In this document: piece after piece, positions 1-64,000 of the stretch | Numbering within the stretch: the stretch's first letter is position 1 | Layout: each line of letters begins with the position of its first letter | Source of the DNA: Candidatus Villigracilaceae bacterium | Lineage (GTDB): Bacteria; Chloroflexota; Anaerolineae; Anaerolineales; Villigracilaceae | Assembly (NCBI GenBank): GCA_026645935.1 | Contig: JAPKMP010000007.1 | Span: forward strand, 124,001-188,000 | Reading direction: 5' to 3' | DNA: 64,000 nucleotides | The notes under the pieces: generated by a model | What the model saw: the letters and a program-made list of their open reading frames with translations, nothing else | Told to the model about the DNA's origin: nothing | The model's database searches: none | Made by a program: the position numbers and the translations under genes

Positions 1-89
1 AATGCAATTCCAACCGCACCAATCACAAGTGACACAATGATGGTTCGATAACTTGTAAGTTGTTGATAAGTAGTTTTAGCATTGCCCAT
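1..89 (-). CDS. N-terminus of a membrane protein, cut by the window edge
   Basis: Reading leftwards from an ATG at 89, the frame stays open to the edge for 29 codons. It encodes a short polar start (MGNAKTTYQQLTSYR) followed by a hydrophobic stretch (TIIVSLVIGAVGIA), which looks like a first membrane segment. The ribosome-binding site is weak. The product cannot be named because nearly all of it lies outside the window. The call rests only on the open frame and the membrane-like start. Confidence 0.4.
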   Translation of the reverse strand, partial: MGNAKTTYQQLTSYRTIIVSLVIGAVGIA

Positions 90-409
90 AAAATCATCTC
101 TTGTTTTCAAAGCTCTTCCCTCAACGCCCTATCCAGCACGGATTGCAAATTCAGAATTACTAATTGGATAATATCCACTTCTGTGGACATGGGTCTCCCC
201 ATTGCCCTTATTTTACATGATAAGCCAGCCTTCGAGCCAGAATCATTTGGCTACCCGCAAGAAATTCCCCTACCTGCCGCCCAGTCATCCTTCGATCATC
301 CTTCGATTACCCACTTTTCGTCCCTCTTCCCTCTCGCCAGCTGACCACCCCAGCCCAAAAGCCCGAAGTCTCACCGCGGGGATCGCATAAAGTCAATTTC
401 GGAAGGTAT
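90..409. other. Intergenic region, no gene recognised
   Basis: About 320 bases separate the partial gene at the left edge from the small membrane protein gene. The short open frames here are low in complexity and lack ribosome-binding sites and recognisable domains. I see no tRNA, no strong terminator and no repeat beyond a weak 5-bp hairpin near 175-187. It probably holds the promoter of the leftward partial gene. Confidence 0.5.
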
Positions 410-916
410 TTATCGCCGTCTTAATAACACCAGGGTGAGGACAATGATCAAAATGTCCACAACCATCAAGACCTGATCCTCCAGGGGAAACCCCGTTCTC
501 AGCCACGCGACGAATATCGCGAGAACCTGGGTGCCGATGAATATCCCCCGCGATGCAAACAACGAAAGGGAACCGAAAAAGGGGATCTTGCTTCCCGGAT
601 GGTTATTGTGCTCCCATCCCTGACCGTTCCCTGCCAAGACTTCCTCGATATGGAAATGAATATGAAATGCGATGCGCCGAATCCAGAAATCACTTTGCGC
701 CCAGGCGGACGCCAAAAACATCGCCAGAATTGGATAGATCAAAATGATGGTGGCGGAATCGAATTGAATTCCCACCGACAGGAAGGTCCCTGCCGCGATC
801 AGTGCCAAAGAAATCATTTGGTGTTGAAGTTCGATCCGTTTCAGCAGTTCGGCGCGAAGTGCCGAATACTCGGCAAGTAAGAATGACTTGGTTGATTCCG
901 ACTGTCTCGATTTCAT
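410..916 (-). CDS. Small integral membrane protein, unknown function
   Basis: A 168-residue protein. The ATG at 916 is preferred over the TTG at 964 because a CGAGG ribosome-binding site lies 5-6 nt upstream of it. After a charged, probably helical N-terminus (residues 1-32, with ALRAELLKRIELQHQ) come about four hydrophobic segments: two in tandem near residues 35-75 and two near 115-165. The protein ends in RRR. No catalytic motif is visible. It resembles small multi-pass hypothetical proteins common in Chloroflexota and Cyanobacteria, but I know no assigned role. The gene sits alone, just downstream of the gcv operon terminator. Confidence 0.75.
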   Translation of the reverse strand: MKSRQSESTKSFLLAEYSALRAELLKRIELQHQMISLALIAAGTFLSVGIQFDSATIILIYPILAMFLASAWAQSDFWIRRIAFHIHFHIEEVLAGNGQGWEHNNHPGSKIPFFGSLSLFASRGIFIGTQVLAIFVAWLRTGFPLEDQVLMVVDILIIVLTLVLLRRR

Positions 917-987
917 GGATACCTCGTAAAAACCCTGTCGCGGATATTTATCTATAGAGGGCAATTATAGCATTGCGATAACGCGTT

Positions 988-1020
988 AAAAAAAGCCCCG
1001 CAGGTCTCACCGCAGGGCTT
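988..1020 (-). terminator. Intrinsic terminator of the gcv operon
   Basis: On the minus strand a 9-bp stem (AAGCCCTGC / GCGGGGCTT, one U-G pair) with a 10-nt loop is followed by six T. It lies 22 nt after the gcvPB stop, so it closes the gcvH-gcvPA-gcvPB transcript. Confidence 0.85.
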
Positions 1021-1042
1021 CTCTTTCACTGATTACTAATTA

Positions 1043-2524
1043 CTATGCTTCGTAATTCTCCGGCAGCCAGCAGCAAAGGACCAATTCCCTCGCCGCCTTG
1101 ACCTCGTCCATGCGGCCGAATTGCGTGGTGCTTGGCGCATTATGGAGCAGGTCAGGCTGGGATTTCGCTTCCTCCGCGATCTTGATCAGCGCGTCGGCGA
1201 ACCGGTCGAGCGTGTCCTTGTTCTCGGTCTCGGTCGGCTCGATCATCAATGCTTCGGGGACGATGAGCGGGAAGTAATTCGTGGGCGGGTGGAAGTCGTA
1301 ATCCATCAGGCGTTTGGAGATATCCAGCGCGCGCACGTCCGAGCCTTCGAAATGCCCTTCCATCACGAACTCGTGCATGCAGATGCGGTCGTACGGAATG
1401 CGATATGTCCCGCGCAATCTCGCCTGCAGGTAATTCGCATTGAGGACGGCGTATTGGGCAATATCCTTCAAACCGTCCGGTCCGTGCATGAGGATGTAGG
1501 TGTACGAGCGGACAAGACCGCCTCCAAAATGACCGTGGAAGGCTTTCATGCGCCCGATGCTGTTCTTCGGGTTGACGAAGCCATAGAGCGGTGCCGTTTC
1601 GTCATCGCCTTCTTCGATGATGCCGACCAGCGGCGACGGCAGGAAGTCCGCGAGTCGCTGGCTGACGCCGACGGGACCCGATCCCGGTCCGCCGCCTCCG
1701 TGCGGGACGGAGAAGGTCTTGTGCAAGTTGAAATGCATCACATCGAAGCCCAGGTCGCCCGGGCGGACGATTCCAAGCAGGGCATTGAGGTTTGCGCCGT
1801 CGCCGTACATCAAACCGCCGCAGCCCTGCACCAACTTGATGACTTTCTCGATGTTCTCATCGAACATGCCGAGCGTGTTCGGGTTGGTGAGCATCATGCC
1901 GACGACGGTATCGTCGCAGGCGGCTTCGAGGGCTTTGAGGTCAACGTTCCCGCGCGAATCGGATGGGATGGTGACGACGCTCATGCCGAGCATGCCGACC
2001 GAAGCCGGGTTTGTGCCATGCGCCGCATCGGGGATGAGCATCCTGGTGCGTTTCGTGTCGCCGCGCGATTTGTGATATGCCGCCATCATTAACACGCCGG
2101 TGAATTCGCCGTGCGCGCCCGCGGCGGGCTGGAGAGTCACACCGGCAAAGCCGCTGATCTCCTTGAGCCAGTCCTGCATTTCGTACATCAACGCAAGATT
2201 TCCCTGCACGGTCTCGATGGGCTGTAACGGATGCGTGAATAAAAATCCCGGCAGGCGGCATGTATCTTCGTTGATCTTCGGGTTGTATTTCATCGTGCAG
2301 GAGCCGAGCGGATAAAACCCGCCGTCCACCGAGTAGTTGAAACTGGAGAGTTTCATGTAGTGGCGCACCACGTCCACTTCGGCGAGTTCGGGCAGGGGAA
2401 GTTCGGAGCGAAGAAAATCTTTGGCAGGCAGATCAACTGTCGGCACGTCGGAGGCGGGCATGGTCACACCGCGCCGCCCCGGGGAGGAGAGTTCGAAAAT
2501 CGTGGGTTCGATTATTGTAGCCAT
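1043..2524 (-). CDS. gcvPB: Glycine dehydrogenase (decarboxylating) subunit 2, P-protein beta
   Basis: A 493-residue PLP-dependent half of the two-subunit P-protein. With GcvPA it decarboxylates glycine and passes the aminomethyl group to the lipoyl arm of GcvH in the cytoplasm. The PLP lysine is K269 in NLHKTFSVPHGGGGPG, a P-protein signature; DAAHGTNPAS (about 166-175) is also diagnostic. Length is typical of the split enzyme. It starts 1 nt after the gcvPA stop, so the two are translationally linked. The T-protein gene (gcvT) is not in this window. Confidence 0.97.
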   Translation of the reverse strand: MATIIEPTIFELSSPGRRGVTMPASDVPTVDLPAKDFLRSELPLPELAEVDVVRHYMKLSSFNYSVDGGFYPLGSCTMKYNPKINEDTCRLPGFLFTHPLQPIETVQGNLALMYEMQDWLKEISGFAGVTLQPAAGAHGEFTGVLMMAAYHKSRGDTKRTRMLIPDAAHGTNPASVGMLGMSVVTIPSDSRGNVDLKALEAACDDTVVGMMLTNPNTLGMFDENIEKVIKLVQGCGGLMYGDGANLNALLGIVRPGDLGFDVMHFNLHKTFSVPHGGGGPGSGPVGVSQRLADFLPSPLVGIIEEGDDETAPLYGFVNPKNSIGRMKAFHGHFGGGLVRSYTYILMHGPDGLKDIAQYAVLNANYLQARLRGTYRIPYDRICMHEFVMEGHFEGSDVRALDISKRLMDYDFHPPTNYFPLIVPEALMIEPTETENKDTLDRFADALIKIAEEAKSQPDLLHNAPSTTQFGRMDEVKAARELVLCCWLPENYEA

Positions 2525-2525
2525 C

Positions 2526-3869
2526 TCACATCTCCTTCAACAAAGCGACGAGGGTATCGATCTCATCCCTGCTGTTCATTTCAGTGACAGCTACGAGGAG
2601 ATGATTCTGCATGTCGGGATAATCCGTGCTCAGGTCGTACCCGCCAAGAACACCGTGATCGAGCAGATATTGGTTGACCTCGCCCGCGGGCTTGGGCGTG
2701 CAAAGCACAAATTCGTGGAAGAACGGCTCGGGATGGCACAGACCGAAGCCGTCGATCTTGCTGAGTTCGGCGGCGGCATAATGCGCTTTTTGATAACAAA
2801 GGTTTGCGACCTCCTGCAAACCCTGCCTGCCAAGCACAGACATGTAGACCGAACAACCCAACGCAAGCAAGCCCTGGTTGGTGCAGATATTCGACGTGGC
2901 GCGTTCGCGCTTGATATGTTGTTCGCGCGCGGTCAAGGTCAGCACGTACGAACGGTTACCGCGCACATCCACCGTTTCGCCGACGAGGCGCCCAGCCATT
3001 TTGTGGACGTATGATTTCTTCGTGGTGAAGAAACCGAGATAAGGTCCGCCATACCAGAGCGGAATGCCGAACGGCTGCGCCTCGCCCACGACGATATCCG
3101 CGCCCATCTCACCGGGGGTCTTGAGCAGGATCAACGCAGTGGGATTCGCAACGACGCAGACAAGCGCGCCTTTTTCATGCGCGGTATCGATCAGTTTTTT
3201 ATAATCGTAGATGCGCCCGAAGAAATCGGGATATTGCACGACGACAAGCATGGTCGCTTCATCTATGAGGGACATCAACACCTCGGGACCGTCCTCGTGG
3301 TTGCCTGCTTCGTCCCCGACCTCGGTCAAGCCCATGCCTTGTGAATATGTGCGGATGACCGCGCGATACTGCGGGTTGACCGAAGGCGACATGACGATCT
3401 TTTTACGTTTGCCGCGGTACTGAGCATATGCAAGGTTGACCGCTTCTGCCGTGGCTGTTGCGCCATCGTAGTGCGACGCGTTCGATACTTCCATGCCGGT
3501 CAGGTTGGTCATCAGGGATTGATATTCGAAGATGGCTTGCAATGTGCCCTGGGAAATTTCCGGCTGGTAGGGTGTGTACGCGGTGTAGAACTCGCCGCGC
3601 CTGAGCATGTGGTCCACCACGCTTGGAACGTAATGGTTGTACGCGCCAGCGCCGAGGAAGGAGATCAAATCCTGCCGCACGTTCTCGTTACTGGAAGCCA
3701 TGTCCGCAAGGTGCGCGGCGGCTTCCATTTCGGTGAGCGCGGGGGGAAGGTCGAGTTTTGGGAAGCGGCGTTTGGCGGGGATCGCTTCGAAGAGATCATC
3801 GAGCGTTTTCACCCCGACGGTCTTCAACATCGCATCCCGTTCTTGCGGGGAAATGGGGATGTAGGTCAT
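2526..3869 (-). CDS. gcvPA: Glycine dehydrogenase (decarboxylating) subunit 1, P-protein alpha
   Basis: A 447-residue alpha half of the split glycine decarboxylase, partner of the downstream GcvPB. The N-terminal region (FLGAGAYNHYVPSVVDHML, about 69-87; YTPYQPEISQGTLQ, about 97-110) is the classic start of this subunit. The fold is that of PLP aminotransferases, but the catalytic lysine lies in GcvPB. It is the middle gene of gcvH-gcvPA-gcvPB. A 27-bp palindromic element sits in the 46-nt gap to gcvH. Confidence 0.97.
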   Translation of the reverse strand: MTYIPISPQERDAMLKTVGVKTLDDLFEAIPAKRRFPKLDLPPALTEMEAAAHLADMASSNENVRQDLISFLGAGAYNHYVPSVVDHMLRRGEFYTAYTPYQPEISQGTLQAIFEYQSLMTNLTGMEVSNASHYDGATATAEAVNLAYAQYRGKRKKIVMSPSVNPQYRAVIRTYSQGMGLTEVGDEAGNHEDGPEVLMSLIDEATMLVVVQYPDFFGRIYDYKKLIDTAHEKGALVCVVANPTALILLKTPGEMGADIVVGEAQPFGIPLWYGGPYLGFFTTKKSYVHKMAGRLVGETVDVRGNRSYVLTLTAREQHIKRERATSNICTNQGLLALGCSVYMSVLGRQGLQEVANLCYQKAHYAAAELSKIDGFGLCHPEPFFHEFVLCTPKPAGEVNQYLLDHGVLGGYDLSTDYPDMQNHLLVAVTEMNSRDEIDTLVALLKEM

Positions 3870-3884
3870 GGTTTGCCTCTAATC

Positions 3885-3911
3885 GTAAGGGCGAGGTTAC
3901 CCCGCCCCTAC
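3885..3911. repeat. 27-bp palindromic element between gcvH and gcvPA
   Basis: An imperfect palindrome with ends GTAAGGGCG and CGCCCCTAC. A second 27-bp element of the same design lies at 60984-61010 between korD and korA. It looks like a dispersed palindromic repeat inserted in operon gaps. No T-run follows it on the gcv coding strand, so it is unlikely to stop transcription here. Confidence 0.55.
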
Positions 3912-3915
3912 ATAA

Positions 3916-4293
3916 TTAATGCGTCCGCCCTTCGCAATACTTTTCATACGCCGCAGAGTCCATCACCTCGCCCGCCGCGCCGTTCTCGATCTTGATCATC
4001 CAGCCTTCGCCGTAGGGATCGGAGTTGAGCGTTTCGGGCTTTTCGGAAAGTCCCTTGTTGACAGCGGATACCTTTCCGGCGGCGGGAGCGTAAATTTCCG
4101 CCGACGCCTTCACCGACTCGACCGAAGCGATGGCTTTTCCGACGGTCACTTCCTCGCCTTCATCCACGAGGATTTCGACGAAGACGATATCGGAGAGCTG
4201 GCTTTGGGCATAATCGGTTATTCCCGCCGCGCCGCTGGCAGGGTCGAACCATTCATCAGATTTGGTGTACTTGAGATTGGAAGGGGCGTTCAT
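3916..4293 (-). CDS. gcvH: Glycine cleavage system H protein
   Basis: A 125-residue lipoyl carrier protein that shuttles the aminomethyl group between P- and T-proteins and is reoxidised by the L-protein. The lipoylation site is K62 in ASVESVKASAEIYAP. DEWF near the start and the conserved SDIVFVE segment support the family. Length is normal. It is the first gene of the operon, with an AGGAG site before ATG 4293, and lies downstream of the tandem glycine riboswitch. Confidence 0.97.
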   Translation of the reverse strand: MNAPSNLKYTKSDEWFDPASGAAGITDYAQSQLSDIVFVEILVDEGEEVTVGKAIASVESVKASAEIYAPAAGKVSAVNKGLSEKPETLNSDPYGEGWMIKIENGAAGEVMDSAAYEKYCEGRTH

Positions 4294-4334
4294 ATTTTAA
4301 CTCCTATCAGATTGTGAGAGATGGGCGAATCAAG

Positions 4335-4368
4335 AGAGGACGCACGATTCTATAATCATGCGTCCTCT
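4335..4368 (-). promoter_or_regulatory. gcvH: Hairpin downstream of the glycine riboswitch (expression platform candidate)
   Basis: A perfect 10-bp stem (AGAGGACGCA / TGCGTCCTCT) with a 14-nt loop follows the second glycine aptamer. Its AGAGG arm overlaps the bases that close the aptamer-2 P1 helix (CTCTG with CAGAG), so the two folds exclude each other. No T-run follows, so a simple terminator mechanism is not evident. Confidence 0.6.
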
Positions 4369-4556
4369 GTAATGGAACCTGAGAGATTATCCCTTGGGGG
4401 ATTTACACCGTCGGTGTCTCATGAAATGAGACTTTCCAGAGTTATACAGCAGCAGGGTCCTTTTGCCTGAGAGTTTCATCCGGTTTCGCCTTGTTCCCGG
4501 ATTTGCACCTTCGGCGTCCCGCCAAGGCGGGATCTCTTCCCTGTAAACTGTTAAGT
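4362..4556 (-). promoter_or_regulatory. Tandem glycine riboswitch
   Basis: Read on the minus strand, two copies of the glycine aptamer lie in series. Each carries the conserved core: GCCGAAGG-TGCAAA-TCC with AACTCTCAGG in the first, and ACCGACGG-TGTAAA-TCC with ATCTCTCAGG in the second. A short linker joins them. The position directly ahead of gcvH fits the known role of switching on glycine cleavage when glycine is abundant. Outer boundaries are approximate. Confidence 0.93.
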
Positions 4557-4565
4557 TATACGCCC

Positions 4566-4594
4566 ATTTTATGGGCGAGAAGGACGTAAGTCAA
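4566..4594 (-). promoter_or_regulatory. Promoter of the gcv operon
   Basis: TTGACT (4594-4589), a 17-nt spacer and TAAAAT (4571-4566) on the minus strand put the transcript start near 4559, just upstream of the first aptamer. The -10 box lies inside a GCCCAT/ATGGGC palindrome. Confidence 0.55.
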
Positions 4595-4621
4595 GGAAAA
4601 AAGGGTGGAATCTGTAAAATG

Positions 4622-5386
4622 TTACTTTCGTCGTACCGTAGGTTTTGGGCGCGGTTTCCGTTCCTTCGCCGGAACGCTCTTCCCCATCAATGCATTCACC
4701 TCATCCCCAGTCAGATGCCTCCACTCGCGCGGCTTTAGGTCGCCCAGTTTGAGCGTCCCAATCCTTGTACGAATGATGCGCACGACGGGCAAGCCAAGCA
4801 ACTTCCCCACCTCGCGGATCTGCCGCTTCTTCCCTTCGCCCATCACCACCCGGATCCACGCGCCTTTTCCGCTCGTCGAAAGAAAATTGACGAATGCGGG
4901 CTGCGTCCTGTCGCCATCGGTTAGGACAACGCCCCTTCGCCACGCCGCAAGTTGTTCACTATCCGGGCGGCGCGCCAGCAGCACGCGATATTCCTTCTCG
5001 TGCCCATACCGTGGATGCGTGAGTTTGTTAGTCAACTCTCCATCGTTCGTCATGAGGATCAATCCCTCGGAGTCGAAGTCGAGCCGCCCCACCGGGTAGA
5101 GATGACCTTCCGCGGGAATCAAATCGCGGACGGTTTTTCGGTCATCCTGCCCTTCCGCCGCAGAAAGGACATTGCGCGGTTTGTACAAGGCGATGTAAAC
5201 CAGCGCCTCGCGCTTCGCCAGAGCCTTGCCATCCAATGTGATCGTATCCACCGCCGGATCGGCCTTCTGACCAAGAACGGCGGCTTTCCCATTGACCGAG
5301 ACGCGCCCCGTGATGATGTACTCCTCGCACGCCCGCCTCGAACCGTACCCGGCTTGCGCGAGGATCTTTTGTAATCGTTCCTGCAT
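4622..5386 (-). CDS. rluB: Pseudouridine synthase of the RluB/RsuA family
   Basis: A 254-residue cytoplasmic RNA-modifying enzyme. Residues 3-50 form an S4 RNA-binding domain (LQKILAQAGYGSRRACEEYI). The catalytic domain follows, with D103 in PVGRLDFDSEGL as the nucleophilic aspartate of this family. LLGLPVVRIIRTRIG and the basic tail (PAKERKPRPKPTVRRK) are typical of the RluB/RluE/RluF branch. The likely target is 23S rRNA; RluB versus another member of the branch is inferred from length and the S4 domain. Confidence 0.88.
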   Translation of the reverse strand: MQERLQKILAQAGYGSRRACEEYIITGRVSVNGKAAVLGQKADPAVDTITLDGKALAKREALVYIALYKPRNVLSAAEGQDDRKTVRDLIPAEGHLYPVGRLDFDSEGLILMTNDGELTNKLTHPRYGHEKEYRVLLARRPDSEQLAAWRRGVVLTDGDRTQPAFVNFLSTSGKGAWIRVVMGEGKKRQIREVGKLLGLPVVRIIRTRIGTLKLGDLKPREWRHLTGDEVNALMGKSVPAKERKPRPKPTVRRK

Positions 5387-5467
5387 GGACAGGTTTATAC
5401 CAGAGATGGTAATGGATGGATAGAGTCAGGCGATAAACTTTCACACATCGAAAAAATTATTGGTGAA

Positions 5468-6646
5468 TCACCCGACTCCACCCTTGTAAGGGAATTTGGC
5501 GTTATTGGGCAGTCTGGGGTCGATATGCTTGCGCATGGCGGCATCGCAAACGGCATATCCCCAATTGATCAAGCGTTCCTGGGTTTCGTTGGGAAACTGC
5601 CACAAACGGGTGGAGAGCTTTGCCAGTTTCACCGTGCTCGCATGCGGACAGGGAAGGGCGGTCTTGAGATCGTAATCCGCAATATCGGTAAAAGTTCCCC
5701 AATACGTTCCCTTGCGAGAGACGCGCTTCAGGAGCGTCTCGTCTTTCGAAAGTTTGTGTTTGCGCATGTAATCGAGCATGGCGGTTCGCGATTTGAACGA
5801 ATCGATAATGTCCCGCTTTCGAAGGCTGCGCACCTGATTATCCATGATCATCAAAGCCCGGTAGGCTTGGAAACCCCAAAAGTGTTTCGGGCGGGGTTCG
5901 AGTTCGAAGGCGCCTCCCGCATCGCTGATCAAAACCGTGTCATATCTCTTGATGACCGGCTCCAATCCGAGATTATCGTAAACCCCGCCGTCCATGAGGA
6001 AAACCTTCGTCGTATATGGCGGTTTTTGAAGCGGTAAACTTTTATTCGGCGAGAACGCCTTGTCCCCGAGATTCAACATTACCGGAGAAAAAAATGGCGG
6101 AAATGCCGACGAGGCGGCGACCGCAACCGCCAATTCGATTCTTGGATTTTTAATCTCACCGATCTTGTAGTCTGCAGCCGCTTTCCTGGAAAATCGGAAT
6201 AGCGCACCGGTCTGGGCGTTGGAGGCAGTGATGACGAATTCAGGCGCATCGGGCAGGTCCTGGAGGGTCATCCCGCCAAAAAGATATTTTCGATATGATT
6301 CGACAAGGCTTTCGCCGATCGAGCTAAAGGGATTGAGAAGGCCTGACAAGACCAACCAGAGATCGAGTTTTCGTGCCGCAAACTCTTTCAGCGGAGCGAC
6401 AAAGACATCGATAAAATTCTGAGAAACGCCTTTTTTATCAAAACGAAGTTCCCCCCAGCACTTTCCAAGCCAGCCTGCGGTGATCGACCCGCCCGAAACG
6501 CTGGAAATGCGGTCCAGCTTCTTTATATAGCCCAGTTCATTTAAGCGCCATAACGCGCCGACATGGAACAAGGTGGCGCGAAATCCCCCGCCAGACAGGC
6601 ACAGCCCAACCCCTTCTCTCGAAACGGTTGCATCGACCTTTGCCAT
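5468..6646 (-). CDS. Patatin-like phospholipase family protein
   Basis: A 392-residue putative lipid acyl hydrolase. The ATG at 6646 is chosen over the TTG at 6652 because GGAG lies 7 nt upstream. It has the patatin oxyanion loop (LCLSGGGFRATLFHVG), the serine motif SVSGGSITAG (S54) and the catalytic Asp in MDGGVYDNLG (D219), which together form the Ser-Asp dyad. The serine motif deviates from strict GxSxG at its last glycine. There is no signal peptide, so a cytoplasmic or membrane-associated lipase is likely. It is monocistronic. Confidence 0.85.
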   Translation of the reverse strand: MAKVDATVSREGVGLCLSGGGFRATLFHVGALWRLNELGYIKKLDRISSVSGGSITAGWLGKCWGELRFDKKGVSQNFIDVFVAPLKEFAARKLDLWLVLSGLLNPFSSIGESLVESYRKYLFGGMTLQDLPDAPEFVITASNAQTGALFRFSRKAAADYKIGEIKNPRIELAVAVAASSAFPPFFSPVMLNLGDKAFSPNKSLPLQKPPYTTKVFLMDGGVYDNLGLEPVIKRYDTVLISDAGGAFELEPRPKHFWGFQAYRALMIMDNQVRSLRKRDIIDSFKSRTAMLDYMRKHKLSKDETLLKRVSRKGTYWGTFTDIADYDLKTALPCPHASTVKLAKLSTRLWQFPNETQERLINWGYAVCDAAMRKHIDPRLPNNAKFPYKGGVG

Positions 6647-6733
6647 GACCAATCTCCTTCCTCAAGTTACGATGCTGATTTTATATGAAAGACCCTTGGT
6701 TCCATTATAAGAATCTGAAACTTAAAGTCAACT

Positions 6734-6760
6734 AAAAAAGCGCGGAGAAAACTCCGCGCT
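6734..6760 (-). terminator. Terminator of scpB
   Basis: On the minus strand a perfect 9-bp stem (AGCGCGGAG / CTCCGCGCT) with a TTTT loop is followed by a run of T. It lies 18 nt past the scpB stop. Confidence 0.9.
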
Positions 6761-6778
6761 CCAAACAGTCGTATGAAA

Positions 6779-7348
6779 TCATCCCTTCAACAGGTCGGCT
6801 TCTTCGGTGTCCGTCTCTTTGGGCGCGGAAAGAGGCGGCAGTTCGGTCAGCGAGTTCAATCCGAAGTGTTGTAGAAATTCCGGCGTGGTCGAATACAGGA
6901 TCGGGCGGCCCGGTCCATCCGTTCTGCCCGATTCGAGGATCAACCCTTTGCTCAATAGGCTTTTGAGCATGGCATCGCTGTTCACGCCGCGAATCGAATC
7001 CACCTGCGGGCGCGTCACCGGCTGTTGGTAGGCGATGATGGCGAGCGTTTCCAACGCCGCCCGGCTGAGGTGGGTGATCGCCTCCAGACCCAAGAACGTT
7101 TCCACCAGCCCCGCCAGTTCGGGAGCCGTGGTCAATTGCACGCGTCCGGCATGACGTTGAAGCCGCAATCCACGCGATCGAAGCAAATCCTCCAATTCCT
7201 TCAAACCGCGTTCCACCACCGACACTGTGACATCGAGCGCCTGCGATAGCTGCTGAACAGGCACAGGCTCGGCAGAGACGAACAACATCACCTCGATCCT
7301 TGCCGCCAGGCTCAACTCATCGTTGGAGATTGATTGCGATTCGCCCAT
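6779..7348 (-). CDS. scpB: Segregation and condensation protein B
   Basis: A 189-residue subunit of the SMC-ScpAB condensin, which helps organise and segregate the chromosome. It has two winged-helix domains; the conserved core is THLSRAALETLAIIAYQQPVTRPQVDSIRGVNSD (about 92-125), continuing with LLSKGLILESGRTDGPGRPILYSTTPEFL. The acidic tail is typical. scpA, its usual neighbour, is not in this window. It is divergent from the lipoprotein at 7381 and shares a 32-nt intergenic promoter region with it. Confidence 0.95.
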   Translation of the reverse strand: MGESQSISNDELSLAARIEVMLFVSAEPVPVQQLSQALDVTVSVVERGLKELEDLLRSRGLRLQRHAGRVQLTTAPELAGLVETFLGLEAITHLSRAALETLAIIAYQQPVTRPQVDSIRGVNSDAMLKSLLSKGLILESGRTDGPGRPILYSTTPEFLQHFGLNSLTELPPLSAPKETDTEEADLLKG

Positions 7349-7356
7349 GCTATAAT
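7348..7356 (+). promoter_or_regulatory. Extended -10 promoter element before the 7381 lipoprotein
   Basis: TGC-TATAAT is a perfect extended -10 box. It gives a predicted start near 7363 and a short leader before ATG 7381. No clear -35 is seen, as expected for an extended -10 promoter. It overlaps the scpB start region on the other strand. Confidence 0.6.
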
Positions 7357-7380
7357 TGCTCCGCTGTAATATTGTCTGTA

Positions 7381-7959
7381 ATGATGATCATGAAAACAAA
7401 AAACCATTTCCATTTTTTCATTCTTTCGCTTGCCGTGATGTCGCTGGCGTGTTCCATTTTCGTCGGCGGACCCGAATACCCCGCCCAAACGGTGCCATCG
7501 TCGCCCACGGACGCCCAAGCCCTACGCGATATGATCCAGCAGGCGATGCTCACGGGCGCCGAAACCGGCGTCATCACCCTGCAAATTTCCGAAAGCCAGC
7601 TCACGGGATTCGTCGCGGAGAAACTTTCCCAACAGACCGACCCGCCCTTCACCGATCCGCAAATTTACCTGCGCAACGGCCAGATGCAGATGTACGGCAG
7701 GATCACACAGGGTTGGTTCAGTGCCAACATGCTCATCGTCATGAATGTGGCGATCGACCCGGTCACCGGACAGCCAACGATCGAGATCGCATCCGCTGAT
7801 TTTGGTCCCTTCCCCGCTCCGGAAGGACTCAAGTCTGCGATCAGCGCGGTCATCGGCGAAACTTTTACCGGCTCGTTCGGTCCCGTTGCAAGCGGTTTTC
7901 GGTTGGAGGCCATCACGATCGCAGACGGATTCATGACAGTGACGGGAAGAATCAAATAG
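7381..7959 (+). CDS. Putative lipoprotein of unknown function
   Basis: A 192-residue protein. Starts farther upstream would put extra residues before the signal peptide, so ATG 7381 (or 7390) is chosen. The signal peptide (HFHFFILSLAVMSLAC) ends in a lipobox-like SLAC, so it is probably lipid-anchored on the outer face. The mature part has the pattern of a small beta-rich domain (ITLQISESQLTGFVAEKLSQQ, IYLRNGQMQMYGRI, FRLEAITIADGFMTVTGRI), resembling LppM/YpmS-type extracytoplasmic proteins. No catalytic motif is seen. It lies 19 nt before the G5/DUF348 protein and is probably cotranscribed with it. Confidence 0.75.
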   Translation: MMIMKTKNHFHFFILSLAVMSLACSIFVGGPEYPAQTVPSSPTDAQALRDMIQQAMLTGAETGVITLQISESQLTGFVAEKLSQQTDPPFTDPQIYLRNGQMQMYGRITQGWFSANMLIVMNVAIDPVTGQPTIEIASADFGPFPAPEGLKSAISAVIGETFTGSFGPVASGFRLEAITIADGFMTVTGRIK

Positions 7960-7978
7960 CGGCTGGATTATACCCGAC

Positions 7979-9586
7979 ATGCCCCGTCCACCCCTTTCGC
8001 TTCGGCTCAAGACTCCATTCGGCTTGAGTCTGCTTATTTTTATTGCTACTTCGCTGATCGCTTCCTGCCGCTCCCCGCAATTGAACAGCGACATAACCAT
8101 CCGCATCATCGCTGATGGACAGGAGAAAGATGCGACCGTTCCCTCCGGTTTGACGGTGTCACAAGCGCTGGAGGAAGCAGGTGTCGCGGTAGGTCCGCTC
8201 GACAAGACCGAACCGCCGCTGTACACCATCCTGGGCAACGGCGATACTGTCAAATTGATCCGTGTCGAGGAAATTTTCGAAACAGAGGAAGTGGTCATAC
8301 CATTCGAGCGGCAGATCGTCCGCAATGAAACCCTGCCCGAAGGCGAGACCCGGCTCGTGCAAGCGGGCGTCAACGGTTTGGAAGAAATCACCTACCGCAT
8401 GATCATCGAAGACGGAGTCGAAGCCACAAAGACGGTTGTGAAGTCGGTTATTTTGAAGGAAGCCCTGCCCGAGATCGTGATGGTCGGCTCCCAGGCATCC
8501 TTCGTGCCGTTGAACATTCCCGGCACGCTTGCCTATCTTGCCGGCGGCAACGCATGGATCATGGAGGGCTCAACCGCAAATCGGCGTGTGATCGTCAGCA
8601 CGGGAGACCTCGACGGGCGAATTTTTACCCTCTCGCCCAGCGGCGAGTATCTCGTCTTTACGCGCAAATCGAGCAAACCTGCAGATGAAGAGATTAACAC
8701 ACTTTGGGCGGTACGGACCAGGAACCTCGACCCGAAATTGATATCACTTCAGGCGAAGAACGTCGTTCATTTCGCAGCGTGGATTCCAAACACCAATTCG
8801 GTGGCATATTCCACAGTCGAGCCGCGCAGCGCCGCACCCGGCTGGCAGGCAAACAATGATCTTTACCGCGTCAGCCTGACGAACAGCGGTAGTCCGCGCC
8901 GGTTGCTTTATGCCAACAGCGGCGGCGTGTACGGCTGGTGGGGTATGACCTTTGCGTTTGCGCCGGACGGACGGCTAGCTTATTCACGACCGGATGGAAT
9001 AGGTCTGGTCGATCAGGACGGCGGCTACACAAAACCGCTCCTCGAGATCACGCCGTTGAATACACACAGCGATTGGGCATGGATTCCCCCCATCGTTTGG
9101 GGCGCGGATGGAAACAGTTTATACTTTGTCAGCCATGCACCAGCTCCGGCACCCATCTCCGGCGAAGAGTCGCCCTACTTCGACATCTCCGCTCTCTCGT
9201 TCAAAAATGAGGCGGCTGTGACGTTGGTCAACTCGGCGGGTATGTTCTCGTATCCATCTGTTTCTCCCGTGGAATACATTGGGAGGGAGGCGGCATTTCA
9301 GGTGGCGTACCTGCAATCCATCTTCATCGACCAGAGCGATTCGAGCCGCTACCGCCTGATCGTGATGGACCGCGACGGTTCCAACAGCCGAGCGCTCTTC
9401 CCGCCGCCCGATAAAAACGGACTCGAACCCCAAACTCCCGCATGGGCACCCGCTCAAGTGGATGGACAGACGGGCAATTTCCTGGCTGTCACCTATCAGG
9501 GCAATCTTTGGCTGATCGATAGCGGCAGCGGCAAATCCTATCAAGTCACCGGGGATGGATTGATCGCCCGGCTTGATTGGAAATAA
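7979..9586 (+). CDS. Lipoprotein with DUF348/G5-like domains and a WD40-like propeller
   Basis: A 535-residue surface protein. The signal peptide ends in lipobox LIASC (C30). Residues about 38-90 match the DUF348 pattern (ITIRIIADGQEKDATVPSGLTVSQALEEAGV) and 95-160 a G5-like module (RQIVRNETLPEGETRLVQAGVNGLEEITYRM), domains found in resuscitation-factor-like and cell-wall-binding proteins. The rest is a PD40/TolB-type beta-propeller with repeated blocks (FTLSPSGEYLVFTRKS, FAFAPDGRLAYSRPDG, WGADGNSLYFVSH, PAWAP). It may sense or bind wall glycans. No hydrolase domain is present. Confidence 0.82.
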   Translation: MPRPPLSLRLKTPFGLSLLIFIATSLIASCRSPQLNSDITIRIIADGQEKDATVPSGLTVSQALEEAGVAVGPLDKTEPPLYTILGNGDTVKLIRVEEIFETEEVVIPFERQIVRNETLPEGETRLVQAGVNGLEEITYRMIIEDGVEATKTVVKSVILKEALPEIVMVGSQASFVPLNIPGTLAYLAGGNAWIMEGSTANRRVIVSTGDLDGRIFTLSPSGEYLVFTRKSSKPADEEINTLWAVRTRNLDPKLISLQAKNVVHFAAWIPNTNSVAYSTVEPRSAAPGWQANNDLYRVSLTNSGSPRRLLYANSGGVYGWWGMTFAFAPDGRLAYSRPDGIGLVDQDGGYTKPLLEITPLNTHSDWAWIPPIVWGADGNSLYFVSHAPAPAPISGEESPYFDISALSFKNEAAVTLVNSAGMFSYPSVSPVEYIGREAAFQVAYLQSIFIDQSDSSRYRLIVMDRDGSNSRALFPPPDKNGLEPQTPAWAPAQVDGQTGNFLAVTYQGNLWLIDSGSGKSYQVTGDGLIARLDWK

Positions 9587-9606
9587 TTTATTACGAGGTG
9601 TAAGGA

Positions 9607-10566
9607 ATGCGAATTCTCATCACAGGCGCCGCCGGTTTTCTAGGCTCCCACCTTTGCGATCGCCTGCTTGGGGAAGGTCATGAAATCATCGGGATCGATA
9701 ACTTCATCACGGGAAGCCCCGACAATATCGCCCACTTGGCAGGCGACGAAAAATTTCATTTTTACAAACGCGATGTTTCCAACTACCTCTTCGTTCCCGG
9801 AATCGTGGATGCCATTCTGCATTTTGCATCACCTGCCAGCCCAAACCCTCAATCGAAATCCGGGTATTTCAATCTGCCGATCCAGACCATGAAAGCCGGC
9901 GCGCTCGGCACGCATAATTGTCTGGGCGTTGCAAGACGCGAAAATTCGCGCTTCATCCTCGCCTCCACCAGCGAGATCTACGGCGATCCGGAAGTCCATC
10001 CCCAGGCGGAAACCTATCCCGGCAACGTCGACCCCATTGGGGAACGCGCGGTGTACGATGAGGCAAAACGCTTCGCCGAGTCCATGACGATGGCATATCA
10101 TCGCTTTCACGGGGTGAACACAGGCATCGTGCGCATCTTCAACACATACGGCCCGCGCATGGACCTGGAGGATGGCCGCGCCCTCCCCAATCTATTGAAA
10201 CAGGCATTGCTCGATCAACCGTTGACGGTCTACGGCGACGGAAGCCAGACCCGTTCATTCTGTTTTGTGGACGATCTCATCGACGGAATCGTGAAGTTGC
10301 TTTATTCTGATGAACACCTGCCCGTCAACATCGGCAACCCCCATGAGATGACCATCCTGGAATTTGCCGAAGCGATCAATCGCATCACAGGAAACAAAGC
10401 CGGAATAGAATACATGGAAAATGCCCGAAGCGCGCGCGACCCGCAGCGCCGCCAGCCGGACATCACGCGAGCAAAGAACATCCTGGGCTGGGAGCCGAAG
10501 ATAAGCCTGGAAGAGGGGATCAGGCGCACCATACCATTCTTCAAACAAAAACTGGGGATGGCATGA
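9607..10566 (+). CDS. NAD-dependent nucleotide-sugar epimerase/decarboxylase (UDP-glucuronate decarboxylase-like)
   Basis: A 319-residue extended [14 protein letters not shown] (7-17) binds NAD; the catalytic pair is Y150-K154 (YDEAKR), with TSEIYGDP just ahead. [18 protein letters not shown] and [15 protein letters not shown] are hallmarks of the UDP-xylose synthase/dTDP-glucose dehydratase group, and the [10 protein letters not shown] context favours UDP-glucuronate decarboxylase. It makes an activated sugar in the cytoplasm for the glycan genes downstream. It overlaps the GtrA gene by 4 bp. Confidence 0.85.
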
Positions 10567-11027
10567 TCCTGACCGACTCGCGGGAACGGATTCGGTTCAT
10601 CAAGTTCGCACTCGTCGGCGCTCTGGGCGCGGCGATCGACTTCGGCGTGATGAACCTGCTTTCCCATGGAATACTCGAACTGCCTCTCGTGTTCGCAGGG
10701 ACGATATCATTTATTTGCGCCGTCATCAGCAATTTCACCTGGAATCGATATTGGACCTATCCCGAGTCGCGCTCGCGCCCGATCCTGAACCAACTGGTGA
10801 TGTTCTTCATCGTCAACGCCGCAGGGATGGCGATCCGCATCCCGACCCTTCATTATCTCGAACCTCCCATTCTTAAATTCGTCGAGAGCGCCTTTCGGGC
10901 GACACACGTCAGCGCAGAGTTCATCGCCAAGAATCTGACCCTCGCCGCGGCGGTGGGCATCGTCATGATGTGGAACTACTTCATCAACCGCTATTGGACA
11001 TATAATGATATTGACGACGACTCGTAA
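10563..11027 (+). CDS. GtrA family membrane protein
   Basis: A 154-residue protein with four hydrophobic segments and the GtrA N-terminal signature [24 protein letters not shown], plus [11 protein letters not shown] and a matching C-terminal [11 protein letters not shown]. GtrA proteins are thought to flip polyprenyl-phosphate sugars or to help glycosyltransferases. The 4-bp overlap with the nucleotide-sugar gene and the GT39-type gene downstream support a role in lipid-linked sugar supply. Confidence 0.88.
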
Positions 11028-11038
11028 GGCAGGCAGAC

Positions 11039-11416
11039 ATGTCGCAACAAGCCGCAATGATCCCAATTTACAACACCGCAGGAGATGCGGATGCGTTCCT
11101 GCAATACCCCTACCTTTTCAACCGAGCCGGGGACTGGATCGGGTTTGTCACACCCAAGCGCGAGGTGTACTCCGTCCTGGGCGAATACGTGGGCATGCTC
11201 AATAATGATCCGCGAATCGTCCGAAAACGGGCGATGGACGAGGATAAACAGCATCTCGAGCCGCCTCCCGCGCCACGAAGGATTCAGCCTCCTACGAACA
11301 TCCCGCTCGCGCCGCTCTTGCCTGAACTAAGCTTTTCTCTTGTAGATGTTCTCCTCGAAACCCCGGAAAGACTCCATACCGTGGACAGCGGCGAATTCCG
11401 TGAAGACATGGATTGA
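11039..11416 (+). CDS. Hypothetical protein, possible 4-fold beta-flower type
   Basis: A 125-residue soluble protein with no signal peptide. The N-terminal half has a short repeated pattern (IPIYNTAGDADAFLQYPYLFNRAGDWIGFVTPKREVYSVLGEYVGML) in which an aromatic strand is followed by a turn and a second strand, which recalls 4-fold beta-flower proteins. The rest is Pro-rich and charged. No enzyme motif is visible. It sits between gtrA (11 nt) and the thioesterase gene (3 nt), so it is an operon member of unknown job. Confidence 0.65.
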   Translation: MSQQAAMIPIYNTAGDADAFLQYPYLFNRAGDWIGFVTPKREVYSVLGEYVGMLNNDPRIVRKRAMDEDKQHLEPPPAPRRIQPPTNIPLAPLLPELSFSLVDVLLETPERLHTVDSGEFREDMD

Positions 11417-11419
11417 CGA

Positions 11420-11881
11420 ATGACAAAGCCCAAGACCTCGAACGCCTCGCGCGTTTACCTTTCGCAATTGATGCAGCCCGAACATGCCAACAACCATGGC
11501 AACGTCCACGGCGGATGGATCATGAAATTGGTGGACGAAGCCGGCGCGCTCGCCTGCATGAGACACGCTCAAACCCGCGTCGTCACTGTCGCCGTCGACT
11601 CGCTCGTCTTCCGCGAACCGATAAAGATCGGCGACCTCGTTACTCTTACTGCCGAAGTTACCTATACAGGGCGCACATCAATGGAAGCCGAAGTGCAGGT
11701 CATTGCTGAAAATCCGATCTCCGGCGAACGCACGCATACGAACACAGCCTATCTCGTTTACGTCGGTCTGGACGAGAACAATCATCCCACCGCCATTCCA
11801 CAGTTGGTTCTCGAAACCGAAGAAGATAAAGCCCGTTACGAACAAGCCAAACTTCGCCAACAACGACGTATCTCAAAGTAA
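11420..11881 (+). CDS. Acyl-CoA thioesterase, hotdog fold (YciA/BFIT type)
   Basis: A 153-residue cytoplasmic thioesterase. NNHGNVHGGWIMKLVDEAGALAC (about 20-42) holds the conserved Asn and the hotdog helix of the acyl-CoA hydrolase family, followed by VAVDSLVFREPIKIGDLVTLTAEVTYTGRTSMEAEVQV. It would release free fatty acid from acyl-CoA. The stop codon abuts the GTG start of the GT39-type gene, so the pair is co-translated even though the functions differ. Confidence 0.88.
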   Translation: MTKPKTSNASRVYLSQLMQPEHANNHGNVHGGWIMKLVDEAGALACMRHAQTRVVTVAVDSLVFREPIKIGDLVTLTAEVTYTGRTSMEAEVQVIAENPISGERTHTNTAYLVYVGLDENNHPTAIPQLVLETEEDKARYEQAKLRQQRRISK

Positions 11882-13432
11882 GTGAAAACCATCCGCCAAC
11901 ACCTCATCCTGATCCTTCTCCCCATCAACCTCATCATCGGGTTGATGACGTTTCGCTCTTACGGCTTGTCATGGGATGAACCACTTTTTTACGATTACGG
12001 CGAAGCGCTCAAATACGCCTACACCCCATCCAACTGGTTCAGCGGGGAGTTCGATGTCGAGAACTCGTTTGGTTCCAGCGGAAGCGATCATGCCAATCGC
12101 GGTCCCGCTTACTTGCTCGTTGCCCTGCCATTCGTTTCGATATTGAAACGGCTTGGATTCGATTCCGCCTCAGCCTGGCACCTAATCAACTTCCTGACCT
12201 TCAATCTCGGCATTTATCTGCTCTATCGCCTCGCCTCAAAATGGATGAAAAAGGAGTCTGCGCTTGCGGCAGCCGCGCTTTTAGCCTTTCAACCACTCCT
12301 GTGGGGACATTCCTTTATCAATCCCAAAGACATCCCATTCTTCACTTTCTTCATCGGCTCAGTGCTCTTCGGCTTTGAACTGATCGATGAATGGAAAGCC
12401 AACCCCCCAACTGCCAATTTACCAACCGCCAAAATATTCCTCGCTTCCTTCTTCCTCGGCATCGCCACCTCCATCCGCATTCTCGGTCCCCTTGCCGCCA
12501 TCCTCGTCATCCTGTACGCCTTGGTTCAGGGTATCAGATTCATCGACCTCCTTAAGAAGCCGCTACTCTGGCTATACGCAATTACTTCTTTGATCGTCAT
12601 GTTTGCGGCTTGGCCATACCTTTGGCAAAACCCGCTGCAAAAGTTCACCGAAGTCTTCATATTTATGTCCGATAATCCAACCCAGCTCAATGTGCTTTTT
12701 GCCGGGAACGATTTTCGCGCCGGAGAGACTCCGCGCCGCTACTTCCCAGTCCTGCTCGGTTACACTTTGACCGAACCAACATATCCTCTTATGGCACTGG
12801 GAGTTTTCCTTGGCCTTTGGAAGACAGACAACAAGAAACGCCTCACCCTTGTAATTTTGCTGGCATGGTTTGGCATCCTCCTGGCTTACATTCTTCTAAA
12901 ACGCCCAGCCATGTACGATGGATATCGTCACTTTCTTTTCATTCTGCCGCCCTTGTTTATTTTTACCGGTTTCGCATTTGAATTTTTATTCGACCGGTTG
13001 AAACAAACCTGGCAGATGCTTGCTCTCGTATGCGGTGTGTTAGCGTTTAGCCTCCTGCCAATCATCCAGCTGCACCCCTATCAATATGCCTACTTCAACA
13101 ACTTCGCGGGCGGAGTGGGCGGAGCCTTCCGCGAATATGAGACCGAGTACTGGCTCACCTGTTACCGCGAATCCGTTCTCGGTTTGAATCAAATTGCAGA
13201 GCCGGGTACCCAGCTCTTCGTCCGGCGCGAGCCGTACATCGCAGCCTACTACGCCGACTCGAGAATCACAGTTCGCGATTTCCGCAGTGAACAAAAAGAT
13301 ATGAAATCCGGCGATTATTACCTCGTCAACACCCGCTCGAACGAAGACCTCAAATTCCTGCGCGACCAACCCGCCGCAATCGAAATCTCACGCCTCGGCG
13401 CGATCTTCTGCGTCATCAAGCAAGTCCCGTAA
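11882..13432 (+). CDS. GT39-type (PMT/ArnT-like) membrane glycosyltransferase
   Basis: A 516-residue protein with a GTG start directly after the thioesterase stop. It is a multi-pass protein: an N-terminal membrane segment, an acidic loop motif (YGLSWDEPLFYDYGEALKYA) with the Asp-Glu pair expected of PMT-type GT-C enzymes, then many hydrophobic helices, and a soluble C-terminal domain. Such enzymes use polyprenyl-phosphate sugars on the outer face of the membrane. GtrA upstream could supply that donor. Acceptor unknown. Confidence 0.8.
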   Translation: MKTIRQHLILILLPINLIIGLMTFRSYGLSWDEPLFYDYGEALKYAYTPSNWFSGEFDVENSFGSSGSDHANRGPAYLLVALPFVSILKRLGFDSASAWHLINFLTFNLGIYLLYRLASKWMKKESALAAAALLAFQPLLWGHSFINPKDIPFFTFFIGSVLFGFELIDEWKANPPTANLPTAKIFLASFFLGIATSIRILGPLAAILVILYALVQGIRFIDLLKKPLLWLYAITSLIVMFAAWPYLWQNPLQKFTEVFIFMSDNPTQLNVLFAGNDFRAGETPRRYFPVLLGYTLTEPTYPLMALGVFLGLWKTDNKKRLTLVILLAWFGILLAYILLKRPAMYDGYRHFLFILPPLFIFTGFAFEFLFDRLKQTWQMLALVCGVLAFSLLPIIQLHPYQYAYFNNFAGGVGGAFREYETEYWLTCYRESVLGLNQIAEPGTQLFVRREPYIAAYYADSRITVRDFRSEQKDMKSGDYYLVNTRSNEDLKFLRDQPAAIEISRLGAIFCVIKQVP

Positions 13433-13438
13433 TATAAT
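13433..13438 (+). promoter_or_regulatory. -10 box before the polysaccharide deacetylase gene
   Basis: A perfect TATAAT lies 12 nt before ATG 13451, overlapping the end of the previous gene. This suggests an internal promoter with a leader of only about 5 nt. No strong -35 is visible. Confidence 0.4.
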
Positions 13439-13450
13439 CCCCGCGCCATC

Positions 13451-14281
13451 ATGACACCTTCCCCGCGACTGCTCATCACCATCGATTATGAATCCTGGTT
13501 TGCGCCCTCCCGCCGCTACGATTTTCTGCCGCCCGAAACCCGTTTTCGCCTGGACAATGAAACATCGCGCCACGCATTGGACCCGATCCTTGGCATTTTC
13601 GGCGGGTCGAAAACCACGTTCTATCTCGTCGGCGAAATGGTCGGATGGTACCCCGAACTGCCGGATAAAATTTTCAAGGCGGGTCACGAGGTGGGTTTTC
13701 ACTGCCACATCCACCGCAGGCTTGACGATGTAAAAGAAATAGAAAAAGACCTGAACGCCTCGGCGGAATGGATTCAACGATACAACGCCCGCGGCTACCG
13801 CGCGCCGATGATCAACACCGTCGAGGAAGCATACCCCCTGCTTGCAAAACATAACTTCCTATACAGCTCGTCGCAATATGCGCCCGCGGGAGCGGCGGTT
13901 CGAAAAGCGAATGTATGGGAGGTTCCCGTCAGCACTTTGCCGCTGCTTAAATTCCCTGCGGAATTAATTGCTCCGCGTCACATGAATCTTAAGCTCGTCG
14001 CGCGCGGCGAATTCCCTTACGGCTCAAGTTTTACCGTCGGGCTGTTCCGCAAATTGGTTTACAAAATCATCGAGCGCGATTTCAAAGCGGGCAAAAGCCC
14101 GGTCATCTTTTTGCATCCGTATGAGATTTTCACGCCAAAAGGATACCCGCAAAATTTCATGGTGGATATGCTCCATCATCCCCTGCTCTTCCCTTTCACA
14201 TACAATAAGTCCAACTTCCTCAAAGACCTTCTCAAGAATTTCCCCACATCCACCATGCAGGACTATGTAAAAGATTTATGA
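13451..14281 (+). CDS. Polysaccharide deacetylase (NodB-like)
   Basis: A 276-residue carbohydrate esterase 4-type protein. Motif 1 is TIDYESWF (catalytic/metal Asp), motif 2 is GHEVGFHCHIHRR with the two metal His residues, and motif 3 is ARGYRAPMIN. The C-terminal part (FPYGSSFTVGLFRKL, VIFLHPYEIF) matches deacetylases found beside exopolysaccharide and XrtA/PEP-CTERM genes. No signal peptide is present. Its stop overlaps the FemAB-like gene by 4 bp, so the two likely modify the same glycan. Confidence 0.85.
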   Translation: MTPSPRLLITIDYESWFAPSRRYDFLPPETRFRLDNETSRHALDPILGIFGGSKTTFYLVGEMVGWYPELPDKIFKAGHEVGFHCHIHRRLDDVKEIEKDLNASAEWIQRYNARGYRAPMINTVEEAYPLLAKHNFLYSSSQYAPAGAAVRKANVWEVPVSTLPLLKFPAELIAPRHMNLKLVARGEFPYGSSFTVGLFRKLVYKIIERDFKAGKSPVIFLHPYEIFTPKGYPQNFMVDMLHHPLLFPFTYNKSNFLKDLLKNFPTSTMQDYVKDL

Positions 14282-15300
14282 ACATCCAACGAGTTGATTC
14301 GCTCGATTACCCAACTCTCGATTCCAAACTCAGTTATATCGGCATCGATTCGTGGATGAATTTCATCAGCGACGTGTACGGTCATGCCGTTCATCGATTC
14401 GCTGTCATCGATGGAGACCGGCATCCCGGCGCGCTGTCGCTTCTTGAGGTCAGGCACCCGGTATTCGGTCATTATCTCGCCACCGCACCCTTTGGAAGTT
14501 ACGGGGGATTCGCGTATGAAAACATCCAAGCCCGCGACCTTTTATTGGATGAGACCCGCCGCCTCGCAAAGGAACTCAAAGCCGAATACGTCTCGCTTCG
14601 ATTCGACGATACCGCCGCTCCCCCGCCCGAAGGCTGGAGCGATCACCCCGTTTATTTCACCTATCTGATTCATTTACCCGCCAGCGCGGACGAACTCATA
14701 AAACGATTCTCATCGGACCATCGCAACCACATCCGCAAATCCTTCAAGAAGGGATTCAGCATCCGCCTCGGCCATCTCGACCTGCTGGATGACACCTACG
14801 AAGCGATCTCCCGAAGCATGCACGAACTCGGCTCGCCATACCACTCGAAGATTTATCTGCGGCGGATGGCGGAACGCCTCGGAGATGCGCTCCAATTTGC
14901 GGTCACGTATGATGCGAGAGGGCGAGTAACCGGAGGCGGGGTTTTCATCCACCAAGGAAGGACGATATTCAACCTGCATGCCAATGTCTTGAGGTTTGCG
15001 CGTTCCTCCTATGCGGGCGAGTTCCTGTATTGGTCAGTTATCGAAAACGCCATTCAAAAGGGGTTTTTGACGTTCGACCTCGGGCGGAGTTTGACCGGCT
15101 CCGGCAACGATATCTTCAAATCGAAATGGGCTCCGGAAAAAAAGCCGCTTGCGTACTGGTACTGGCTCGCGCCGGGGCATGAGCTCCCCTCATTGAATCA
15201 AAAAAATCCAAAATTCCAATTCGCCATTGCCGTTTGGAAGCGCCTGCCGCGCTTCATCGTCCGCCTGCTGGGACCCTACATCATCCGCGGACTGGTCTAG
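14278..15300 (+). CDS. FemAB-like / GNAT peptidyltransferase-type protein
   Basis: A 340-residue protein with two GNAT-like halves. RFSSDHRNHIRKSFKKGFSIRLG and, near the end, LYWSVIENAIQKGFLTFDLGRSLTGSGNDIFKSKWAPEKKPLAYWYWL match the FemAB-related family often encoded with PEP-CTERM/exopolysaccharide clusters. FemAB enzymes add amino acids to lipid II from aminoacyl-tRNA; here the acceptor may instead be a surface glycan. It overlaps the deacetylase gene by ATGA. No PEP-CTERM protein or exosortase is seen in the window. Confidence 0.8.
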   Translation: MNIQRVDSLDYPTLDSKLSYIGIDSWMNFISDVYGHAVHRFAVIDGDRHPGALSLLEVRHPVFGHYLATAPFGSYGGFAYENIQARDLLLDETRRLAKELKAEYVSLRFDDTAAPPPEGWSDHPVYFTYLIHLPASADELIKRFSSDHRNHIRKSFKKGFSIRLGHLDLLDDTYEAISRSMHELGSPYHSKIYLRRMAERLGDALQFAVTYDARGRVTGGGVFIHQGRTIFNLHANVLRFARSSYAGEFLYWSVIENAIQKGFLTFDLGRSLTGSGNDIFKSKWAPEKKPLAYWYWLAPGHELPSLNQKNPKFQFAIAVWKRLPRFIVRLLGPYIIRGLV

Positions 15301-15308
15301 CCAGGAAC

Positions 15309-15590
15309 ATGCTTGCCACGCTCACCATCCATTTGCGCATTCCACTCTGCGCCTCACTGAAAGAAAAACGCGGACGAATCAAGCCGCTCATGGCGCGCCT
15401 GCATCGCGAATTCAATGTATCTGTCGCGGAGATGGACCTGCACGATAGATGGGATGAAGCCATCCTCCTGTGTGCCATGGCGGGAAATGACCGTGCCTTT
15501 CTGCAATCGGCGTTGCAAACTGTGGCAAAATGGGTGGAGGCGAATTGGCCGGATGGCGATGTCTGGGATACAAGGATCGAAACGGTCTAA
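15309..15590 (+). CDS. DUF503 family protein
   Basis: A 93-residue protein; the start is set at ATG 15309, 8 nt after the FemAB-like gene, because earlier in-frame starts lie inside that gene. MLATLTIHLRIPLCASLKEKRGRIKPLMARLHREFNVSVAEMDLHD is the DUF503 (YlxP-like) signature, including the S-L-K-E-K-R motif. YlxP-like proteins often lie near rbfA/infB and may bind ribosomes or RNA, but the function is unproven. Here the gene is in a glycan operon instead. Confidence 0.88.
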   Translation: MLATLTIHLRIPLCASLKEKRGRIKPLMARLHREFNVSVAEMDLHDRWDEAILLCAMAGNDRAFLQSALQTVAKWVEANWPDGDVWDTRIETV

Positions 15591-15648
15591 AGGTCGAAGG
15601 TACGGTACAAAATGTCAGCCTGTAATCCGTAGCCGCTAGGAGAAAACA

Positions 15649-16440
15649 ATGGATCTACAACTCAAAGACAAAAGCGCCTTCATTGCAGGATCATCGCGCG
15701 GATTAGGTTACGCCACCGCCGCGACCCTTGCCCGCGAAGGATGCCGGGTTGTTTTGAACAGCCGCGATGAAAGAAAAGTCACAGCCGCGGCGAAGAAAAT
15801 AACCGACGAAACAGGCACACCGGCATACGGTCTGGCGGGAGACGTGAGCGATACGTCGTCGGCGGAAAAGCTGATCAGCGACACAGTCGAAACGCTCGGC
15901 GGACTCGATATCCTGATCACAAATGCGGGCGGACCTCCGGCGGGACCTTTCGAATCTTTCGATGAAGACGACTGGCAGCGGGCTGTGGATGCTTCCTTCC
16001 TGAGTCATGTCCGTTTAATTCGCGCCGCCCTGTCCCATTTACGGAGATCATCCGCCCCAGCCGTTTTGGCGGTTACTTCCTACACGGTCAGGCAGCCCAT
16101 GCCAAACCTTGTGCTATCGAACAGCGTCCGCATGGCGACCATCGGATTGATAAAATCTCTCGCCCTCGACCTCGGCAGGGAAAATATCCGTTTCAACGCC
16201 ATCCTTCCCGGCTGGACGACGACTGAGCGCGTGGAGGAATTGATGGGTTTTCGCGCAAAAACGAACAAGACGAAGATCGAGGATGAATTCGCCAAACAAA
16301 CCGCTGAGATTCCGCTGGGGCGGATGGCGAGACCGCAGGAATTTGCAAACGCGGCAGTGTTCCTGGTTTCGCCAGCCGCATCCTATATTCACGGAGTCGC
16401 AATGGCGGTCGACGGCGGCATCATTAAAGCGACGCTTTGA
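15649..16440 (+). CDS. SDR family protein with altered catalytic residues
   Basis: A 263-residue short-chain dehydrogenase/reductase. The NAD(P) site (AGSSRGLGYATA, 13-24), NAGG and S144 are present. At the place of the YxxxK catalytic pair the sequence reads S157-N-S-V-R161, so both Tyr and Lys are missing. This SNSVR form is, from memory, shared by a whole SDR subfamily usually labelled 3-oxoacyl-ACP reductase-like, so it is not a local mutation. A good Shine-Dalgarno (AGGAG) precedes ATG. Classical ketoreductase activity is doubtful. Confidence 0.85.
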   Translation: MDLQLKDKSAFIAGSSRGLGYATAATLAREGCRVVLNSRDERKVTAAAKKITDETGTPAYGLAGDVSDTSSAEKLISDTVETLGGLDILITNAGGPPAGPFESFDEDDWQRAVDASFLSHVRLIRAALSHLRRSSAPAVLAVTSYTVRQPMPNLVLSNSVRMATIGLIKSLALDLGRENIRFNAILPGWTTTERVEELMGFRAKTNKTKIEDEFAKQTAEIPLGRMARPQEFANAAVFLVSPAASYIHGVAMAVDGGIIKATL

Positions 16441-16524
16441 TCCAATTGCCCATATGGTACACTTCCCAACCGTTTCGGCTCTGCTTGCACAACTTTATTG
16501 CCAAACTTTTCCCATCACTTACCA

Positions 16525-18030
16525 ATGACAAAACTCTCCCGTCTTACGCGTAATTCGCTGACCGTCGCCTTCTTCTTTCTGATCGACAAAGTGCTTGCCT
16601 TTGTGCGCACGGGCATCATCTCGCGCCAATACTCGGATGAAGTGCATCTGCTTGACACGTTCAACGCCGCAAACAATCTCCCCGACCTGTTATTTGCGTT
16701 GATCTCCGGGGGAGCGCTCGCCATGGCGTTCATCCCGCTGCTGACCGAATACATCACCACAAAGGACCGCGCCGCCGCATGGGACTTGTTCTCGCGCGTG
16801 GCGAACATCGGTTTTTTGGTTACAGGCGGTTTTGCCATCTTCATCGCCATCTTTGCCCAGCAGATCGTGGACGCCAATCTCGGCATCGCGCCGGGGTTTG
16901 GAGCAGAGCAGCGCAAATTACTCGCGGATCTGATGCGCCTGAATCTTATAGGCACGATCATTTTTTCCATCAGCGGCCTCGTGATGGCTTCGCTGCAAGC
17001 CAATCAACATTTCGTATTGCCCGCGCTCGCGCCCGGTATGTATAACGTCGGACAAATCCTCGGCGCGATCTTTCTTGTGCCGCGTTTTGGAATTCATGGT
17101 CTGGTTTACGGAGTCATCCTCGGGGCGGCGTTCCATCTGCTCATTCAGGTTCCCGGCTTGATCATGTACGGCTTTCGCTGGACGCCTGCCGTGGATTTGC
17201 GTCACACGGGTTTGATCGAAGCGCTCAAACTTATGGCTCCGCGCCTTTTTACCATGGCGGGAATTCAGATCATCTTCATCGCCCGCGATAACCTTGCGTC
17301 GCGACTCGACCAGGTCGGCGCAGTGACTTCGCTCACCTACGGATGGATGATCATGCAAGTCCCTGAAACGATTTTAGGGACGGCAATCGCCACAGCCATG
17401 CTGCCCGCTTTATCCGAACTCGCCTCCAAACAAGACTGGCACGGATTCAGCGTTACCGTCGAACGCGCCCTCCGAGTCCTCATCGCCTTAACCCTTCCCA
17501 TCGCGGCAGTGATGGCGGCTGGGATTCACCCCCTCGTGCGCGGCATCTTCGGCTTTTCAGAAGAAATTTCCCAACTCATCACCTGGACCACCCGCGCTTA
17601 TCTCGCCACTCTGACCGGCTATACCATTCATGAGATCGCCATCCGCGCCTTCTATGCCCGCAAGGAGCCGATGATTCCCTTATATGCGGTTGCCATCCGG
17701 TTGTTCATCTTCTTGACGATTGGCATCCTCGGCGTGACATACTTCCAAGATATCGGCGCGCCCGTCATCGCCTTTGCAGAGATCGCCCTGCTCATCGAAG
17801 CCGTCATCATCCTGGGCTGGCTCTCAAAACGCACCCATGAACCGCTGAAAACAAACACTGTCATCATTAAGGGTCTAATTGCGGCAATCGTCGGCGGCAT
17901 ACTTGCCTACCTGATCGCGCTTTACCTGCCCGGCGGAGCGATCTCCACCGCATTGATCGGCATGATCGTCGGCGGGATCATCTCGCTGGCAATCATCTGG
18001 TCTGAGGCAAAGATCGTTCTGAAGTTGTAA
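16525..18030 (+). CDS. murJ: Lipid II flippase MurJ
   Basis: A 501-residue polytopic membrane protein of the MOP superfamily with about 13-14 hydrophobic helices. SLTVAFFFLIDKVLAFVRTGIISRQYS, DLLFALISGGALAMAFIPLL and ASLQANQHFVLPALAPGMYNVGQI are MurJ/MviN signatures. It moves lipid II across the cytoplasmic membrane for peptidoglycan synthesis. An ATG at 16498 is in frame, but ATG 16525 better fits the family start. It ends the envelope-glycan run. Confidence 0.92.
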   Translation: MTKLSRLTRNSLTVAFFFLIDKVLAFVRTGIISRQYSDEVHLLDTFNAANNLPDLLFALISGGALAMAFIPLLTEYITTKDRAAAWDLFSRVANIGFLVTGGFAIFIAIFAQQIVDANLGIAPGFGAEQRKLLADLMRLNLIGTIIFSISGLVMASLQANQHFVLPALAPGMYNVGQILGAIFLVPRFGIHGLVYGVILGAAFHLLIQVPGLIMYGFRWTPAVDLRHTGLIEALKLMAPRLFTMAGIQIIFIARDNLASRLDQVGAVTSLTYGWMIMQVPETILGTAIATAMLPALSELASKQDWHGFSVTVERALRVLIALTLPIAAVMAAGIHPLVRGIFGFSEEISQLITWTTRAYLATLTGYTIHEIAIRAFYARKEPMIPLYAVAIRLFIFLTIGILGVTYFQDIGAPVIAFAEIALLIEAVIILGWLSKRTHEPLKTNTVIIKGLIAAIVGGILAYLIALYLPGGAISTALIGMIVGGIISLAIIWSEAKIVLKL

Positions 18031-18112
18031 AACACTTCAACATTCAAAACCTTTCGGTTTTTTTCCTGGTTAACCAAAATTAAATACCAGAGAAGCATCC
18101 ATCAAAAGAATG

Positions 18113-18118
18113 TATAAT
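18113..18118 (+). promoter_or_regulatory. -10 box 7 nt before ATG of the TPR protein
   Basis: A perfect TATAAT ends 7 nt before ATG 18126, and there is no Shine-Dalgarno sequence. The predicted transcript would start at or beside the A of ATG, which implies a leaderless mRNA. Confidence 0.6.
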
Positions 18119-18125
18119 CACGCCC

Positions 18126-19223
18126 ATGTCTGAAGAATTAGAATCCACACAATCGAATAAACCTGCCGACCTCGACAGCACAAAAAAGATGAAGGCGTAC
18201 AAGGAAGAAGACACTCAGCCGCTGAAACCGGCCGGTGTGGAAGACCAGAGACCGGCGGCGGAAGAGCCGAAAACCACACCGCCAGTAAAAAAAACATCGC
18301 GTTGGAAATCCATCCTCGGCGGCGTCCTGGGATTCATCCTGCTCATCGTCCTGGGCGGATTCGGCGGTTACAGTTCCGGCGTCAACGCGCGCGAGAACGC
18401 CGAAGATGCCATCCTCGTCCAACAGCTTTCAGAACAGTATTCATTTGCCCTGGTCGATATTCAATTCGGACGGTATGAAAACGCACGCCAGCGGTTGGAA
18501 TACATCATCCAGAAAGACCCGAACTTCCCCGGCGCGCAGGAAAAACTGACCGAGGTGTTGGTGTTGAGCAGCATCCCCACACCCACCCCCGCGCCCACCG
18601 CCACCGCTACGCCCGATTTCAGCGGCGCGGAAAATGCATTTCTGCGCGCGCATGAACTTATCCGCGCCCAGGATTGGACCGGCGCATTGACGGCTTTGGA
18701 TACCGTCCGCAAACTGGACTCAAATTACAAAGCGGCGCAGGTTGACGGCATGTACTATTTCGCGCTTCGCAACAAGGGGCACGACCTGATCACAAAAGAA
18801 GGCAACCTTGAAGGCGGCATTTACTTCCTGACCCTCGCCGAACGTTTCGGTCCGCTCGATAACACCGCGAAAGGATTGCGCGACGGCGCGCGGGCCTACA
18901 TGGTGGGCGCAAGTTTCTGGGAACTCGATTGGGAACAAGCCGCGAACAACTTCGAGCAGGTATCCGCCGGGTGGCCCTCGATGTGGGATGGGACCATGAC
19001 CGCCGCCCAGCGTTTTGTTATCGCATCGTCTCGTTTCGCCGACGAGATGTTCGCATTGCAGGAGTTTTGCGGAGCCTACGACCAGTATGCAAAAGCAGCA
19101 AGCCTGGGTCAACTGGATGAAGCCAGCCTTGCAAGACAAAACCAGGCTTATGCCAACTGCTACCCGGCGACCGAGCCGCCCGCCACAGAACCACCAGCCG
19201 AGATCCCCACAGCCACTCCGTAA
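18126..19223 (+). CDS. Membrane-anchored TPR-like protein
   Basis: A 365-residue protein. Residues 1-60 are a charged cytoplasmic region; one membrane segment follows (SILGGVLGFILLIVLGGFGGYSSG, about 62-85); the rest is outside. It carries two TPR-like helical blocks (LSEQYSFALVDIQFGRYENARQRLEYIIQKDPNFPGAQ; LIRAQDWTGALTALDTVRKLDSNYKAAQV) split by a Thr/Pro/Ala linker (TPTPAPTATATP), and ends in another Pro/Thr tail. Such linkers recur in Anaerolineae surface proteins. Function unknown. Six nt separate it from the CopD-like gene. Confidence 0.8.
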   Translation: MSEELESTQSNKPADLDSTKKMKAYKEEDTQPLKPAGVEDQRPAAEEPKTTPPVKKTSRWKSILGGVLGFILLIVLGGFGGYSSGVNARENAEDAILVQQLSEQYSFALVDIQFGRYENARQRLEYIIQKDPNFPGAQEKLTEVLVLSSIPTPTPAPTATATPDFSGAENAFLRAHELIRAQDWTGALTALDTVRKLDSNYKAAQVDGMYYFALRNKGHDLITKEGNLEGGIYFLTLAERFGPLDNTAKGLRDGARAYMVGASFWELDWEQAANNFEQVSAGWPSMWDGTMTAAQRFVIASSRFADEMFALQEFCGAYDQYAKAASLGQLDEASLARQNQAYANCYPATEPPATEPPAEIPTATP

Positions 19224-19229
19224 TCATCC

Positions 19230-19736
19230 ATGAGCGCGCCTTCCACAACCGTATTGGCGGTGATCTATTGGATGCACTTCCTCGCCACTGTGACGTGGAT
19301 CGGGAGCCTGGCGGCGATCAACCTGCTCTTCCTGCCCGCCTCCAAACGGATCTTGAAACTGGCGGACCAACTCAGCCTTGTCTCCGCCCTTCAAAAGCGA
19401 CTCGAGCCCCTTGCCTGGTTCTGCATGGGCGTCCTTTTGGTTACGGGATTGTTTCAGTTGAGCACCAGCCCGCATTATGACGGATTCCTTTCGTTCAGCA
19501 CGCAATGGTCGCTTGCCATCCTCGCCAAACACGGATTCGCCATCCTCATGGTCGTCGTCAGCGCCATCCAAACCTGGGAAGTTCTCCCCGCGATCCAGCG
19601 CCTTCTTCTAAAAAAAGACAGAGCGGATGAAGCCGAGCTTGCCCATCTGCAAAAACGGGAAACCAGACTCTTGAGGGTCAACCTGCTGCTCTCGGCGCTG
19701 ATCCTGGCAGCCACAGCGCTGGCAAGAGTATCTTGA
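19230..19736 (+). CDS. CopD-like membrane protein
   Basis: A 168-residue protein with four hydrophobic helices (about 8-33, 55-75, 90-115, 145-165). The first contains YWMHFLATVTWIGSLAAINLLFLP, whose His and Trp-Ile-Gly pattern resembles CopD/YhhN-like copper-resistance or haem-binding membrane proteins. The role is inferred and uncertain. It is cotranscribed with the upstream TPR protein and followed by a strong terminator. Confidence 0.75.
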   Translation: MSAPSTTVLAVIYWMHFLATVTWIGSLAAINLLFLPASKRILKLADQLSLVSALQKRLEPLAWFCMGVLLVTGLFQLSTSPHYDGFLSFSTQWSLAILAKHGFAILMVVVSAIQTWEVLPAIQRLLLKKDRADEAELAHLQKRETRLLRVNLLLSALILAATALARVS

Positions 19737-19739
19737 ATC

Positions 19740-19787
19740 AAAAACGACTCACCCGGAAATTAAGGTTTCTTGGGTGAGTTCGTTTTT
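19740..19787 (+). terminator. Terminator after the CopD-like gene
   Basis: AAAAACGA-CTCACCC pairs with GGGTGAG-TTCGTTTTT (one bulged base), with a 17-nt loop and a T5 tail. It begins 4 nt past the stop codon. Confidence 0.88.
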
Positions 19788-19901
19788 AAGAACAAATGGA
19801 ACGCAGATTAACGCTGAAAACGCGGTTTATCATCTCTTTTCCGCGCGCTTCGCGGCCTGCGCTCGTCCACGTCCCGATCAAATTTGGGGTTAATTATGTT
19901 G

Positions 19902-21254
19902 CTATAACTTTATCAAACTTGGCTGTTCCGCAAGGACACCGGTTAGATCGTATGCGAACGCGCCGGTAATCCTGACCGGGACGATATCGCCCACATTCGC
20001 CCTGCCTTCCACCACCACATACCCATCGACTTCCGGCGCGTCGCGATAGGACCGCCCGACCGATATGCCGTTATCGAATCCTTCAACAAGCACATCCAAA
20101 GTCCTGCCCACATAAGACTGGTTGACCTGAAGCGAAATATTCTGCTGGAGTTCCATCAGGCGTCCCTCCCGCTCCTGCTTGACCTCTTTCGGGACAGGAT
20201 CGCCCAACGGCGCAGAAGTAGTACCGGGTTCGAAGGAAAATTGAAATGTCCCGGCGCGGTCGAAGCGCATCTCTTTCACAAAATCGTACAACGCCTGGAA
20301 TTCCTCTTCCGTCTCCCCGGGGTAGCCGACGATGAACGTCGTTCGAATGGCAAGGTCCTTGATCGTCGAGCGAATTTTTCCGAGCGTTTTATACACCCAA
20401 TCCATGTTGGATGGGCGCTTCATCCGGTATAAGGTCTTGGGATGGGCATGCTGGAGGGGAATGTCGAGATAGGGCAAAATTTGTTTACGGGTCGCCATCA
20501 CATCGATCAGCCTGTCGGTGACGTATCCCGGGAAGGCATACATGATGCGGATCCAATCCATATCGGGCACGGAGTCGGTCAACTGCTCGAGCAGGACCGC
20601 CAATCCATCTTTCATCCCGAGGTCGTGGCCGTAATCCGTCGAGTCCTGCGCGATAAGAATCATTTCCCGAACGCCGTTATCCCGCAGGAGCCGCGCTTCG
20701 TGGATGATGGACTCGACCGGGCGGGAAACTGCCGTGCCCTTGATGAGCGGAATCGCGCAAAATGCGCAGGGCCGTCTGCATCCATCCGCGATTTTTAGAT
20801 AGGCGCTCGGTCCCATCACGCTGACGCGCATTGCGCCGCGTTCATCCGCGCCGACAGTGGGCGCATCGGGCAGATGATAGACGGGCTCGGGATGTTTTCC
20901 CTTTCGTACCTCATCGACGACCTGAACGATGTCCATCCAGCGCCGTGTGCCCAGGATGGCATCGATGCCGGGGATTCTCTTTGCAACCTCCACACCATAG
21001 CGTTGAGTCAGGCATCCCGCCGCGATAAGGACCTGATGCTTCCTTTTGCCTTGCGCCAGTTCGCCGAGGACGCGATACGACTCGTCCTTGGCGGGACCGA
21101 TGAACCCGCAGGTATTGACGATCAAAACCGAAGCCTTTGCCGGGTCGTCGACAAAGCGATAGCCATCCTGCGACAATAATTGCGCCATCGAATCGGAATC
21201 GACGGTGTTCTTCGAACAGCCAAGGGATACCAGATGAAAAGTTTGTTTCGACAA
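19902..21254 (-). CDS. rimO: Ribosomal protein uS12 methylthiotransferase RimO
   Basis: A 450-residue radical-SAM enzyme that methylthiolates the conserved Asp of ribosomal protein S12. The first [4Fe-4S] cluster ligands are C13 (SLGCSKNTVDSD), C49 and C81; the radical-SAM triad is C159-C163-C166 (GCRRPCAFC). The C-terminus has the TRAM domain. GCSKNTVDSE-type wording and HAHPKTLYRMKRP separate RimO from MiaB. The start is a TTG at 21254 with AGGAA upstream. It lies 35 nt after the RodZ-like gene on the same strand. Confidence 0.95.
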   Translation of the reverse strand: MSKQTFHLVSLGCSKNTVDSDSMAQLLSQDGYRFVDDPAKASVLIVNTCGFIGPAKDESYRVLGELAQGKRKHQVLIAAGCLTQRYGVEVAKRIPGIDAILGTRRWMDIVQVVDEVRKGKHPEPVYHLPDAPTVGADERGAMRVSVMGPSAYLKIADGCRRPCAFCAIPLIKGTAVSRPVESIIHEARLLRDNGVREMILIAQDSTDYGHDLGMKDGLAVLLEQLTDSVPDMDWIRIMYAFPGYVTDRLIDVMATRKQILPYLDIPLQHAHPKTLYRMKRPSNMDWVYKTLGKIRSTIKDLAIRTTFIVGYPGETEEEFQALYDFVKEMRFDRAGTFQFSFEPGTTSAPLGDPVPKEVKQEREGRLMELQQNISLQVNQSYVGRTLDVLVEGFDNGISVGRSYRDAPEVDGYVVVEGRANVGDIVPVRITGAFAYDLTGVLAEQPSLIKL

Positions 21255-21289
21255 ATTTATTCCTGTTAATGGTTTTTATAATAATATAT

Positions 21290-22879
21290 TTATGGGCTTA
21301 CCAATGTTCCAGTCGCCGTAGGCGTGCGTGTTGAGGTGGGAGCTGCCGTCGGGGTCGTCAGCGGCGTATTCGTCGCCGTCGGCGGGATGGTGGCGGTCGG
21401 CGTCGAAACGCCGGATACCGAATACACCCGGCTGATCACTTCACCGGGTCCGCCCATCAGGCCCAGATCCGTTCCGTTATAAGTAATTCTCAGAGAAGAG
21501 CCATCCCCTGTAAGGATCACGATCTGATTCTCCGCCTCGAAATCCTTAGTCTCACGCGGAGCCATGCGTCCTTCGAATGCGACCGTACCATCCACCAGAA
21601 TTTTTACGTATACACGCCCAAGCGCAAAGACGCTCACGACAACATTCGCATCGGAAGGCGATGCCTGGACTTCAGGTGTGGTAAACCCCTCCACTGCCGG
21701 TCCGGGCGTTCCATCGAGGCTGCCCTCCTCCGTCGAAACCGCCGCATCATCCAAACCCGTCGGTTCCGCCGTTTCGATCAACACCTCGACAATGGACGGC
21801 GCAGTGGGTTCGGCTTGTTCTTCCCTCACGCTAACAATGCGTCCCACTCCCCAGATCGCCAGCGCGGCCAGCGTCACCACCATCAACATTCCAAAGATCA
21901 GGTCCCCCGCAATGAACGTCCTCAAGAACGGCATCACGGGTTTGACCTGTGTTTCTATTTTATCCCGCGGAGTCTCCGCATATTTTTCCCGGCGTTTTAC
22001 CTGAAGCGCATCCGCATAACGCAATAACACCACATCCACGTCCAAGCCCAGAAAATTCGCGTAATTCGAAAGCATCCCGCGGGTTTGCACGGTCGACGGC
22101 AATTTCTCGAACGCGCCCTCCTCCAAAGCCTTCACATAATTCACGCGCAGGCGGGTATGCCGTTCCACCTCCGCAACGGTCAGGCTGATCATCTCGCGCC
22201 GTTCGCGCAGTTTCGTCCCAATTTCCGCCATGATCGCATCGGCGGGTTTATCCGGCAGCCCGGGTTCAGACGCTTGTCCTTCGGTTCCTGCCGCTTGAAC
22301 CACAACCGCCGGGGCAGATTCTTCCTGATCGAGTTTGACCCTGAACCGGGAGGTGATTTGTTTCCAAAGGCTTTGCTTCGCTTCATCCCGGACTTCGGCT
22401 TGTCCCTCTCCATCGGTTGTGGTCTCCGCTAGCGACTGACCCTGGGATCCCTCGGCTGGTTCTTGAACCGTCTCCGGCGCAGATTCCGCTCTGGGTTTGC
22501 GTCTCAGAAAGCGGACGAGTGCCGAGCCGGGGCGAAGCATCCAAAAACGAGGCGCAGGTTCGTCCTCCTTCGAATCCACCAACGGCGGCAGTTCCGTTTC
22601 GGATAGGTTGACCTGCGGGAGAGGTCCGTTCACTTCGGCGGGCGGAATGGGGTTGCGCTGAATCTCGGCGATCAATTCATCGATATCGACGCCGAGATAT
22701 TCGGCATAGTTGCGCAAAAAACCGCGCCCCTGCGCGGCGGACGGCATGACGGAAAAATCGTCCGCCTCGAGCGCCTGCAAAAACACGCGGCGGATGCGCG
22801 TTTCCTCCGCCGCCTTTTCGAGGGAGATATATCGCGCCTCCCGCTCGCGCTTCAAGCGTTGACCGATGGTTTCAGGCAT
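21290..22879 (-). CDS. RodZ-like protein with two HTH domains and a DUF4115 domain
   Basis: A 529-residue protein. ATG 22879 is favoured over GTG 22885. Domains in order: HTH_25 (IGQRLKREREARYISLEKAAEETRIR..., about 4-70), a Glu/Pro-rich linker, a second complete HTH_25 (IGTKLRERREMISLTVAEVERHTRLR..., about 218-285), a basic stretch, one membrane helix (IAGDLIFGMLMVVTLAALAIWGVGRI, about 315-340), a Pro/Thr linker, a DUF4115/RodZ C-terminal domain (VSVFALGRVYVKILVDGTVAFEGRMAPRETKDFEAENQIVILTGDG), and a Thr/Pro tail. RodZ links MreB to the wall machinery. The doubled HTH is unusual. Confidence 0.85.
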   Translation of the reverse strand: MPETIGQRLKREREARYISLEKAAEETRIRRVFLQALEADDFSVMPSAAQGRGFLRNYAEYLGVDIDELIAEIQRNPIPPAEVNGPLPQVNLSETELPPLVDSKEDEPAPRFWMLRPGSALVRFLRRKPRAESAPETVQEPAEGSQGQSLAETTTDGEGQAEVRDEAKQSLWKQITSRFRVKLDQEESAPAVVVQAAGTEGQASEPGLPDKPADAIMAEIGTKLRERREMISLTVAEVERHTRLRVNYVKALEEGAFEKLPSTVQTRGMLSNYANFLGLDVDVVLLRYADALQVKRREKYAETPRDKIETQVKPVMPFLRTFIAGDLIFGMLMVVTLAALAIWGVGRIVSVREEQAEPTAPSIVEVLIETAEPTGLDDAAVSTEEGSLDGTPGPAVEGFTTPEVQASPSDANVVVSVFALGRVYVKILVDGTVAFEGRMAPRETKDFEAENQIVILTGDGSSLRITYNGTDLGLMGGPGEVISRVYSVSGVSTPTATIPPTATNTPLTTPTAAPTSTRTPTATGTLVSP

Positions 22880-22886
22880 CGGCACT

Positions 22887-22892
22887 ATTTTA
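22887..22892 (-). promoter_or_regulatory. -10 box 7 nt before the RodZ-like start
   Basis: TAAAAT on the minus strand ends 7 nt before ATG 22879, with no Shine-Dalgarno. This fits a leaderless transcript. The -35 region is poor, so the element is less certain than the others. Confidence 0.4.
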
Positions 22893-22915
22893 ATGCCTAT
22901 TTCCGGATTTCCACC

Positions 22916-22944
22916 TTGACATTCCCTTACGCATGACGTAGCAT
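22916..22944 (+). promoter_or_regulatory. Promoter of the GT4 glycosyltransferase gene
   Basis: TTGACA (22916-22921), a 17-nt spacer and TAGCAT (22939-22944). The -10 box ends 6 nt before ATG 22951, so the message probably starts at the A of ATG (leaderless). Confidence 0.65.
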
Positions 22945-22950
22945 CGTTTT

Positions 22951-24153
22951 ATGCGAATTGGCATGATGGTCGACAGTTACAAGCCCTACATCAGCGGCAT
23001 CACCAACTATATAGAGGTCAACAAACGATTCTTCGAGAAAGCGGGGCACGAAGTTTACGTCTTCACGTTTGGCGACCTCGACTACGAGGATGAGGAGAAG
23101 AATGTAATTCGCAGCCCCGGCCTGCCCCTGGCAGATTCGGGATTCTTTCTTTCGATGCGCTATTCCCGGCAGGCGAAGAAACTCCTGCAGACGATGGATA
23201 TTGTCCATGTGCATCATCCTTTTCTGAGCGGGCGACTTGCCCTGCGCTACTGCCGCCAGGCAAACATCCCCATCGTTTTCACCAATCATTCCCGTTACGA
23301 TCTGTACGCACAGGCTTACCTATCGATGATGCCGGAAGAGGTCAGCCTGGGAATGCTTCAGGCATACATGCCTCCCTTCTGCAGGGCGATGGACCTGGTG
23401 ATCACGCCCTCCGCTGGCATGGAAAAGGTCCTGCGCGAATTGAAAGTGGAAAGCCACATCGAGATCGTCCCAAACGGCGTGGATTTGTTGAGTTTTCAAC
23501 ATGCCACGCCGTTACCGCGCGAAAAGTTCGGCTACAGGCCGGATGATATCCTGGTCGTCTATGCGGGCCGGATCGCTCTCGAGAAGAATATTCCACTCCT
23601 GATCGACTCGTTCGATGGCGTCGCCAATGCCGTCCCAAATGTGCGTCTGCTGCTCATCGGGAGCGGCATTCAGCAATTTGAAGATGAGATCCGCACCCAT
23701 ATCGAGAAAAAGAGCAACCGTGACCGCATTCGTTTGGCTGGCAGGATTCCCTATGACCAACTTCCCGCCTATCTTGCCATGTGCGATATCTTTGCCACGG
23801 CCTCCGTGACGGAAGTGCATCCGCTCTCAGTCATCGAGGCAATGGGAGCCGGGCTTCCGATCATGGGCATGGAATCCGTTGGCGTTGGGGATACCGTCGA
23901 AGACGGCATAACCGGTTACCTTGCAACGAACGACCTGCCTTCATTCACGGCGAAACTTACCCGGCTCTGTCTCGAACCCGACATCCGGAGATCGATGAGC
24001 CATTCAGCCCGCAAGGCGTCCCTGACTTATAAGATCGAACGCACCACGAAGATCATGCTTGGTCAATATGAACGCGTCCTGCAAGGCACAACCCGCCGAA
24101 AGGATAATCTCAATTCACGCCTGCGGGGAATACTGGAGAAGTTCCTTTCATGA
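22951..24153 (+). CDS. Glycosyltransferase family 4 protein
   Basis: A 400-residue cytoplasmic GT-B enzyme. The N-terminal half starts IGMMVDSYKPYISGITNYIE, and the donor-binding half has VVYAGRIALEKNIPLLIDSF and the EX7E motif in EVHPLSVIEAMGAGLPIMGM. It is close to the lipid alpha-glucosyl/mannosyltransferases (DgdD/MgdA-like) that act on diacylglycerol or phosphatidylinositol acceptors. A glycolipid role is inferred. Its last codons overlap the YraN-like gene by 4 bp. Confidence 0.88.
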   Translation: MRIGMMVDSYKPYISGITNYIEVNKRFFEKAGHEVYVFTFGDLDYEDEEKNVIRSPGLPLADSGFFLSMRYSRQAKKLLQTMDIVHVHHPFLSGRLALRYCRQANIPIVFTNHSRYDLYAQAYLSMMPEEVSLGMLQAYMPPFCRAMDLVITPSAGMEKVLRELKVESHIEIVPNGVDLLSFQHATPLPREKFGYRPDDILVVYAGRIALEKNIPLLIDSFDGVANAVPNVRLLLIGSGIQQFEDEIRTHIEKKSNRDRIRLAGRIPYDQLPAYLAMCDIFATASVTEVHPLSVIEAMGAGLPIMGMESVGVGDTVEDGITGYLATNDLPSFTAKLTRLCLEPDIRRSMSHSARKASLTYKIERTTKIMLGQYERVLQGTTRRKDNLNSRLRGILEKFLS

Positions 24154-24503
24154 CCAGCCATAACCAGCGCATCGGCGCCTGGGGCGAATCAACCGCGGTC
24201 GGCTGGCTTGAAGAGAGGGGATATGATGTGACAGCGCGCAACGTCCGTACGCCGTATGGCGAAATCGATATCGTGGCAAAAAAGGGCGGTGTTATCTATT
24301 ACATCGAGGTGAAAACGCTTACCTCATCCAGGAATTTTTTTCCCGAGCACCAGATCACAGCGCGGAAGCGGGAACACATGCTGAACGCCGCTGCTCACCA
24401 CGCCTCTGAAAGCGGAATCGATCGCTGGCAGATCGATGTGATCGCCGTCGAAGGCAGACCCGGCGGGACGCCCGTCATCCATCATTTCCAGAACATAAAT
24501 TAG
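24150..24503 (+). CDS. YraN family (UPF0102) nuclease-like protein
   Basis: A 117-residue protein of the restriction-endonuclease-like fold. NQRIGAWGESTAVGWLEERGYDVTARNVRTPYGEIDIVAKKGGVIYYIEVKT carries the family motif GE..A...L, the EID and the E-V-K catalytic-type residues. YraN-like proteins may process DNA during uptake or repair, but no activity is firmly assigned. It overlaps the GT4 gene by ATGA. Confidence 0.9.
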   Translation: MTSHNQRIGAWGESTAVGWLEERGYDVTARNVRTPYGEIDIVAKKGGVIYYIEVKTLTSSRNFFPEHQITARKREHMLNAAAHHASESGIDRWQIDVIAVEGRPGGTPVIHHFQNIN

Positions 24504-24588
24504 GGGTCAAACCGCGAACTCAAAATTATTCAATTACCGGCCATCACCCCGCTTCATTCTTATCCTGCAATTTCAACTTCCCCTTGGG

Positions 24589-24594
24589 TATAAT
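24589..24594 (+). promoter_or_regulatory. -10 box before the GH25/SH3/NAGPA gene
   Basis: A perfect TATAAT (GGGTATAAT) lies 52 nt before ATG 24647, which also has a strong TAGGAGA ribosome-binding site. The -35 is unclear. Confidence 0.45.
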
Positions 24595-24646
24595 ATTTAC
24601 CCATCCAATGAAGAACAATCCGGCCAACTCAGATTAGGAGAACCTC

Positions 24647-26878
24647 ATGGCAAAAGTCATCGGACCCGACGTCAGTTTTTATCAGGATGACCCTGAAACC
24701 CCGCAGGGCATCAATTTCACGAGGATGCGCCAACACGCCCAGTTTGTCATCGTCCGCGCGGGGCAAAACCTGTGGGGCGACCGGGATTTCAAAGCGAATT
24801 GGAGAGGGGCGAAGGCGGCGGGACTTCCCCGAGGTTCCTACTGGTTCTACGACAGCCGGATCGACCCCAAACAGCAGGCTGAAAAATGGGTTTCCATGTT
24901 CGAAGGCGACTTCGGCGAACTGCCCTTATTCGGCGATTTCGAGGATACCTACAACGGGGGCTATCGAGGGTGGAAACATTGGTACGACTTCCTTGAACGG
25001 GTGAAACAATTGATCCCATCCAACAAGGAGATCGGAGTCTATACCGGCTATTATTACTGGCTCGAAAATACCGTCGGCGTCAGCATACCAACAGCATCTT
25101 TGAACTATTTCAAACAATATCCGCTCTGGATTGCGGCGTACAACCCAACGGGACCCTCTGTCCCGAAGCCATGGGACGACTGGACGCTTTGGCAATTCAC
25201 AGACAACGGTGACGGGGCAGTCTATGGCGTGGAAAGCCTGAACATCGACCTGAACTATTTCAACGGCGAGAAAGACGCCTTTGAGCAAAGATTTGGGGTG
25301 ACCTTGGGACCGGCGCCCGAGCCTACCCCGCCCGGGAAGAATTACCGCGTCACTGTCACCTCGCTCAAGGTCCGCTCGGGACCGGGATTATCCTTTGGCC
25401 AGATCGGCAGCATCAAGTTGAACGAAGTGGTGGAAAGGCTCGAATCCAATGCGGATGAAACCTGGCATAAAATTCGCAGACTGGATGGGAGTTTAACCGG
25501 CTGGAGTTTCGCCGCCTACCTGCAAAATCTGGGCGGGACTCCTTCGGGCGGCGATACCGGCACGGGTGGAACAGGAGGCACAGGTTCAGGCGGAAGCGGG
25601 GATCCCGGTTCCGGAACAACCAACCCGCCGCCGGACGAAGAAGACACCGATTGGTATCGCGTCACAGCCTCCTCATTGAAGATCCGCATCGGACCGGGAC
25701 TTGAATTCGAATCCATCGGCACATTCACCTTCGGCGAGTTGGTGGAGAAACTCGATGCCAGCCCGGATAACAAATGGCTGAGAGTACGAAGCAAAGACGG
25801 CAGGAAGACCGGCTGGAGTTCCGGTGATTATTTGATCAGCGTTCATAATCCTTCGAGCGAGCCGCCGCCATCCACGACTGTGCCGGATTATAACGACAAG
25901 AACTGGTATAAAGTCACGACATCCACCCTCAACCTGCGCGAATCACCGAACCTCACGGCGAAGATCATCAGCACATTGTCCAAGAACGACATAATTCCGG
26001 CTCTCGATGAATCAAATTCCAATTGGGTCAGAACGCAAAAACTGGACGGCTCGACGGGCTGGTGTTCGCGGGATTACCTAGCCCAAGTCAGTACGGCGAA
26101 GCGCCCCGATTCGGTCTCACAAGCCCTTTCCCCCGGAGTGACCTATCTGCGGAAGGACCTTAACTCGCCCCGTCCCATCGTGGTGCATGTACTCGCCATA
26201 GACCTTCAGGCACAGAAACTCGAATTCCTCGTTACGCCCTCCGCGAACAATACCGACGTGCTTTGCACCCGCACCACGTCGAAATTCCTCGAAGAGTTCA
26301 AGCTCCATGCCGCGATCAATGGCGGATATTTCAGTTACCTCGATGCATCCTTCATCCCGTCGAAACTCTGCCCGAATGGCGGCGACCCGGTCCGCATCAG
26401 CGACTATGCCGCCTCGCGCGGCAAGATCTATTCCAATAAGAAGACCGCCCAGCCGGTGATCCACATCGGGAAAAAGAATCAGGTAATATTCAACCCAAAA
26501 CAACCTGCTGTGTTCAACGCCATTTCCGGAGACCGGCTGGTCGTGGTCGAAGGAAAGGTGGTGAAAAATCTTGCGGCGCAGGTGCCAAATCCACGTACGG
26601 CGGTGGGATTGAGCAAAAACGGCCGCTGGCTGACCCTGTTGGTCGTGGATGGCCGGCAGGCAGGCTACAGCGAAGGCGTGACCTTCCCCGAATTGGCTGA
26701 GCTGCTCATTTCGTACGGAGTGTATACCGGCGCGAACATGGACGGCGGCGGCTCCTCCTCGATGGTCATCCGCGGATTCGATGGAAAAGCGCGCGTCCTG
26801 AATTCCCCCATCGAAATGAATCAACCCGGCAAGGAACGGCCGGTGGGCAACCATCTCGGTCTGTTCATCAAACCATAG
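24647..26878 (+). CDS. Multidomain GH25 lysozyme-like / SH3 / phosphodiester glycosidase protein
   Basis: A 743-residue modular protein. Residues 1-220 are a GH25 lysozyme-type domain (VIGPDVSFYQDD, FVIVRAG, GSYWFYDSRIDPKQQAEKWV, GDFED, WQFTD). Three bacterial SH3 repeats follow (about 235-290, 335-390, 420-475: YRVTVTSLKVRSGPGLSFGQIGSI, YRVTASSLKIRIGPGLEFESIGTF, YKVTTSTLNLRESPNLTAKII), the first two split by a Gly/Thr linker. Residues about 500-743 form a NAGPA/phosphodiester-glycosidase domain (HAAINGGYFSY, NPRTAVGLSKNGRWLTLLVVDGRQ, GVYTGANMDGGGSSSMVI). No signal peptide is visible, which is odd for a wall-acting enzyme. Confidence 0.85.
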   Translation: MAKVIGPDVSFYQDDPETPQGINFTRMRQHAQFVIVRAGQNLWGDRDFKANWRGAKAAGLPRGSYWFYDSRIDPKQQAEKWVSMFEGDFGELPLFGDFEDTYNGGYRGWKHWYDFLERVKQLIPSNKEIGVYTGYYYWLENTVGVSIPTASLNYFKQYPLWIAAYNPTGPSVPKPWDDWTLWQFTDNGDGAVYGVESLNIDLNYFNGEKDAFEQRFGVTLGPAPEPTPPGKNYRVTVTSLKVRSGPGLSFGQIGSIKLNEVVERLESNADETWHKIRRLDGSLTGWSFAAYLQNLGGTPSGGDTGTGGTGGTGSGGSGDPGSGTTNPPPDEEDTDWYRVTASSLKIRIGPGLEFESIGTFTFGELVEKLDASPDNKWLRVRSKDGRKTGWSSGDYLISVHNPSSEPPPSTTVPDYNDKNWYKVTTSTLNLRESPNLTAKIISTLSKNDIIPALDESNSNWVRTQKLDGSTGWCSRDYLAQVSTAKRPDSVSQALSPGVTYLRKDLNSPRPIVVHVLAIDLQAQKLEFLVTPSANNTDVLCTRTTSKFLEEFKLHAAINGGYFSYLDASFIPSKLCPNGGDPVRISDYAASRGKIYSNKKTAQPVIHIGKKNQVIFNPKQPAVFNAISGDRLVVVEGKVVKNLAAQVPNPRTAVGLSKNGRWLTLLVVDGRQAGYSEGVTFPELAELLISYGVYTGANMDGGGSSSMVIRGFDGKARVLNSPIEMNQPGKERPVGNHLGLFIKP

Positions 26879-26924
26879 AACATCATTTACCCCGAATTTA
26901 ATTTGGGTCGTTGAGACGTAACAA

Positions 26925-26957
26925 AATCACCCACGAATTTATGGTTCGTGGGTGATT
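26925..26957 (-). terminator. Terminator of typA (convergent region)
   Basis: A perfect 13-bp inverted repeat (AATCACCCACGAA / TTCGTGGGTGATT) with a 7-nt loop. On the minus strand it is followed by TTTGTT, so it mainly serves typA, but its symmetry may also stop the convergent GH25 transcript. Confidence 0.85.
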
Positions 26958-26971
26958 CATGTTCTAAACGA

Positions 26972-28828
<1,857 letters not shown>

Positions 28829-28877
28829 GGGTTTTCTTTCAGAGGAGCAAGGGATTGGAGATTAGAGCCTGGAGACC

Positions 28878-28923
28878 TGCCCTGAGCCGTTGTGCTTAGC
28901 TTGTCGAAGCAAAAGTCGAAGGG
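28878..28923. repeat. Degenerate dispersed repeat of the CCTGAGC-TTGTCGAAGG kind
   Basis: The stretch contains GCCCTGAGCC, then GCTTGTCGAAGC and GTCGAAGGG. It looks like a decayed, interrupted copy of the short dispersed repeat (CTGAGCxTGTCGAAGGG) seen in many bacterial genomes. It lies between typA and the dpm terminator. Only this one copy is in the window, so the family call is from memory. Confidence 0.35.
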
Positions 28924-28938
28924 TTGGTTGTTGGCGAT

Positions 28939-28968
28939 AAAAAAGACCCGGCGGGACGCCGAGGTCTT
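28939..28968 (-). terminator. Terminator of the Roadblock-V4R-RR-Dpm operon
   Basis: On the minus strand AAGACC-GGCG pairs with CGCC-GGTCTT (small internal bulge) and is followed by TTTT. It lies about 62 nt past the dpm stop. Confidence 0.75.
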
Positions 28969-29030
28969 GAAGGGTCGTTCGGCTTGCGGATGGTATTCTA
29001 ACAGAGAGGTTGTATTTGAGGAAGGGAGTC

Positions 29031-29771
29031 TTATATCCGCGCCAATTTCCCCGCCCTTCTCAAATCTCGATAATTCCACAGCACCTGCCAGATGCGTAGC
29101 GCGGCTTCGATCTGGATCTTGAACGACATCTTGGATTTCCCAAACTTCCGGTCGGCGAAATAGATGGGGACTTCGCCGATCTTGAATTCAAGGCAGTGGG
29201 TCAGGTAGATCATTTCGACGAGGAAGATGTACCCGCTGGAGTGGATTCGTTCGAAGGGGATTTGTTTCAAGGTCTCCGTGCGCCACATGCGGTAGCCGGT
29301 GGTGACATCGTGCAAGGGCAGACCTAAAATGGTGCGCGCGTAAAAATTTCCGAACGCGGAAAGCCACTTGCGCCAAACGGGCCATTTTTCATCGACAGAG
29401 CCGTCTGGGACGTAGCGCGAGCCGAGGACGACGTCGTTGGTCTCGAGGAGTTTCACCATTTCGGTCAACACTGCCGGGTCGTGAGATAAATCCGCATCCA
29501 TTTGGACGATAGCGCCCGAGTCGCTGTCGAATATCTTCTGAAAACCGTTCAGATAAGCGGAGCGCAAGCCCATCTTACCGGGACGGTGCAAGACTTCAAT
29601 CTTACCGTGATGTCTCCTGGAAAGTTCTTCTGCCAGTTTTCCGGTTCCATCCGGGCTGTTGTCGTCCACGACGAGCAGGCGCAGGTCGAGCGGAAGCGAA
29701 AATAAAGCGGAGACCAGTCTGGGAAGGTTCTCCGCTTCGTTATACGTCGGAATGACAATTGTGACTCTCAA
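29031..29771 (-). CDS. Polyprenol monophosphomannose synthase (DPM1-like GT2)
   Basis: A 246-residue GT2 enzyme. TIVIPTYNEAENLPRLV, LLVVDDNSPDGTG, MDADLSHDP and the FERIHSSGYIFLVEMIYLT segment match dolichol/polyprenol-phosphate mannose synthases. No C-terminal membrane helix is present, so it is a soluble type like fungal/actinobacterial Ppm catalytic domains. It would make polyprenyl-P-mannose, a donor for GT39-type enzymes such as the one at 11882. It is last in an operon with three signalling genes (12-nt gap). Confidence 0.9.
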   Translation of the reverse strand: MRVTIVIPTYNEAENLPRLVSALFSLPLDLRLLVVDDNSPDGTGKLAEELSRRHHGKIEVLHRPGKMGLRSAYLNGFQKIFDSDSGAIVQMDADLSHDPAVLTEMVKLLETNDVVLGSRYVPDGSVDEKWPVWRKWLSAFGNFYARTILGLPLHDVTTGYRMWRTETLKQIPFERIHSSGYIFLVEMIYLTHCLEFKIGEVPIYFADRKFGKSKMSFKIQIEAALRIWQVLWNYRDLRRAGKLARI

Positions 29772-29783
29772 TTCCTGTTCCCG

Positions 29784-30635
29784 TCATGATGCATTCATAA
29801 GCACCGTTTTAAATTGAGCCGTGTCAGGCTTGTAGTTCTTCAACGAGGCGAACTCGACCAGTTTCGCACCAAGCCGGTCGGGCTGTTTTGCTGCCTTCTC
29901 ACGGTCTTTGAGAGGATAAAAATATTCCACAGATTGTTCCAGCCGTGATCTCAGTTTATCGTGCAAAACAGGCAAATTCGACGGCTGAACAACCAGAAGC
30001 AGTTCGGTTGTGCTCAGGTGGCCGAGAAAATCATCGGAACGGCTGAATTCACGCAGTGTGTTGACGATCATCAGGCTGATCGCCCTCAATACATCGTCGG
30101 ATGCGACAAATCCGTAGGCTTCGCGGAACGCGCCCATATTTTGAATGGAAATATACAACAACGCAGATCCGTCCTTCCCCAGGACCTCAGATAATTTCTC
30201 ATCAACAAGCGCGCCCTCCGGCAGACCCGTGACCGGGTTGGTCAACGAGCCCTGATAGACCCGCTTGAGCGCATTTCTTACGCGCAGGCGCAATTCCTGC
30301 ACGTCGAACGGTTTGGTAATGTAATCGTCGGCGCCGATCTCCAATCCCTGAAGACGGTCGCTGCGTTCGCGTTTCTCGGTAAGGAAGATGATCGGGATGT
30401 TGGAGGTGCGCCGGTCCTTGCGCAACCGGTGGGCAACCTCATATCCGTCAATATCAGGCAGACGAATATCGAGAATCACCAGCTCCGGGTTCACCTGCAA
30501 TGCGGAACGGACGCCATCCTCACCCCAGTTCACGGTGAATACCTCGTACTCCTGCGAACGGAAATACGCCGTCAGCATTTCAGCCACATCAGGGTCGTCT
30601 TCTACAATGAGGATCTTCTGCTTCGTATCCGACAT
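29784..30635 (-). CDS. Response regulator with a degenerate GGDEF-like output domain
   Basis: A 283-residue protein. The receiver domain (1-120) keeps the acidic pocket (VEDD), the phospho-acceptor Asp in LVILDIRLPDIDG and the conserved Lys in DDYITKPFD. After a short helix (LRLRVRNALKRVYQGSLTNPVTGLP) the C-terminal half has the layout of a GGDEF domain (NPVTGLPEGALVDEKL...) but lacks a GGDEF signature; the equivalent region reads SDDFLGHLSTTELLLVV. It is therefore probably not a cyclic-di-GMP synthase. It is cotranscribed with V4R and Roadblock genes. Confidence 0.85.
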   Translation of the reverse strand: MSDTKQKILIVEDDPDVAEMLTAYFRSQEYEVFTVNWGEDGVRSALQVNPELVILDIRLPDIDGYEVAHRLRKDRRTSNIPIIFLTEKRERSDRLQGLEIGADDYITKPFDVQELRLRVRNALKRVYQGSLTNPVTGLPEGALVDEKLSEVLGKDGSALLYISIQNMGAFREAYGFVASDDVLRAISLMIVNTLREFSRSDDFLGHLSTTELLLVVQPSNLPVLHDKLRSRLEQSVEYFYPLKDREKAAKQPDRLGAKLVEFASLKNYKPDTAQFKTVLMNAS

Positions 30636-30651
30636 GCCGGCGGCTCGTTAA

Positions 30652-31287
30652 CTAGGAAATTGGTTCCTTTTGGATGATGAACTCGCAGACCGGGTCACCC
30701 ATCGCCACACATTTGGATTCATTGACGCGGAATTCATTCCCGCCGGAAACCCATTTCAGGCTTTCCTGAAGCAGCCCGGTGGAGATGAAGCAGACGGGCT
30801 TGTCGACGCCGGTGCGTCCCCAGCAACACGGGCATTTATGGATGGTCCAGACCCACTCGGTATCCTTTTCTTCGACGGATGTTTGCTGATCGCTGAGCTG
30901 GGTAAAGATCTTGGCAAAGGCGGGCAAACCGATCCTCAACTTGGACTGAAGCGGGAGGACGACAAAAGCCAGATCTGCCGCTCCAGCCAGAGCGCCGAAG
31001 TTCCGAAGCGCGTCTGCAAAGGTGGCGCGCCCGGCTCGCAGGGCGAGGCCGCGTCCGCCGCGCGGGCCGTACATTTCCTCCAATGCGGAACCGATGGCGG
31101 ATAATTCGGTAAAATCGAAGCCTTTATCCAGGTTATCCGGGGGATAGTTTTCGATGTAATGACTCAGACCGCCAAGGTTAAGGATGGCATTCAAACCGTT
31201 CTTCCCCATCACTTCTTCAAGGGATTTGATCGTAATCAAGCCGAATTTGTTGGGGTAATACAAACCAGATTTTTGGACGGGGCTCAT
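30652..31287 (-). CDS. V4R domain protein
   Basis: A 211-residue cytoplasmic protein. The C-terminal half carries a 4-vinyl-reductase (V4R) domain with a likely metal or ligand site: KCPCCWGR (C at about 152-155), VCF, and NESKCVAMGDPVCEF. The N-terminal helix (FGLITIKSLEEVMGKNGLNAILNLGGL) resembles other V4R sensor proteins. V4R domains bind small hydrophobic ligands in regulators. Its place between a Roadblock protein and a response regulator suggests a sensing role; the ligand is unknown. Confidence 0.82.
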   Translation of the reverse strand: MSPVQKSGLYYPNKFGLITIKSLEEVMGKNGLNAILNLGGLSHYIENYPPDNLDKGFDFTELSAIGSALEEMYGPRGGRGLALRAGRATFADALRNFGALAGAADLAFVVLPLQSKLRIGLPAFAKIFTQLSDQQTSVEEKDTEWVWTIHKCPCCWGRTGVDKPVCFISTGLLQESLKWVSGGNEFRVNESKCVAMGDPVCEFIIQKEPIS

Positions 31288-31297
31288 GATGACTCCA

Positions 31298-31669
31298 TTA
31301 AATTAACTTCGCCAGATCTTCGGCGGCGCGACGCATATCCAGGAAGATCAGGCCAAGCCTGGCCTGTTCACGAACCAGGGCGGTTAGAACCGCTTCCTCC
31401 CCCACGGAGATAAGAACGACATAGCCCTTCAGCCCCTTGATATAAACCTGCTCAAGAGAGCCGCGTCCCAATTCGCCGGCAATTCGTTCGCCCAACGACA
31501 ACATGGCCGCCGACATTGCGGAGACACGATCTTCTTCCACGCCCTGCGGCAAAGCGGAAGCAATGCTCAAACCATCCACGCTGACGATAGCCGAGGCTTC
31601 GATATCCGGCGAGGACGCCTGCAATTCCCTCAGGCGGTCTACCATTTGTTGTGTGCGATTTTTGGTCAA
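31298..31669 (-). CDS. Roadblock/LC7 domain protein
   Basis: A 123-residue single-domain protein. The start is a TTG at 31669 with a strong AGGAGGG site. MVDRLRELQASSPDIEASAIVSVDGLSIASALPQGVEEDRVSAMSAAMLSLGERIAGELGRG is the Roadblock/LC7 pattern, the same fold as MglB, the GAP for the small GTPase MglA. No MglA-type GTPase gene is in the window. It is first in a four-gene operon with V4R, receiver and Dpm genes. Confidence 0.88.
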   Translation of the reverse strand: MTKNRTQQMVDRLRELQASSPDIEASAIVSVDGLSIASALPQGVEEDRVSAMSAAMLSLGERIAGELGRGSLEQVYIKGLKGYVVLISVGEEAVLTALVREQARLGLIFLDMRRAAEDLAKLI

Positions 31670-31834
31670 CCCAGCCCTCCTGGGGAATTTTACGCCCCAA
31701 ACATTTCAGGACGTTTTATACATACATCGAAACAATTTTAGAACATGGCTACCAATGTGTCAAGTTCGCCATCGCTTGGTTTGCAAAAGGGCAAGGCGTT
31801 CATGGTACGAAATACCAGGCAAGGTTGCGTTGTA

Positions 31835-31863
31835 TTGACACGGTCATACCCTCATGGTAAACT
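31835..31863 (+). promoter_or_regulatory. Promoter of tRNA-Asp
   Basis: TTGACA (31835-31840), a 17-nt spacer and TAAACT (31858-31863) preceded by TGG, an extended -10. The predicted start near 31870 lies 13 nt before the mature tRNA. Confidence 0.75.
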
Positions 31864-31882
31864 ACTGCCCGCTTAACCAAAT

Positions 31883-31959
31883 GGTCTCGTGGTGTAGCGG
31901 CCTAACATGCGGCCCTGTCAAGGCCGAGATCGCGGGTTCGAATCCCGTCGGGACCGCCA
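31883..31959 (+). tRNA. tRNA-Asp (GTC)
   Basis: A full cloverleaf: acceptor GGTCTCG/CGGGACC with one G-U pair, anticodon stem CGGCC/GGCCG with loop CTGTCAA (anticodon GTC), T arm GCGGGTTCGAATCCCGT, G discriminator and encoded CCA. Confidence 0.97.
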
Positions 31960-31991
31960 AATAAATCGCCTTTAAGGCGATTTATTTTTTT
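31959..31991 (+). terminator. Terminator after tRNA-Asp
   Basis: AAATAAATCGCC pairs perfectly with GGCGATTTATTT over a 5-nt loop and runs into more T. It separates the tRNA-Asp and tRNA-Leu transcripts. Confidence 0.88.
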
Positions 31992-32013
31992 CAATCTGAG
32001 GTGCAACTTATAG

Positions 32014-32019
32014 TAAAAT
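32014..32019 (+). promoter_or_regulatory. -10 box of tRNA-Leu
   Basis: TAAAAT ends 10 nt before the tRNA-Leu 5' end, which fits a start near 32026. The -35 box is weak. Confidence 0.45.
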
Positions 32020-32029
32020 ATTCTTTGCC

Positions 32030-32116
32030 GGGGCGATGGCGGAATCGGCAGACGCAACAGACTTAAAATCTGTCGGTGGAAACACCGTGAGGGTTCGACC
32101 CCCTCTCGCCCCACCA
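32030..32116 (+). tRNA. tRNA-Leu (TAA)
   Basis: Acceptor GGGGCGA/TCGCCCC, anticodon stem ACAGA/TCTGT with loop CTTAAAA (anticodon TAA), a long variable arm (CGGTGGAAACACCG), T arm with GGTTCGACC, A discriminator and encoded CCA. The long variable arm is expected for tRNA-Leu. Confidence 0.97.
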
Positions 32117-32117
32117 A

Positions 32118-32154
32118 GTCATTGCGACACTGAGATCCAGGCAGTTGCAATGAC
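32118..32154. repeat. Short palindrome GTCATTGC...GCAATGAC
   Basis: Arms GTCATTGC and GCAATGAC frame a 21-nt centre directly after tRNA-Leu. The arms are the same as the ends of the larger repeat at 62949-63032, so this may be a decayed or minimal copy of that family. Confidence 0.45.
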
Positions 32155-32175
32155 ATTTTCATCACACGTCATGCC

Positions 32176-33327
32176 ATGTATTTCACACGTCAGCAACTCG
32201 AAGAGATAGAAGACCGCAGCCTTGCGCCTTATGGGATGAGGAGCAAGGACACAAAGGGTCGCGCCTACCTCGATACCGAGCCGGAATATCGGACCGCATT
32301 TCAACGAGACCGCGACCGCATCCTGCATACGACCGCCTTTCGCCGCCTCGAATACAAAACCCAGGTCTTCATCAATTTCGAAGGAGACCACTTCCGCACC
32401 CGCCTCACCCACACGCTTGAAGTGGCGCAGATCGGGCGGACGTTTGCCCGCGCCCTGGGCGGAAATGAAGATCTCGTCGAGGCGGTCTGCCTTGCGCATG
32501 ACCTCGGACATTCTCCCTTCGGCCATTCCGGCGAAGTCTCTCTTGCACGACTCATGAAGGACTTTGGCGGTTTCGACCATAACAAGCAATCCCTGCGCAT
32601 CGTTACCGAGCTCGAACAGCGTTACCCCGAATTTCCCGGCTTGAATCTCACCTGGGAGGTGCGAGAAGGGATGGTGAAGCATGAATCGGAATACGACGTC
32701 TCTGACGCACGCGACTACAATCCCGACTTGCGCGGCAATCTCGAGACACAGATCGCGAACGTCGCCGATGAGCTTGCGTACACCACGCACGACCTCGACG
32801 ATGGACTCCGCTCCGGGATGATTTCCACACAATTATTGGAAGGCGTCGCCTTGTGGGAGATTCTTCGCGAAACCTATAACTGGCGCGGACCCCACCTCAG
32901 CGATATGGACCGCCACCGCATGATCCGTCACCTTGTCGGCCTGCTGGTCACAGACCTGGTCAAAGCCACCGATGCGCGATTGAAGGAAAGCAAGATCAAC
33001 TCGGTAAAAGAGATCCAGAAGATGAAACACAACGTGGTTGGGTACAGTGAAGAAATGCAGAGACGGAACCGCGAATTGAAGGATTTGCTTTACAAGAAAT
33101 TGTACAGGCACCATCGCGTCGTCAGGATGCAGGTCAAGGCGGAGCGCATTATCTCGGACCTTTTCAATGGATACCGCACGGAACCAGCCATCCTGCCAGA
33201 CCATGTGCAATTTTTCATCGAAAAGCGGGGGCTGGAACGTACGATTTGCGATTACATCGCCGGCATGACCGACCGTTATGCCATCGAAGAATACCAGAAA
33301 TTATTCAACCCCAACGAGAAACCATAG
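32176..33327 (+). CDS. dgt: Deoxyguanosinetriphosphate triphosphohydrolase family protein
   Basis: A 383-residue HD-domain hydrolase that cleaves dNTPs to deoxynucleoside and triphosphate. The metal-binding residues lie in RTRLTHTLEVAQIGRT (H) and CLAHDLGHSPFGHSGE (HD), with a third Asp in NVADELAYTTHDLDDG. The N-terminus (SLAPYGMRSKDTKGR) is typical. It has no obvious partner; greA lies 68 nt downstream and may be cotranscribed. Confidence 0.93.
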   Translation: MYFTRQQLEEIEDRSLAPYGMRSKDTKGRAYLDTEPEYRTAFQRDRDRILHTTAFRRLEYKTQVFINFEGDHFRTRLTHTLEVAQIGRTFARALGGNEDLVEAVCLAHDLGHSPFGHSGEVSLARLMKDFGGFDHNKQSLRIVTELEQRYPEFPGLNLTWEVREGMVKHESEYDVSDARDYNPDLRGNLETQIANVADELAYTTHDLDDGLRSGMISTQLLEGVALWEILRETYNWRGPHLSDMDRHRMIRHLVGLLVTDLVKATDARLKESKINSVKEIQKMKHNVVGYSEEMQRRNRELKDLLYKKLYRHHRVVRMQVKAERIISDLFNGYRTEPAILPDHVQFFIEKRGLERTICDYIAGMTDRYAIEEYQKLFNPNEKP

Positions 33328-33395
33328 CAGATTTTCGTTTCATCAGGGGGAACTCCGGATCAACGTTCCCCCGCCATTCAATGAAAGGAGACACA

Positions 33396-33857
33396 ATGAC
33401 CCCACCAAATTATTTAACCCCTGAAGGCGAAGCCAAACTCAAAGCCGAACTTGAAGAATTAAAGGGACCGCGTCGCGAGGACCTGGCAAAACGCCTGCGC
33501 TCCGCCATCCAAATGGGCGACCTTTCGGAGAATGCCGATTACCATAAGGCGAAAGAGGACCAGGGATTTCTGGAAGGCCGCATCAAGGAGATCGAAGCCA
33601 TCCTGAGAAATTCCGTCCTGATCGAAAAATCAAGCACTGATTCGGTGTCCATCGGCTCGCACGTGACCATCCAGGAGGAAGATTTCGACCCGGAGACCTA
33701 CCACATCGTCGGTCCCGCCGAGGCGGATCCACGCAAGGGAAAGATATCGCACGAATCTCCCATCGGAATTGCGCTCATGGACAAAAAGGTGGGGCAGATA
33801 GCGGAAGCGGAAACCCCCGGCGGGAAGATCAAGGTAAAGATCATCAAGATCGAATAG
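33396..33857 (+). CDS. greA: Transcription elongation factor GreA
   Basis: A 153-residue factor that rescues backtracked RNA polymerase by stimulating transcript cleavage. ATG 33396 is chosen because AAAGGAG lies 5 nt upstream and the protein then starts like GreA (YLTPEGEAKLKAELEEL). The N-terminal coiled coil carries the acidic tip (GDLSENADYHKAKEDQGFLEGRI), and the C-terminal FKBP-like domain follows. Length is typical. Closed by a bidirectional terminator. Confidence 0.96.
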   Translation: MTPPNYLTPEGEAKLKAELEELKGPRREDLAKRLRSAIQMGDLSENADYHKAKEDQGFLEGRIKEIEAILRNSVLIEKSSTDSVSIGSHVTIQEEDFDPETYHIVGPAEADPRKGKISHESPIGIALMDKKVGQIAEAETPGGKIKVKIIKIE

Positions 33858-33865
33858 GTGGCAAT

Positions 33866-33895
33866 AAAAACCCGCTCGTAAATGAGCGGGTTTTT
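33866..33895. terminator. Bidirectional terminator between greA and the 33899 gene
   Basis: CCCGCTC / GAGCGGG (7 bp, 6-nt loop) is flanked by A5 and T5, so it works on both strands. It starts 9 nt after greA and 3 nt after the convergent gene. Confidence 0.92.
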
Positions 33896-33898
33896 ATC

Positions 33899-34900
33899 TC
33901 ATCCCTGACGGGGCCAGATCGCAAGTTCGAGCGTCACCCGCTCGAAGAAACTGCCATCGGGAAGAACGCCTTTCCCGTATTCGATATCCACGATGGTTGC
34001 AAGCAATTGAAGCGTCGCGGTCTCAAGTAAAATTTGAGCCTGGGGTTCCATCATCACAAGTTCTCCCTTGGGTTCGAGGCGGGAACGAATACCGGGATCC
34101 GCAAAGGCATGGCGGGACATCAACACCTTTGTTGCGGTCTTGATATCATTCTTATCGAACAGCCATATTTCAAGCGCGGTCACTTTCTTTGGTTCCCCGA
34201 CACCGATGATCTCGGAAACGCCAACCCCATACTCGCCTAAGAACTCGCCGGAACCTGTATCGATGCTGAATGACTCATCATAGAGATCGTCCCCCAGGAC
34301 ATACGTGGTCATGGTTTGGGTGATGGGCGGAGCCAGTCCCATCTCTTCAAAATTCGTCTTCGCGGCCGTACGGCTGATCTCCGTGGCTTGCATGGTGACC
34401 GTTACTTCGCCGGATCCGCGTTTACGGAACAAACGGAACATATAGAATCCCGCCGCCAAGGCAACTCCAAGAATCAGCAATATGCCAATTCCAATTAATA
34501 CAAGCCGAAGCCAACCGGGAGTCGGATTCGGCTCCTCCATCACAGGTTGTTCACCCCGTGCCTTGATCTCATCTGTAACCGCCTGCCCAAATTCTTGAAT
34601 AAGAGAAGAGGGCAAATAACCGGGATTATTTTGAACGACTGCAAAAGCATTTTGCGCCTCGGTACCAAGCCCGATCCAACGGTCCGCCGCCAATGCCGCG
34701 CTTTTGTTGATGCTATAGGAGTCGATCGCCATCCGCATATAATCCTCCCTCAAATCCTGGCGCAGGTAATACGGGGTGGCATTCACAAACTCCACTGGCG
34801 CGATCCACCAGCCAATCACTAACCCAAGCCCCAACCCTACAATAAACAGTACGATCGGCAGTATGGGAATTTTCTTCAGGAATGCGACGATGAATTGCAT
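33899..34900 (-). CDS. Two-helix membrane protein of unknown function
   Basis: A 333-residue protein with AAGGAGT before ATG. Two membrane segments (about 10-33, IPILPIVLFIVGLGLGLVIGWWI; about 130-155, LRLVLIGIGILLILGVALAAGFYMF) flank an external helical region (VNATPYYLRQDLREDYMRMAIDSYSIN...). The cytoplasmic C-terminal part is beta-rich with WLFDKNDIKTATKVLMSRHAFADPGIRSRLEPKGELVMMEP. I recognise no named family, though similar proteins seem common in Anaerolineae. A TATAAT box lies on the minus strand at 34938-34933. Confidence 0.75.
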   Translation of the reverse strand: MQFIVAFLKKIPILPIVLFIVGLGLGLVIGWWIAPVEFVNATPYYLRQDLREDYMRMAIDSYSINKSAALAADRWIGLGTEAQNAFAVVQNNPGYLPSSLIQEFGQAVTDEIKARGEQPVMEEPNPTPGWLRLVLIGIGILLILGVALAAGFYMFRLFRKRGSGEVTVTMQATEISRTAAKTNFEEMGLAPPITQTMTTYVLGDDLYDESFSIDTGSGEFLGEYGVGVSEIIGVGEPKKVTALEIWLFDKNDIKTATKVLMSRHAFADPGIRSRLEPKGELVMMEPQAQILLETATLQLLATIVDIEYGKGVLPDGSFFERVTLELAIWPRQG

Positions 34901-35091
34901 ATCTGACTCCTTCGCTCGTATGCTATGGCTCGATTATACAACGTAAACCAAACCTCCTGCATGGCAGATGTATTACCTCCAAATCGACGGCGAAATTCGG
35001 ACCTGCGCCTCGCGCCCGCCCTCCGCCTTTCATGCTGCCCTGAATCTTCCGCCTCCCTGATATTTCCCCCACGAGCAGGAGCGAAGGCATA

Positions 35092-37398
35092 TCATGCGCT
35101 TTCCGGAACGACCACTTCCAGCGGGAATATCTCGGAACAATTCGTGCATTGCGCTTCACGTTTATTGGCGATCACCAACAAGCCCTTACACTTCGGGCAC
35201 GGCACGGCGAGGGGTCTTTTCCATGTGGTGAAATCACAGTTCGGATAATTGGCACAGCCATAAAAGGTGCGCCCTTTGCGGGTTCTGCGCTCCACCATCT
35301 CGCCGCCGTCCTTCGGACAAGCAACCCCGATCTTCTCAAGCCACGGCTCTGTATAACGGCAATTTGGAAAATTCGAACAGGAGATGAACTTTCCAAATCG
35401 TCCATAGCGAATGACCAACTCTCCCCCATCATCCGGGCATTTCCTGCCGATCGGCTCCGGCTCGGACTTTGAAACAGGTATTTCAGCCTGAGCCTTTTTC
35501 ACATCCGCAGAAAACGGTTCATAAAATTCGCGGATCGCATCCGTCCAGGGCATTTCGCCTTCCGCGATCTTATCCAGGTCCTCTTCCATATGCGCGGTGA
35601 AACTCAAATCCACCACTTCGGGGAAGTATTGCGCCATAAGGTCATTGACCTGAATGCCGATCTCTGTGGGCACAAGCCGCTTCTCTTCACGCACAGCATA
35701 ACCGCGTTGCTGAATCGTGGAAATCGTCGGCGCATAGGTGGATGGACGGCCGATACCGTTCTCTTCAAGCGCCTTCACCAGGGAGGCTTCACTGTACCGC
35801 GGAGGCGGCTGCGTGAAGTGCTGTTCAGGGATCAACCGGATCAATTCCTGCATCTGTCCCTCCTCTACGCCTCTGGGAATTTTGACATCCTCCTCTTCGT
35901 CCTCCGCGCGCGCATCTTCATTCTTTGATTCCTGATACACGACCAGGAAACCCGCAAATTGAACTTCAGAATGCGAAGCGCGCAGGAGATATTCATGGCT
36001 TTGCGATTTTCCAGTAACCTCTACCTGCAATGTATCAAAGACCGCAAACGCCATCTGGGAGGCGACAAACCTCTGCCAGATAAGTTGGTACAACTTGAAC
36101 ATCGCCGGCTCCAGAAACGGTTTCACCTTCGCCGGGTCGCGCATGACAGACGTCGGGCGGATGGCTTCGTGAGCCTCCTGCGCACCCGCCGTTTTGGTCT
36201 TGTAAACAGGCGCCTCACCGGGCAGATACTCCGAGCCGTATTTTTCCATCACATATTCACGCGCTTCGTTCTGCGCCAAGGCCGAAACATTGGTCGAATC
36301 CGTGCGCATGTATGTGATCAAACCGGTCGAACCGCCCTCGCCGACGTCCTGCCCTTCATATAAACCCTGCGCAAGAGCCATTGTCCGTTTTGCCGTAAAA
36401 CCAAGCTTTTTGGACGCTTCCTGCTGAAGGGTCGATGTCGTGAACGGGGCGGAGGGTTTTTGCCGTTTTTCACCGCGCTTGACCTTTGAGATCTCGTAGG
36501 CGGAGGTTTCCATATCCACCAACACCGGGTCAACTGCCTCCCGATTCGTGAGCTCGGGTTCTTTATCGTCGATGCGGACAAGTTTGGCGACGAACGTTGA
36601 TTTCAGTTTTTCAGCCTTGAATTCGCCGTGTATCGACCAATATTCGACGGGTTTGAAATCCTCGATCTCCCGCTCGCGATCGACAAGAAGACGCAGCGCG
36701 ACCGACTGCACACGTCCCGCAGAGAGCCGCCCGCGCACTTTCTCCCAGAGAACCGGGCTGATGCTGTAACCAACCAAGCGATCCAATACGCGGCGAGCCT
36801 GCTGGGCATTGACGAGATTCATATCGATACTGCGCGGATGAGAAAACGCCTCTGAAACCGCAGGCGCAGTGATCTCATGGAACACGACGCGCTTTGCCCG
36901 CTCCGGTTCGATGCCCGCCGCTTCCATTAGATGCCATGAGATCGATTCGCCTTCACGGTCGGGATCGGTTGCGAGATAGATCTCCTCAGCCTTCTTCGCC
37001 AATTGCTTGATCTCTTTGACAACTTCCTTCTTCTCGTTTGGCACGCGATATTTCGGCTCAAAGTTATTGTCCACATCGACGGATAATTGCGATTTCAACA
37101 AATCTCGCACATGTCCCACAGAAGCACGGACGGTGAATCCCTTACCGAGAAAACGCCCGACCGTTTTTGCCTTGGCGGGCGACTCGACGATCACAAGTTT
37201 CCCTTCGCGCACCTCCACCTTTTCCGGTTTTTCCGGCGGAGTCAAACCAGCGTGGGCGTCCGTTTTGCCCATGCGAAATAATTTTGTGCCGCAAACGGGA
37301 CATACCCCGGTCGTGACCGCAGAACCCTTGGCATTGAATCCAGCCACAGGGTCTTTTATTTCCCGTTTGGTCTTGCATTTCATACAATAGGCTTCCAT
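35092..37398 (-). CDS. topA: DNA topoisomerase I with an added N-terminal zinc ribbon
   Basis: A 768-residue type IA topoisomerase that relaxes negative supercoils. Residues 1-45 are a DUF5679-like zinc ribbon (C5, C8, C33, C36) fused before the TOPRIM domain (GKLVIVESPAKAKTVGRFLG; acidic ATDPDREGE at about 143-151). The catalytic tyrosine is Y363 in LITYMRTDSTN. Three C-terminal zinc-binding units follow (CPDDGG...CSNFPNC; CPKDGG...CANYPNC; CPKC...CTNC). GGAGGA precedes ATG 37398. A terminator separates it from manC upstream. Confidence 0.95.
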   Translation of the reverse strand: MEAYCMKCKTKREIKDPVAGFNAKGSAVTTGVCPVCGTKLFRMGKTDAHAGLTPPEKPEKVEVREGKLVIVESPAKAKTVGRFLGKGFTVRASVGHVRDLLKSQLSVDVDNNFEPKYRVPNEKKEVVKEIKQLAKKAEEIYLATDPDREGESISWHLMEAAGIEPERAKRVVFHEITAPAVSEAFSHPRSIDMNLVNAQQARRVLDRLVGYSISPVLWEKVRGRLSAGRVQSVALRLLVDREREIEDFKPVEYWSIHGEFKAEKLKSTFVAKLVRIDDKEPELTNREAVDPVLVDMETSAYEISKVKRGEKRQKPSAPFTTSTLQQEASKKLGFTAKRTMALAQGLYEGQDVGEGGSTGLITYMRTDSTNVSALAQNEAREYVMEKYGSEYLPGEAPVYKTKTAGAQEAHEAIRPTSVMRDPAKVKPFLEPAMFKLYQLIWQRFVASQMAFAVFDTLQVEVTGKSQSHEYLLRASHSEVQFAGFLVVYQESKNEDARAEDEEEDVKIPRGVEEGQMQELIRLIPEQHFTQPPPRYSEASLVKALEENGIGRPSTYAPTISTIQQRGYAVREEKRLVPTEIGIQVNDLMAQYFPEVVDLSFTAHMEEDLDKIAEGEMPWTDAIREFYEPFSADVKKAQAEIPVSKSEPEPIGRKCPDDGGELVIRYGRFGKFISCSNFPNCRYTEPWLEKIGVACPKDGGEMVERRTRKGRTFYGCANYPNCDFTTWKRPLAVPCPKCKGLLVIANKREAQCTNCSEIFPLEVVVPESA

Positions 37399-37462
37399 CT
37401 AAATTCCTCCAGCATTTCCCTCATTGAGTCTTGTAATAAATGAGAGTCAGACTGCCATACAT

Positions 37463-37494
37463 AAAAGATCCCGCAAGGTTAATCCTTACGGGAT
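37463..37494 (-). terminator. Terminator after manC
   Basis: On the minus strand ATCCCGTAAGG pairs with CCTTGCGGGAT (11 bp with one U-G pair), 5-nt loop, then CTTTTATG. It lies between manC and topA, so topA probably has its own promoter. Confidence 0.75.
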
Positions 37495-37563
37495 GGACAT
37501 TCTACAGCAATATCCCGATTTTTGGCAAACGCTTTTTTTCTTCAGCCCGTTCGTGGTTTCAGG

Positions 37564-38664
37564 TTACAGATATTTTTCCTGTCGATGTTTCTTCAAATGC
37601 TCGACAACATCCTTTACTTTTTGCGATTGGTCTGTCTTGCAGATCAGAAGCGCATCGCCTGTATCTATTATGATCGTGTCGTCCACACCGATGGTGACGA
37701 TCAATCGGTCTGAACCGCTATAGACAAGTGTATTGTTCGTTTCGAGCGCAAGGTGCGACGTTGCATTGGTGGCGATATTTCCATTCATATCCGGCAGCAG
37801 CACTTCGAACAAGGATGACCAAATGCCCACATCGCTCCAACCCAATCCGCCCGCCGGGAGGACCGCTACACGTTCCGCTTTTTCCATGATGCCATAATCC
37901 ACAGTCTCGGTTTTTAAATCCAGCCATTTTTCCTTGAGGGATGCATCAAAATCGCCCCTTCCCCAGCGGCTCCCAATAAATTCAAGCGTTCCATGCAATC
38001 GGGGCATCTGCATCCGGATCTCATCCAATATTGCGTCCGTCCGCCATATGAACATGCCGCTGTTCCAAGAATGATCGCCGGAATGCAGCAATTGCTGAGC
38101 CGTTTTTTCACTTGGCTTCTCTTTAAAGCTCTTGACTTCATACACCGGATACGTATACCCGCCATCCAAAGGTGACCCTTGTTGGATGTATCCAAACGCA
38201 GTTGATGGAAGCGTTGGCGTAATCCCAAGAGTAACCAGATAACTGCGATCCGCTACTTCGAATGCCGCTTTCAAAAGGTAATGAAACAGATCCACATTAC
38301 GGATAAAATGATCCGAGGGCAGGATCGCCATCGAAGCCATTGGGTCGCGCTTTTGCAGAGTCATCGCGGCCAGCCCGACCACCGAAGCCGTCCCACGTGG
38401 GGCGGGTTCGATCAAATAATTTTCATCGGGAAGTTCAGGAGTCTGACTCTTCATCTCCCTGGCCTGCTCTTCCACGGTTACAACGAGGATACGCTCCGGC
38501 GGAAACAATCCCTCCAGTCTCTTAACCGTGCTTTGAAACAGGGTCTCCTGACCGATCAACGGCAATAATTGTTTTGGTCTTTCCCTTCGTGAGAGGGGCC
38601 ATAAACGGGTCCCGCCGCCGCCGGCCATGATGACTGCATAGGCATGCGTTAGATCAAAAGCCAT
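37564..38664 (-). CDS. manC: Mannose-1-phosphate guanylyltransferase
   Basis: A 366-residue nucleotidyltransferase making GDP-mannose from mannose-1-phosphate and GTP. AVIMAGGGGTRLWPLSRRERPKQ (12-34) is the pyrophosphorylase motif, and FKEKPSEKTAQ and WNSGMFIWRTD are diagnostic. It lacks the C-terminal isomerase domain, so it is monofunctional. GDP-mannose feeds polyprenol-P-mannose synthesis by the enzyme at 29031. It starts 9 nt after dprA on the same strand. Confidence 0.93.
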   Translation of the reverse strand: MAFDLTHAYAVIMAGGGGTRLWPLSRRERPKQLLPLIGQETLFQSTVKRLEGLFPPERILVVTVEEQAREMKSQTPELPDENYLIEPAPRGTASVVGLAAMTLQKRDPMASMAILPSDHFIRNVDLFHYLLKAAFEVADRSYLVTLGITPTLPSTAFGYIQQGSPLDGGYTYPVYEVKSFKEKPSEKTAQQLLHSGDHSWNSGMFIWRTDAILDEIRMQMPRLHGTLEFIGSRWGRGDFDASLKEKWLDLKTETVDYGIMEKAERVAVLPAGGLGWSDVGIWSSLFEVLLPDMNGNIATNATSHLALETNNTLVYSGSDRLIVTIGVDDTIIIDTGDALLICKTDQSQKVKDVVEHLKKHRQEKYL

Positions 38665-38673
38665 TCATCTCTC

Positions 38674-39780
38674 CTAAAGATTGTAGTTCGATTGTTCTTC
38701 CCGAACCGCCACATAATTCATCCCGCCCACCTGCCTCACCATGCCTTTCAATTCCATCATGGCGAGCGCTGCGGATATTTTTTCGATGGGCAGATTTGCT
38801 TGATTGCGGATCTCATCCACATGCATAGGTTCACTGCCGAGCGTGTTCAGTACAAGCGCCTCGGTCTCATCAGACGGTAAGACCTTCCGCGCCGATTTAT
38901 GTTCGCCCATACGCGTCAGATCGAGCGCCTGCATCAGGTCGGCTGGAGTCAACAACGACTGTGCGCCTTTCTGGATCAAACGGTTTGTGCCTTTGCTTTG
39001 CGGAGCGAAAATACTGCCCGGCACGGCAAAAATCTCCCGTCCCTGTTCTGCGGCGAATTCCGCCGTGATCAATGCGCCGCTTGTCTCTGCCGCTTCGACA
39101 ACCACCACAGCAAGGGATAAACCTGAAATGATGCGATTGCGCGGCGGGAAGTTCGAAGCGTCCGGCGGCGTACCGACCGCGTAATCACTGACGATCGCGC
39201 CGCGCGCCATCATTTGCTCGGCAAGCCCGCGGTGTTCGGGCGGATAGATCTTATCCACGCCCGAGCCGAGGACTGCCATCGTCCGCCCGCCCGCTTTGAG
39301 CGCGGCTTGATGCGCTATCGCATCCACACCCCGCGCAAGCCCGCTGATGACGGTGATCCCATTAGCGGCAAGATACGAGGCGATTTCCTCCGTCACTTGT
39401 CTTCCGTAAGGCGTGACTTTGCGCGTTCCGACAATCGCCACCGCAAACAAATCATCCATCAAATATTCCCCGCGGATGAAGAGAACGGGCGGCGGCTGAT
39501 CGATCTCCTTCAAGCGGGCTGGATATTCATCATCCATCCAGGTGAGGATTTTGATTCCCTGCGCCTCGATCTTCGCCCAAGCCTGATCCAGATCGATATC
39601 TTTTCTGGCCCCGACGACTTTCTCGGCAAGTTTTGCGCCCAAACCCGATTCGACCAATTCAGACGCATCTGCATTCCATGCAGAGGCAAGTTCGCCAAAA
39701 TGCGCGAGCAATCCCTGCATTCTTACGGCGCCGATGCCTTTGATGAGGTTGAACCCGATCCAATATTTCTTATCGTCCAT
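38674..39780 (-). CDS. dprA: DNA-processing protein DprA/Smf
   Basis: A 368-residue protein that protects incoming single-stranded DNA and loads RecA during transformation. The N-terminal helix-hairpin-helix region (FNLIKGIGAVRMQGLLAHFG), Rossmann core (AIVGTRKVTPYGRQVTEEIA, VISGLARGVDAIAHQAAL, MAVLGSGVDKIYPPEHRGLAEQM) and C-terminal winged helix are all present. An extended -10 (TGATACAAT) ends 9 nt before ATG. No com genes are in the window. Confidence 0.95.
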   Translation of the reverse strand: MDDKKYWIGFNLIKGIGAVRMQGLLAHFGELASAWNADASELVESGLGAKLAEKVVGARKDIDLDQAWAKIEAQGIKILTWMDDEYPARLKEIDQPPPVLFIRGEYLMDDLFAVAIVGTRKVTPYGRQVTEEIASYLAANGITVISGLARGVDAIAHQAALKAGGRTMAVLGSGVDKIYPPEHRGLAEQMMARGAIVSDYAVGTPPDASNFPPRNRIISGLSLAVVVVEAAETSGALITAEFAAEQGREIFAVPGSIFAPQSKGTNRLIQKGAQSLLTPADLMQALDLTRMGEHKSARKVLPSDETEALVLNTLGSEPMHVDEIRNQANLPIEKISAALAMMELKGMVRQVGGMNYVAVREEQSNYNL

Positions 39781-39827
39781 GGCTTGGAAATTGTATCATT
39801 CCCCAATTCGTTTTTTAAATTTTGCCT

Positions 39828-40361
39828 TCAGACCAGTCCCTCGATGAGATGAACTATCATCGTTTTGTCCTCCATATTGACCTGAAGGATCACATCCGGG
39901 ATGGCGGGAAGAAGGATTTCCCTTCCATCTTCCTTAAGAACAACATAGACGTCGTTTGCGCCGGTCTCGAGGACTTCATGCAAAACGCCAAGTTTACCGC
40001 CTTCATCCGTCGTCACAGTCAGGCCGATCAACTGGTGTTTGTAAATTTTTCCGTCGGGCAACGCCGGGACTTCACTGGATTTGACATACACCCATTGATT
40101 GCGAAAACGACCCGCTGCTTCGGGCGAGTCAGACCCGCGAAGTTTGACCAGCAGCCCGGTCCCGTGGACGCGGGCGGAGCCAATCGTATAACTGGCGTGA
40201 TCTTCACCTATGTAAACCTTGCGCCCGGGTTTGATCCGATCCGGAAAATCGGTGTGCAGGTCCATAATGATCTCTCCGTTCACCCCATGCGGGCGCCGCA
40301 GAAAACCGATCGCCAAATAAATAGACTCGCCTTTTGGCGAGCCTTTTTTTTCTTCAACCAT
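39828..40361 (-). CDS. rimM: Ribosome maturation factor RimM
   Basis: A 177-residue 16S processing factor that binds S19 and acts on the 30S head. IYLAIGFLRRPHGVNGEIIMDLHTDFPDRI is the conserved start of the RimM domain, followed by a PRC-barrel (HQLIGLTVTTDEGGKLGVLHEVLETGANDVYVV). The first 13 residues (VEEKKGSPKGES) are an extra tail encoded by an A8 run plus a hairpin. It lies 2 nt after khpA in the usual rpsP-khpA-rimM order; trmD, normally next, is absent. Confidence 0.94.
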   Translation of the reverse strand: MVEEKKGSPKGESIYLAIGFLRRPHGVNGEIIMDLHTDFPDRIKPGRKVYIGEDHASYTIGSARVHGTGLLVKLRGSDSPEAAGRFRNQWVYVKSSEVPALPDGKIYKHQLIGLTVTTDEGGKLGVLHEVLETGANDVYVVLKEDGREILLPAIPDVILQVNMEDKTMIVHLIEGLV

Positions 40362-40363
40362 TG

Positions 40364-40603
40364 TCAGGAGGGTTCCGTGACATCCAGCGTGGCTTGTTTG
40401 CCCTGGCGTTCCGACGCGACCCGCAACAAGGCACGGATGGAATTCGCCACTTTTCCACCCTTGCCGATCACGCGCCCCATATCTTCCTTGGCGACGCTCA
40501 ACTCAATGCGAGGGCGGTTGCCGTTGGACTGGGTGACGATTACATCTTCGGGGTGGTCCACAAGGGATTTGGCGATATATTCAATCAGGTCTTTCATGTT
40601 CAC
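40364..40603 (-). CDS. khpA: KH domain RNA-binding protein KhpA
   Basis: A 79-residue single KH-domain protein. The GxxG loop is in MGRVIGKGGKVANSIRALLRVA. MKDLIEYIAKSLVDHPEDVIV is the standard N-terminus. KhpA, with KhpB, binds many RNAs and affects cell size in Gram-positive bacteria. It lies between rpsP and rimM as in most Gram-positive-type genomes. A 13-bp hairpin separates it from rpsP. Confidence 0.95.
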   Translation of the reverse strand: MNMKDLIEYIAKSLVDHPEDVIVTQSNGNRPRIELSVAKEDMGRVIGKGGKVANSIRALLRVASERQGKQATLDVTEPS

Positions 40604-40612
40604 CTTGTAATC

Positions 40613-40643
40613 GACCCCAAAGGTCTCAATGACCTTTGGGGTC
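40613..40643 (-). other. Hairpin between rpsP and khpA
   Basis: A perfect 13-bp inverted repeat (GACCCCAAAGGTC / GACCTTTGGGGTC) with a 5-nt loop. No T-run follows on the minus strand, so it is unlikely to end transcription. It may protect the rpsP message or serve as a processing site. Confidence 0.7.
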
Positions 40644-40654
40644 TTGTTGACTTT

Positions 40655-40996
40655 TTACTTGCGCGTCTTGACCGGCGCGGCACGTTTGGCTTCCGCGGCG
40701 GTGGCTTCCTCGAGGAGGAGATCCAACGTCTCGCCTTTCTTGTAGCGTTCGAATCGCTCAAGGGTTCCGGCGGTTTTCAGGATCTTTTCCACCGATTCGG
40801 TCGGCAGGGCGCCGTGATTCATCCAGCGGTAGATGCGCTTTTCATCCAATTTGATAGTGGCGGGCTCAGTACGCGGGTTATACACGCCAAGAATCTCCAA
40901 AAAACGACCGTCACGCGGGGATTCCTTGTCCGCGGCGACGATGCGGTACGTGGGTTGACCTCGAAGGCCAATACGACGTAAACGAAGACGAACCAT
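40655..40996 (-). CDS. rpsP: Ribosomal protein bS16
   Basis: A 113-residue 30S ribosomal protein. MVRLRLRRIGLRGQPTYRIVAADKESPRDGRFLEILGVYNPRTEP is the S16 signature. The Ala/Lys-rich C-terminal extension (EEATAAEAKRAAPVKTRK) is longer than in E. coli but common in other phyla. First gene of the rpsP-khpA-rimM operon. Confidence 0.97.
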   Translation of the reverse strand: MVRLRLRRIGLRGQPTYRIVAADKESPRDGRFLEILGVYNPRTEPATIKLDEKRIYRWMNHGALPTESVEKILKTAGTLERFERYKKGETLDLLLEEATAAEAKRAAPVKTRK

Positions 40997-41152
40997 TCTA
41001 AACTTGCTCCTTTAGTTTTTTGATTACATTCCAGACAGGCACGAGAGGGTTGTGTGCGGGCTGGAATTGCGGGATGTATTTTACCAGAAGAAACCGGCAA
41101 TGGACGACTCACTTGCCCTTTCCTGAAAAACGCGAGGCGCCTCTTAAAACCA

Positions 41153-41180
41153 TTGACTTTCCAATGAAAATGAGTATTCT
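41153..41180 (+). promoter_or_regulatory. Promoter of the 41245 LysM-like gene
   Basis: TTGACT (41153-41158), a 16-nt spacer and TATTCT (41175-41180). The -10 lies in GAGTATTCTAG, which recurs with the same spacing before the LysM gene at 49928. Confidence 0.6.
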
Positions 41181-41244
41181 AGTCTCATTCGGGCAGGACA
41201 AGACAAGAACTAAGGTGCCCGGGATCCAAAAAAGGAGATTTGAA

Positions 41245-41766
41245 ATGGCTCAACCCAAGAAATACCTCCTCACGCCTGCCGGAGGCGGAGCGCCTGTTTG
41301 GTACACGGAATACACCCTGCCTCCCAATGCACGGAATAAAGGACTGAAGGACATCGCCCGGGAACAATTAGGCGACGAGAAACTCTTCGTCAATATCCTG
41401 AGAAAAATCGGGCCGGAAAATAACCAGGGTATCAAATGGTTCGATGAGATCACCCCCAAGGACCGCATCGATCCCAACTGGACTTTCCTCCTTCCCCCGG
41501 CGGCATCCGGAGCAGATTTGGGGAAATTCAAGATCAAACAGCGAATGGCCGTCCGCACATCTCCGAGAATCGAGGCGGGGAATGTCTTCTTTGAAGGTCC
41601 CCCCGAGACGGAATATACCTTCAAGAAAAGTTCAAAATTCACAGATGCCAACGGGCTGGTCTGGGTGGACGTCACCCAATCGAATATTCCGCGCAAGGTC
41701 AGCGGCGCGACCTATTGGATGTGTGTCCGTGAAGGAAATATTGCCCGCACAGACCCGGTGGTTTAG
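41245..41766 (+). CDS. Small protein with LysM-like and SH3-like regions
   Basis: A 173-residue protein. AAAGGAG lies 7 nt before ATG 41245, so the longer upstream frame is not used. Residues about 15-90 follow the LysM pattern (LKDIAREQLGDEKLFVNILRKI ... IDPNWTFLLPP), though it is divergent. Residues about 95-173 look like an SH3 domain (FKIKQRMAVRTSPRIEAGNVFFEGPPETEYTF). No signal peptide is present. The likely role is binding or organising wall glycan, but cytoplasmic location is possible. It ends before a strong terminator. Confidence 0.7.
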   Translation: MAQPKKYLLTPAGGGAPVWYTEYTLPPNARNKGLKDIAREQLGDEKLFVNILRKIGPENNQGIKWFDEITPKDRIDPNWTFLLPPAASGADLGKFKIKQRMAVRTSPRIEAGNVFFEGPPETEYTFKKSSKFTDANGLVWVDVTQSNIPRKVSGATYWMCVREGNIARTDPVV

Positions 41767-41807
41767 AACGCAAGATGGTCACTACGGTCGTCCGCCACGC
41801 CGCCGAT

Positions 41808-41856
41808 AAAAAATCATCCCGCAGCTTCGGTCATCCCCGACGCGGGATGATTTTTT
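41808..41856 (+). terminator. Terminator after the 41245 gene
   Basis: AAAAAATCATCCCGC pairs perfectly with GCGGGATGATTTTTT (15 bp) over a 19-nt loop. The A and T runs make it usable in both directions. Confidence 0.9.
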
Positions 41857-41874
41857 CCCAGGACATTTCAGGGA

Positions 41875-41880
41875 TATAAT
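41875..41880 (+). promoter_or_regulatory. -10 box before the LysM lipoprotein gene
   Basis: A perfect TATAAT directly after the terminator above. It gives a leader of about 53 nt before ATG 41940, with AAAGGAA nearby. No good -35 is seen. Confidence 0.45.
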
Positions 41881-41939
41881 TTTCATTGTCCCGGTTTGCT
41901 GTTGGGAGCAACGCCTCTCTCAAAGGAAAGGAAGTCGAA

Positions 41940-43832
41940 ATGAAAAATTTTTACCGCCTGTTTCTTCTATTTAACTGTCTGAGTTTGGTGTTGTCCTCCT
42001 GCACGATTGGTGGCGGCGCGACTGAAGTTCCGGCTGAGAGTCAAATCCAGATCCTGCAGGCAACAGCCACCCTGTCGCTTACAGATAAAGTGGCGATCGA
42101 ACTGTCTGCCCAGGTGGACACGACAACCCAATACAATACTGTCGGGCAGATCGTAAAATTCAAATACATTGTGAGAATGGCAAAAAATGACAGCGCGGAC
42201 ATTCAACCCAACATCGCATTTACCGGAGCAACTCCCGCCTGCCCCTCAATAAATTCGATCGGCAACCTGAATGACCGGTTCGATGCCGGGGAAAGCATGG
42301 AATGCACATTTGATTATCCGCTAACCCAGGCGGATCTCGATAAAGCATCGGTCTCGAACGTGGTGACCGTCAACATTTACACGGTCAACTCAAATACAGT
42401 TACAACAACAGTTCCCACCGTCCCGTCAAAACTTCTCACGCTGACTAAGGTCGCAGACCCGGCAAGTTATTATCAAGTCGGTCAATCCATCAAATTCAAT
42501 TACACAATTAAAAACAGCGGTTCGAACCAGTTGAGTCCCGGTCCATTCACTATCACGGATTCAGGGATCAACAACAATACGCCGTTCAACTGCGGGGATG
42601 CGAATGCCATCCTCGCCCCCGGCGCGACCCTGACCTGTTCAGCGACATATACTGTCACCTCCGCCGACATGAATGCAGCATCGGTCGCAACAGTGGCAAC
42701 GGCCGCGGGAGGCGGCGCAAATCCATCAGCGCAGGTTTCCGTAACGATAAACAAGACTTCGCCGCCCGCGCTTACCACCGGCTCAACCATTCAGCATAAG
42801 GTAAGCAAAGGCGAATGGTTATGGCAGATCGCCCGGTGTTATGGAGCCGATCCCGCAAAGACAGTCGCGGCGAACCCGCAGATTCCAAATCCCGCTAAGA
42901 TCAAGGAAGGCATGATCGTCACAGTTCCCAATATTGGGAGCAATGGAAAAATCAACACGCCGCCATGTGCCGGGTTACATCTCGTCCAATCCGGCGACAC
43001 TTGGAGTTCCATCGCCACGAAATACAACGTAGACCTGGGTCTTCTCCAGATTGCCAACGGAAATCTTTTGACCCCAGGGAAGGAAATCAAGATTCCGTTC
43101 TACACCTTCGGGCTGAATCTTCCCACACCCGGAGCTTCTCCCATCATCACCCCTGGTGCGACCACCCCCGCCCCATCCAGCAGTTTGACATTGACGGTGA
43201 CAGCCTCCCCCAATACGTACAGCCAGGCGGGGCAGGCAATCACATTTACATATACCATCAAAAACAGCGGCACGACCACGCTGGGTCCCGATCAATTCAG
43301 AGTGACGGACGGGCTCGTAAGCGCCGGCGCTTTTGATTGCGGTCAACGGACCACTCTTTCTCCGGGGGCAACCACGTTTTGCACTGCCACATATACCATT
43401 ACACAGGATGTGGTCGACAACGCCTCTGCCGTGACGAGCAATGCCTCGGCCTCGGGAGGCGGCATTACCTCCCCTGCAGTCGTTACAACGATTACGAAAG
43501 CCGTATCATCGTTGACCCTGACGGTATCTGCCAACCCAACAACATATAACCAAGCCGGGCAGACAATAACCTTCACCTATACCATCAAGAATAGCGGAAC
43601 GACAGCGCTGGGTCCCGATCAATTCAAGGTCACGGACGGTCTTGTCAGCACGACTCCCATCAACTGTGGGAACGCGGGCACCACCCTGGCGCCGGGTACA
43701 ACCACGTTCTGCAATGCCAACCTCACGATTACACAGGACATGCTCGCTGCGAACGCGATCACAAGCAATGCAACCGCATCAGGCGGCGGCGTGACGTCCC
43801 CGGCTGTAGTCACAACCATTACGAAACAATGA
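41940..43832 (+). CDS. LysM lipoprotein with DUF11-like repeats
   Basis: A 630-residue surface protein. The signal peptide ends in lipobox LSSC (C21). ATG 41940 is chosen because the signal peptide starts there. Four DUF11-like beta-sandwich repeats of about 95 residues share Y-Q-Q/AGQ-I-F-Y-T-I-K-N-S-G-T ... C ... L-A/S-P-G-A-T ... C-A-Y-T-I-T; the first is divergent, and the last two are nearly identical. Between repeats 2 and 3 lie two LysM motifs (HKVSKGEWLWQIARCYG..., HLVQSGDTWSSIATKYN...). It probably projects from the wall. Its stop overlaps a start-like ATG of the peptidase gene. Confidence 0.85.
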   Translation: MKNFYRLFLLFNCLSLVLSSCTIGGGATEVPAESQIQILQATATLSLTDKVAIELSAQVDTTTQYNTVGQIVKFKYIVRMAKNDSADIQPNIAFTGATPACPSINSIGNLNDRFDAGESMECTFDYPLTQADLDKASVSNVVTVNIYTVNSNTVTTTVPTVPSKLLTLTKVADPASYYQVGQSIKFNYTIKNSGSNQLSPGPFTITDSGINNNTPFNCGDANAILAPGATLTCSATYTVTSADMNAASVATVATAAGGGANPSAQVSVTINKTSPPALTTGSTIQHKVSKGEWLWQIARCYGADPAKTVAANPQIPNPAKIKEGMIVTVPNIGSNGKINTPPCAGLHLVQSGDTWSSIATKYNVDLGLLQIANGNLLTPGKEIKIPFYTFGLNLPTPGASPIITPGATTPAPSSSLTLTVTASPNTYSQAGQAITFTYTIKNSGTTTLGPDQFRVTDGLVSAGAFDCGQRTTLSPGATTFCTATYTITQDVVDNASAVTSNASASGGGITSPAVVTTITKAVSSLTLTVSANPTTYNQAGQTITFTYTIKNSGTTALGPDQFKVTDGLVSTTPINCGNAGTTLAPGTTTFCNANLTITQDMLAANAITSNATASGGGVTSPAVVTTITKQ

Positions 43833-43846
43833 GAAGGAGTTCTCTC

Positions 43847-45652
43847 ATGCCCGTACCGCTTCCTCGTGCCAGGGTAAAAAAGAGCCAAACATGGAATGCC
43901 GAAAGCGTCTTTGCCTCCCCTGAGGCGTTCGACGCAGAGGTGAAAAGCCTCCTTGAAAGCCTTCCCGATGCCAGGAAATTTCAATGGCATCTCGGCGACA
44001 GTATCGGCACATTCCTCGAAGCGATGAAAACCATGGATGTACTCGACCAACGCTCATCGAGAGTCCGCGTGTATGCCAATATGTCCAACGCAGTGGATGC
44101 GAACGATGAGCTCGGCGCGGCGATGAACGGCAAAGCCATGTCCGCACTTGCGCAGGTGGGAGCTGCCGTCTCTTTCCTGGAACCGGAACTGCTCGCCATC
44201 GGTGAAGCCAAACTACGCGGATGGGTGGACAGCGACCCACGCATGAAGCTATATGACTTTTTCTTCACCGATCTGTTCCGCAAACAGGCGCACGTCCGCA
44301 GCGCCGAGGTGGAAGAATTGCTCGGCATGCTTCGCGACCCTTTCCAGGCGGTTCGCATGACAGCAGGCGCGATCGCCAATGCCGATTTTAGATTCAAGCC
44401 TGCCAAAGACAGCAAAGGCAAAAACCTCGAACTGACCCAAAGCACCAAGAACTCCCTGATGCACTCGCCGGACCGCAAAGCGCGCCGAACCGCATGGGAA
44501 AACTACAACGACAAGTATCTCGAATTCAAGAATACACTGGCGGGCAACCTCGCCGCTTCGATCAAATCCAATGTCTTCAACATGAAGGCGCGCAATTTCA
44601 AATCCTCGCTCGAAGCGACTCTCTTCAACGGCAATGTGCCCGTGGAGATGTTCCACAATCTGCTCGACATCTTCCAGAAGAACCTGCCCATGTGGCACAA
44701 ATATTGGCGCATCCGCCGCAGGGCACTGGGCGTGAAAGTTCTGCATCCCTGCGACATTTGGGCGCCGCTCACCACCAAGAAACACAAAGTCCCCTTTGAA
44801 ACCGCCGTGGATTGGATCTGCGAAGGTCTCACACCGATGGGCGATGAATATGTGAATGTGATGCGCAAAGGCTGCCTTGAAGATCGCTGGGTGGATCGGG
44901 CTCCCAATGCCGGAAAACGAGAAGGCGCCTTCTCGACACGCGTCCCCAGCGACACGCATCCCTTCATTATGATGAGCTACACCGACGACATCGGCTCGAT
45001 GAGCACGCTCTCACATGAACTCGGTCACTCCATGCATGCCTGGTACGCCAGCCGCGCCCAGCCAATGATGTACTATCTTTATCCCTCCATCGTTGCAGAA
45101 ACCGCATCGAATTTCAACCAGGCAATGACCCGCGCTCATTTGCTCAAAACGAAAAAGGATAAATACTTCCAGATCGCGTTGCTTGAGGAAGCGATGGGCA
45201 ACTTCCATCGTTACTTCTTCATCATGCCGACCCTCGCCCGTTTCGAACTTGCGACTCACGAACGCGCCGAAAAGGGACAGCCTCTCACCGCCGATTACAT
45301 GAACAATCTTATGGCAGATTTGTTCAGCGAAGGATACGGCGGCGAAATGAACGTAGACCGAGACCGGGTCGGCATTACCTGGGGAACCTTCACCACGCAT
45401 CTCTATATCGACTATTACTCGTTCCAGTACGCGATCGGAATCTCCGCCGCAAACGCCATCGCCAAACGGATCCTTGACGGAGTCCCGGGCGCTGCGCAGG
45501 ATCACATCAACTTCCTCAAAGCAGGTTCATCCATATCGCCCATGGACGTATACAAAACCGCAGGGATAGATATGACCTCCACCCAACCCATCGAAGATGC
45601 GTTCACAGTCCTCGAAGAATACATTGATCGATTGGGTGAATTGACAAGTTAA
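43847..45652 (+). CDS. pepF: Oligoendopeptidase F-like M3 metallopeptidase
   Basis: A 601-residue zinc peptidase that cuts short oligopeptides in the cytoplasm. ATG 43847 follows a GAAGGAG site; the in-frame ATG at 43829 lies within that leader. The zinc motif is SHELGHSMHAWYAS, with a third Glu ligand in IVAETASNFNQ. DAVDWICEGLTPMG-like and GTFTTHLYIDYYSFQYAIGISAA segments match PepF family members. It follows the LysM lipoprotein closely and may be cotranscribed. Confidence 0.93.
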   Translation: MPVPLPRARVKKSQTWNAESVFASPEAFDAEVKSLLESLPDARKFQWHLGDSIGTFLEAMKTMDVLDQRSSRVRVYANMSNAVDANDELGAAMNGKAMSALAQVGAAVSFLEPELLAIGEAKLRGWVDSDPRMKLYDFFFTDLFRKQAHVRSAEVEELLGMLRDPFQAVRMTAGAIANADFRFKPAKDSKGKNLELTQSTKNSLMHSPDRKARRTAWENYNDKYLEFKNTLAGNLAASIKSNVFNMKARNFKSSLEATLFNGNVPVEMFHNLLDIFQKNLPMWHKYWRIRRRALGVKVLHPCDIWAPLTTKKHKVPFETAVDWICEGLTPMGDEYVNVMRKGCLEDRWVDRAPNAGKREGAFSTRVPSDTHPFIMMSYTDDIGSMSTLSHELGHSMHAWYASRAQPMMYYLYPSIVAETASNFNQAMTRAHLLKTKKDKYFQIALLEEAMGNFHRYFFIMPTLARFELATHERAEKGQPLTADYMNNLMADLFSEGYGGEMNVDRDRVGITWGTFTTHLYIDYYSFQYAIGISAANAIAKRILDGVPGAAQDHINFLKAGSSISPMDVYKTAGIDMTSTQPIEDAFTVLEEYIDRLGELTS

Positions 45653-45704
45653 CAACCAGATTCCGAACCCTTCGAGATCATAAAGACCTTGAAGGTTTAT
45701 CGTC

Positions 45705-45732
45705 TTGACAAATAGACAAACTTCTATATAAT
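45705..45732 (+). promoter_or_regulatory. arsR promoter with embedded operator
   Basis: TTGACA (45705-45710), 16-nt spacer, TATAAT (45727-45732), 6 nt before ATG 45739. The 17-nt sequence TAGACAAACTTCTATAT (45713-45729) fills the spacer. It holds the inverted repeat ATAGA-N6-TCTAT and recurs exactly at 46101-46117. ArsR bound here would block RNA polymerase. The message is probably leaderless. Confidence 0.8.
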
Positions 45733-45738
45733 AACCAT

Positions 45739-46050
45739 ATGAAAGTCGACCCGGTCCTCTTTGCCAAAGCCATCGCAGACGAAACCCGTCAAAGAATCAT
45801 GAGCGAGTGTTGCTGTTGTGAACTCTCGGTCAGTGGGATCGTAGAAAAGATCGGCTATTCCCAGCCGACCATCTCGCATCACCTCGCCATCCTGCGCGAT
45901 GCAGGCTTGGTTAATGTGCGCGAAGAAGGCAAGCAAACGTTCTACACCCTCAACCAGGAGCGCATCGCATTCTGCTGCGGGCAGATCATGGTCAAGTTCG
46001 CGCCTGAATCCGTTGCAACCGAAAATCTATTAAAGACCATCAAGGCATAA
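45739..46050 (+). CDS. ArsR/SmtB family metal-responsive repressor
   Basis: A 103-residue winged-helix repressor. IADETRQRIMSE, IGYSQPTISHHLAILRDAGLVNVREEGKQTFYTLN is the ArsR-type HTH and wing. At the helix where classical ArsR carries ELCVCDL, this one has four cysteines in a row (C24-C27, MSECCCCELS), and two more near the C-terminus (C79-C80, AFCCG). Both are candidate As(III)/metalloid ligands. It heads an operon with a Cys-rich peptide and ArsM, which supports arsenic sensing. Confidence 0.92.
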   Translation: MKVDPVLFAKAIADETRQRIMSECCCCELSVSGIVEKIGYSQPTISHHLAILRDAGLVNVREEGKQTFYTLNQERIAFCCGQIMVKFAPESVATENLLKTIKA

Positions 46051-46100
46051 CCGGGATACGTCCACGGCCGGGACGATCCCGTTTTTTGCGGAAAATAAGA

Positions 46101-46117
46101 TAGACAAACTTCTATAT
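46101..46117 (+). promoter_or_regulatory. Second ArsR-type operator
   Basis: An exact 17-nt copy of the arsR promoter operator (ATAGA-N6-TCTAT core), 16 nt before ATG of the Cys-rich peptide. No convincing -35 precedes it. It may be a second promoter/operator or a roadblock site for ArsR within the operon. Confidence 0.75.
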
Positions 46118-46132
46118 GAAAGGAGAAGCCTC

Positions 46133-46207
46133 ATGAACGAATTACCGGTCGTCCAGTGTTGCGATGGTGAATGTGAAGGCGGCAGCTGCGGTTGCGGCTG
46201 TTGCTAA
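46133..46207 (+). CDS. 24-residue cysteine-rich peptide (putative metalloid-binding)
   Basis: An ATG with a strong AAAGGAG site 8 nt upstream opens a frame of 24 codons ending in TAA. The peptide starts MNELPVVQCCDGECEGG and ends SCGCGCC, with 8 Cys, several Gly and 3 Glu. It resembles a tiny metallothionein. It lies between arsR and arsM, behind its own copy of the ArsR operator, and is followed by a perfect 18-bp hairpin. I know of no named family for it. Sequestering As(III) or handing it to ArsM is inference. Confidence 0.75.
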   Translation: MNELPVVQCCDGECEGGSCGCGCC

Positions 46208-46210
46208 TCG

Positions 46211-46250
46211 AAGTTCTCTCTGCCTGCCAGGAGGCAGGCAGAGAGAACTT
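46211..46250 (+). other. Perfect 18-bp hairpin between the Cys-rich peptide and arsM
   Basis: AAGTTCTCTCTGCCTGCC and its exact complement flank an AGGA loop. It starts 4 nt after the peptide stop. No T-run follows, so it is not a standard terminator; it may stabilise the short upstream message, act as a partial attenuator, or be a mobile-type palindrome. Confidence 0.85.
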
Positions 46251-46308
46251 GTTGACGAAAAATTTTTACTGGAATTCATAGGCAACTTGTTATCAAAAAG
46301 GAGAAACA

Positions 46309-47103
46309 ATGACAGAATCACCCACCCCCATCCATGATACCGTCCGCGAACATTATGCCGAGCGGATTAAGAGCAGCGCCTCGTGCTGCGGCGATCGTTG
46401 CTGCTCCACCGACAGCAGACTCTACCCCGTAGATTTGCTTGCCACTGTCCCAGCCGATGTATCAAACACCAGCTACGGCTGCGGCGATCCGATCACTCTG
46501 GCTTCCCTCCAACCCGGCGAAACCGTCCTTGACCTTGGCTCCGGCGCAGGACTTGACTGTCTATTGGCTGCCCAGAAAGTTGGCGAGACAGGACGCGTGA
46601 TCGGCGTAGACATGACTCCCGAGATGATCGATCGTGCCCGGGCAAACGCGAAGCGCGTCAACGCAACGAACGTAGAATTTCGCCAGGGGTATCTCGAAAA
46701 TCTGCCCGTCGATAACAGCACGATTGACGTCATCATCTCGAACTGTGTCATCAACCTTTCGCCAGATAAAGAAAAGGTCTTTGCCGAAGCATTCCGCGCA
46801 TTGAAACCGGGCGGCAAACTTGCCGTCTCTGATATCGTCACCGACGGCGAACTACCCGAAGTGGTCAGAAAAAGCTTAGCCGCCTGGGCGGGCTGCGTGG
46901 CTGGCGCGGTCGAAGCCAAACAATACATTGCCATGATGGAAGAAGTCGGTTTCACGGATATTTCGATCAAGCCCGTCTTCTTCGATAAGGAAACCGTGGA
47001 CGATGCATTAAACGAAATGAAGTTGGATGCCGTGGAATATCCACGCGAAGCCGTTTACAAGGCGGTTTACAGCGCTAAGATCACCGCCTACAAACCGAAG
47101 TGA
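46309..47103 (+). CDS. arsM: Arsenite S-adenosylmethionine methyltransferase ArsM
   Basis: A 264-residue cytoplasmic enzyme that methylates As(III). The SAM site is VLDLGSGAGLDCLLAAQKVG (73-92). The three family cysteines are present: C58 (SYGCGDP), C146 (ISNCVINLSPDK) and C196 (AGCVAGA). An N-terminal Cys cluster (C26, C27, C31, C32) is also typical of arsM genes. AAAGGAG precedes ATG. It is the last gene of the ArsR operon and is followed by a terminator. Confidence 0.95.
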   Translation: MTESPTPIHDTVREHYAERIKSSASCCGDRCCSTDSRLYPVDLLATVPADVSNTSYGCGDPITLASLQPGETVLDLGSGAGLDCLLAAQKVGETGRVIGVDMTPEMIDRARANAKRVNATNVEFRQGYLENLPVDNSTIDVIISNCVINLSPDKEKVFAEAFRALKPGGKLAVSDIVTDGELPEVVRKSLAAWAGCVAGAVEAKQYIAMMEEVGFTDISIKPVFFDKETVDDALNEMKLDAVEYPREAVYKAVYSAKITAYKPK

Positions 47104-47121
47104 ATCAGAGATAAACAATCC

Positions 47122-47155
47122 AAAAAAGCGACAACAAATTTGTCGTCGCTTTTTT
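47122..47155 (+). terminator. Terminator of the ars operon
   Basis: AAAAAAGCGAC / GTCGCTTTTTT with a further partly paired centre and T-run. It starts 19 nt after the arsM stop. Confidence 0.92.
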
Positions 47156-47180
47156 ATTAACCGCCGTAACCTTCGTCATC

Positions 47181-47228
47181 TTGACAGTGCAAAGTTTCGG
47201 GAGTAAAAACAAACCGACTGGTCGGTTT
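47181..47228 (+). promoter_or_regulatory. TetR gene promoter and palindromic operator
   Basis: TTGACA (47181-47186), 17-nt spacer, TAAAAA (47204-47209), then the perfect palindrome AAACCGACTGGTCGGTTT (47211-47228) over the predicted transcript start. This is the form of operator bound by many TetR repressors, so autoregulation is likely. Confidence 0.75.
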
Positions 47229-47285
47229 TTATTTTTATTCTCACCCCTCCCCCTCTCCATGTAAGAATGGGGAGCTACAGGCAAG

Positions 47286-47870
47286 ATGCAACAGCGAAGC
47301 GAAGAAACCCATTCAAAGATCATGGCATCCGCGATCAATCTATTTTCCAATCGCGGGTACAACGCCGCCAGCGTGGACGACATCTGCGCCGATGCGGGCA
47401 TCAGCAAAGGCGCGTTCTATCATCATTTCAAGACCAAACAAGAGCTCTTCCTTGCATTGCTCGATGGCTGGTTGAAAACCATCGATAACGCCATCGAAGC
47501 CTCAAAGGATAAGACCGTCCCTGAGACGTTCATGCAGATCACAGAGGCATTCCCCTATATTTTTGCAACTGCAAACGAAGGCTTGCCCATGTTCCTTGAA
47601 TTTTGGCTGCAAGCCAGCCGAGATGAAATGATCTGGCAGGCAAGCGTCAAACCCTATCGGCGCTATCACAAATACTTCACCGACCTTATAAAAAAAGGTG
47701 TGGACGAAGGCTCGTTCGTCGAAGTGAACCCTGAATTAGCTTCACGCATGATTATCTCGACGGCAATGGGCTTGCTCTTGCAAAGCCTGATGGACCCCAA
47801 AGGTGCGAAATGGGAAAAGGTCGCGCGTGACAGCACGACCATGTTGGTTGAAGGTATGTTGAAGAAATAG
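47286..47870 (+). CDS. TetR/AcrR family regulator
   Basis: A 194-residue one-component repressor. The N-terminal HTH is HSKIMASAINLFSNRGYNAASVDDICADAGISKGAFYHHFKTKQELFLALLDGW; the rest is a helical ligand domain. The operator-like palindrome at 47211-47228 supports self-control. It is 8 nt from the reductase gene, so that gene is the likely regulated target. Ligand unknown. Confidence 0.92.
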   Translation: MQQRSEETHSKIMASAINLFSNRGYNAASVDDICADAGISKGAFYHHFKTKQELFLALLDGWLKTIDNAIEASKDKTVPETFMQITEAFPYIFATANEGLPMFLEFWLQASRDEMIWQASVKPYRRYHKYFTDLIKKGVDEGSFVEVNPELASRMIISTAMGLLLQSLMDPKGAKWEKVARDSTTMLVEGMLKK

Positions 47871-47878
47871 GAAATTTT

Positions 47879-48853
47879 ATGTGGCTAGTCACTGGTGCAA
47901 CGGGACACGTGGGGAATGTCCTCGTTAGAAAACTTTTGGAGCGTGGGGAAAAGGTTCGGGCGTTGATCTTGCCGGGCGAAAGCCGCGAACCCATTTTGGG
48001 ATTAAGAGTCGAGGCGGTGGAAGGCGATGTCATGAATCTCGACGCAGTCTTTGAATCCATGCGAGGCGTGAAAGGTGTCTTCCATCTTGCGGGTGTGATC
48101 TCGATCATGCCGGGACCCAATCCGCATGTAAGAAAAGTCAACGTGGAAGGGACGAAGAATGTGATCCGCGCGGCAATTGAACATGGAAAGAAGTTGATAT
48201 ACACCTCGTCCATTCATGCAATCCAACGCGTGGAAGAAGGCGTGATCGACGAAAGTGTGCCGTATGACATGAACAACCCGTATGGCGCGTATGACCGCTC
48301 GAAAGCGGAGGCAACGCTTGAAGTATTGCACGCGGCTCAAACCGGCCTGGAAGCTGTTGTGACCTGCCCCACCGGCGTGATCGGTCCGTATGATTTTCGC
48401 GGATCGATGATGGGCGCAGTGATCCACGATGCAGCAACTGCGAAACCGACTTTATACGTAGACGGCGCGTACGATTTTGTGGATGTGCGCGATGTGGCAG
48501 AGGGTTTGATCTCTGCCGTCGAGAATGGCAGGCGCGGCGAGAGTTATATTTTATCGGGGCAAAAAATTTCGGTGCGGTATTTGCTCGAGACTGTGCGGGA
48601 AATCACCGGTAGAAATTTCTTCCAAATGAAAATTCCATTCGACCTTGCTAAATTCGCGGCGATCTTCACGCCGATGTATTATCAACTTGCGCACGAGACG
48701 CCGCGCTTTACGCCGTATTCGCTGGAGGTTTTGAAAAGCAATTCGAACATCAGCCATGCAAAGGCAACAAGAGAGTTAGGCTATCACCCGCGCTCGCTGC
48801 ACGAATCGATTCGAGATGCGGTGAAGTGGTTTTTGGATAATAAATTGCAATAA
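47879..48853 (+). CDS. NAD-dependent epimerase / dihydroflavonol reductase-like protein
   Basis: A 324-residue extended SDR. WLVTGATGHVGNVLVRKLLERG binds the cofactor; the catalytic Tyr-Lys pair lies in YGAYDRSKAEATLEV. The wording VFHLAG, YTSSIHA and PTGVIGPYDFRGS matches the dihydroflavonol-4-reductase/3-beta-HSD group. Substrate unknown. Its position right after the TetR gene suggests an inducible detoxification or modification step. Confidence 0.88.
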   Translation: MWLVTGATGHVGNVLVRKLLERGEKVRALILPGESREPILGLRVEAVEGDVMNLDAVFESMRGVKGVFHLAGVISIMPGPNPHVRKVNVEGTKNVIRAAIEHGKKLIYTSSIHAIQRVEEGVIDESVPYDMNNPYGAYDRSKAEATLEVLHAAQTGLEAVVTCPTGVIGPYDFRGSMMGAVIHDAATAKPTLYVDGAYDFVDVRDVAEGLISAVENGRRGESYILSGQKISVRYLLETVREITGRNFFQMKIPFDLAKFAAIFTPMYYQLAHETPRFTPYSLEVLKSNSNISHAKATRELGYHPRSLHESIRDAVKWFLDNKLQ

Positions 48854-48915
48854 AGCAACCAGTGATTAAAAAACAAACAAAATCCAATAAGAACACCAAA
48901 TCGAAAGAGGAAACC

Positions 48916-49776
48916 ATGAAAATCGTAACAGACTGTGCGGCGGATATGTCGAATGAGGAGTTGGAGCAGCTTGGCATTGTGCAAGCCCCCCTGTTCATCC
49001 AATTTCCGGAAGGCGAAATGAACTCGGCGGATATTTCTGCCGATGATTTCTACAACCGATTGGAGGCGATGCGTCCGCAAATCCCGACGACGGCTCAGCC
49101 TTCGAGCGGCATCTTTGCAGAGTTGTATCGCAAACTGGCGCAAACGAATAGGAACATCTTTTCCATTCATATTTCATCCGGGTTGAGCGGCACGATCAAC
49201 TCGGCGCGCGATGGCGGCGAGCAGGTGAAGGGCGAAGCGAATGTCATCTTTTGGGATACGCTGACCCTCTCTGGCGGCGAACGTTTTCAAGTGTTGGCGG
49301 CGGCGTTGGCCGATAGAGCGGGCTGGGCAATGGATAAGATCCATGAGCGGCTGACAAGAATCCGCGAGAAGACCGAGGTCATTTATACGCTCGACACCTT
49401 GGAATATCTCGCTCGCGGCGGCCGCATTGGTCGCGTGCAAGCCATGGCTGGCGCCTTGCTCAACCTCAAACCTGTAATCCGCGTGGACACAGACGGCAAG
49501 TACAGCACCGTCGCCAAGGGGCGCTCCATCGCCAAATCGCTATCCATCATTGCAGATCACCTGGTGGAGAAATACGGAAATACCCCACTCTGGGTCACCA
49601 TCCTGCACGGACGTTTCGCCGAGAAAGCCGAACACCTCGCCGAAGAATTCAAGCAAAAACTGAACATTGCCAAACTCGAAGTTCAGCGCATCTCGCCCGT
49701 CCTGGGTGTGCATACAGGTCCCGGCATCGTCGGAGCTGCTGCCGTACCGATGGAATTGATGGGAGATTTCGTCTAA
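48916..49776 (+). CDS. DegV family fatty-acid-binding protein
   Basis: A 286-residue cytoplasmic protein. AAAGAGG precedes ATG 48916. KIVTDCAADMSNEELEQLGIVQAPLFIQF, STAQPSSG-like TTAQPSSGIFAELYRKL, IHISSGLSGTINSARDG and VIYTLDTLEYLARGGRIGRVQAMAGALLNLKPVI are DegV signatures. DegV/FakB proteins bind fatty acids for the FakA kinase. FakA is not in the window. It follows the TetR-reductase pair by 62 nt. Confidence 0.94.
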   Translation: MKIVTDCAADMSNEELEQLGIVQAPLFIQFPEGEMNSADISADDFYNRLEAMRPQIPTTAQPSSGIFAELYRKLAQTNRNIFSIHISSGLSGTINSARDGGEQVKGEANVIFWDTLTLSGGERFQVLAAALADRAGWAMDKIHERLTRIREKTEVIYTLDTLEYLARGGRIGRVQAMAGALLNLKPVIRVDTDGKYSTVAKGRSIAKSLSIIADHLVEKYGNTPLWVTILHGRFAEKAEHLAEEFKQKLNIAKLEVQRISPVLGVHTGPGIVGAAAVPMELMGDFV

Positions 49777-49847
49777 ACCGATCGACAAGCCAAGAGTTCC
49801 TGTGATTTGGCGCTCATATTCGTCTTGTGTCATTGCAGCATGTGCTA

Positions 49848-49875
49848 TTGACAAAGACTCCTTTTTGAGTATTCT
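49848..49875 (+). promoter_or_regulatory. Promoter of the LysM gene at 49928
   Basis: TTGACA (49848-49853), 16-nt spacer, TATTCT (49870-49875) inside GAGTATTCTAG. The same -10 context and spacing occur before the gene at 41245. Confidence 0.7.
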
Positions 49876-49927
49876 AGGTATGCAGAATCGTTTATTGATG
49901 CACGGAATCAAGCGAAGTGAGGTTGAA

Positions 49928-50674
49928 ATGATCAGGAAAATCATCATAGTTCTGGCGGTAATATCTTTGGTTCTGACACCGACAATGAGCGTTAAAGCCT
50001 GGTATAACTGCGGCGGCTACGTTACCGTCCAATGGGGCGATACATTGAGCGGCCTGGCAGCTATGTGTGGGACGACCGTAGAAGCCGTTCGGTCCGCGAA
50101 TCCCGGGCTTGGTTGGTGGCTGTATGCCGGACAGGTCATCTATCTTCCATCCGGGTACGCAAGCCAGCCTAGCTATAATCCTTATCCGACGGGAAATACG
50201 TATACCGTCCAGCCGGGCGATACGCTGGCGATCATTGCAGCCAGATATGGGATGACGGTTTACGACCTTTGGGCCGCCAACCCGCAAATCTGGAATCCGA
50301 GTTTGATCTATGTGAGCCAGGTGATCAATATACCGGTTTCATACGCGCCTCCTCCCCCTCCCGTGGTATATCCTGCTCCGTATCCCATTCCTTCCTATCC
50401 CACCTCCATCCCGCCGGGATCGAACACGCTAAAGATCACGTACAAAAAGGGGCTTATCGTTAGAAACAGCCCGGGCGGGGATATCATCGGATGGGCGACG
50501 TATGACGAGTATAAAGAATGGTGCTATTACCCGGGCAGCATCACAAAGGATTCAGTTGGCAAGGTATGGGTACAGGTCGATCTCAATCCGCCCCAGCACG
50601 GTTATACAACCGGTTGGATTCTCGTCAAAGACCAATATGGTGGGTATTTTACAAGCCTTACCCTCGATTGGTAA
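49928..50674 (+). CDS. Secreted protein with two LysM domains and an SH3-like end
   Basis: A 248-residue exported protein. The signal peptide (IRKIIIVLAVISLVLTPTMSVKA) starts at ATG 49928, with GAGG upstream; earlier starts would disrupt it. Two LysM motifs follow (YVTVQWGDTLSGLAAMCGTTVEAVRSANPGL..., YTVQPGDTLAIIAARYGMTVYDLWAANPQI...), then a Pro-rich linker and a C-terminal SH3-like domain (TYKKGLIVRNSPGGDIIGWATYDEYKEWCYY). It should bind peptidoglycan or chitin-like glycan. No enzyme domain is seen. Confidence 0.88.
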   Translation: MIRKIIIVLAVISLVLTPTMSVKAWYNCGGYVTVQWGDTLSGLAAMCGTTVEAVRSANPGLGWWLYAGQVIYLPSGYASQPSYNPYPTGNTYTVQPGDTLAIIAARYGMTVYDLWAANPQIWNPSLIYVSQVINIPVSYAPPPPPVVYPAPYPIPSYPTSIPPGSNTLKITYKKGLIVRNSPGGDIIGWATYDEYKEWCYYPGSITKDSVGKVWVQVDLNPPQHGYTTGWILVKDQYGGYFTSLTLDW

Positions 50675-50700
50675 TCGAAACTGAAATTCCATCAATTAAC

Positions 50701-50750
50701 AAGCAGGTCGCGCGGATATCTGAATCGGATAAATGGCGCGACCTGCTTTT
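50701..50750. terminator. Terminator between the LysM gene and the M48 gene
   Basis: A perfect 13-bp stem (AAGCAGGTCGCGC / GCGCGACCTGCTT) with a 22-nt loop and a TTTT run on the plus strand. It sits directly at the convergent M48 stop and may serve both. Confidence 0.85.
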
Positions 50751-51878
50751 CTATGCTGTGAATTTTTTTGCCTTGGCAATCCGCTCGCCCAAAGGCGGAT
50801 GGGAATAGAACATGAAGACCACCCATTTTTCCGGGTCGATCTCGCCCAGGTTTTGATTTGCAAGCCGGGTAAAGGCTGAAGCGAACGCTTCATGCCTGCC
50901 GGTGGAAGCCAAAGCGTAATCGTCCGCCATGCGTTCGCGCCAGCGGGAAATTGCGTTATCAACCGGCATGGTAAACAAACCAAATGCTCCAAGAATCAAC
51001 CCCAGGGCAGGAATGGCGGCAGGATCACTGACACCGGAAAACCCAAAGGAACCCACCGCCCAATTCATTCCCAGGGAAGCGAGATAAAAACCGAGAGCCG
51101 TCATCACCGTGCCGAATGCGATCAGAAACGGAATGTCCTTGTGAACATGGTGTCCCAATTCGTGGGCAAGAACCGTTTCGATCTCATCGGGTGTGAATTC
51201 GTTGACGAGGGTATCACCGAGGATGATTCGGCGCGTATTACCGATTCCGGTCAAGGCGGCGTTTGCGGCTTTGGTGCGCCGTGACATGTCGAACTTGAAG
51301 ACGCCCTTCACTTTCGTATTGGCGCGCCTGGCAAGATCAATCAAACGATCTTCAAGGTCCTTGTGTTCGTCACCAAGGGGAACGTATTTATTGAAAAGCG
51401 GCATGATGACCACAGGCGCCAGATTCGAAAGGAGGACGTTGAAAAGCAAAAGTCCGCCTGCCGCCCAAAGCCACCAGGCTTCTCCCGCCAGGCGAAGCGC
51501 GAGATACAACAACTCCAGCAGGATCAAACCGATGGGGGCTCCGATCATCAAACCTTTGAACTGGTCCACGAACCAATCCTTGAGCGACTGGTTGGATTGC
51601 CCGAAACGATGCGGCAGGACGAAGCCGCTGTAATAACCGAGGGGAAAGTTGAGAGCCGAGTAGATTCCGCCAAAGATGATGACAAATAAAGCCACAAGCA
51701 GCCATTCATTCGACGTTATGGAAGCCAGCCAATCGCTGACAGAAATACTCCAGCCGAAGGAAAGCCAGGCAAGGGCGTAGACGGCGCTGAAGGCTGTATC
51801 GACCAGCCACAGTCGGCGGCGGATGCGGGCGTATTCTTTCGCCTTTTTTTGACGTTCGGGATCAAGTGTGGTTTCCAT
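50751..51878 (-). CDS. M48 family (Ste24-like) membrane metalloprotease
   Basis: A 375-residue integral membrane zinc protease. The zinc motif is H239-E240-L-G-H243 in TVLAHELGHHVHKD, with the third ligand region in RERMADDYAL. At least six hydrophobic segments flank the active site. FKFDMSRRTKAANAALTGIGNTRRIILGDTL is typical of the CAAX-protease/HtpX group. It probably degrades or processes membrane proteins. Confidence 0.92.
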   Translation of the reverse strand: METTLDPERQKKAKEYARIRRRLWLVDTAFSAVYALAWLSFGWSISVSDWLASITSNEWLLVALFVIIFGGIYSALNFPLGYYSGFVLPHRFGQSNQSLKDWFVDQFKGLMIGAPIGLILLELLYLALRLAGEAWWLWAAGGLLLFNVLLSNLAPVVIMPLFNKYVPLGDEHKDLEDRLIDLARRANTKVKGVFKFDMSRRTKAANAALTGIGNTRRIILGDTLVNEFTPDEIETVLAHELGHHVHKDIPFLIAFGTVMTALGFYLASLGMNWAVGSFGFSGVSDPAAIPALGLILGAFGLFTMPVDNAISRWRERMADDYALASTGRHEAFASAFTRLANQNLGEIDPEKWVVFMFYSHPPLGERIAKAKKFTA

Positions 51879-52022
51879 GAAATGACCATCCTCATCGCAA
51901 TGACAGACTTGACTCTATCACAATGGCAGGGTGTAAGTTCGTTAAAGCATCAGACAACCGGCAAGGTGGTTCTTGTCTGCTCAACATAAATATTCAAGAA
52001 AACATTATACACTTCCCCGATA

Positions 52023-52028
52023 TATAAT
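52023..52028 (+). promoter_or_regulatory. -10 box 7 nt before the MFS start
   Basis: A perfect TATAAT ends 7 nt before ATG 52036. No ribosome-binding site is present, so the message is probably leaderless. The -35 is poor. Confidence 0.5.
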
Positions 52029-52035
52029 TAAATGT

Positions 52036-53379
52036 ATGGCAGCCTCAACCAGACAACCCACCGGCATGACCGGCTTCACCATCGTATGGGCGGGACAGCT
52101 GGTCTCCGTCCTCGCTTCCAGCATGACCCAATTTGCGCTCACCATCTGGGCGTATCAGGAGACGGGCAGCGCCACGTCTTTGGGAATCATCAACACAGCA
52201 TTCATCGTGCCATTTCTCCTGCTCTCACCGATTGCAGGCGTGATGGTGGACCGGCATAACCGCAAACTCATGATGATGGTCAGCGACCTGACCGCTGTGC
52301 TTTCGACCGTTGCGATCCTCCTATTACACGCCTTGGGAAATCTTGAAATCTGGCATTTATTTGTCACTTCCGCCATAAACGGCCTGGGCAATACATTTCA
52401 ATGGCCCGCCTATTCCGCGGCGATCAGCACGATGGTGCCCAAGGAAAATTACAGCCGGGCGAATGGGATGATGTCGCTGGTGGAGTCGGGACCCGCCGTG
52501 CTCGCGCCAATCTTTGCGGGGCTGCTTCTGCCGATGATCACATTGACGGGAATTCTCGTGATCGATGTGGCTACGTTCTTCATTGCCATCGTCGCACTGA
52601 TCTTTGTCCATGTCCCGCAACCGGAAAAGACCGTCGAGGGTCAGGCTGGAAGCGGGGGGATGTTGAAAGAAGCGTTATACGGCTTCAAATACATCTTCGC
52701 GCGGCGCGGACTATTGGGTCTGCTGATCTTTTTTATCGTGCTAAATTTTATAATCGGTATCTCCATTTCATTGTTCTCACCGTTCATCCTGGAACGGACG
52801 GGTCGAAGCAGTGAAATCCTAGGCATCGTTACATCGGCTAACGCAGTTGGCGCAGTGATCGGCGGCCTGCTGATCAGTCTGTGGGGCGGTTTCAAGAAAC
52901 GCATGAACAGCATCTTCCTTGGCGAGGCATTGACCGGCTTGTTCCTTTTGGTTGTTTTTGGTTTGGGACGCAATCTACCGGTTTGGATCATCGGCGTGGT
53001 CATTGGCGGCATCTTCCCCATCTTCACGAATGGAGCCAGCCAGGCCATCTGGCAGGCAAAGGTCGCGCCGGATGTGCAGGGACGGGTCTTCTCCGCCCGG
53101 CGAATGATCGCCTGGTCGGTGGGACCGATCACCCCGATCATTGCGGGTCTGCTCGCGGACTATGTCACGGAGCCGATGATGACAGGCGACACATGGCTTG
53201 CGGACACTTTCGGCTGGATGGTGGGCACGACGCCCGGCTCCGGCATGGCATTGCAATTGGTCCTCACGGGAATCCTATACATCGCCGTGGCAGTGTTCGC
53301 TTATTTGTTCGTTCCCCACGTCCGCGATTTGGAGGATGAGTTACCGGATCACGACCAGATGCAAAAGGAAGAAAAATAA
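52036..53379 (+). CDS. MFS transporter
   Basis: A 447-residue 12-helix exporter-like protein. ATG 52036 is preferred as it lies just after a -10 box. GFTIVWAGQLVSVLASSMTQFALTIWAYQETGSATSLG begins helix 1; the MFS loop motif is GVMVDRHNRKLMM. The cargo is unknown; the family includes macrolide/bacteriocin exporters. Its stop shares bases with the GNAT start (TAATG). Confidence 0.93.
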   Translation: MAASTRQPTGMTGFTIVWAGQLVSVLASSMTQFALTIWAYQETGSATSLGIINTAFIVPFLLLSPIAGVMVDRHNRKLMMMVSDLTAVLSTVAILLLHALGNLEIWHLFVTSAINGLGNTFQWPAYSAAISTMVPKENYSRANGMMSLVESGPAVLAPIFAGLLLPMITLTGILVIDVATFFIAIVALIFVHVPQPEKTVEGQAGSGGMLKEALYGFKYIFARRGLLGLLIFFIVLNFIIGISISLFSPFILERTGRSSEILGIVTSANAVGAVIGGLLISLWGGFKKRMNSIFLGEALTGLFLLVVFGLGRNLPVWIIGVVIGGIFPIFTNGASQAIWQAKVAPDVQGRVFSARRMIAWSVGPITPIIAGLLADYVTEPMMTGDTWLADTFGWMVGTTPGSGMALQLVLTGILYIAVAVFAYLFVPHVRDLEDELPDHDQMQKEEK

Positions 53380-54326
53380 TGAAACTCTCCATGCGCCCTT
53401 ACCACGGCGAAGAGGATTACTGGCGGATGCGCCAGTTTCTGCGCGAGGTCATGTTGCTGAACAACCTTCATCAATATAGTTGGCACGTTGCCCGGCTCGA
53501 CTACTGGTGGTGGTTCGCCAACACTGACATTGAAAAATTCGACCTCACACAAGTGGTTTCTCTATGGGAAACCGAAACCGGGAAAATCGCCGCCGTGCTA
53601 AACCCTGAAGGCAGGGGGCAAGCCTATCTTCAAATCCACCCGAAATATCGCACGCCCGAACTCGAAGAAGAGATGGTCATCAAAGCAGAGGAGCATCTCA
53701 AACATCCAAACCTTGAAGGCAGAATGCGGGTTTTGGTCTTTTCCGATTCAAAAGACACCATGCGTCACAAAATTCTAAATCGACTCGGCTACCAAAAAGT
53801 GGATCGACCTGAGACGAACGAGATCGTCCATCTCTTTTCCCTTGAAAATGAAATACCATTTATAAGACCGCTTGAAGGCTATGCCATCCGCGCGCTTGGG
53901 CATGGATTGGAATTGCTCGAACGCTGCTACGCCTCGGGGCTTGGCTTCCACAACGACGACATCCACACCGCACGCGAGAACCGCGACGATCCGAGTTGGT
54001 ATCATCACATCCAATCCGCGCCGCTGTATCGCCGCGACCTCGATATCGTTGCCGTTGCGGATGACGGCTCGATTGCGGCGTTCTGCACCGTCTGGTTCGA
54101 CGACGTCACCCGCACCGCCTATTTCGAGCCGGTCGCCACTGTCCCGAAACATCAACGACACGGCCTTGGCAAAGCTGTCCTCACCGAGGGGCTAAGACGC
54201 CTCAAGATGATGGGCGCAAAGCTCGCCACCGTTGGCGGTTATTCGGATGCGGCGAATGGATTGTATTTCTCGGTTTTCGGCAAGGAGCATGATATCATCC
54301 AGCCGTGGGAAAAATTTTTTGACTAA
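53379..54326 (+). CDS. GNAT family acetyltransferase with two domains
   Basis: A 315-residue protein. The C-terminal half has the acetyl-CoA loop (FEPVATVPKHQRHGLGKAVLTEGLRRLK). The N-terminal half is a second, degenerate GNAT fold (YWRMRQFLREVMLLNNLHQYSWHVARLDYWWW). The start is tightly coupled to the MFS gene, so it may modify the exported compound; this is inference. Confidence 0.85.
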   Translation: MKLSMRPYHGEEDYWRMRQFLREVMLLNNLHQYSWHVARLDYWWWFANTDIEKFDLTQVVSLWETETGKIAAVLNPEGRGQAYLQIHPKYRTPELEEEMVIKAEEHLKHPNLEGRMRVLVFSDSKDTMRHKILNRLGYQKVDRPETNEIVHLFSLENEIPFIRPLEGYAIRALGHGLELLERCYASGLGFHNDDIHTARENRDDPSWYHHIQSAPLYRRDLDIVAVADDGSIAAFCTVWFDDVTRTAYFEPVATVPKHQRHGLGKAVLTEGLRRLKMMGAKLATVGGYSDAANGLYFSVFGKEHDIIQPWEKFFD

Positions 54327-54329
54327 AAT

Positions 54330-54360
54330 AGAGGCTGTCACAAAAAAAGTGACAGCCTCT
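54330..54360. terminator. Terminator after the GNAT gene
   Basis: A perfect 12-bp stem (AGAGGCTGTCAC / GTGACAGCCTCT) with a 7-A loop. It is symmetrical and lies between the convergent GNAT and cysteine hydrolase genes. Confidence 0.85.
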
Positions 54361-54392
54361 TCGCTTCTTTCTTAACCAATACCTGATTCTAC

Positions 54393-54962
54393 CTAACCGA
54401 CATTCGCCTTCTCTGCCGCTAATCTCGCGATCACTTCTTCCGACTTCATCACCTGACCATACGACTTCAACGCCGCCAAAAACGCTTTGTGGACATGATC
54501 CGCAGGGATGACCGTGCCGCCATATTTCAAATCTCGCGTGGCGCAGGCATCTTCCGCGATGATGACCTTGAAGCCGAAGTCCGCCGCGGCGCGGGCGGTG
54601 GCGTCCACGCACATATGGGTCATCATACCGGTGATGACCACGCGCTCGACATCCCACTCTTTCAGCATTTCCAATAGATTCGTCTCGCGGAATGAATTGG
54701 GATAGTGTTTGTACACGATCGGCTCTCCCTCGAAGTGCGCGACTGAATCGTGGATGTCCGAACCGCTGTCGCCTTTGACAAAGAACGCCGCATCCGTCTT
54801 GAGCGAGATATGCTGGATGTGAATGTGATACCCGCCATGCTCGCGAAAGCATTGCAAAATGGAATAGGCTTTCTTTGCCGCTTCGAGCGGGTTGACTAGT
54901 TCCATCTTCCCACCAGGAAAGTAGTCTTTTTGAATATCGATGATCAGCAGGGCTGTTTTCAT
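54393..54962 (-). CDS. Isochorismatase-family cysteine hydrolase
   Basis: A 189-residue hydrolase. LLIIDIQKDYFPGG (active-site Asp), the Lys region and VVITGMMTHMCVDATARAAADFG (nucleophile Cys) form the family triad. It is close to nicotinamidases and N-carbamoyl hydrolases; the substrate cannot be told. Its start overlaps the M50 stop by 4 bp. Confidence 0.88.
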   Translation of the reverse strand: MKTALLIIDIQKDYFPGGKMELVNPLEAAKKAYSILQCFREHGGYHIHIQHISLKTDAAFFVKGDSGSDIHDSVAHFEGEPIVYKHYPNSFRETNLLEMLKEWDVERVVITGMMTHMCVDATARAAADFGFKVIIAEDACATRDLKYGGTVIPADHVHKAFLAALKSYGQVMKSEEVIARLAAEKANVG

Positions 54963-56569
54963 AAAAGGTTCCTTTCATTTCTTGACATCGAAGGCGGCAT
55001 GCTTTTAAGGAAATCGTCTGCCTGTTGCTTCAAGTGGAGTTTTTCGGCTTTTGAAATCACCCACTCAAAATCTGACCTGGCTTCTACCATTTTTCCCGAC
55101 TCAACATACGCCTTCCCCCTGCCCAAATGGAGCCGCGCCTCCCGTGGATTGATTTCGATGGCGCGGGTGAACAATGTCACGGCGGAGTCGAATTCCCGGT
55201 TGACAAGGCAGGCTTCGGCGAGTCCTTGAAGCGCGAGAGCATTGCGGGGATTCTTGTCGAGGACGCGTCCGTAGTAATCCTTCGCCCAATCCAGATTATC
55301 CTGATACAAAACCAGGTTGACATCCACCATCGCAAGCGATTCCTCCGGCGATAAGCCCACCGCCAGGTCCTGATCGGCATGCGCGGAATCGAGATCGCCC
55401 AGTCGAAAATGCGCAAGCGAGCGGATGACGTAAAAAAGCGGCATGCGTGAATGCAGCGAAACGGCTTTGTTGAAATTTTCGAGCGCAAGGTTGTATTCAC
55501 CGCGTTCCAACAACAGCGAGCCGCGGTCGAAATACGGCACAGCCCAATCCGGGTTGAGCGCCTGCGCCTGCACGAACCGCTCGAGAGCGGCGTCGTATTC
55601 CTTGTTGAGCAGGTGAATCTCCCCGCGAAGTTCGAGCGCAAGCAGGTGACTCTGGTTTAGTTTCAAGGCGCGTTCCACATCGGCGACCGCCCGTTCCCCG
55701 TGGCCGATGGCTAAAAAACAACCAGCGCGCGTGATGTAATTGTTGATATTCCCCGGCTGGCGTTCGATCTCGGTTGTGTAAAGCTGGGCTGCGCGCTCGT
55801 AATCGCCCTGCAAATAATAATACGCGGCGCGTTTGAAAAACCAGGCAAGACCGAGGTTGACATTCTTGAGAGCGGTTCGGTTCAATGTGCTGATGGAGAA
55901 CGCAATCAGAATGCAGAAGAGCAAAAGGACATAATCGAGGGTAAGGATCCCGAAAACGATCAACAGAATCAGAATTGGGATCCCGACGATGAGCGCGATC
56001 TGATCCGCCCGTGTCTTGCCGAACAGCCATTCCATGGCGGCGTGCAGGATGTTCCCGCCGTCCAGCGGATAGACAGGCAAAAGATTGAAGATGACCAGAA
56101 TAATATTAACGATCGCGAGGGAGAAGAACAGGTTTTGAAAAGTTTGAAACCAGACATAGGTTTCGGGGGATGTCGAGTAGGGAAGGAAGAACAGGGCGGA
56201 AAGGATGAAAACCGCAACGCACAGGAATGCGAGCAGCATGTTCACCAACGGACCCGCCGCAAAGATGAACAGATTATGCAGGGGCTTTTCAGGCTTATAG
56301 GAAAGGTTGGTCAAACCGCCCAACAACCAGACCACCACGCTTTTGACAGGCACGCCCACCAACTGCGCCGCGAAGGCGTGACCGATCTCGTGCAAGAAGA
56401 TGAAGATGGACAGCCCGCCCACCCACAGCGATGCTTCGACCACGCCGCGCAGGTCCACAGGCTTGAATAAAAGGTAGGCGATCGGAATGCTGAAGATGGT
56501 GGAAAAATGGAAACGTACATCCACGCCGCGCCAGCGGCCGAAGGACCACGACCAGCCGAGTGTTCTCAT
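54959..56569 (-). CDS. Site-2 protease (M50) fused to TPR repeats
   Basis: A 536-residue protein. ATG 56569 is chosen: it overlaps the RNase H stop (ATGA) and fits the family start (MRTLGWSWSFGRWRGVDVRFHFS). The zinc site is HEIGH (60-64) in FIFLHEIGHAFAAQLVG; the second motif is NLLPVYPLDGGNILHA. After the membrane part come about seven TPR units (YYLQGDYERAAQLYTTEIERQPGN ... FDSAVTLFTRAIEINPREARLHLGRGKAYVESG). M50 enzymes cut membrane-bound substrates; the TPR part likely docks a partner. Confidence 0.9.
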   Translation of the reverse strand: MRTLGWSWSFGRWRGVDVRFHFSTIFSIPIAYLLFKPVDLRGVVEASLWVGGLSIFIFLHEIGHAFAAQLVGVPVKSVVVWLLGGLTNLSYKPEKPLHNLFIFAAGPLVNMLLAFLCVAVFILSALFFLPYSTSPETYVWFQTFQNLFFSLAIVNIILVIFNLLPVYPLDGGNILHAAMEWLFGKTRADQIALIVGIPILILLIVFGILTLDYVLLLFCILIAFSISTLNRTALKNVNLGLAWFFKRAAYYYLQGDYERAAQLYTTEIERQPGNINNYITRAGCFLAIGHGERAVADVERALKLNQSHLLALELRGEIHLLNKEYDAALERFVQAQALNPDWAVPYFDRGSLLLERGEYNLALENFNKAVSLHSRMPLFYVIRSLAHFRLGDLDSAHADQDLAVGLSPEESLAMVDVNLVLYQDNLDWAKDYYGRVLDKNPRNALALQGLAEACLVNREFDSAVTLFTRAIEINPREARLHLGRGKAYVESGKMVEARSDFEWVISKAEKLHLKQQADDFLKSMPPSMSRNERNLL

Positions 56570-57189
56570 TTTCTGCCGAAGTCCGCCGGGTTCTCGCCCC
56601 ACATGTTCGTATTCCATTTCAAGACCCTGCCATCGGGCAGTTCGTTTTCCGCCAGCCAGTTCTCCGCGCTGCGGATGAGGGCAAAGAGGATGGAGTTCTT
56701 CGGTGTTCGCCTAAGTCTCGTCCGGCATTCGCCGGTATTGACCCAGGAGATCGCGTTTTCTGAATCGGAATAAATCGGAAGACGCAGGTTGTGCTTCTCC
56801 TGCCAGGTCAAGGCATGGACAAGGGCAAGGAATTCCCCAACATTGTTCGTCCCATCGGCGTACGGACCCGCATGAAAGATCTCCTTGCCTGTCTCAGTAT
56901 TGACTCCGCGATATTCGAGTTTTCCGGGCGATCCCTTGCAAGCCGCATCGACGCAGACGGAAGGCAGGCGGGGTTTGATGCTGGCAAGTTTCCATTTCCC
57001 GCTCGAGGATGCCTTGCCGGAATAATCCTCGTAGTTGGCAAGATAGGCGGCATCCGCCTCGGATTCACTCTCGAAGGCTTTATATTGCGCGCCGACAAAG
57101 CCCTTCACCTGTTTTTCGCAATCCGCCCATGATGTGAAAATGCCCGTCTTGCGCCCCTTCCAAACGACGTAATACTTCTGCCTCGTCAT
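56566..57189 (-). CDS. Ribonuclease H with an N-terminal viroplasmin-like domain
   Basis: A 207-residue protein. Residues 1-45 (QKYYVVWKGRKTGIFTSWADCEKQVKGFVGAQYKAFES) are the small domain found in many RNase HI proteins that binds RNA-DNA hybrids. The catalytic domain has D in CVDAACKG, E in NNVGEFLALVHAL, D in IYSDSENAISWV and the last Asp in NPADFGRK. It removes RNA from hybrids. It overlaps the M50 gene by 4 bp. Confidence 0.9.
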   Translation of the reverse strand: MTRQKYYVVWKGRKTGIFTSWADCEKQVKGFVGAQYKAFESESEADAAYLANYEDYSGKASSSGKWKLASIKPRLPSVCVDAACKGSPGKLEYRGVNTETGKEIFHAGPYADGTNNVGEFLALVHALTWQEKHNLRLPIYSDSENAISWVNTGECRTRLRRTPKNSILFALIRSAENWLAENELPDGRVLKWNTNMWGENPADFGRK

Positions 57190-57219
57190 GGAATAATTTT
57201 ACATCAAAGCCTGAAGCGT

Positions 57220-57630
57220 TTATTCCTCTTCGATCCAGCCTTGTTCCTCCACCGCCATGAAGATATCGGTCGCGGAGATGATCCCGATCAATGTGCCGGC
57301 ATCGTCAGCGATCGGCAGGTGATGAAATTTATGCTTCTGCATGATCCGGGAACACTCGGCAAGAGTCCAATCGGCGCGCCCCGTGATGATGGGACCGGAC
57401 ATGATCTCGCGCACGGTCGTTTCGGCCGGATTGCGCCCCACAGCCGCGATCTTATCGCGAATGTCGGTCGTGGTAACAATGCCATAGGCTGAATTCTTTT
57501 CGCTGGTATCCACGACAACGCTATGGATTTTGCGGCGGCGCATCAGGGTCATTGCGTACGAGACGCTTGAATCCGGGTCGACCACGACCACGGGGCTGGA
57601 CATCCAATCACGGACATGGTTCATGCTCAC
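57220..57630 (-). CDS. Tandem CBS domain protein
   Basis: A 136-residue protein made of two CBS motifs (about 8-65 and 72-130). HVRDWMSSPVVVVDPDSSVSYAMTLMRRRKIHSVVV and VREIMSGPIITGRADWTLAECSRIMQKHKFHHLPIADDAGTLIGIISATDIF are clear. CBS pairs bind adenine nucleotides. It is just upstream of the RNase H-M50 operon (30 nt) and may belong to it. Confidence 0.92.
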   Translation of the reverse strand: MSMNHVRDWMSSPVVVVDPDSSVSYAMTLMRRRKIHSVVVDTSEKNSAYGIVTTTDIRDKIAAVGRNPAETTVREIMSGPIITGRADWTLAECSRIMQKHKFHHLPIADDAGTLIGIISATDIFMAVEEQGWIEEE

Positions 57631-57657
57631 TCTCCTCGGCGAAATGTATCGATAAGT

Positions 57658-58866
57658 TTATGGCGCCTGCTGGATCCAGGTCGCGCCGCTGTCTGTCGTC
57701 TTGTAAAGGATCCGCATGCCGTTCGCATCGGCAAACACAACCCATCCTGTCTGCGAGTTGACAAAGCTCATATCCACGATGGAAGTGCCAAAGGGAATAT
57801 CCGGGGTAACTTGTCGGATGGTAGCCCCCGCATCGTTCGTGACGTAGAACTGGTCAGCCGCATAAAAGATTAATTCAGCCGGTGACGGGGTTTCCAAAAT
57901 CCCGTACCCGGTGAAGTCGACATCCAGTCGATCCCAGGTGTTCCCGCCGTCGGTGGTTCGGTAAACAAGGATTTCCGGCGTTTCAGCCGATTTGCGTACG
58001 GCGAGCAAGCCATCCGTCGGTGAGATAAATTCGATATCGACGACATTCAACTCGCTTTCAGCGGACCCTTCAGGCAATACAAGTTCGATGTTCGACCAGG
58101 TATTCCCTCCGTCTCCGCTCCGATATAGGTAGACCGCTCCGGGCGCGTAGATCACTCCGCCCACCCAGGCTGTGGTCCCATCGAGCGGCAGGATGAAATT
58201 CTTGATGCCGCCAAGCGGAAGAGACTCTCCCGCACCCTCAAGATTGGGATCGTTGGTGTAGACCCGGTCCCAAGTCGCGCCGCCATCCGCTGACTTGAAG
58301 ATCGAAACCGCCATCGAACCCGCGCCCACGCCGAGATCCGCCATCACCCAGCCATTATTTTCATCGAGGAAATGGATGGAGCCGCCGCTGAAAGGTGTAT
58401 CGAAGGTTTCCCAGTTGAGCCCCCCGTCGCGTGTTCGATAAAGCATGCCGCCGTTGGGATATCGATTCATATCGGGAGATTGCACCCAAGCGCGCTCAGC
58501 ATCGAGGATATCGATGAAGACGAGATAGCCTGCATCAATCAAGTCCGGAGGAGTGACATCGTACCAGGTCGCGCCGCCATCGTTCGTGCGGATGATGTCT
58601 TCTTCTGTAACCGCCCAGCCAAATACTTCATCCAACATTTCGATGTTCAAAATGGATGGGGATTCGATCAACGGCGCGTCGATCGCCGGAGGCAGTGGTG
58701 TCCCTTGCGGCGTTTCAAGAGCGAATGGCTGAACCTGTGGTTCTTCCGTCTCCGTCGGTGTTGCGGTCGGCTGGATCAACTCCGGCACTTGCGTGGCCTG
58801 AGCCTCCGGCGCGCACGCGTTAATCAGCACGGAAAGAAGTAAGGCTAAGGTGATAAAACGTTTCAT
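57658..58866 (-). CDS. Ycf48/BNR-repeat lipoprotein
   Basis: A 402-residue protein. The signal peptide ends in LINAC (C18), then a Thr/Pro linker (ATPTETEEPQVQ). The rest is a beta-propeller with repeated blocks of TNDGGATWYDVTPP, TRDGGLNWETFDTP, SADGGATWDRVY, SGDGGNTWSNIE, TTDGGNTWDRLD, TTDSGATWIQQ, characteristic of BNR/Ycf48 proteins. In cyanobacteria Ycf48 helps assemble photosystem II; here it is a surface lipoprotein of unknown role. Confidence 0.9.
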   Translation of the reverse strand: MKRFITLALLLSVLINACAPEAQATQVPELIQPTATPTETEEPQVQPFALETPQGTPLPPAIDAPLIESPSILNIEMLDEVFGWAVTEEDIIRTNDGGATWYDVTPPDLIDAGYLVFIDILDAERAWVQSPDMNRYPNGGMLYRTRDGGLNWETFDTPFSGGSIHFLDENNGWVMADLGVGAGSMAVSIFKSADGGATWDRVYTNDPNLEGAGESLPLGGIKNFILPLDGTTAWVGGVIYAPGAVYLYRSGDGGNTWSNIELVLPEGSAESELNVVDIEFISPTDGLLAVRKSAETPEILVYRTTDGGNTWDRLDVDFTGYGILETPSPAELIFYAADQFYVTNDAGATIRQVTPDIPFGTSIVDMSFVNSQTGWVVFADANGMRILYKTTDSGATWIQQAP

Positions 58867-58917
58867 GATACTCCTTTGGCAATCTGTAACGAAGGGATTA
58901 CCAAACTGCCCGGTAAT

Positions 58918-60126
58918 TCAACCAATGTATTCCATTATTGTCGCCTCGCCCTGACCGACTCCCACGCAAAGGGTCGCCAAACCATATCTAGCATTTCCGC
59001 GTATCTTCATTTCATGCACAAGAGTGGCCGCAAGGCGCGCACCCGAACAGCCAAGCGGATGCCCGATGGCGATGGCGCCGCCGTTGACATTGACGATCTC
59101 CGGGTCGAGTTCGAGGTCTTCCATCACAGCAAGGGATTGAACGGCAAAGGCCTCGTTGAGTTCGATCAAACCAATATCTTTCATTTTCAATCCCGCCCGA
59201 TCGAGCGCTTTTCGCGAGGCAGGGATCGGGCCATACCCCATGACACGGGGCGGCACACCGGCCGCGGCGGAAGTCACGATGCGGGCAAGCGGTTTGAGAT
59301 CCAATGATGCGGCTTTCTCAGCGCTCATCAACAACAACGCGGCAGCTCCGTCGTTCAATCCAGATGAATTCCCCGCTGTCACCGACCCCCCATCACGGAA
59401 GGAGGCTTTGAGTTTGCCGAGGCTTTCCATTGAAGTATCGCGGCGCGGACGTTCATCCGTGTCGATTATTTTCGGGTCACCCTTTTTCTGCGGAATGACG
59501 ACGGGCACGATCTCCTGTTTGAAGCGTCCCGAGTCGATGGCGGCAACTGCGCGTTGATGACTGCGCAACGAGAAGGCATCCTGTTTTTCACGGGTGATGT
59601 GCGGACGTTCCAAGGCGATGTTCTCCGCCGTCTCGCCCATTGATTCAGTCCCGTGCATGGTTTTCATTTTGGGATTCGGATAGCGCCACCCCAATGCCGT
59701 ATCGTATGCGGTAAGGTTTCCAAATGAAAATCCCGCCTCAGCTTTGGGAAGCGAATAAGGAGCGCGGCTCATGGACTCGACCCCGCCCGCGATATACATC
59801 TCCCCCTCCCCGGCTTTGATGGCACGCGCCGCCATGTTGATGGCATTCAAACCCGATGCGCATAAACGGTTGACGGTCACGCCGCCCACATCCACGGACA
59901 GACCTGCAAGCAAGGAAGCCATGCGGGCCACATTGCGATTGTCCTCGCCCGCCTGGTTGGCGCAGCCCAGGAACACTTCCTCGATCCATACCGGGTCGAG
60001 TTTATTTCGATCAAGGATGGCTTTAATCACGTGCGCAGCCATGTCATCGGGGCGCACGGATGAGAGGACGCCGCCCAACGCTCCGACAGGCGTGCGAACA
60101 GCATCGATGATGACCACTTCAGTCAT
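58918..60126 (-). CDS. Thiolase (acetyl-CoA acetyltransferase)
   Basis: A 402-residue thiolase. The acyl-accepting Cys is in [18 protein letters not shown] (about C88), and the C-terminal motifs are [16 protein letters not shown] and [18 protein letters not shown] precedes ATG. It condenses or cleaves acetyl-CoA/3-ketoacyl-CoA. It lies near the kor genes but on the opposite strand. A biosynthetic versus degradative role cannot be told from sequence alone. Confidence 0.95.
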
Positions 60127-60163
60127 TGAACCTCCGGGTTTTCATACCTTGATTCTACCACCC

Positions 60164-60199
60164 ATAAAACAACCAGCGACGGAGTTCGATCCATCGCTG
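60164..60199 (-). terminator. Terminator of the 82-residue protein gene
   Basis: On the minus strand CAGCGATGGA pairs with TCCGTCGCTG (one U-G pair), followed by GTTGTTTTATG. It lies between the 60220 gene stop and the thiolase start. Confidence 0.7.
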
Positions 60200-60219
60200 T
60201 GATCATTCCGGCGTTCGGG

Positions 60220-60468
60220 TCAGTCGAACAATTCAGCCACCGGGATTCTCACTCCATTCATCCACGCGTAGACAATGAGCGCAAGGATCGCCAGATGGAA
60301 CAATATCGAGAGCCAGTAAAACAAGGGATTGCCATCGCGTCGTATCGCGCCAAACCACCTCAGTGGAACTTCGCCAGAATACACTTCATACGCTATAAAA
60401 GCTCCGAAGACCAGCGCGACAAGGATCATGGTATCCAGGGTGAGAAACATTTCCTTCAACGTATCCAT
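60220..60468 (-). CDS. Small membrane protein of unknown function
   Basis: An 82-residue protein with two predicted membrane helices (about 14-30, ILVALVFGAFIAYEVYS; about 50-70, FYWLSILFHLAILALIVYAW). A GGAGG site and a TATAAT box (60495-60490) precede it. I see no conserved motif; it is not a known toxin or transporter. Confidence 0.6.
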   Translation of the reverse strand: MDTLKEMFLTLDTMILVALVFGAFIAYEVYSGEVPLRWFGAIRRDGNPLFYWLSILFHLAILALIVYAWMNGVRIPVAELFD

Positions 60469-60634
60469 TAAGCCTCCGAAATTCGAAAAATTATACCCGC
60501 GGCGAACCGATAAGAGGTAAAGACCGCGCGCAAAACGGTGAAAAAACGCGGCGCCAAAAGCTAATGACCTTTGTACGCCTTGCGGGTGACGCTTGGCACT
60601 ACTCTCCCTCTTCTGATAACATCATAATAGGAAT

Positions 60635-60650
60635 GGCGGAGAAATCCGCC
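60635..60650 (+). other. Short hairpin upstream of korD
   Basis: GGCGGA and TCCGCC close a GAAA tetraloop, about 80 nt before ATG 60733. It may be part of the kor 5' leader. No T-run follows. The rest of the 264-nt gap shows no gene. Confidence 0.4.
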
Positions 60651-60732
60651 CAAGTTTGTCATACTTCCCAATCTTATAAGAGACCCTGATCGGCCGCAAA
60701 ACACCCCGGGTCTCCAAGCCAAAGGAGAATCA

Positions 60733-60975
60733 ATGGCTGTCAAAGGCTGGATCGAAGTCAGCGATACATACTGCAAAGGATGCGAACTTTGCATCAGCGC
60801 ATGTCCGCAAGGGGTCATGGAACTGGACATGGCGCGGCTCACCCCCAAGGGATATCACCCTGCTCATACTTTCAAAGAAGGCTGCACGGGCTGCGCGATC
60901 TGCGCCATCGTTTGCCCGGATGCGGCGATCACGGTATTCCGTGAAACGACCAAAGCCGTCCCTGTCCCTGCGTGA
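60733..60975 (+). CDS. korD: Ferredoxin-like delta subunit of 2-oxoacid:ferredoxin oxidoreductase
   Basis: An 80-residue protein with two [4Fe-4S] motifs: CKGCELCISACP (15-26) and CTGCAICAIVCP (55-66). AAAGGAG precedes ATG. It is the first of four kor genes and probably carries electrons from KorAB to free ferredoxin. Confidence 0.93.
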   Translation: MAVKGWIEVSDTYCKGCELCISACPQGVMELDMARLTPKGYHPAHTFKEGCTGCAICAIVCPDAAITVFRETTKAVPVPA

Positions 60976-60983
60976 TGATATCT

Positions 60984-61010
60984 GTAGAGGCAAGATATTC
61001 GTGCCCCTAC
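60984..61010 (+). repeat. 27-bp palindromic element between korD and korA, terminator-like
   Basis: The same kind of 27-bp palindrome as at 3885-3911 (ends GTAGAGGCA and TGCCCCTAC). Here it is followed by T6, so on the plus strand it has the form of an intrinsic terminator inside the operon. It may lower korABC expression relative to korD. Confidence 0.7.
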
Positions 61011-61026
61011 TTTTTTGGAGAAACGA

Positions 61027-62139
61027 ATGCCAAAAGAATTATGGAAAGGCAATGAAGCCATAGCAGAAGCAGCCGTCCGCGCGGGGCTTGAAGCGTATTT
61101 TGGTTATCCCATCACCCCGCAGACGGAAATCCTGGAATTTCTCTCGCGCCGCATGCCCGAACTCGGACGCTCTTTCGTGCAAGCCGAATCCGAGCTCGGC
61201 GCGATCAACATGGTCTATGGCGCGGCGTGTACAGGCGTGCGGGTCATGTCTTCGTCTTCTTCGCCGGGCGTGAGTCTTATGATGGAAGGACTGTCCTATA
61301 TTGCCGGGACAGAGATCCCAGCCGTCCTGGTAAACGTCATGCGCGGCGGACCGGGCTTGGGAAATATTGCGCCAGCCCAAAGCGATTACAACCAGGCAGT
61401 GCGCGGCGGCGGTCACGGCGATTATCCGCGAATCGTCCTCGCGCCTGCATCCGTGCAGGAAGCGATAGACCTGATGGGATTATCCTTCGACCTTGCCGAA
61501 AAATATCGCATGATCACCATGGTGATCCTGGACGGCTCCGTCGGGCAAATGATGGAACCGGCCGAGATGCCCGCGCTGAAAGAAATCCATCGAAAAGGAT
61601 TCGATTGGGCAACCGATGGGGCGATGAATCGCGAACGCAGAATCCTTTCATCCATTTATCTCAACCCATACGACGAAGAGAAGACGAACCTGCGGCTGCT
61701 CAAACGTTGGAAGGATGTACAGGCCAGCGAGGTGCGCTACAAGGAATATTTCCTCGAAGATGCAAAATATATCGTCATCGGCTTTGGCACGGCGGGGCGT
61801 GTCGCGCTATCCGCTGTGCGTGAAGCGCGTGCGCAGGGTATCAAGGTCGGCTTGTTAAGACCGATCACTGTCAGCCCGTTCCCGCATGAAGTGCTGGACC
61901 AACTTACGGGTCAGGCTGAGGCGATCCTTGTCACAGAGATGAACATGGGGCAAATGCTCGATGACGTCCTGCTCACGGTCCGCGGACGAGTCCCGGTCGA
62001 GTTCTATGGACGACCCGGCGGCGTTGTGCCTTTCCATGATGAAATCCTGAATGAAATTCACCGCCTCACCTCTGGAACTTTGGCGGTCCGCACCGATCCA
62101 AGAGAATCCTGGCTGACAAGGATGACTGCTGCCTCGTAA
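61027..62139 (+). CDS. korA: 2-oxoacid:ferredoxin oxidoreductase subunit alpha
   Basis: A 370-residue alpha subunit. ATG 61027 follows TTGGAG. AAVRAGLEAYFGYPITPQTEILEFLSRRMPE and the RGGPGLGNIAPAQSDYNQAVRGGGHGDYPRIVLAP segment are diagnostic of 2-oxoacid oxidoreductase alpha chains (pyruvate, 2-oxoglutarate or branched-chain). It binds CoA and, with KorB, forms the active site. The split korDABC layout favours 2-oxoglutarate or branched-chain substrates over pyruvate (inference). Confidence 0.93.
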   Translation: MPKELWKGNEAIAEAAVRAGLEAYFGYPITPQTEILEFLSRRMPELGRSFVQAESELGAINMVYGAACTGVRVMSSSSSPGVSLMMEGLSYIAGTEIPAVLVNVMRGGPGLGNIAPAQSDYNQAVRGGGHGDYPRIVLAPASVQEAIDLMGLSFDLAEKYRMITMVILDGSVGQMMEPAEMPALKEIHRKGFDWATDGAMNRERRILSSIYLNPYDEEKTNLRLLKRWKDVQASEVRYKEYFLEDAKYIVIGFGTAGRVALSAVREARAQGIKVGLLRPITVSPFPHEVLDQLTGQAEAILVTEMNMGQMLDDVLLTVRGRVPVEFYGRPGGVVPFHDEILNEIHRLTSGTLAVRTDPRESWLTRMTAAS

Positions 62140-62180
62140 GAGAACGCCGACTGCCCAGATGAATCAATTGAGGTATCAAT

Positions 62181-62948
62181 ATGGCAACTGAAAACCTGGT
62201 TTACGAAAGACCCGAAGCCTTCACTGAAATGCCCACCCACTATTGCCCGGGTTGCACACATGGCGTGGCGCACAGACTGGTTGCGGAAGTGTTGGAAGAG
62301 ATGGGTGTTGTGAATAAGACCATTGGCGTTGCGCCGGTGGGATGCGCTGTCTTCGCGTACAACTATTTCGATACCGATTTCGTCGAAGCCCCGCACGGGC
62401 GCGCTCCCGCCATGGCGACCGGCATCAAGCGCGTCCTGCCAGACCGCGTTGTCTTCACATATCAGGGTGACGGAGACCTGGCGTCGATCGGCATGGGTGA
62501 GATCGTTCATGCCGCGGCGCGCGGAGAAAACATCACCGTGATCTTCATCAACAACGCAAACTACGGCATGACGGGCGGGCAGATGGCGCCGACGACTCTG
62601 CCTGGAATGAAGACGACATCCTCGCCGAATGGGCGCGATGTGGAAACACAAGGCTACCCGATCAAGATGTCCGAAATGCTATCGACACTCGAAGGCACGG
62701 GATATTGCGTGCGCCGTTCCCTGCACGACCCGAAAAATATCCGCCTCGCGAAGAAAGCCATCCGCACCGCGTTTGAAACCCAGGTGCGCGGACTCGGCTT
62801 TGCAATGGTCGAGCTGCTTTCCACCTGCCCGACCAACTGGGGCATGACGCCGGTCAACTCGTTGAAGTTCGTCGAAGAGCACATGATCCCCGCATTTCCG
62901 CTGGGAGATTACAAAATCAGCGATGCGATCAAGCAGATAAAGATTTGA
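62181..62948 (+). CDS. korB: 2-oxoacid:ferredoxin oxidoreductase subunit beta (TPP-binding)
   Basis: A 255-residue thiamine-diphosphate subunit. [19 protein letters not shown] provides the N-terminal CPGC site, and the TPP motif is [30 protein letters not shown]. Follows korA by 41 nt. It decarboxylates the 2-oxoacid and passes electrons to ferredoxin. Confidence 0.95.
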
Positions 62949-63032
62949 TGTCGTTGCGAGGAGGGTGCTTTTCCCGACGTAGCAATCCCCAATACAATGA
63001 GATTGCTTCGGGCCAGTGCCCTCGCAATGACA
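62949..63032. repeat. 84-bp palindromic repeat in the korB-korC gap
   Basis: The ends TGTCGTTGCGAGG and CCTCGCAATGACA are near-exact complements, and an inner pair (GTAGCAATC / GATTGCTTC) also matches. This is the shape of the dispersed GTCATTGCGAGG...CCTCGCAATGAC repeat seen in many genomes. It fills almost the whole gap and begins at the korB stop codon. A shorter arm pair of the same kind is at 32118-32154. Confidence 0.8.
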
Positions 63033-63042
63033 GGAGAAAACA

Positions 63043-63603
63043 ATGCAAAAAGAAATCATCATCGCCGGGTTTGGCGGGCAGGGCGTATTGTTTGGCGGGC
63101 AGGTGCTTGCCTACGCCGCCATGGACAACGGCCTGGATGTGACATGGATCCCCTCGTACGGTCCCGAAATGCGCGGCGGCACGGCAAACTGCACTGTTGT
63201 GATCGCAGACCGCGAGATCGGCTCGCCCACTGTAAAGAATCCGCCGCTCGCGATCGCGTTGAATCTGCCTTCGTTCGATAAATATGAGGAATTGCTCGCA
63301 CCCGGCGGCACGCTGATCGTCAATCAATCCATGGTGGACCGCGCCGCAAAAAGGACTGATATTCACGTCATCCTCGTTCCTTGCAATGAGATCGCGGAGG
63401 AGATCGGCGACCGCAAATTGCTCAATATGGTGGCGGTCGGGGCGCTGCTGACAGCCATGACCGAGGTCAAATTGGAGGATGTGGAAAAGGCACTCGGAGG
63501 CCATCTGCCCGCACGCCACAAACATCTATTACCGAAGAACTTCGAGGCGTTGAAACGCGGATTCGAACATGCGCAGAAAGAGTGGGATAAAATTCCCGCC
63601 TAA
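63043..63603 (+). CDS. korC: 2-oxoacid:ferredoxin oxidoreductase subunit gamma
   Basis: A 186-residue subunit. [28 protein letters not shown] and [20 protein letters not shown] are the classic gamma-subunit motifs. AGGAGA precedes ATG. It completes the korDABC set. A terminator follows. Confidence 0.95.
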
Positions 63604-63629
63604 CAAAAGAAAATAGCGGTGCTTTTTGG

Positions 63630-63664
63630 AAATCCGTCAGATACTACGTTTGGCGGATTTTTTG
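63630..63664 (+). terminator. Terminator of the kor operon
   Basis: AAATCCGTC pairs with GGCGGATTT (one U-G pair) over a 13-nt loop and runs into more T. Confidence 0.85.
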
Positions 63665-63717
63665 TGTAAAATGACCCTGTCGAGCCGAGAGATAACTTAA
63701 TAGGATATGGAGGAGAC

Positions 63718-64000
63718 ATGCACGAAATCACATTGATCATCAACATCGTCGTTGCCCTGGTGGTGGCTTTTATGGGCGGGGTCATCGCACGCAGGCTTGG
63801 CCTGCCGACAATCGTGGGGTATTTATTCGCCGGGATCGCAATCGGACCCTTCACGCCGGGTTTTGTCGGAGATACCGAAACGATCGGTCAACTCGCAGAA
63901 TTGGGCGTTATCTTCCTGATGTTCGGCGTTGGCTTGCATTTTTCGCTAAATGACCTTTGGAAGGTACGCGCCATCGCCGTCCCCGGCGCGCTCGGGCAGA
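63718..64000 (+). CDS. CPA2-type cation/proton antiporter, 5' part
   Basis: GGAGGA precedes ATG, and the frame is open to the window end (94 codons). ITLIINIVVALVVAFMGGVIARRLGLPTIVGYLFAGIAIGPFTPG and ELGVIFLMFGVGLHFSLNDLWKVR match helices 1-3 of the KefB/RosB family of Na+ or K+/H+ antiporters. The rest lies outside the window. Confidence 0.9.
   Translation, partial: MHEITLIINIVVALVVAFMGGVIARRLGLPTIVGYLFAGIAIGPFTPGFVGDTETIGQLAELGVIFLMFGVGLHFSLNDLWKVRAIAVPGALGQ

Follow-up and report, generated by a model that had tools for sequence, protein, structure and literature searches.

Arsenic is countered in cells by efflux, reduction, oxidation and methylation. In Candidatus Villigracilaceae bacterium, an unlabelled cysteine-rich frame of only 24 residues lies between a gene for an ArsR repressor and one for the arsenite methyltransferase ArsM, and it raises two questions: is so short a frame a gene, and what would its product do there? 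The stretch of DNA analysed here, referred to as the window, is 64,000 nt long (GCA_026645935.1, contig JAPKMP010000007.1, positions 124,001 to 188,000). All coordinates below are those of the window, and all features lie on its forward (+) strand.

The locus and its signals

The frame opens with an ATG at 46133 and closes with a TAA that ends at 46207 (46133..46207), encoding the peptide MNELPVVQCCDGECEGGSCGCGCC with seven Cys. A Shine-Dalgarno sequence, AAAGGAG (46119..46125), is located 7 nt ahead of the ATG, and the frame sits between arsR (45739..46050) and arsM (46309..47103). A preliminary description of the locus had reported the frame, the AAAGGAG signal, the arsR/arsM context and an operator copy in front of the peptide. 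All of these stand, the last as an exact ATAGA-N6-TCTAT match at 46100; its count of eight cysteines is to be corrected to seven.

The promoter of arsR, TTGACA-16-TATAAT (45705..45732; 12/12 matches in a consensus scan), carries within its spacer a putative operator, ATAGACAAACTTCTAT (ATAGA-N6-TCTAT, 45712..45727), and the same motif precedes arsR in many relatives. A second putative copy (46100..46115) lies ahead of the peptide gene. The 18-mer ATAGACAAACTTCTATAT is present without mismatch at 45712 and at 46100, and these are its only places in the 4.33-Mb genome at ≤3 mismatches. Since a backwards control pattern finds 3 places in the genome at the same threshold, the weight rests on two exact matches 388 bp apart and not on the count. 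In 100 shuffles of the window, the operator pattern occurred a mean of 0.02 times. A decayed third copy, ATAGGCAACTTGTTAT (46278..46293), precedes arsM; in G337, a near relative, ATAGA-N6-TCTAT is present there without mismatch. Judged from their sequence, these copies would function as operators. Between arsR and the second copy, a short terminator-like hairpin with six T residues, CGGGACGATCCCG-TTTTTT (46069..46087), is found, and similar T-rich ends occur in several relatives.

ArsR itself is a 103-residue protein that scores 79.5 bits against NF033788 (cut-off 55) and matches PF01022. Its two cysteine clusters, Cys24-27 (SECCCCEL) and Cys79-80 (FCCGQ), are candidates for three-Cys As(III) sites, which vary in place among known ArsRs according to the accessible part of one report (PMC13236881). 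ArsRs of peptide-free relatives carry similar clusters, and these are therefore not specific to the peptide. A PDB sequence search with the window's ArsR matched ArsR/SmtB relatives; the CCCC cluster is in none of the three PDB alignments shown, and one of the relatives, SrnR, has a single Cys at the position of the second cluster.

The arsM product (264 residues) scores 317.8 bits against NF008823, for which the cut-off is 263, and its best solved relative is PDB 5evj (E 1.9e-41). Cys58, Cys146 and Cys196, which we take to be the three catalytic cysteines, lie in the segments YGCGDP, SNCVIN and AGCVAG, respectively.

Conservation and range of the peptide family

Relatives of the peptide were sought in the best 80 of 192 confirmed arsM-like loci. 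A sequence-blind first scan, which covered as much as 900 nt ahead of arsM and 78 of the 80 loci, accepted any short frame with at least four Cys, and a recurring MNELPV...CC peptide was already visible in it. A profile made from 14 of these peptides was then run in six frames against all 80 loci and located the family in 21. In 54 loci ArsM shares at least 67% identity with that of the window, and all 21 carriers belong to this group; the peptide is absent from the 26 others. It is not seen in the 33 remaining close loci either (L061 and L063 among them are without upstream sequence), from which it follows that arsR-arsM systems can do without it.

After further genomes were added, the family comprised 30 genes at distinct loci, the window included, which encode 29 different proteins. 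All 30 are very small and very rich in cysteine (23–29 residues, 6–8 Cys). Profile scores range from 19.0 to 50.0 bits over the 30 genes and from 19.0 to 39.9 bits over the ten genes outside the profile, as against a top score of 10.8 bits when 628 kb of loci were dinucleotide-shuffled ten times. L117, at 19.0 bits, was kept, as it has an ATG and seven Cys and lies after arsR. L049 was merged with L010, to which it is identical in the peptide region, and L133 (new) and L130 (with the same protein as the window) stand outside the counts. A hit of 19.1 bits in L114/L122 was dropped before counting: the match begins without an ATG, an arsR match is missing, and there are four Cys.

The frame is a real gene. 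Frames of 24 codons are common, and one might be expected to open by chance, yet the existence of a family, the codon phase of its substitutions and the shuffle control refute this account and leave it with practically no probability. An ATG start is present in 30/30 genes, and a pattern scan finds AAGGAG in 28/30. Insertions and deletions are of whole codons and the frame stays open; the stop directly follows a CC pair in 29/30, with a single C in L120. Among the 30 genes, which were gathered by protein similarity (a bias) and whose pairwise figures are non-independent, differences per site at codon positions 1, 2 and 3 are 0.26, 0.24 and 0.48, and uncorrected pS is 0.745 versus a pN of 0.235. 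Leu4, for example, is invariant by way of five different codons, and cysteine is encoded 135 times by TGC and 74 times by TGT. Thus, the two tests that the preliminary description had set for itself, conservation of the frame in related arsM operons and substitutions that respect codon phase, both came out in its favor, the first in 21 of 80 loci plus further genomes and the second in third positions that vary most and in pS > pN.

Divergence along the locus can be read from G337. Relative to the window, its peptide gene has a single substitution in 75 nt, synonymous and in a Cys codon, with 11 differences of 312 in arsR, 6 of 82 in the arsR-peptide spacer, 15 of 102 columns in the peptide-to-arsM stretch, and 89 of 795 in arsM.

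The family consensus consists of the start MNELPV, a Cys pattern of CC..C, then EGGxC, and then GCC. Five Cys columns are common to at least 29 of the 30 genes and a sixth to 25, and the number and spacing of cysteines drift across the family. The six most conserved cysteines may be grouped into two triads, CC..C and C..CC, gap placement being uncertain in so Cys-rich an alignment.

With regard to range, the profile search matched 27 of 152 genomes from the window's family and 26 of 400 from an order-level sample, where 25 matches fell within the window's family and one was the rejected hit described above. Together, the two samples yielded 32 different genomes of the window's family. The class sample (4/298) and the phylum sample (6/301) gave matches that are all from the window's genus, include its own genome and are partly the same genomes. 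The searches are leaky. For instance, a search of the source genome with a profile from alignment A1 did not recover the gene of the window itself, because the initial step drops so short a query, and with alignment A2 the carriers G038, G132 and G139 came out empty in phylum-level sampling and G290 in family-level sampling. As true cases are missed, the true range is at least as wide as that found; in these leaky searches the peptide is confined to one Anaerolineales family, that of the window.

Locus arrangements and linkage to ArsR

Several arrangements of the gene are known. The order arsR-peptide-arsM, with the peptide within about 300 nt of arsM, is the one seen in 20 of the 30 genes; two more (L011, L029) have other genes between peptide and arsM, three follow arsR with no arsM nearby, four come directly after arsM, and one is cut by a contig end. 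Of the 30 genes, 27 share a locus with an arsM. L118, which represents the same place as L011 but is longer, has flavodoxin-like and cytochrome-like genes between the peptide and arsM and an ArsP_1 permease after arsM; L119, at the same place as L029, has an ArsP_1 permease between the two.

Putative operators accompany most of these genes. A copy with ≤1 mismatch is found within 60 nt upstream of 25/30, and the five genes without one are the four that follow arsM and that of L056, which has an exact ATAGA-N6-TCTAT 69 nt upstream. Of 51 loci tested, with and without the peptide, 38 also have an exact copy no more than 80 nt ahead of the arsM match. The peptide gene thus looks like a cassette of operator, ribosome site, frame and hairpin placed between arsR and arsM, the latter with a putative operator of its own.

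Other sequences occupy the arsR-arsM slot in some loci. L044 and L055 contain other short frames, MRLATLFLLTRGNLFCRSCQCKKTNSRSSQ and MTHGILFLLTRGLSLCGICKCKTTRRTK..., that have FLLTRG and a C-x2-C-x-C-K end in common and may be another small peptide with Cys, preceded by the same putative operator. A short hydrophobic frame, MYAEILLIIGIPAILFGLARSTEK..., is found behind the operator in L019 and L027, and insertions of CATTGCGAG-type sequence are found in L015, L033, L036 and L037. In addition to its intact copy after arsR, L011 carries, from about 2853 onwards and before arsM, the sequence ...GECCEGGNCGCGFC, which is followed by a hairpin of the conserved type; it is a possible remnant of a second peptide copy, although its score of 10.7 bits is inside the chance range of the shuffles.

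The hairpin of the cassette is, in the window, a perfect 18-bp inverted repeat with the loop AGGA (46211..46250), located between the peptide gene and arsM. Across 20 aligned loci, chosen among those with the peptide after arsR, a single 11-pair consensus hairpin follows the stop codon. At least one double compensatory change is seen in 6 of its 11 pairs, and every pair is intact in all of the sequences or all but one; L032 lacks the conserved hairpin. Where the peptide is the last gene, L115 and L120 have hairpins like those of ordinary terminators and L116 has one without a T-run. In the window there is no T-run directly behind the hairpin, and an A/T tract follows some 13–20 nt later. As a candidate dispersed genomic repeat, the window's hairpin was rejected, with one genome site at ≤2 mismatches. 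These features suggest a 3′-end or stability role for the peptide message: most likely, the hairpin would define or stabilise the 3′ end of this message and so favor production of the peptide over that of the enzyme.

Whether the peptide belongs functionally to ArsM or to ArsR can be judged from its distribution. On a tree of 60 ArsR proteins, 29 of them with the peptide, its presence requires 7 changes, and on a tree of 56 ArsM proteins (25 with the peptide) it requires 13; the four rows by which the trees differ are all peptide carriers. Restricted to the same 56 loci, the figures are again 7 versus 13, compared with shuffled means of 18.5 (ArsR) and 18.7 (ArsM) and lowest values of 12 and 13 in 200 shuffles each. 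Peptide presence is clustered on both trees and more so on that of ArsR, which is built on 103 columns, has many open forks, and represents the gene physically nearer to the peptide. Left out of the trees were L118, L119 and L121 (second copies of L011, L029 and L058) and the distant L062 and L086. Furthermore, arsR-peptide pairs are present in G202, G260 and G290, in which a search at E ≤ 1e-30 found no ArsM match; the same search found ArsM in the other five of eight genomes. These three genomes are 95, 95 and 96% complete, which leaves a small chance of a missed ArsM gene. The peptide thus goes with ArsR rather than with ArsM.

This bears on two alternative roles. In the first, of which the preliminary description had raised the donor part, the peptide is a dedicated partner of ArsM that would pass As(III) on to the enzyme or provide thiols for methylation cycling. 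Its placement between arsR and arsM in 20/30 loci and directly after arsM in four fits such a partnership, but the closer tracking of ArsR, the three pairs for which no ArsM was matched, and the 33 of 54 close ArsM loci that show no peptide weaken the proposal and make it unlikely. In the second, the frame is a Cys-rich leader that controls arsM by attenuation, with the hairpin as the switch. The shortness of the frame, its run of Cys codons and the hairpin conserved ahead of arsM are what a leader would offer. A leader would, however, always be upstream of the gene it controls, and the peptide follows arsM in 4/30 loci and pairs with arsR in three genomes in which no arsM was found. Moreover, the non-Cys start MNELPV is kept through synonymous changes, and the hairpin begins after the stop codon with no T-run directly behind it. 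Attenuation is accordingly very unlikely.

Proposed function and relation to known systems

The reading that the evidence probably supports is that the gene encodes a micro-metallothionein-like peptide, induced through ArsR by As(III), in which two Cys triads buffer As(III). Binding of a thiophilic metalloid is plausible in view of the Cys content, the ArsR-type operator and the arsM neighbor. In such a scheme, As(III), and possibly Sb(III), would bind the cysteine clusters of ArsR, which would then leave its operators, and arsR, the peptide gene and arsM would be induced together. If each triad (CC..C and C..CC) offers an AsS3 site for one As(III), a single peptide might buffer at most about two As(III). 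Held in this way, the metalloid would be kept off cell proteins until it is methylated by ArsM, exported by an ArsP-type permease, or diluted.

As for the metal, it is ArsM and ArsR, and only these, that point to arsenic. Alternatively, the peptide might be a metallothionein that serves a different thiophilic ion (Cu, Zn, Cd or Sb), sensed by ArsR, and known ArsR/SmtB-controlled metallothioneins do handle Zn, Cd or Cu, as stated in the accessible part of a report on them (PMC8790569). Around the three arsM-less pairs, inspection by eye of the starts of translated frames recognised no further arsenic gene, so the ion could be another. On the other hand, 27/30 family genes have an arsM at their locus, and a gene for an ArsP_1 permease comes after that of the peptide in L119 and belongs to the same cluster in L118, although the NCBIfam names that these permeases match, far below cut-off, are Cu/Zn efflux and SaoE. 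Another ion is, on balance, improbable.

The combination of a constant N-terminal part with a Cys-rich C-terminal one would likewise suit the precursor of a RiPP (a modified peptide), a bacteriocin or a signal. Yet in the window arsR-peptide-arsM is flanked by genes for an M3 peptidase and a TetR regulator and by an epimerase-like gene, none of which is a maturase or exporter gene, and the neighbors around L115, L116 and L117 vary, as judged by eye. The chance that the peptide is such a precursor is slighter still than that of a leader.

The likeness of the peptide to metallothioneins would be one of working rather than of sequence: among 28 members scanned, of the 29 different proteins, none matched a metallothionein family of NCBIfam or Pfam at E ≤ 1. 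Matches of three members to Pfam Conotoxin_I2 (best E 0.052) were set aside as noise of Cys composition. Neither a PDB search nor a plasmid search (BLAST with the low-complexity filter on) returned a relative of the peptide. The copper metallothionein of Neurospora crassa, with about 25 residues and seven Cys, resembles it in length and Cys number but differs in Cys spacing, organism, control and presumably metal, and homology is not claimed. ArsD, another small Cys protein of ars operons, also holds As(III) by cysteines; it is folded, about 120 residues long and has its own Pfam family, to which neither the window's peptide nor the members scanned show a match.

The closest parallel in design is that of cyanobacterial SmtB-SmtA and AzuR-NmtA, in which, according to the accessible part of the report cited above, an ArsR/SmtB repressor controls a metallothionein (PMC8790569). 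Here, too, an ArsR-family repressor and a small Cys-rich protein come together with a putative operator motif, which the peptide gene shares with the arsR promoter (≤1 mismatch near 25/30 genes). SmtA and NmtA, however, respond to Zn, Cd or Cu, and the peptide shares no Pfam or NCBIfam family with them. They are also about twice as long. The SmtB/SmtA logic being already known, what would be new is a lineage-limited, ArsR-linked micro-thionein family. A bolder formulation, to which we give an even chance, is that of a new class of arsenic-dedicated "arsenothioneins", peptides of ~25 residues that bear two AsS3 triads and are too short for standard gene finders. Each would form with ArsR a self-contained module of sensor and sponge, inside or apart from arsenic methylation operons. 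Among the open-licence PMC papers surveyed, none deals with such a peptide, as far as their titles and the starts of their abstracts show.

If the micro-metallothionein reading is true, an ArsR-linked peptide sponge would add buffering to the known arsenic defences and could explain how a slow methyltransferase works while the cell is spared poisoning by free As(III). Because 24 residues are easy to synthesise, the claim is directly testable. The case would also illustrate that conserved metal-handling genes can escape gene calling when they are too short.

The host operons of the peptide are arsenite methyltransferase operons of the arsR-arsM kind (PRK11873). Described ars operons, such as arsR-orf1-acr3-arsM of Paraclostridium, name no such peptide in the accessible part of their report (PMC12124457). 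A second ArsM-like gene outside the window (L002, G000:C68:69304-69816) has an in-frame TGA at the third conserved ArsM cysteine and reads WTGUIAGA where ArsM has WAGCVAGA, which suggests a selenoprotein. ArsM selenoprotein families are present by name in NCBIfam, and ArsM matches with one TGA, like that of L002, are also found in G337 and G967.
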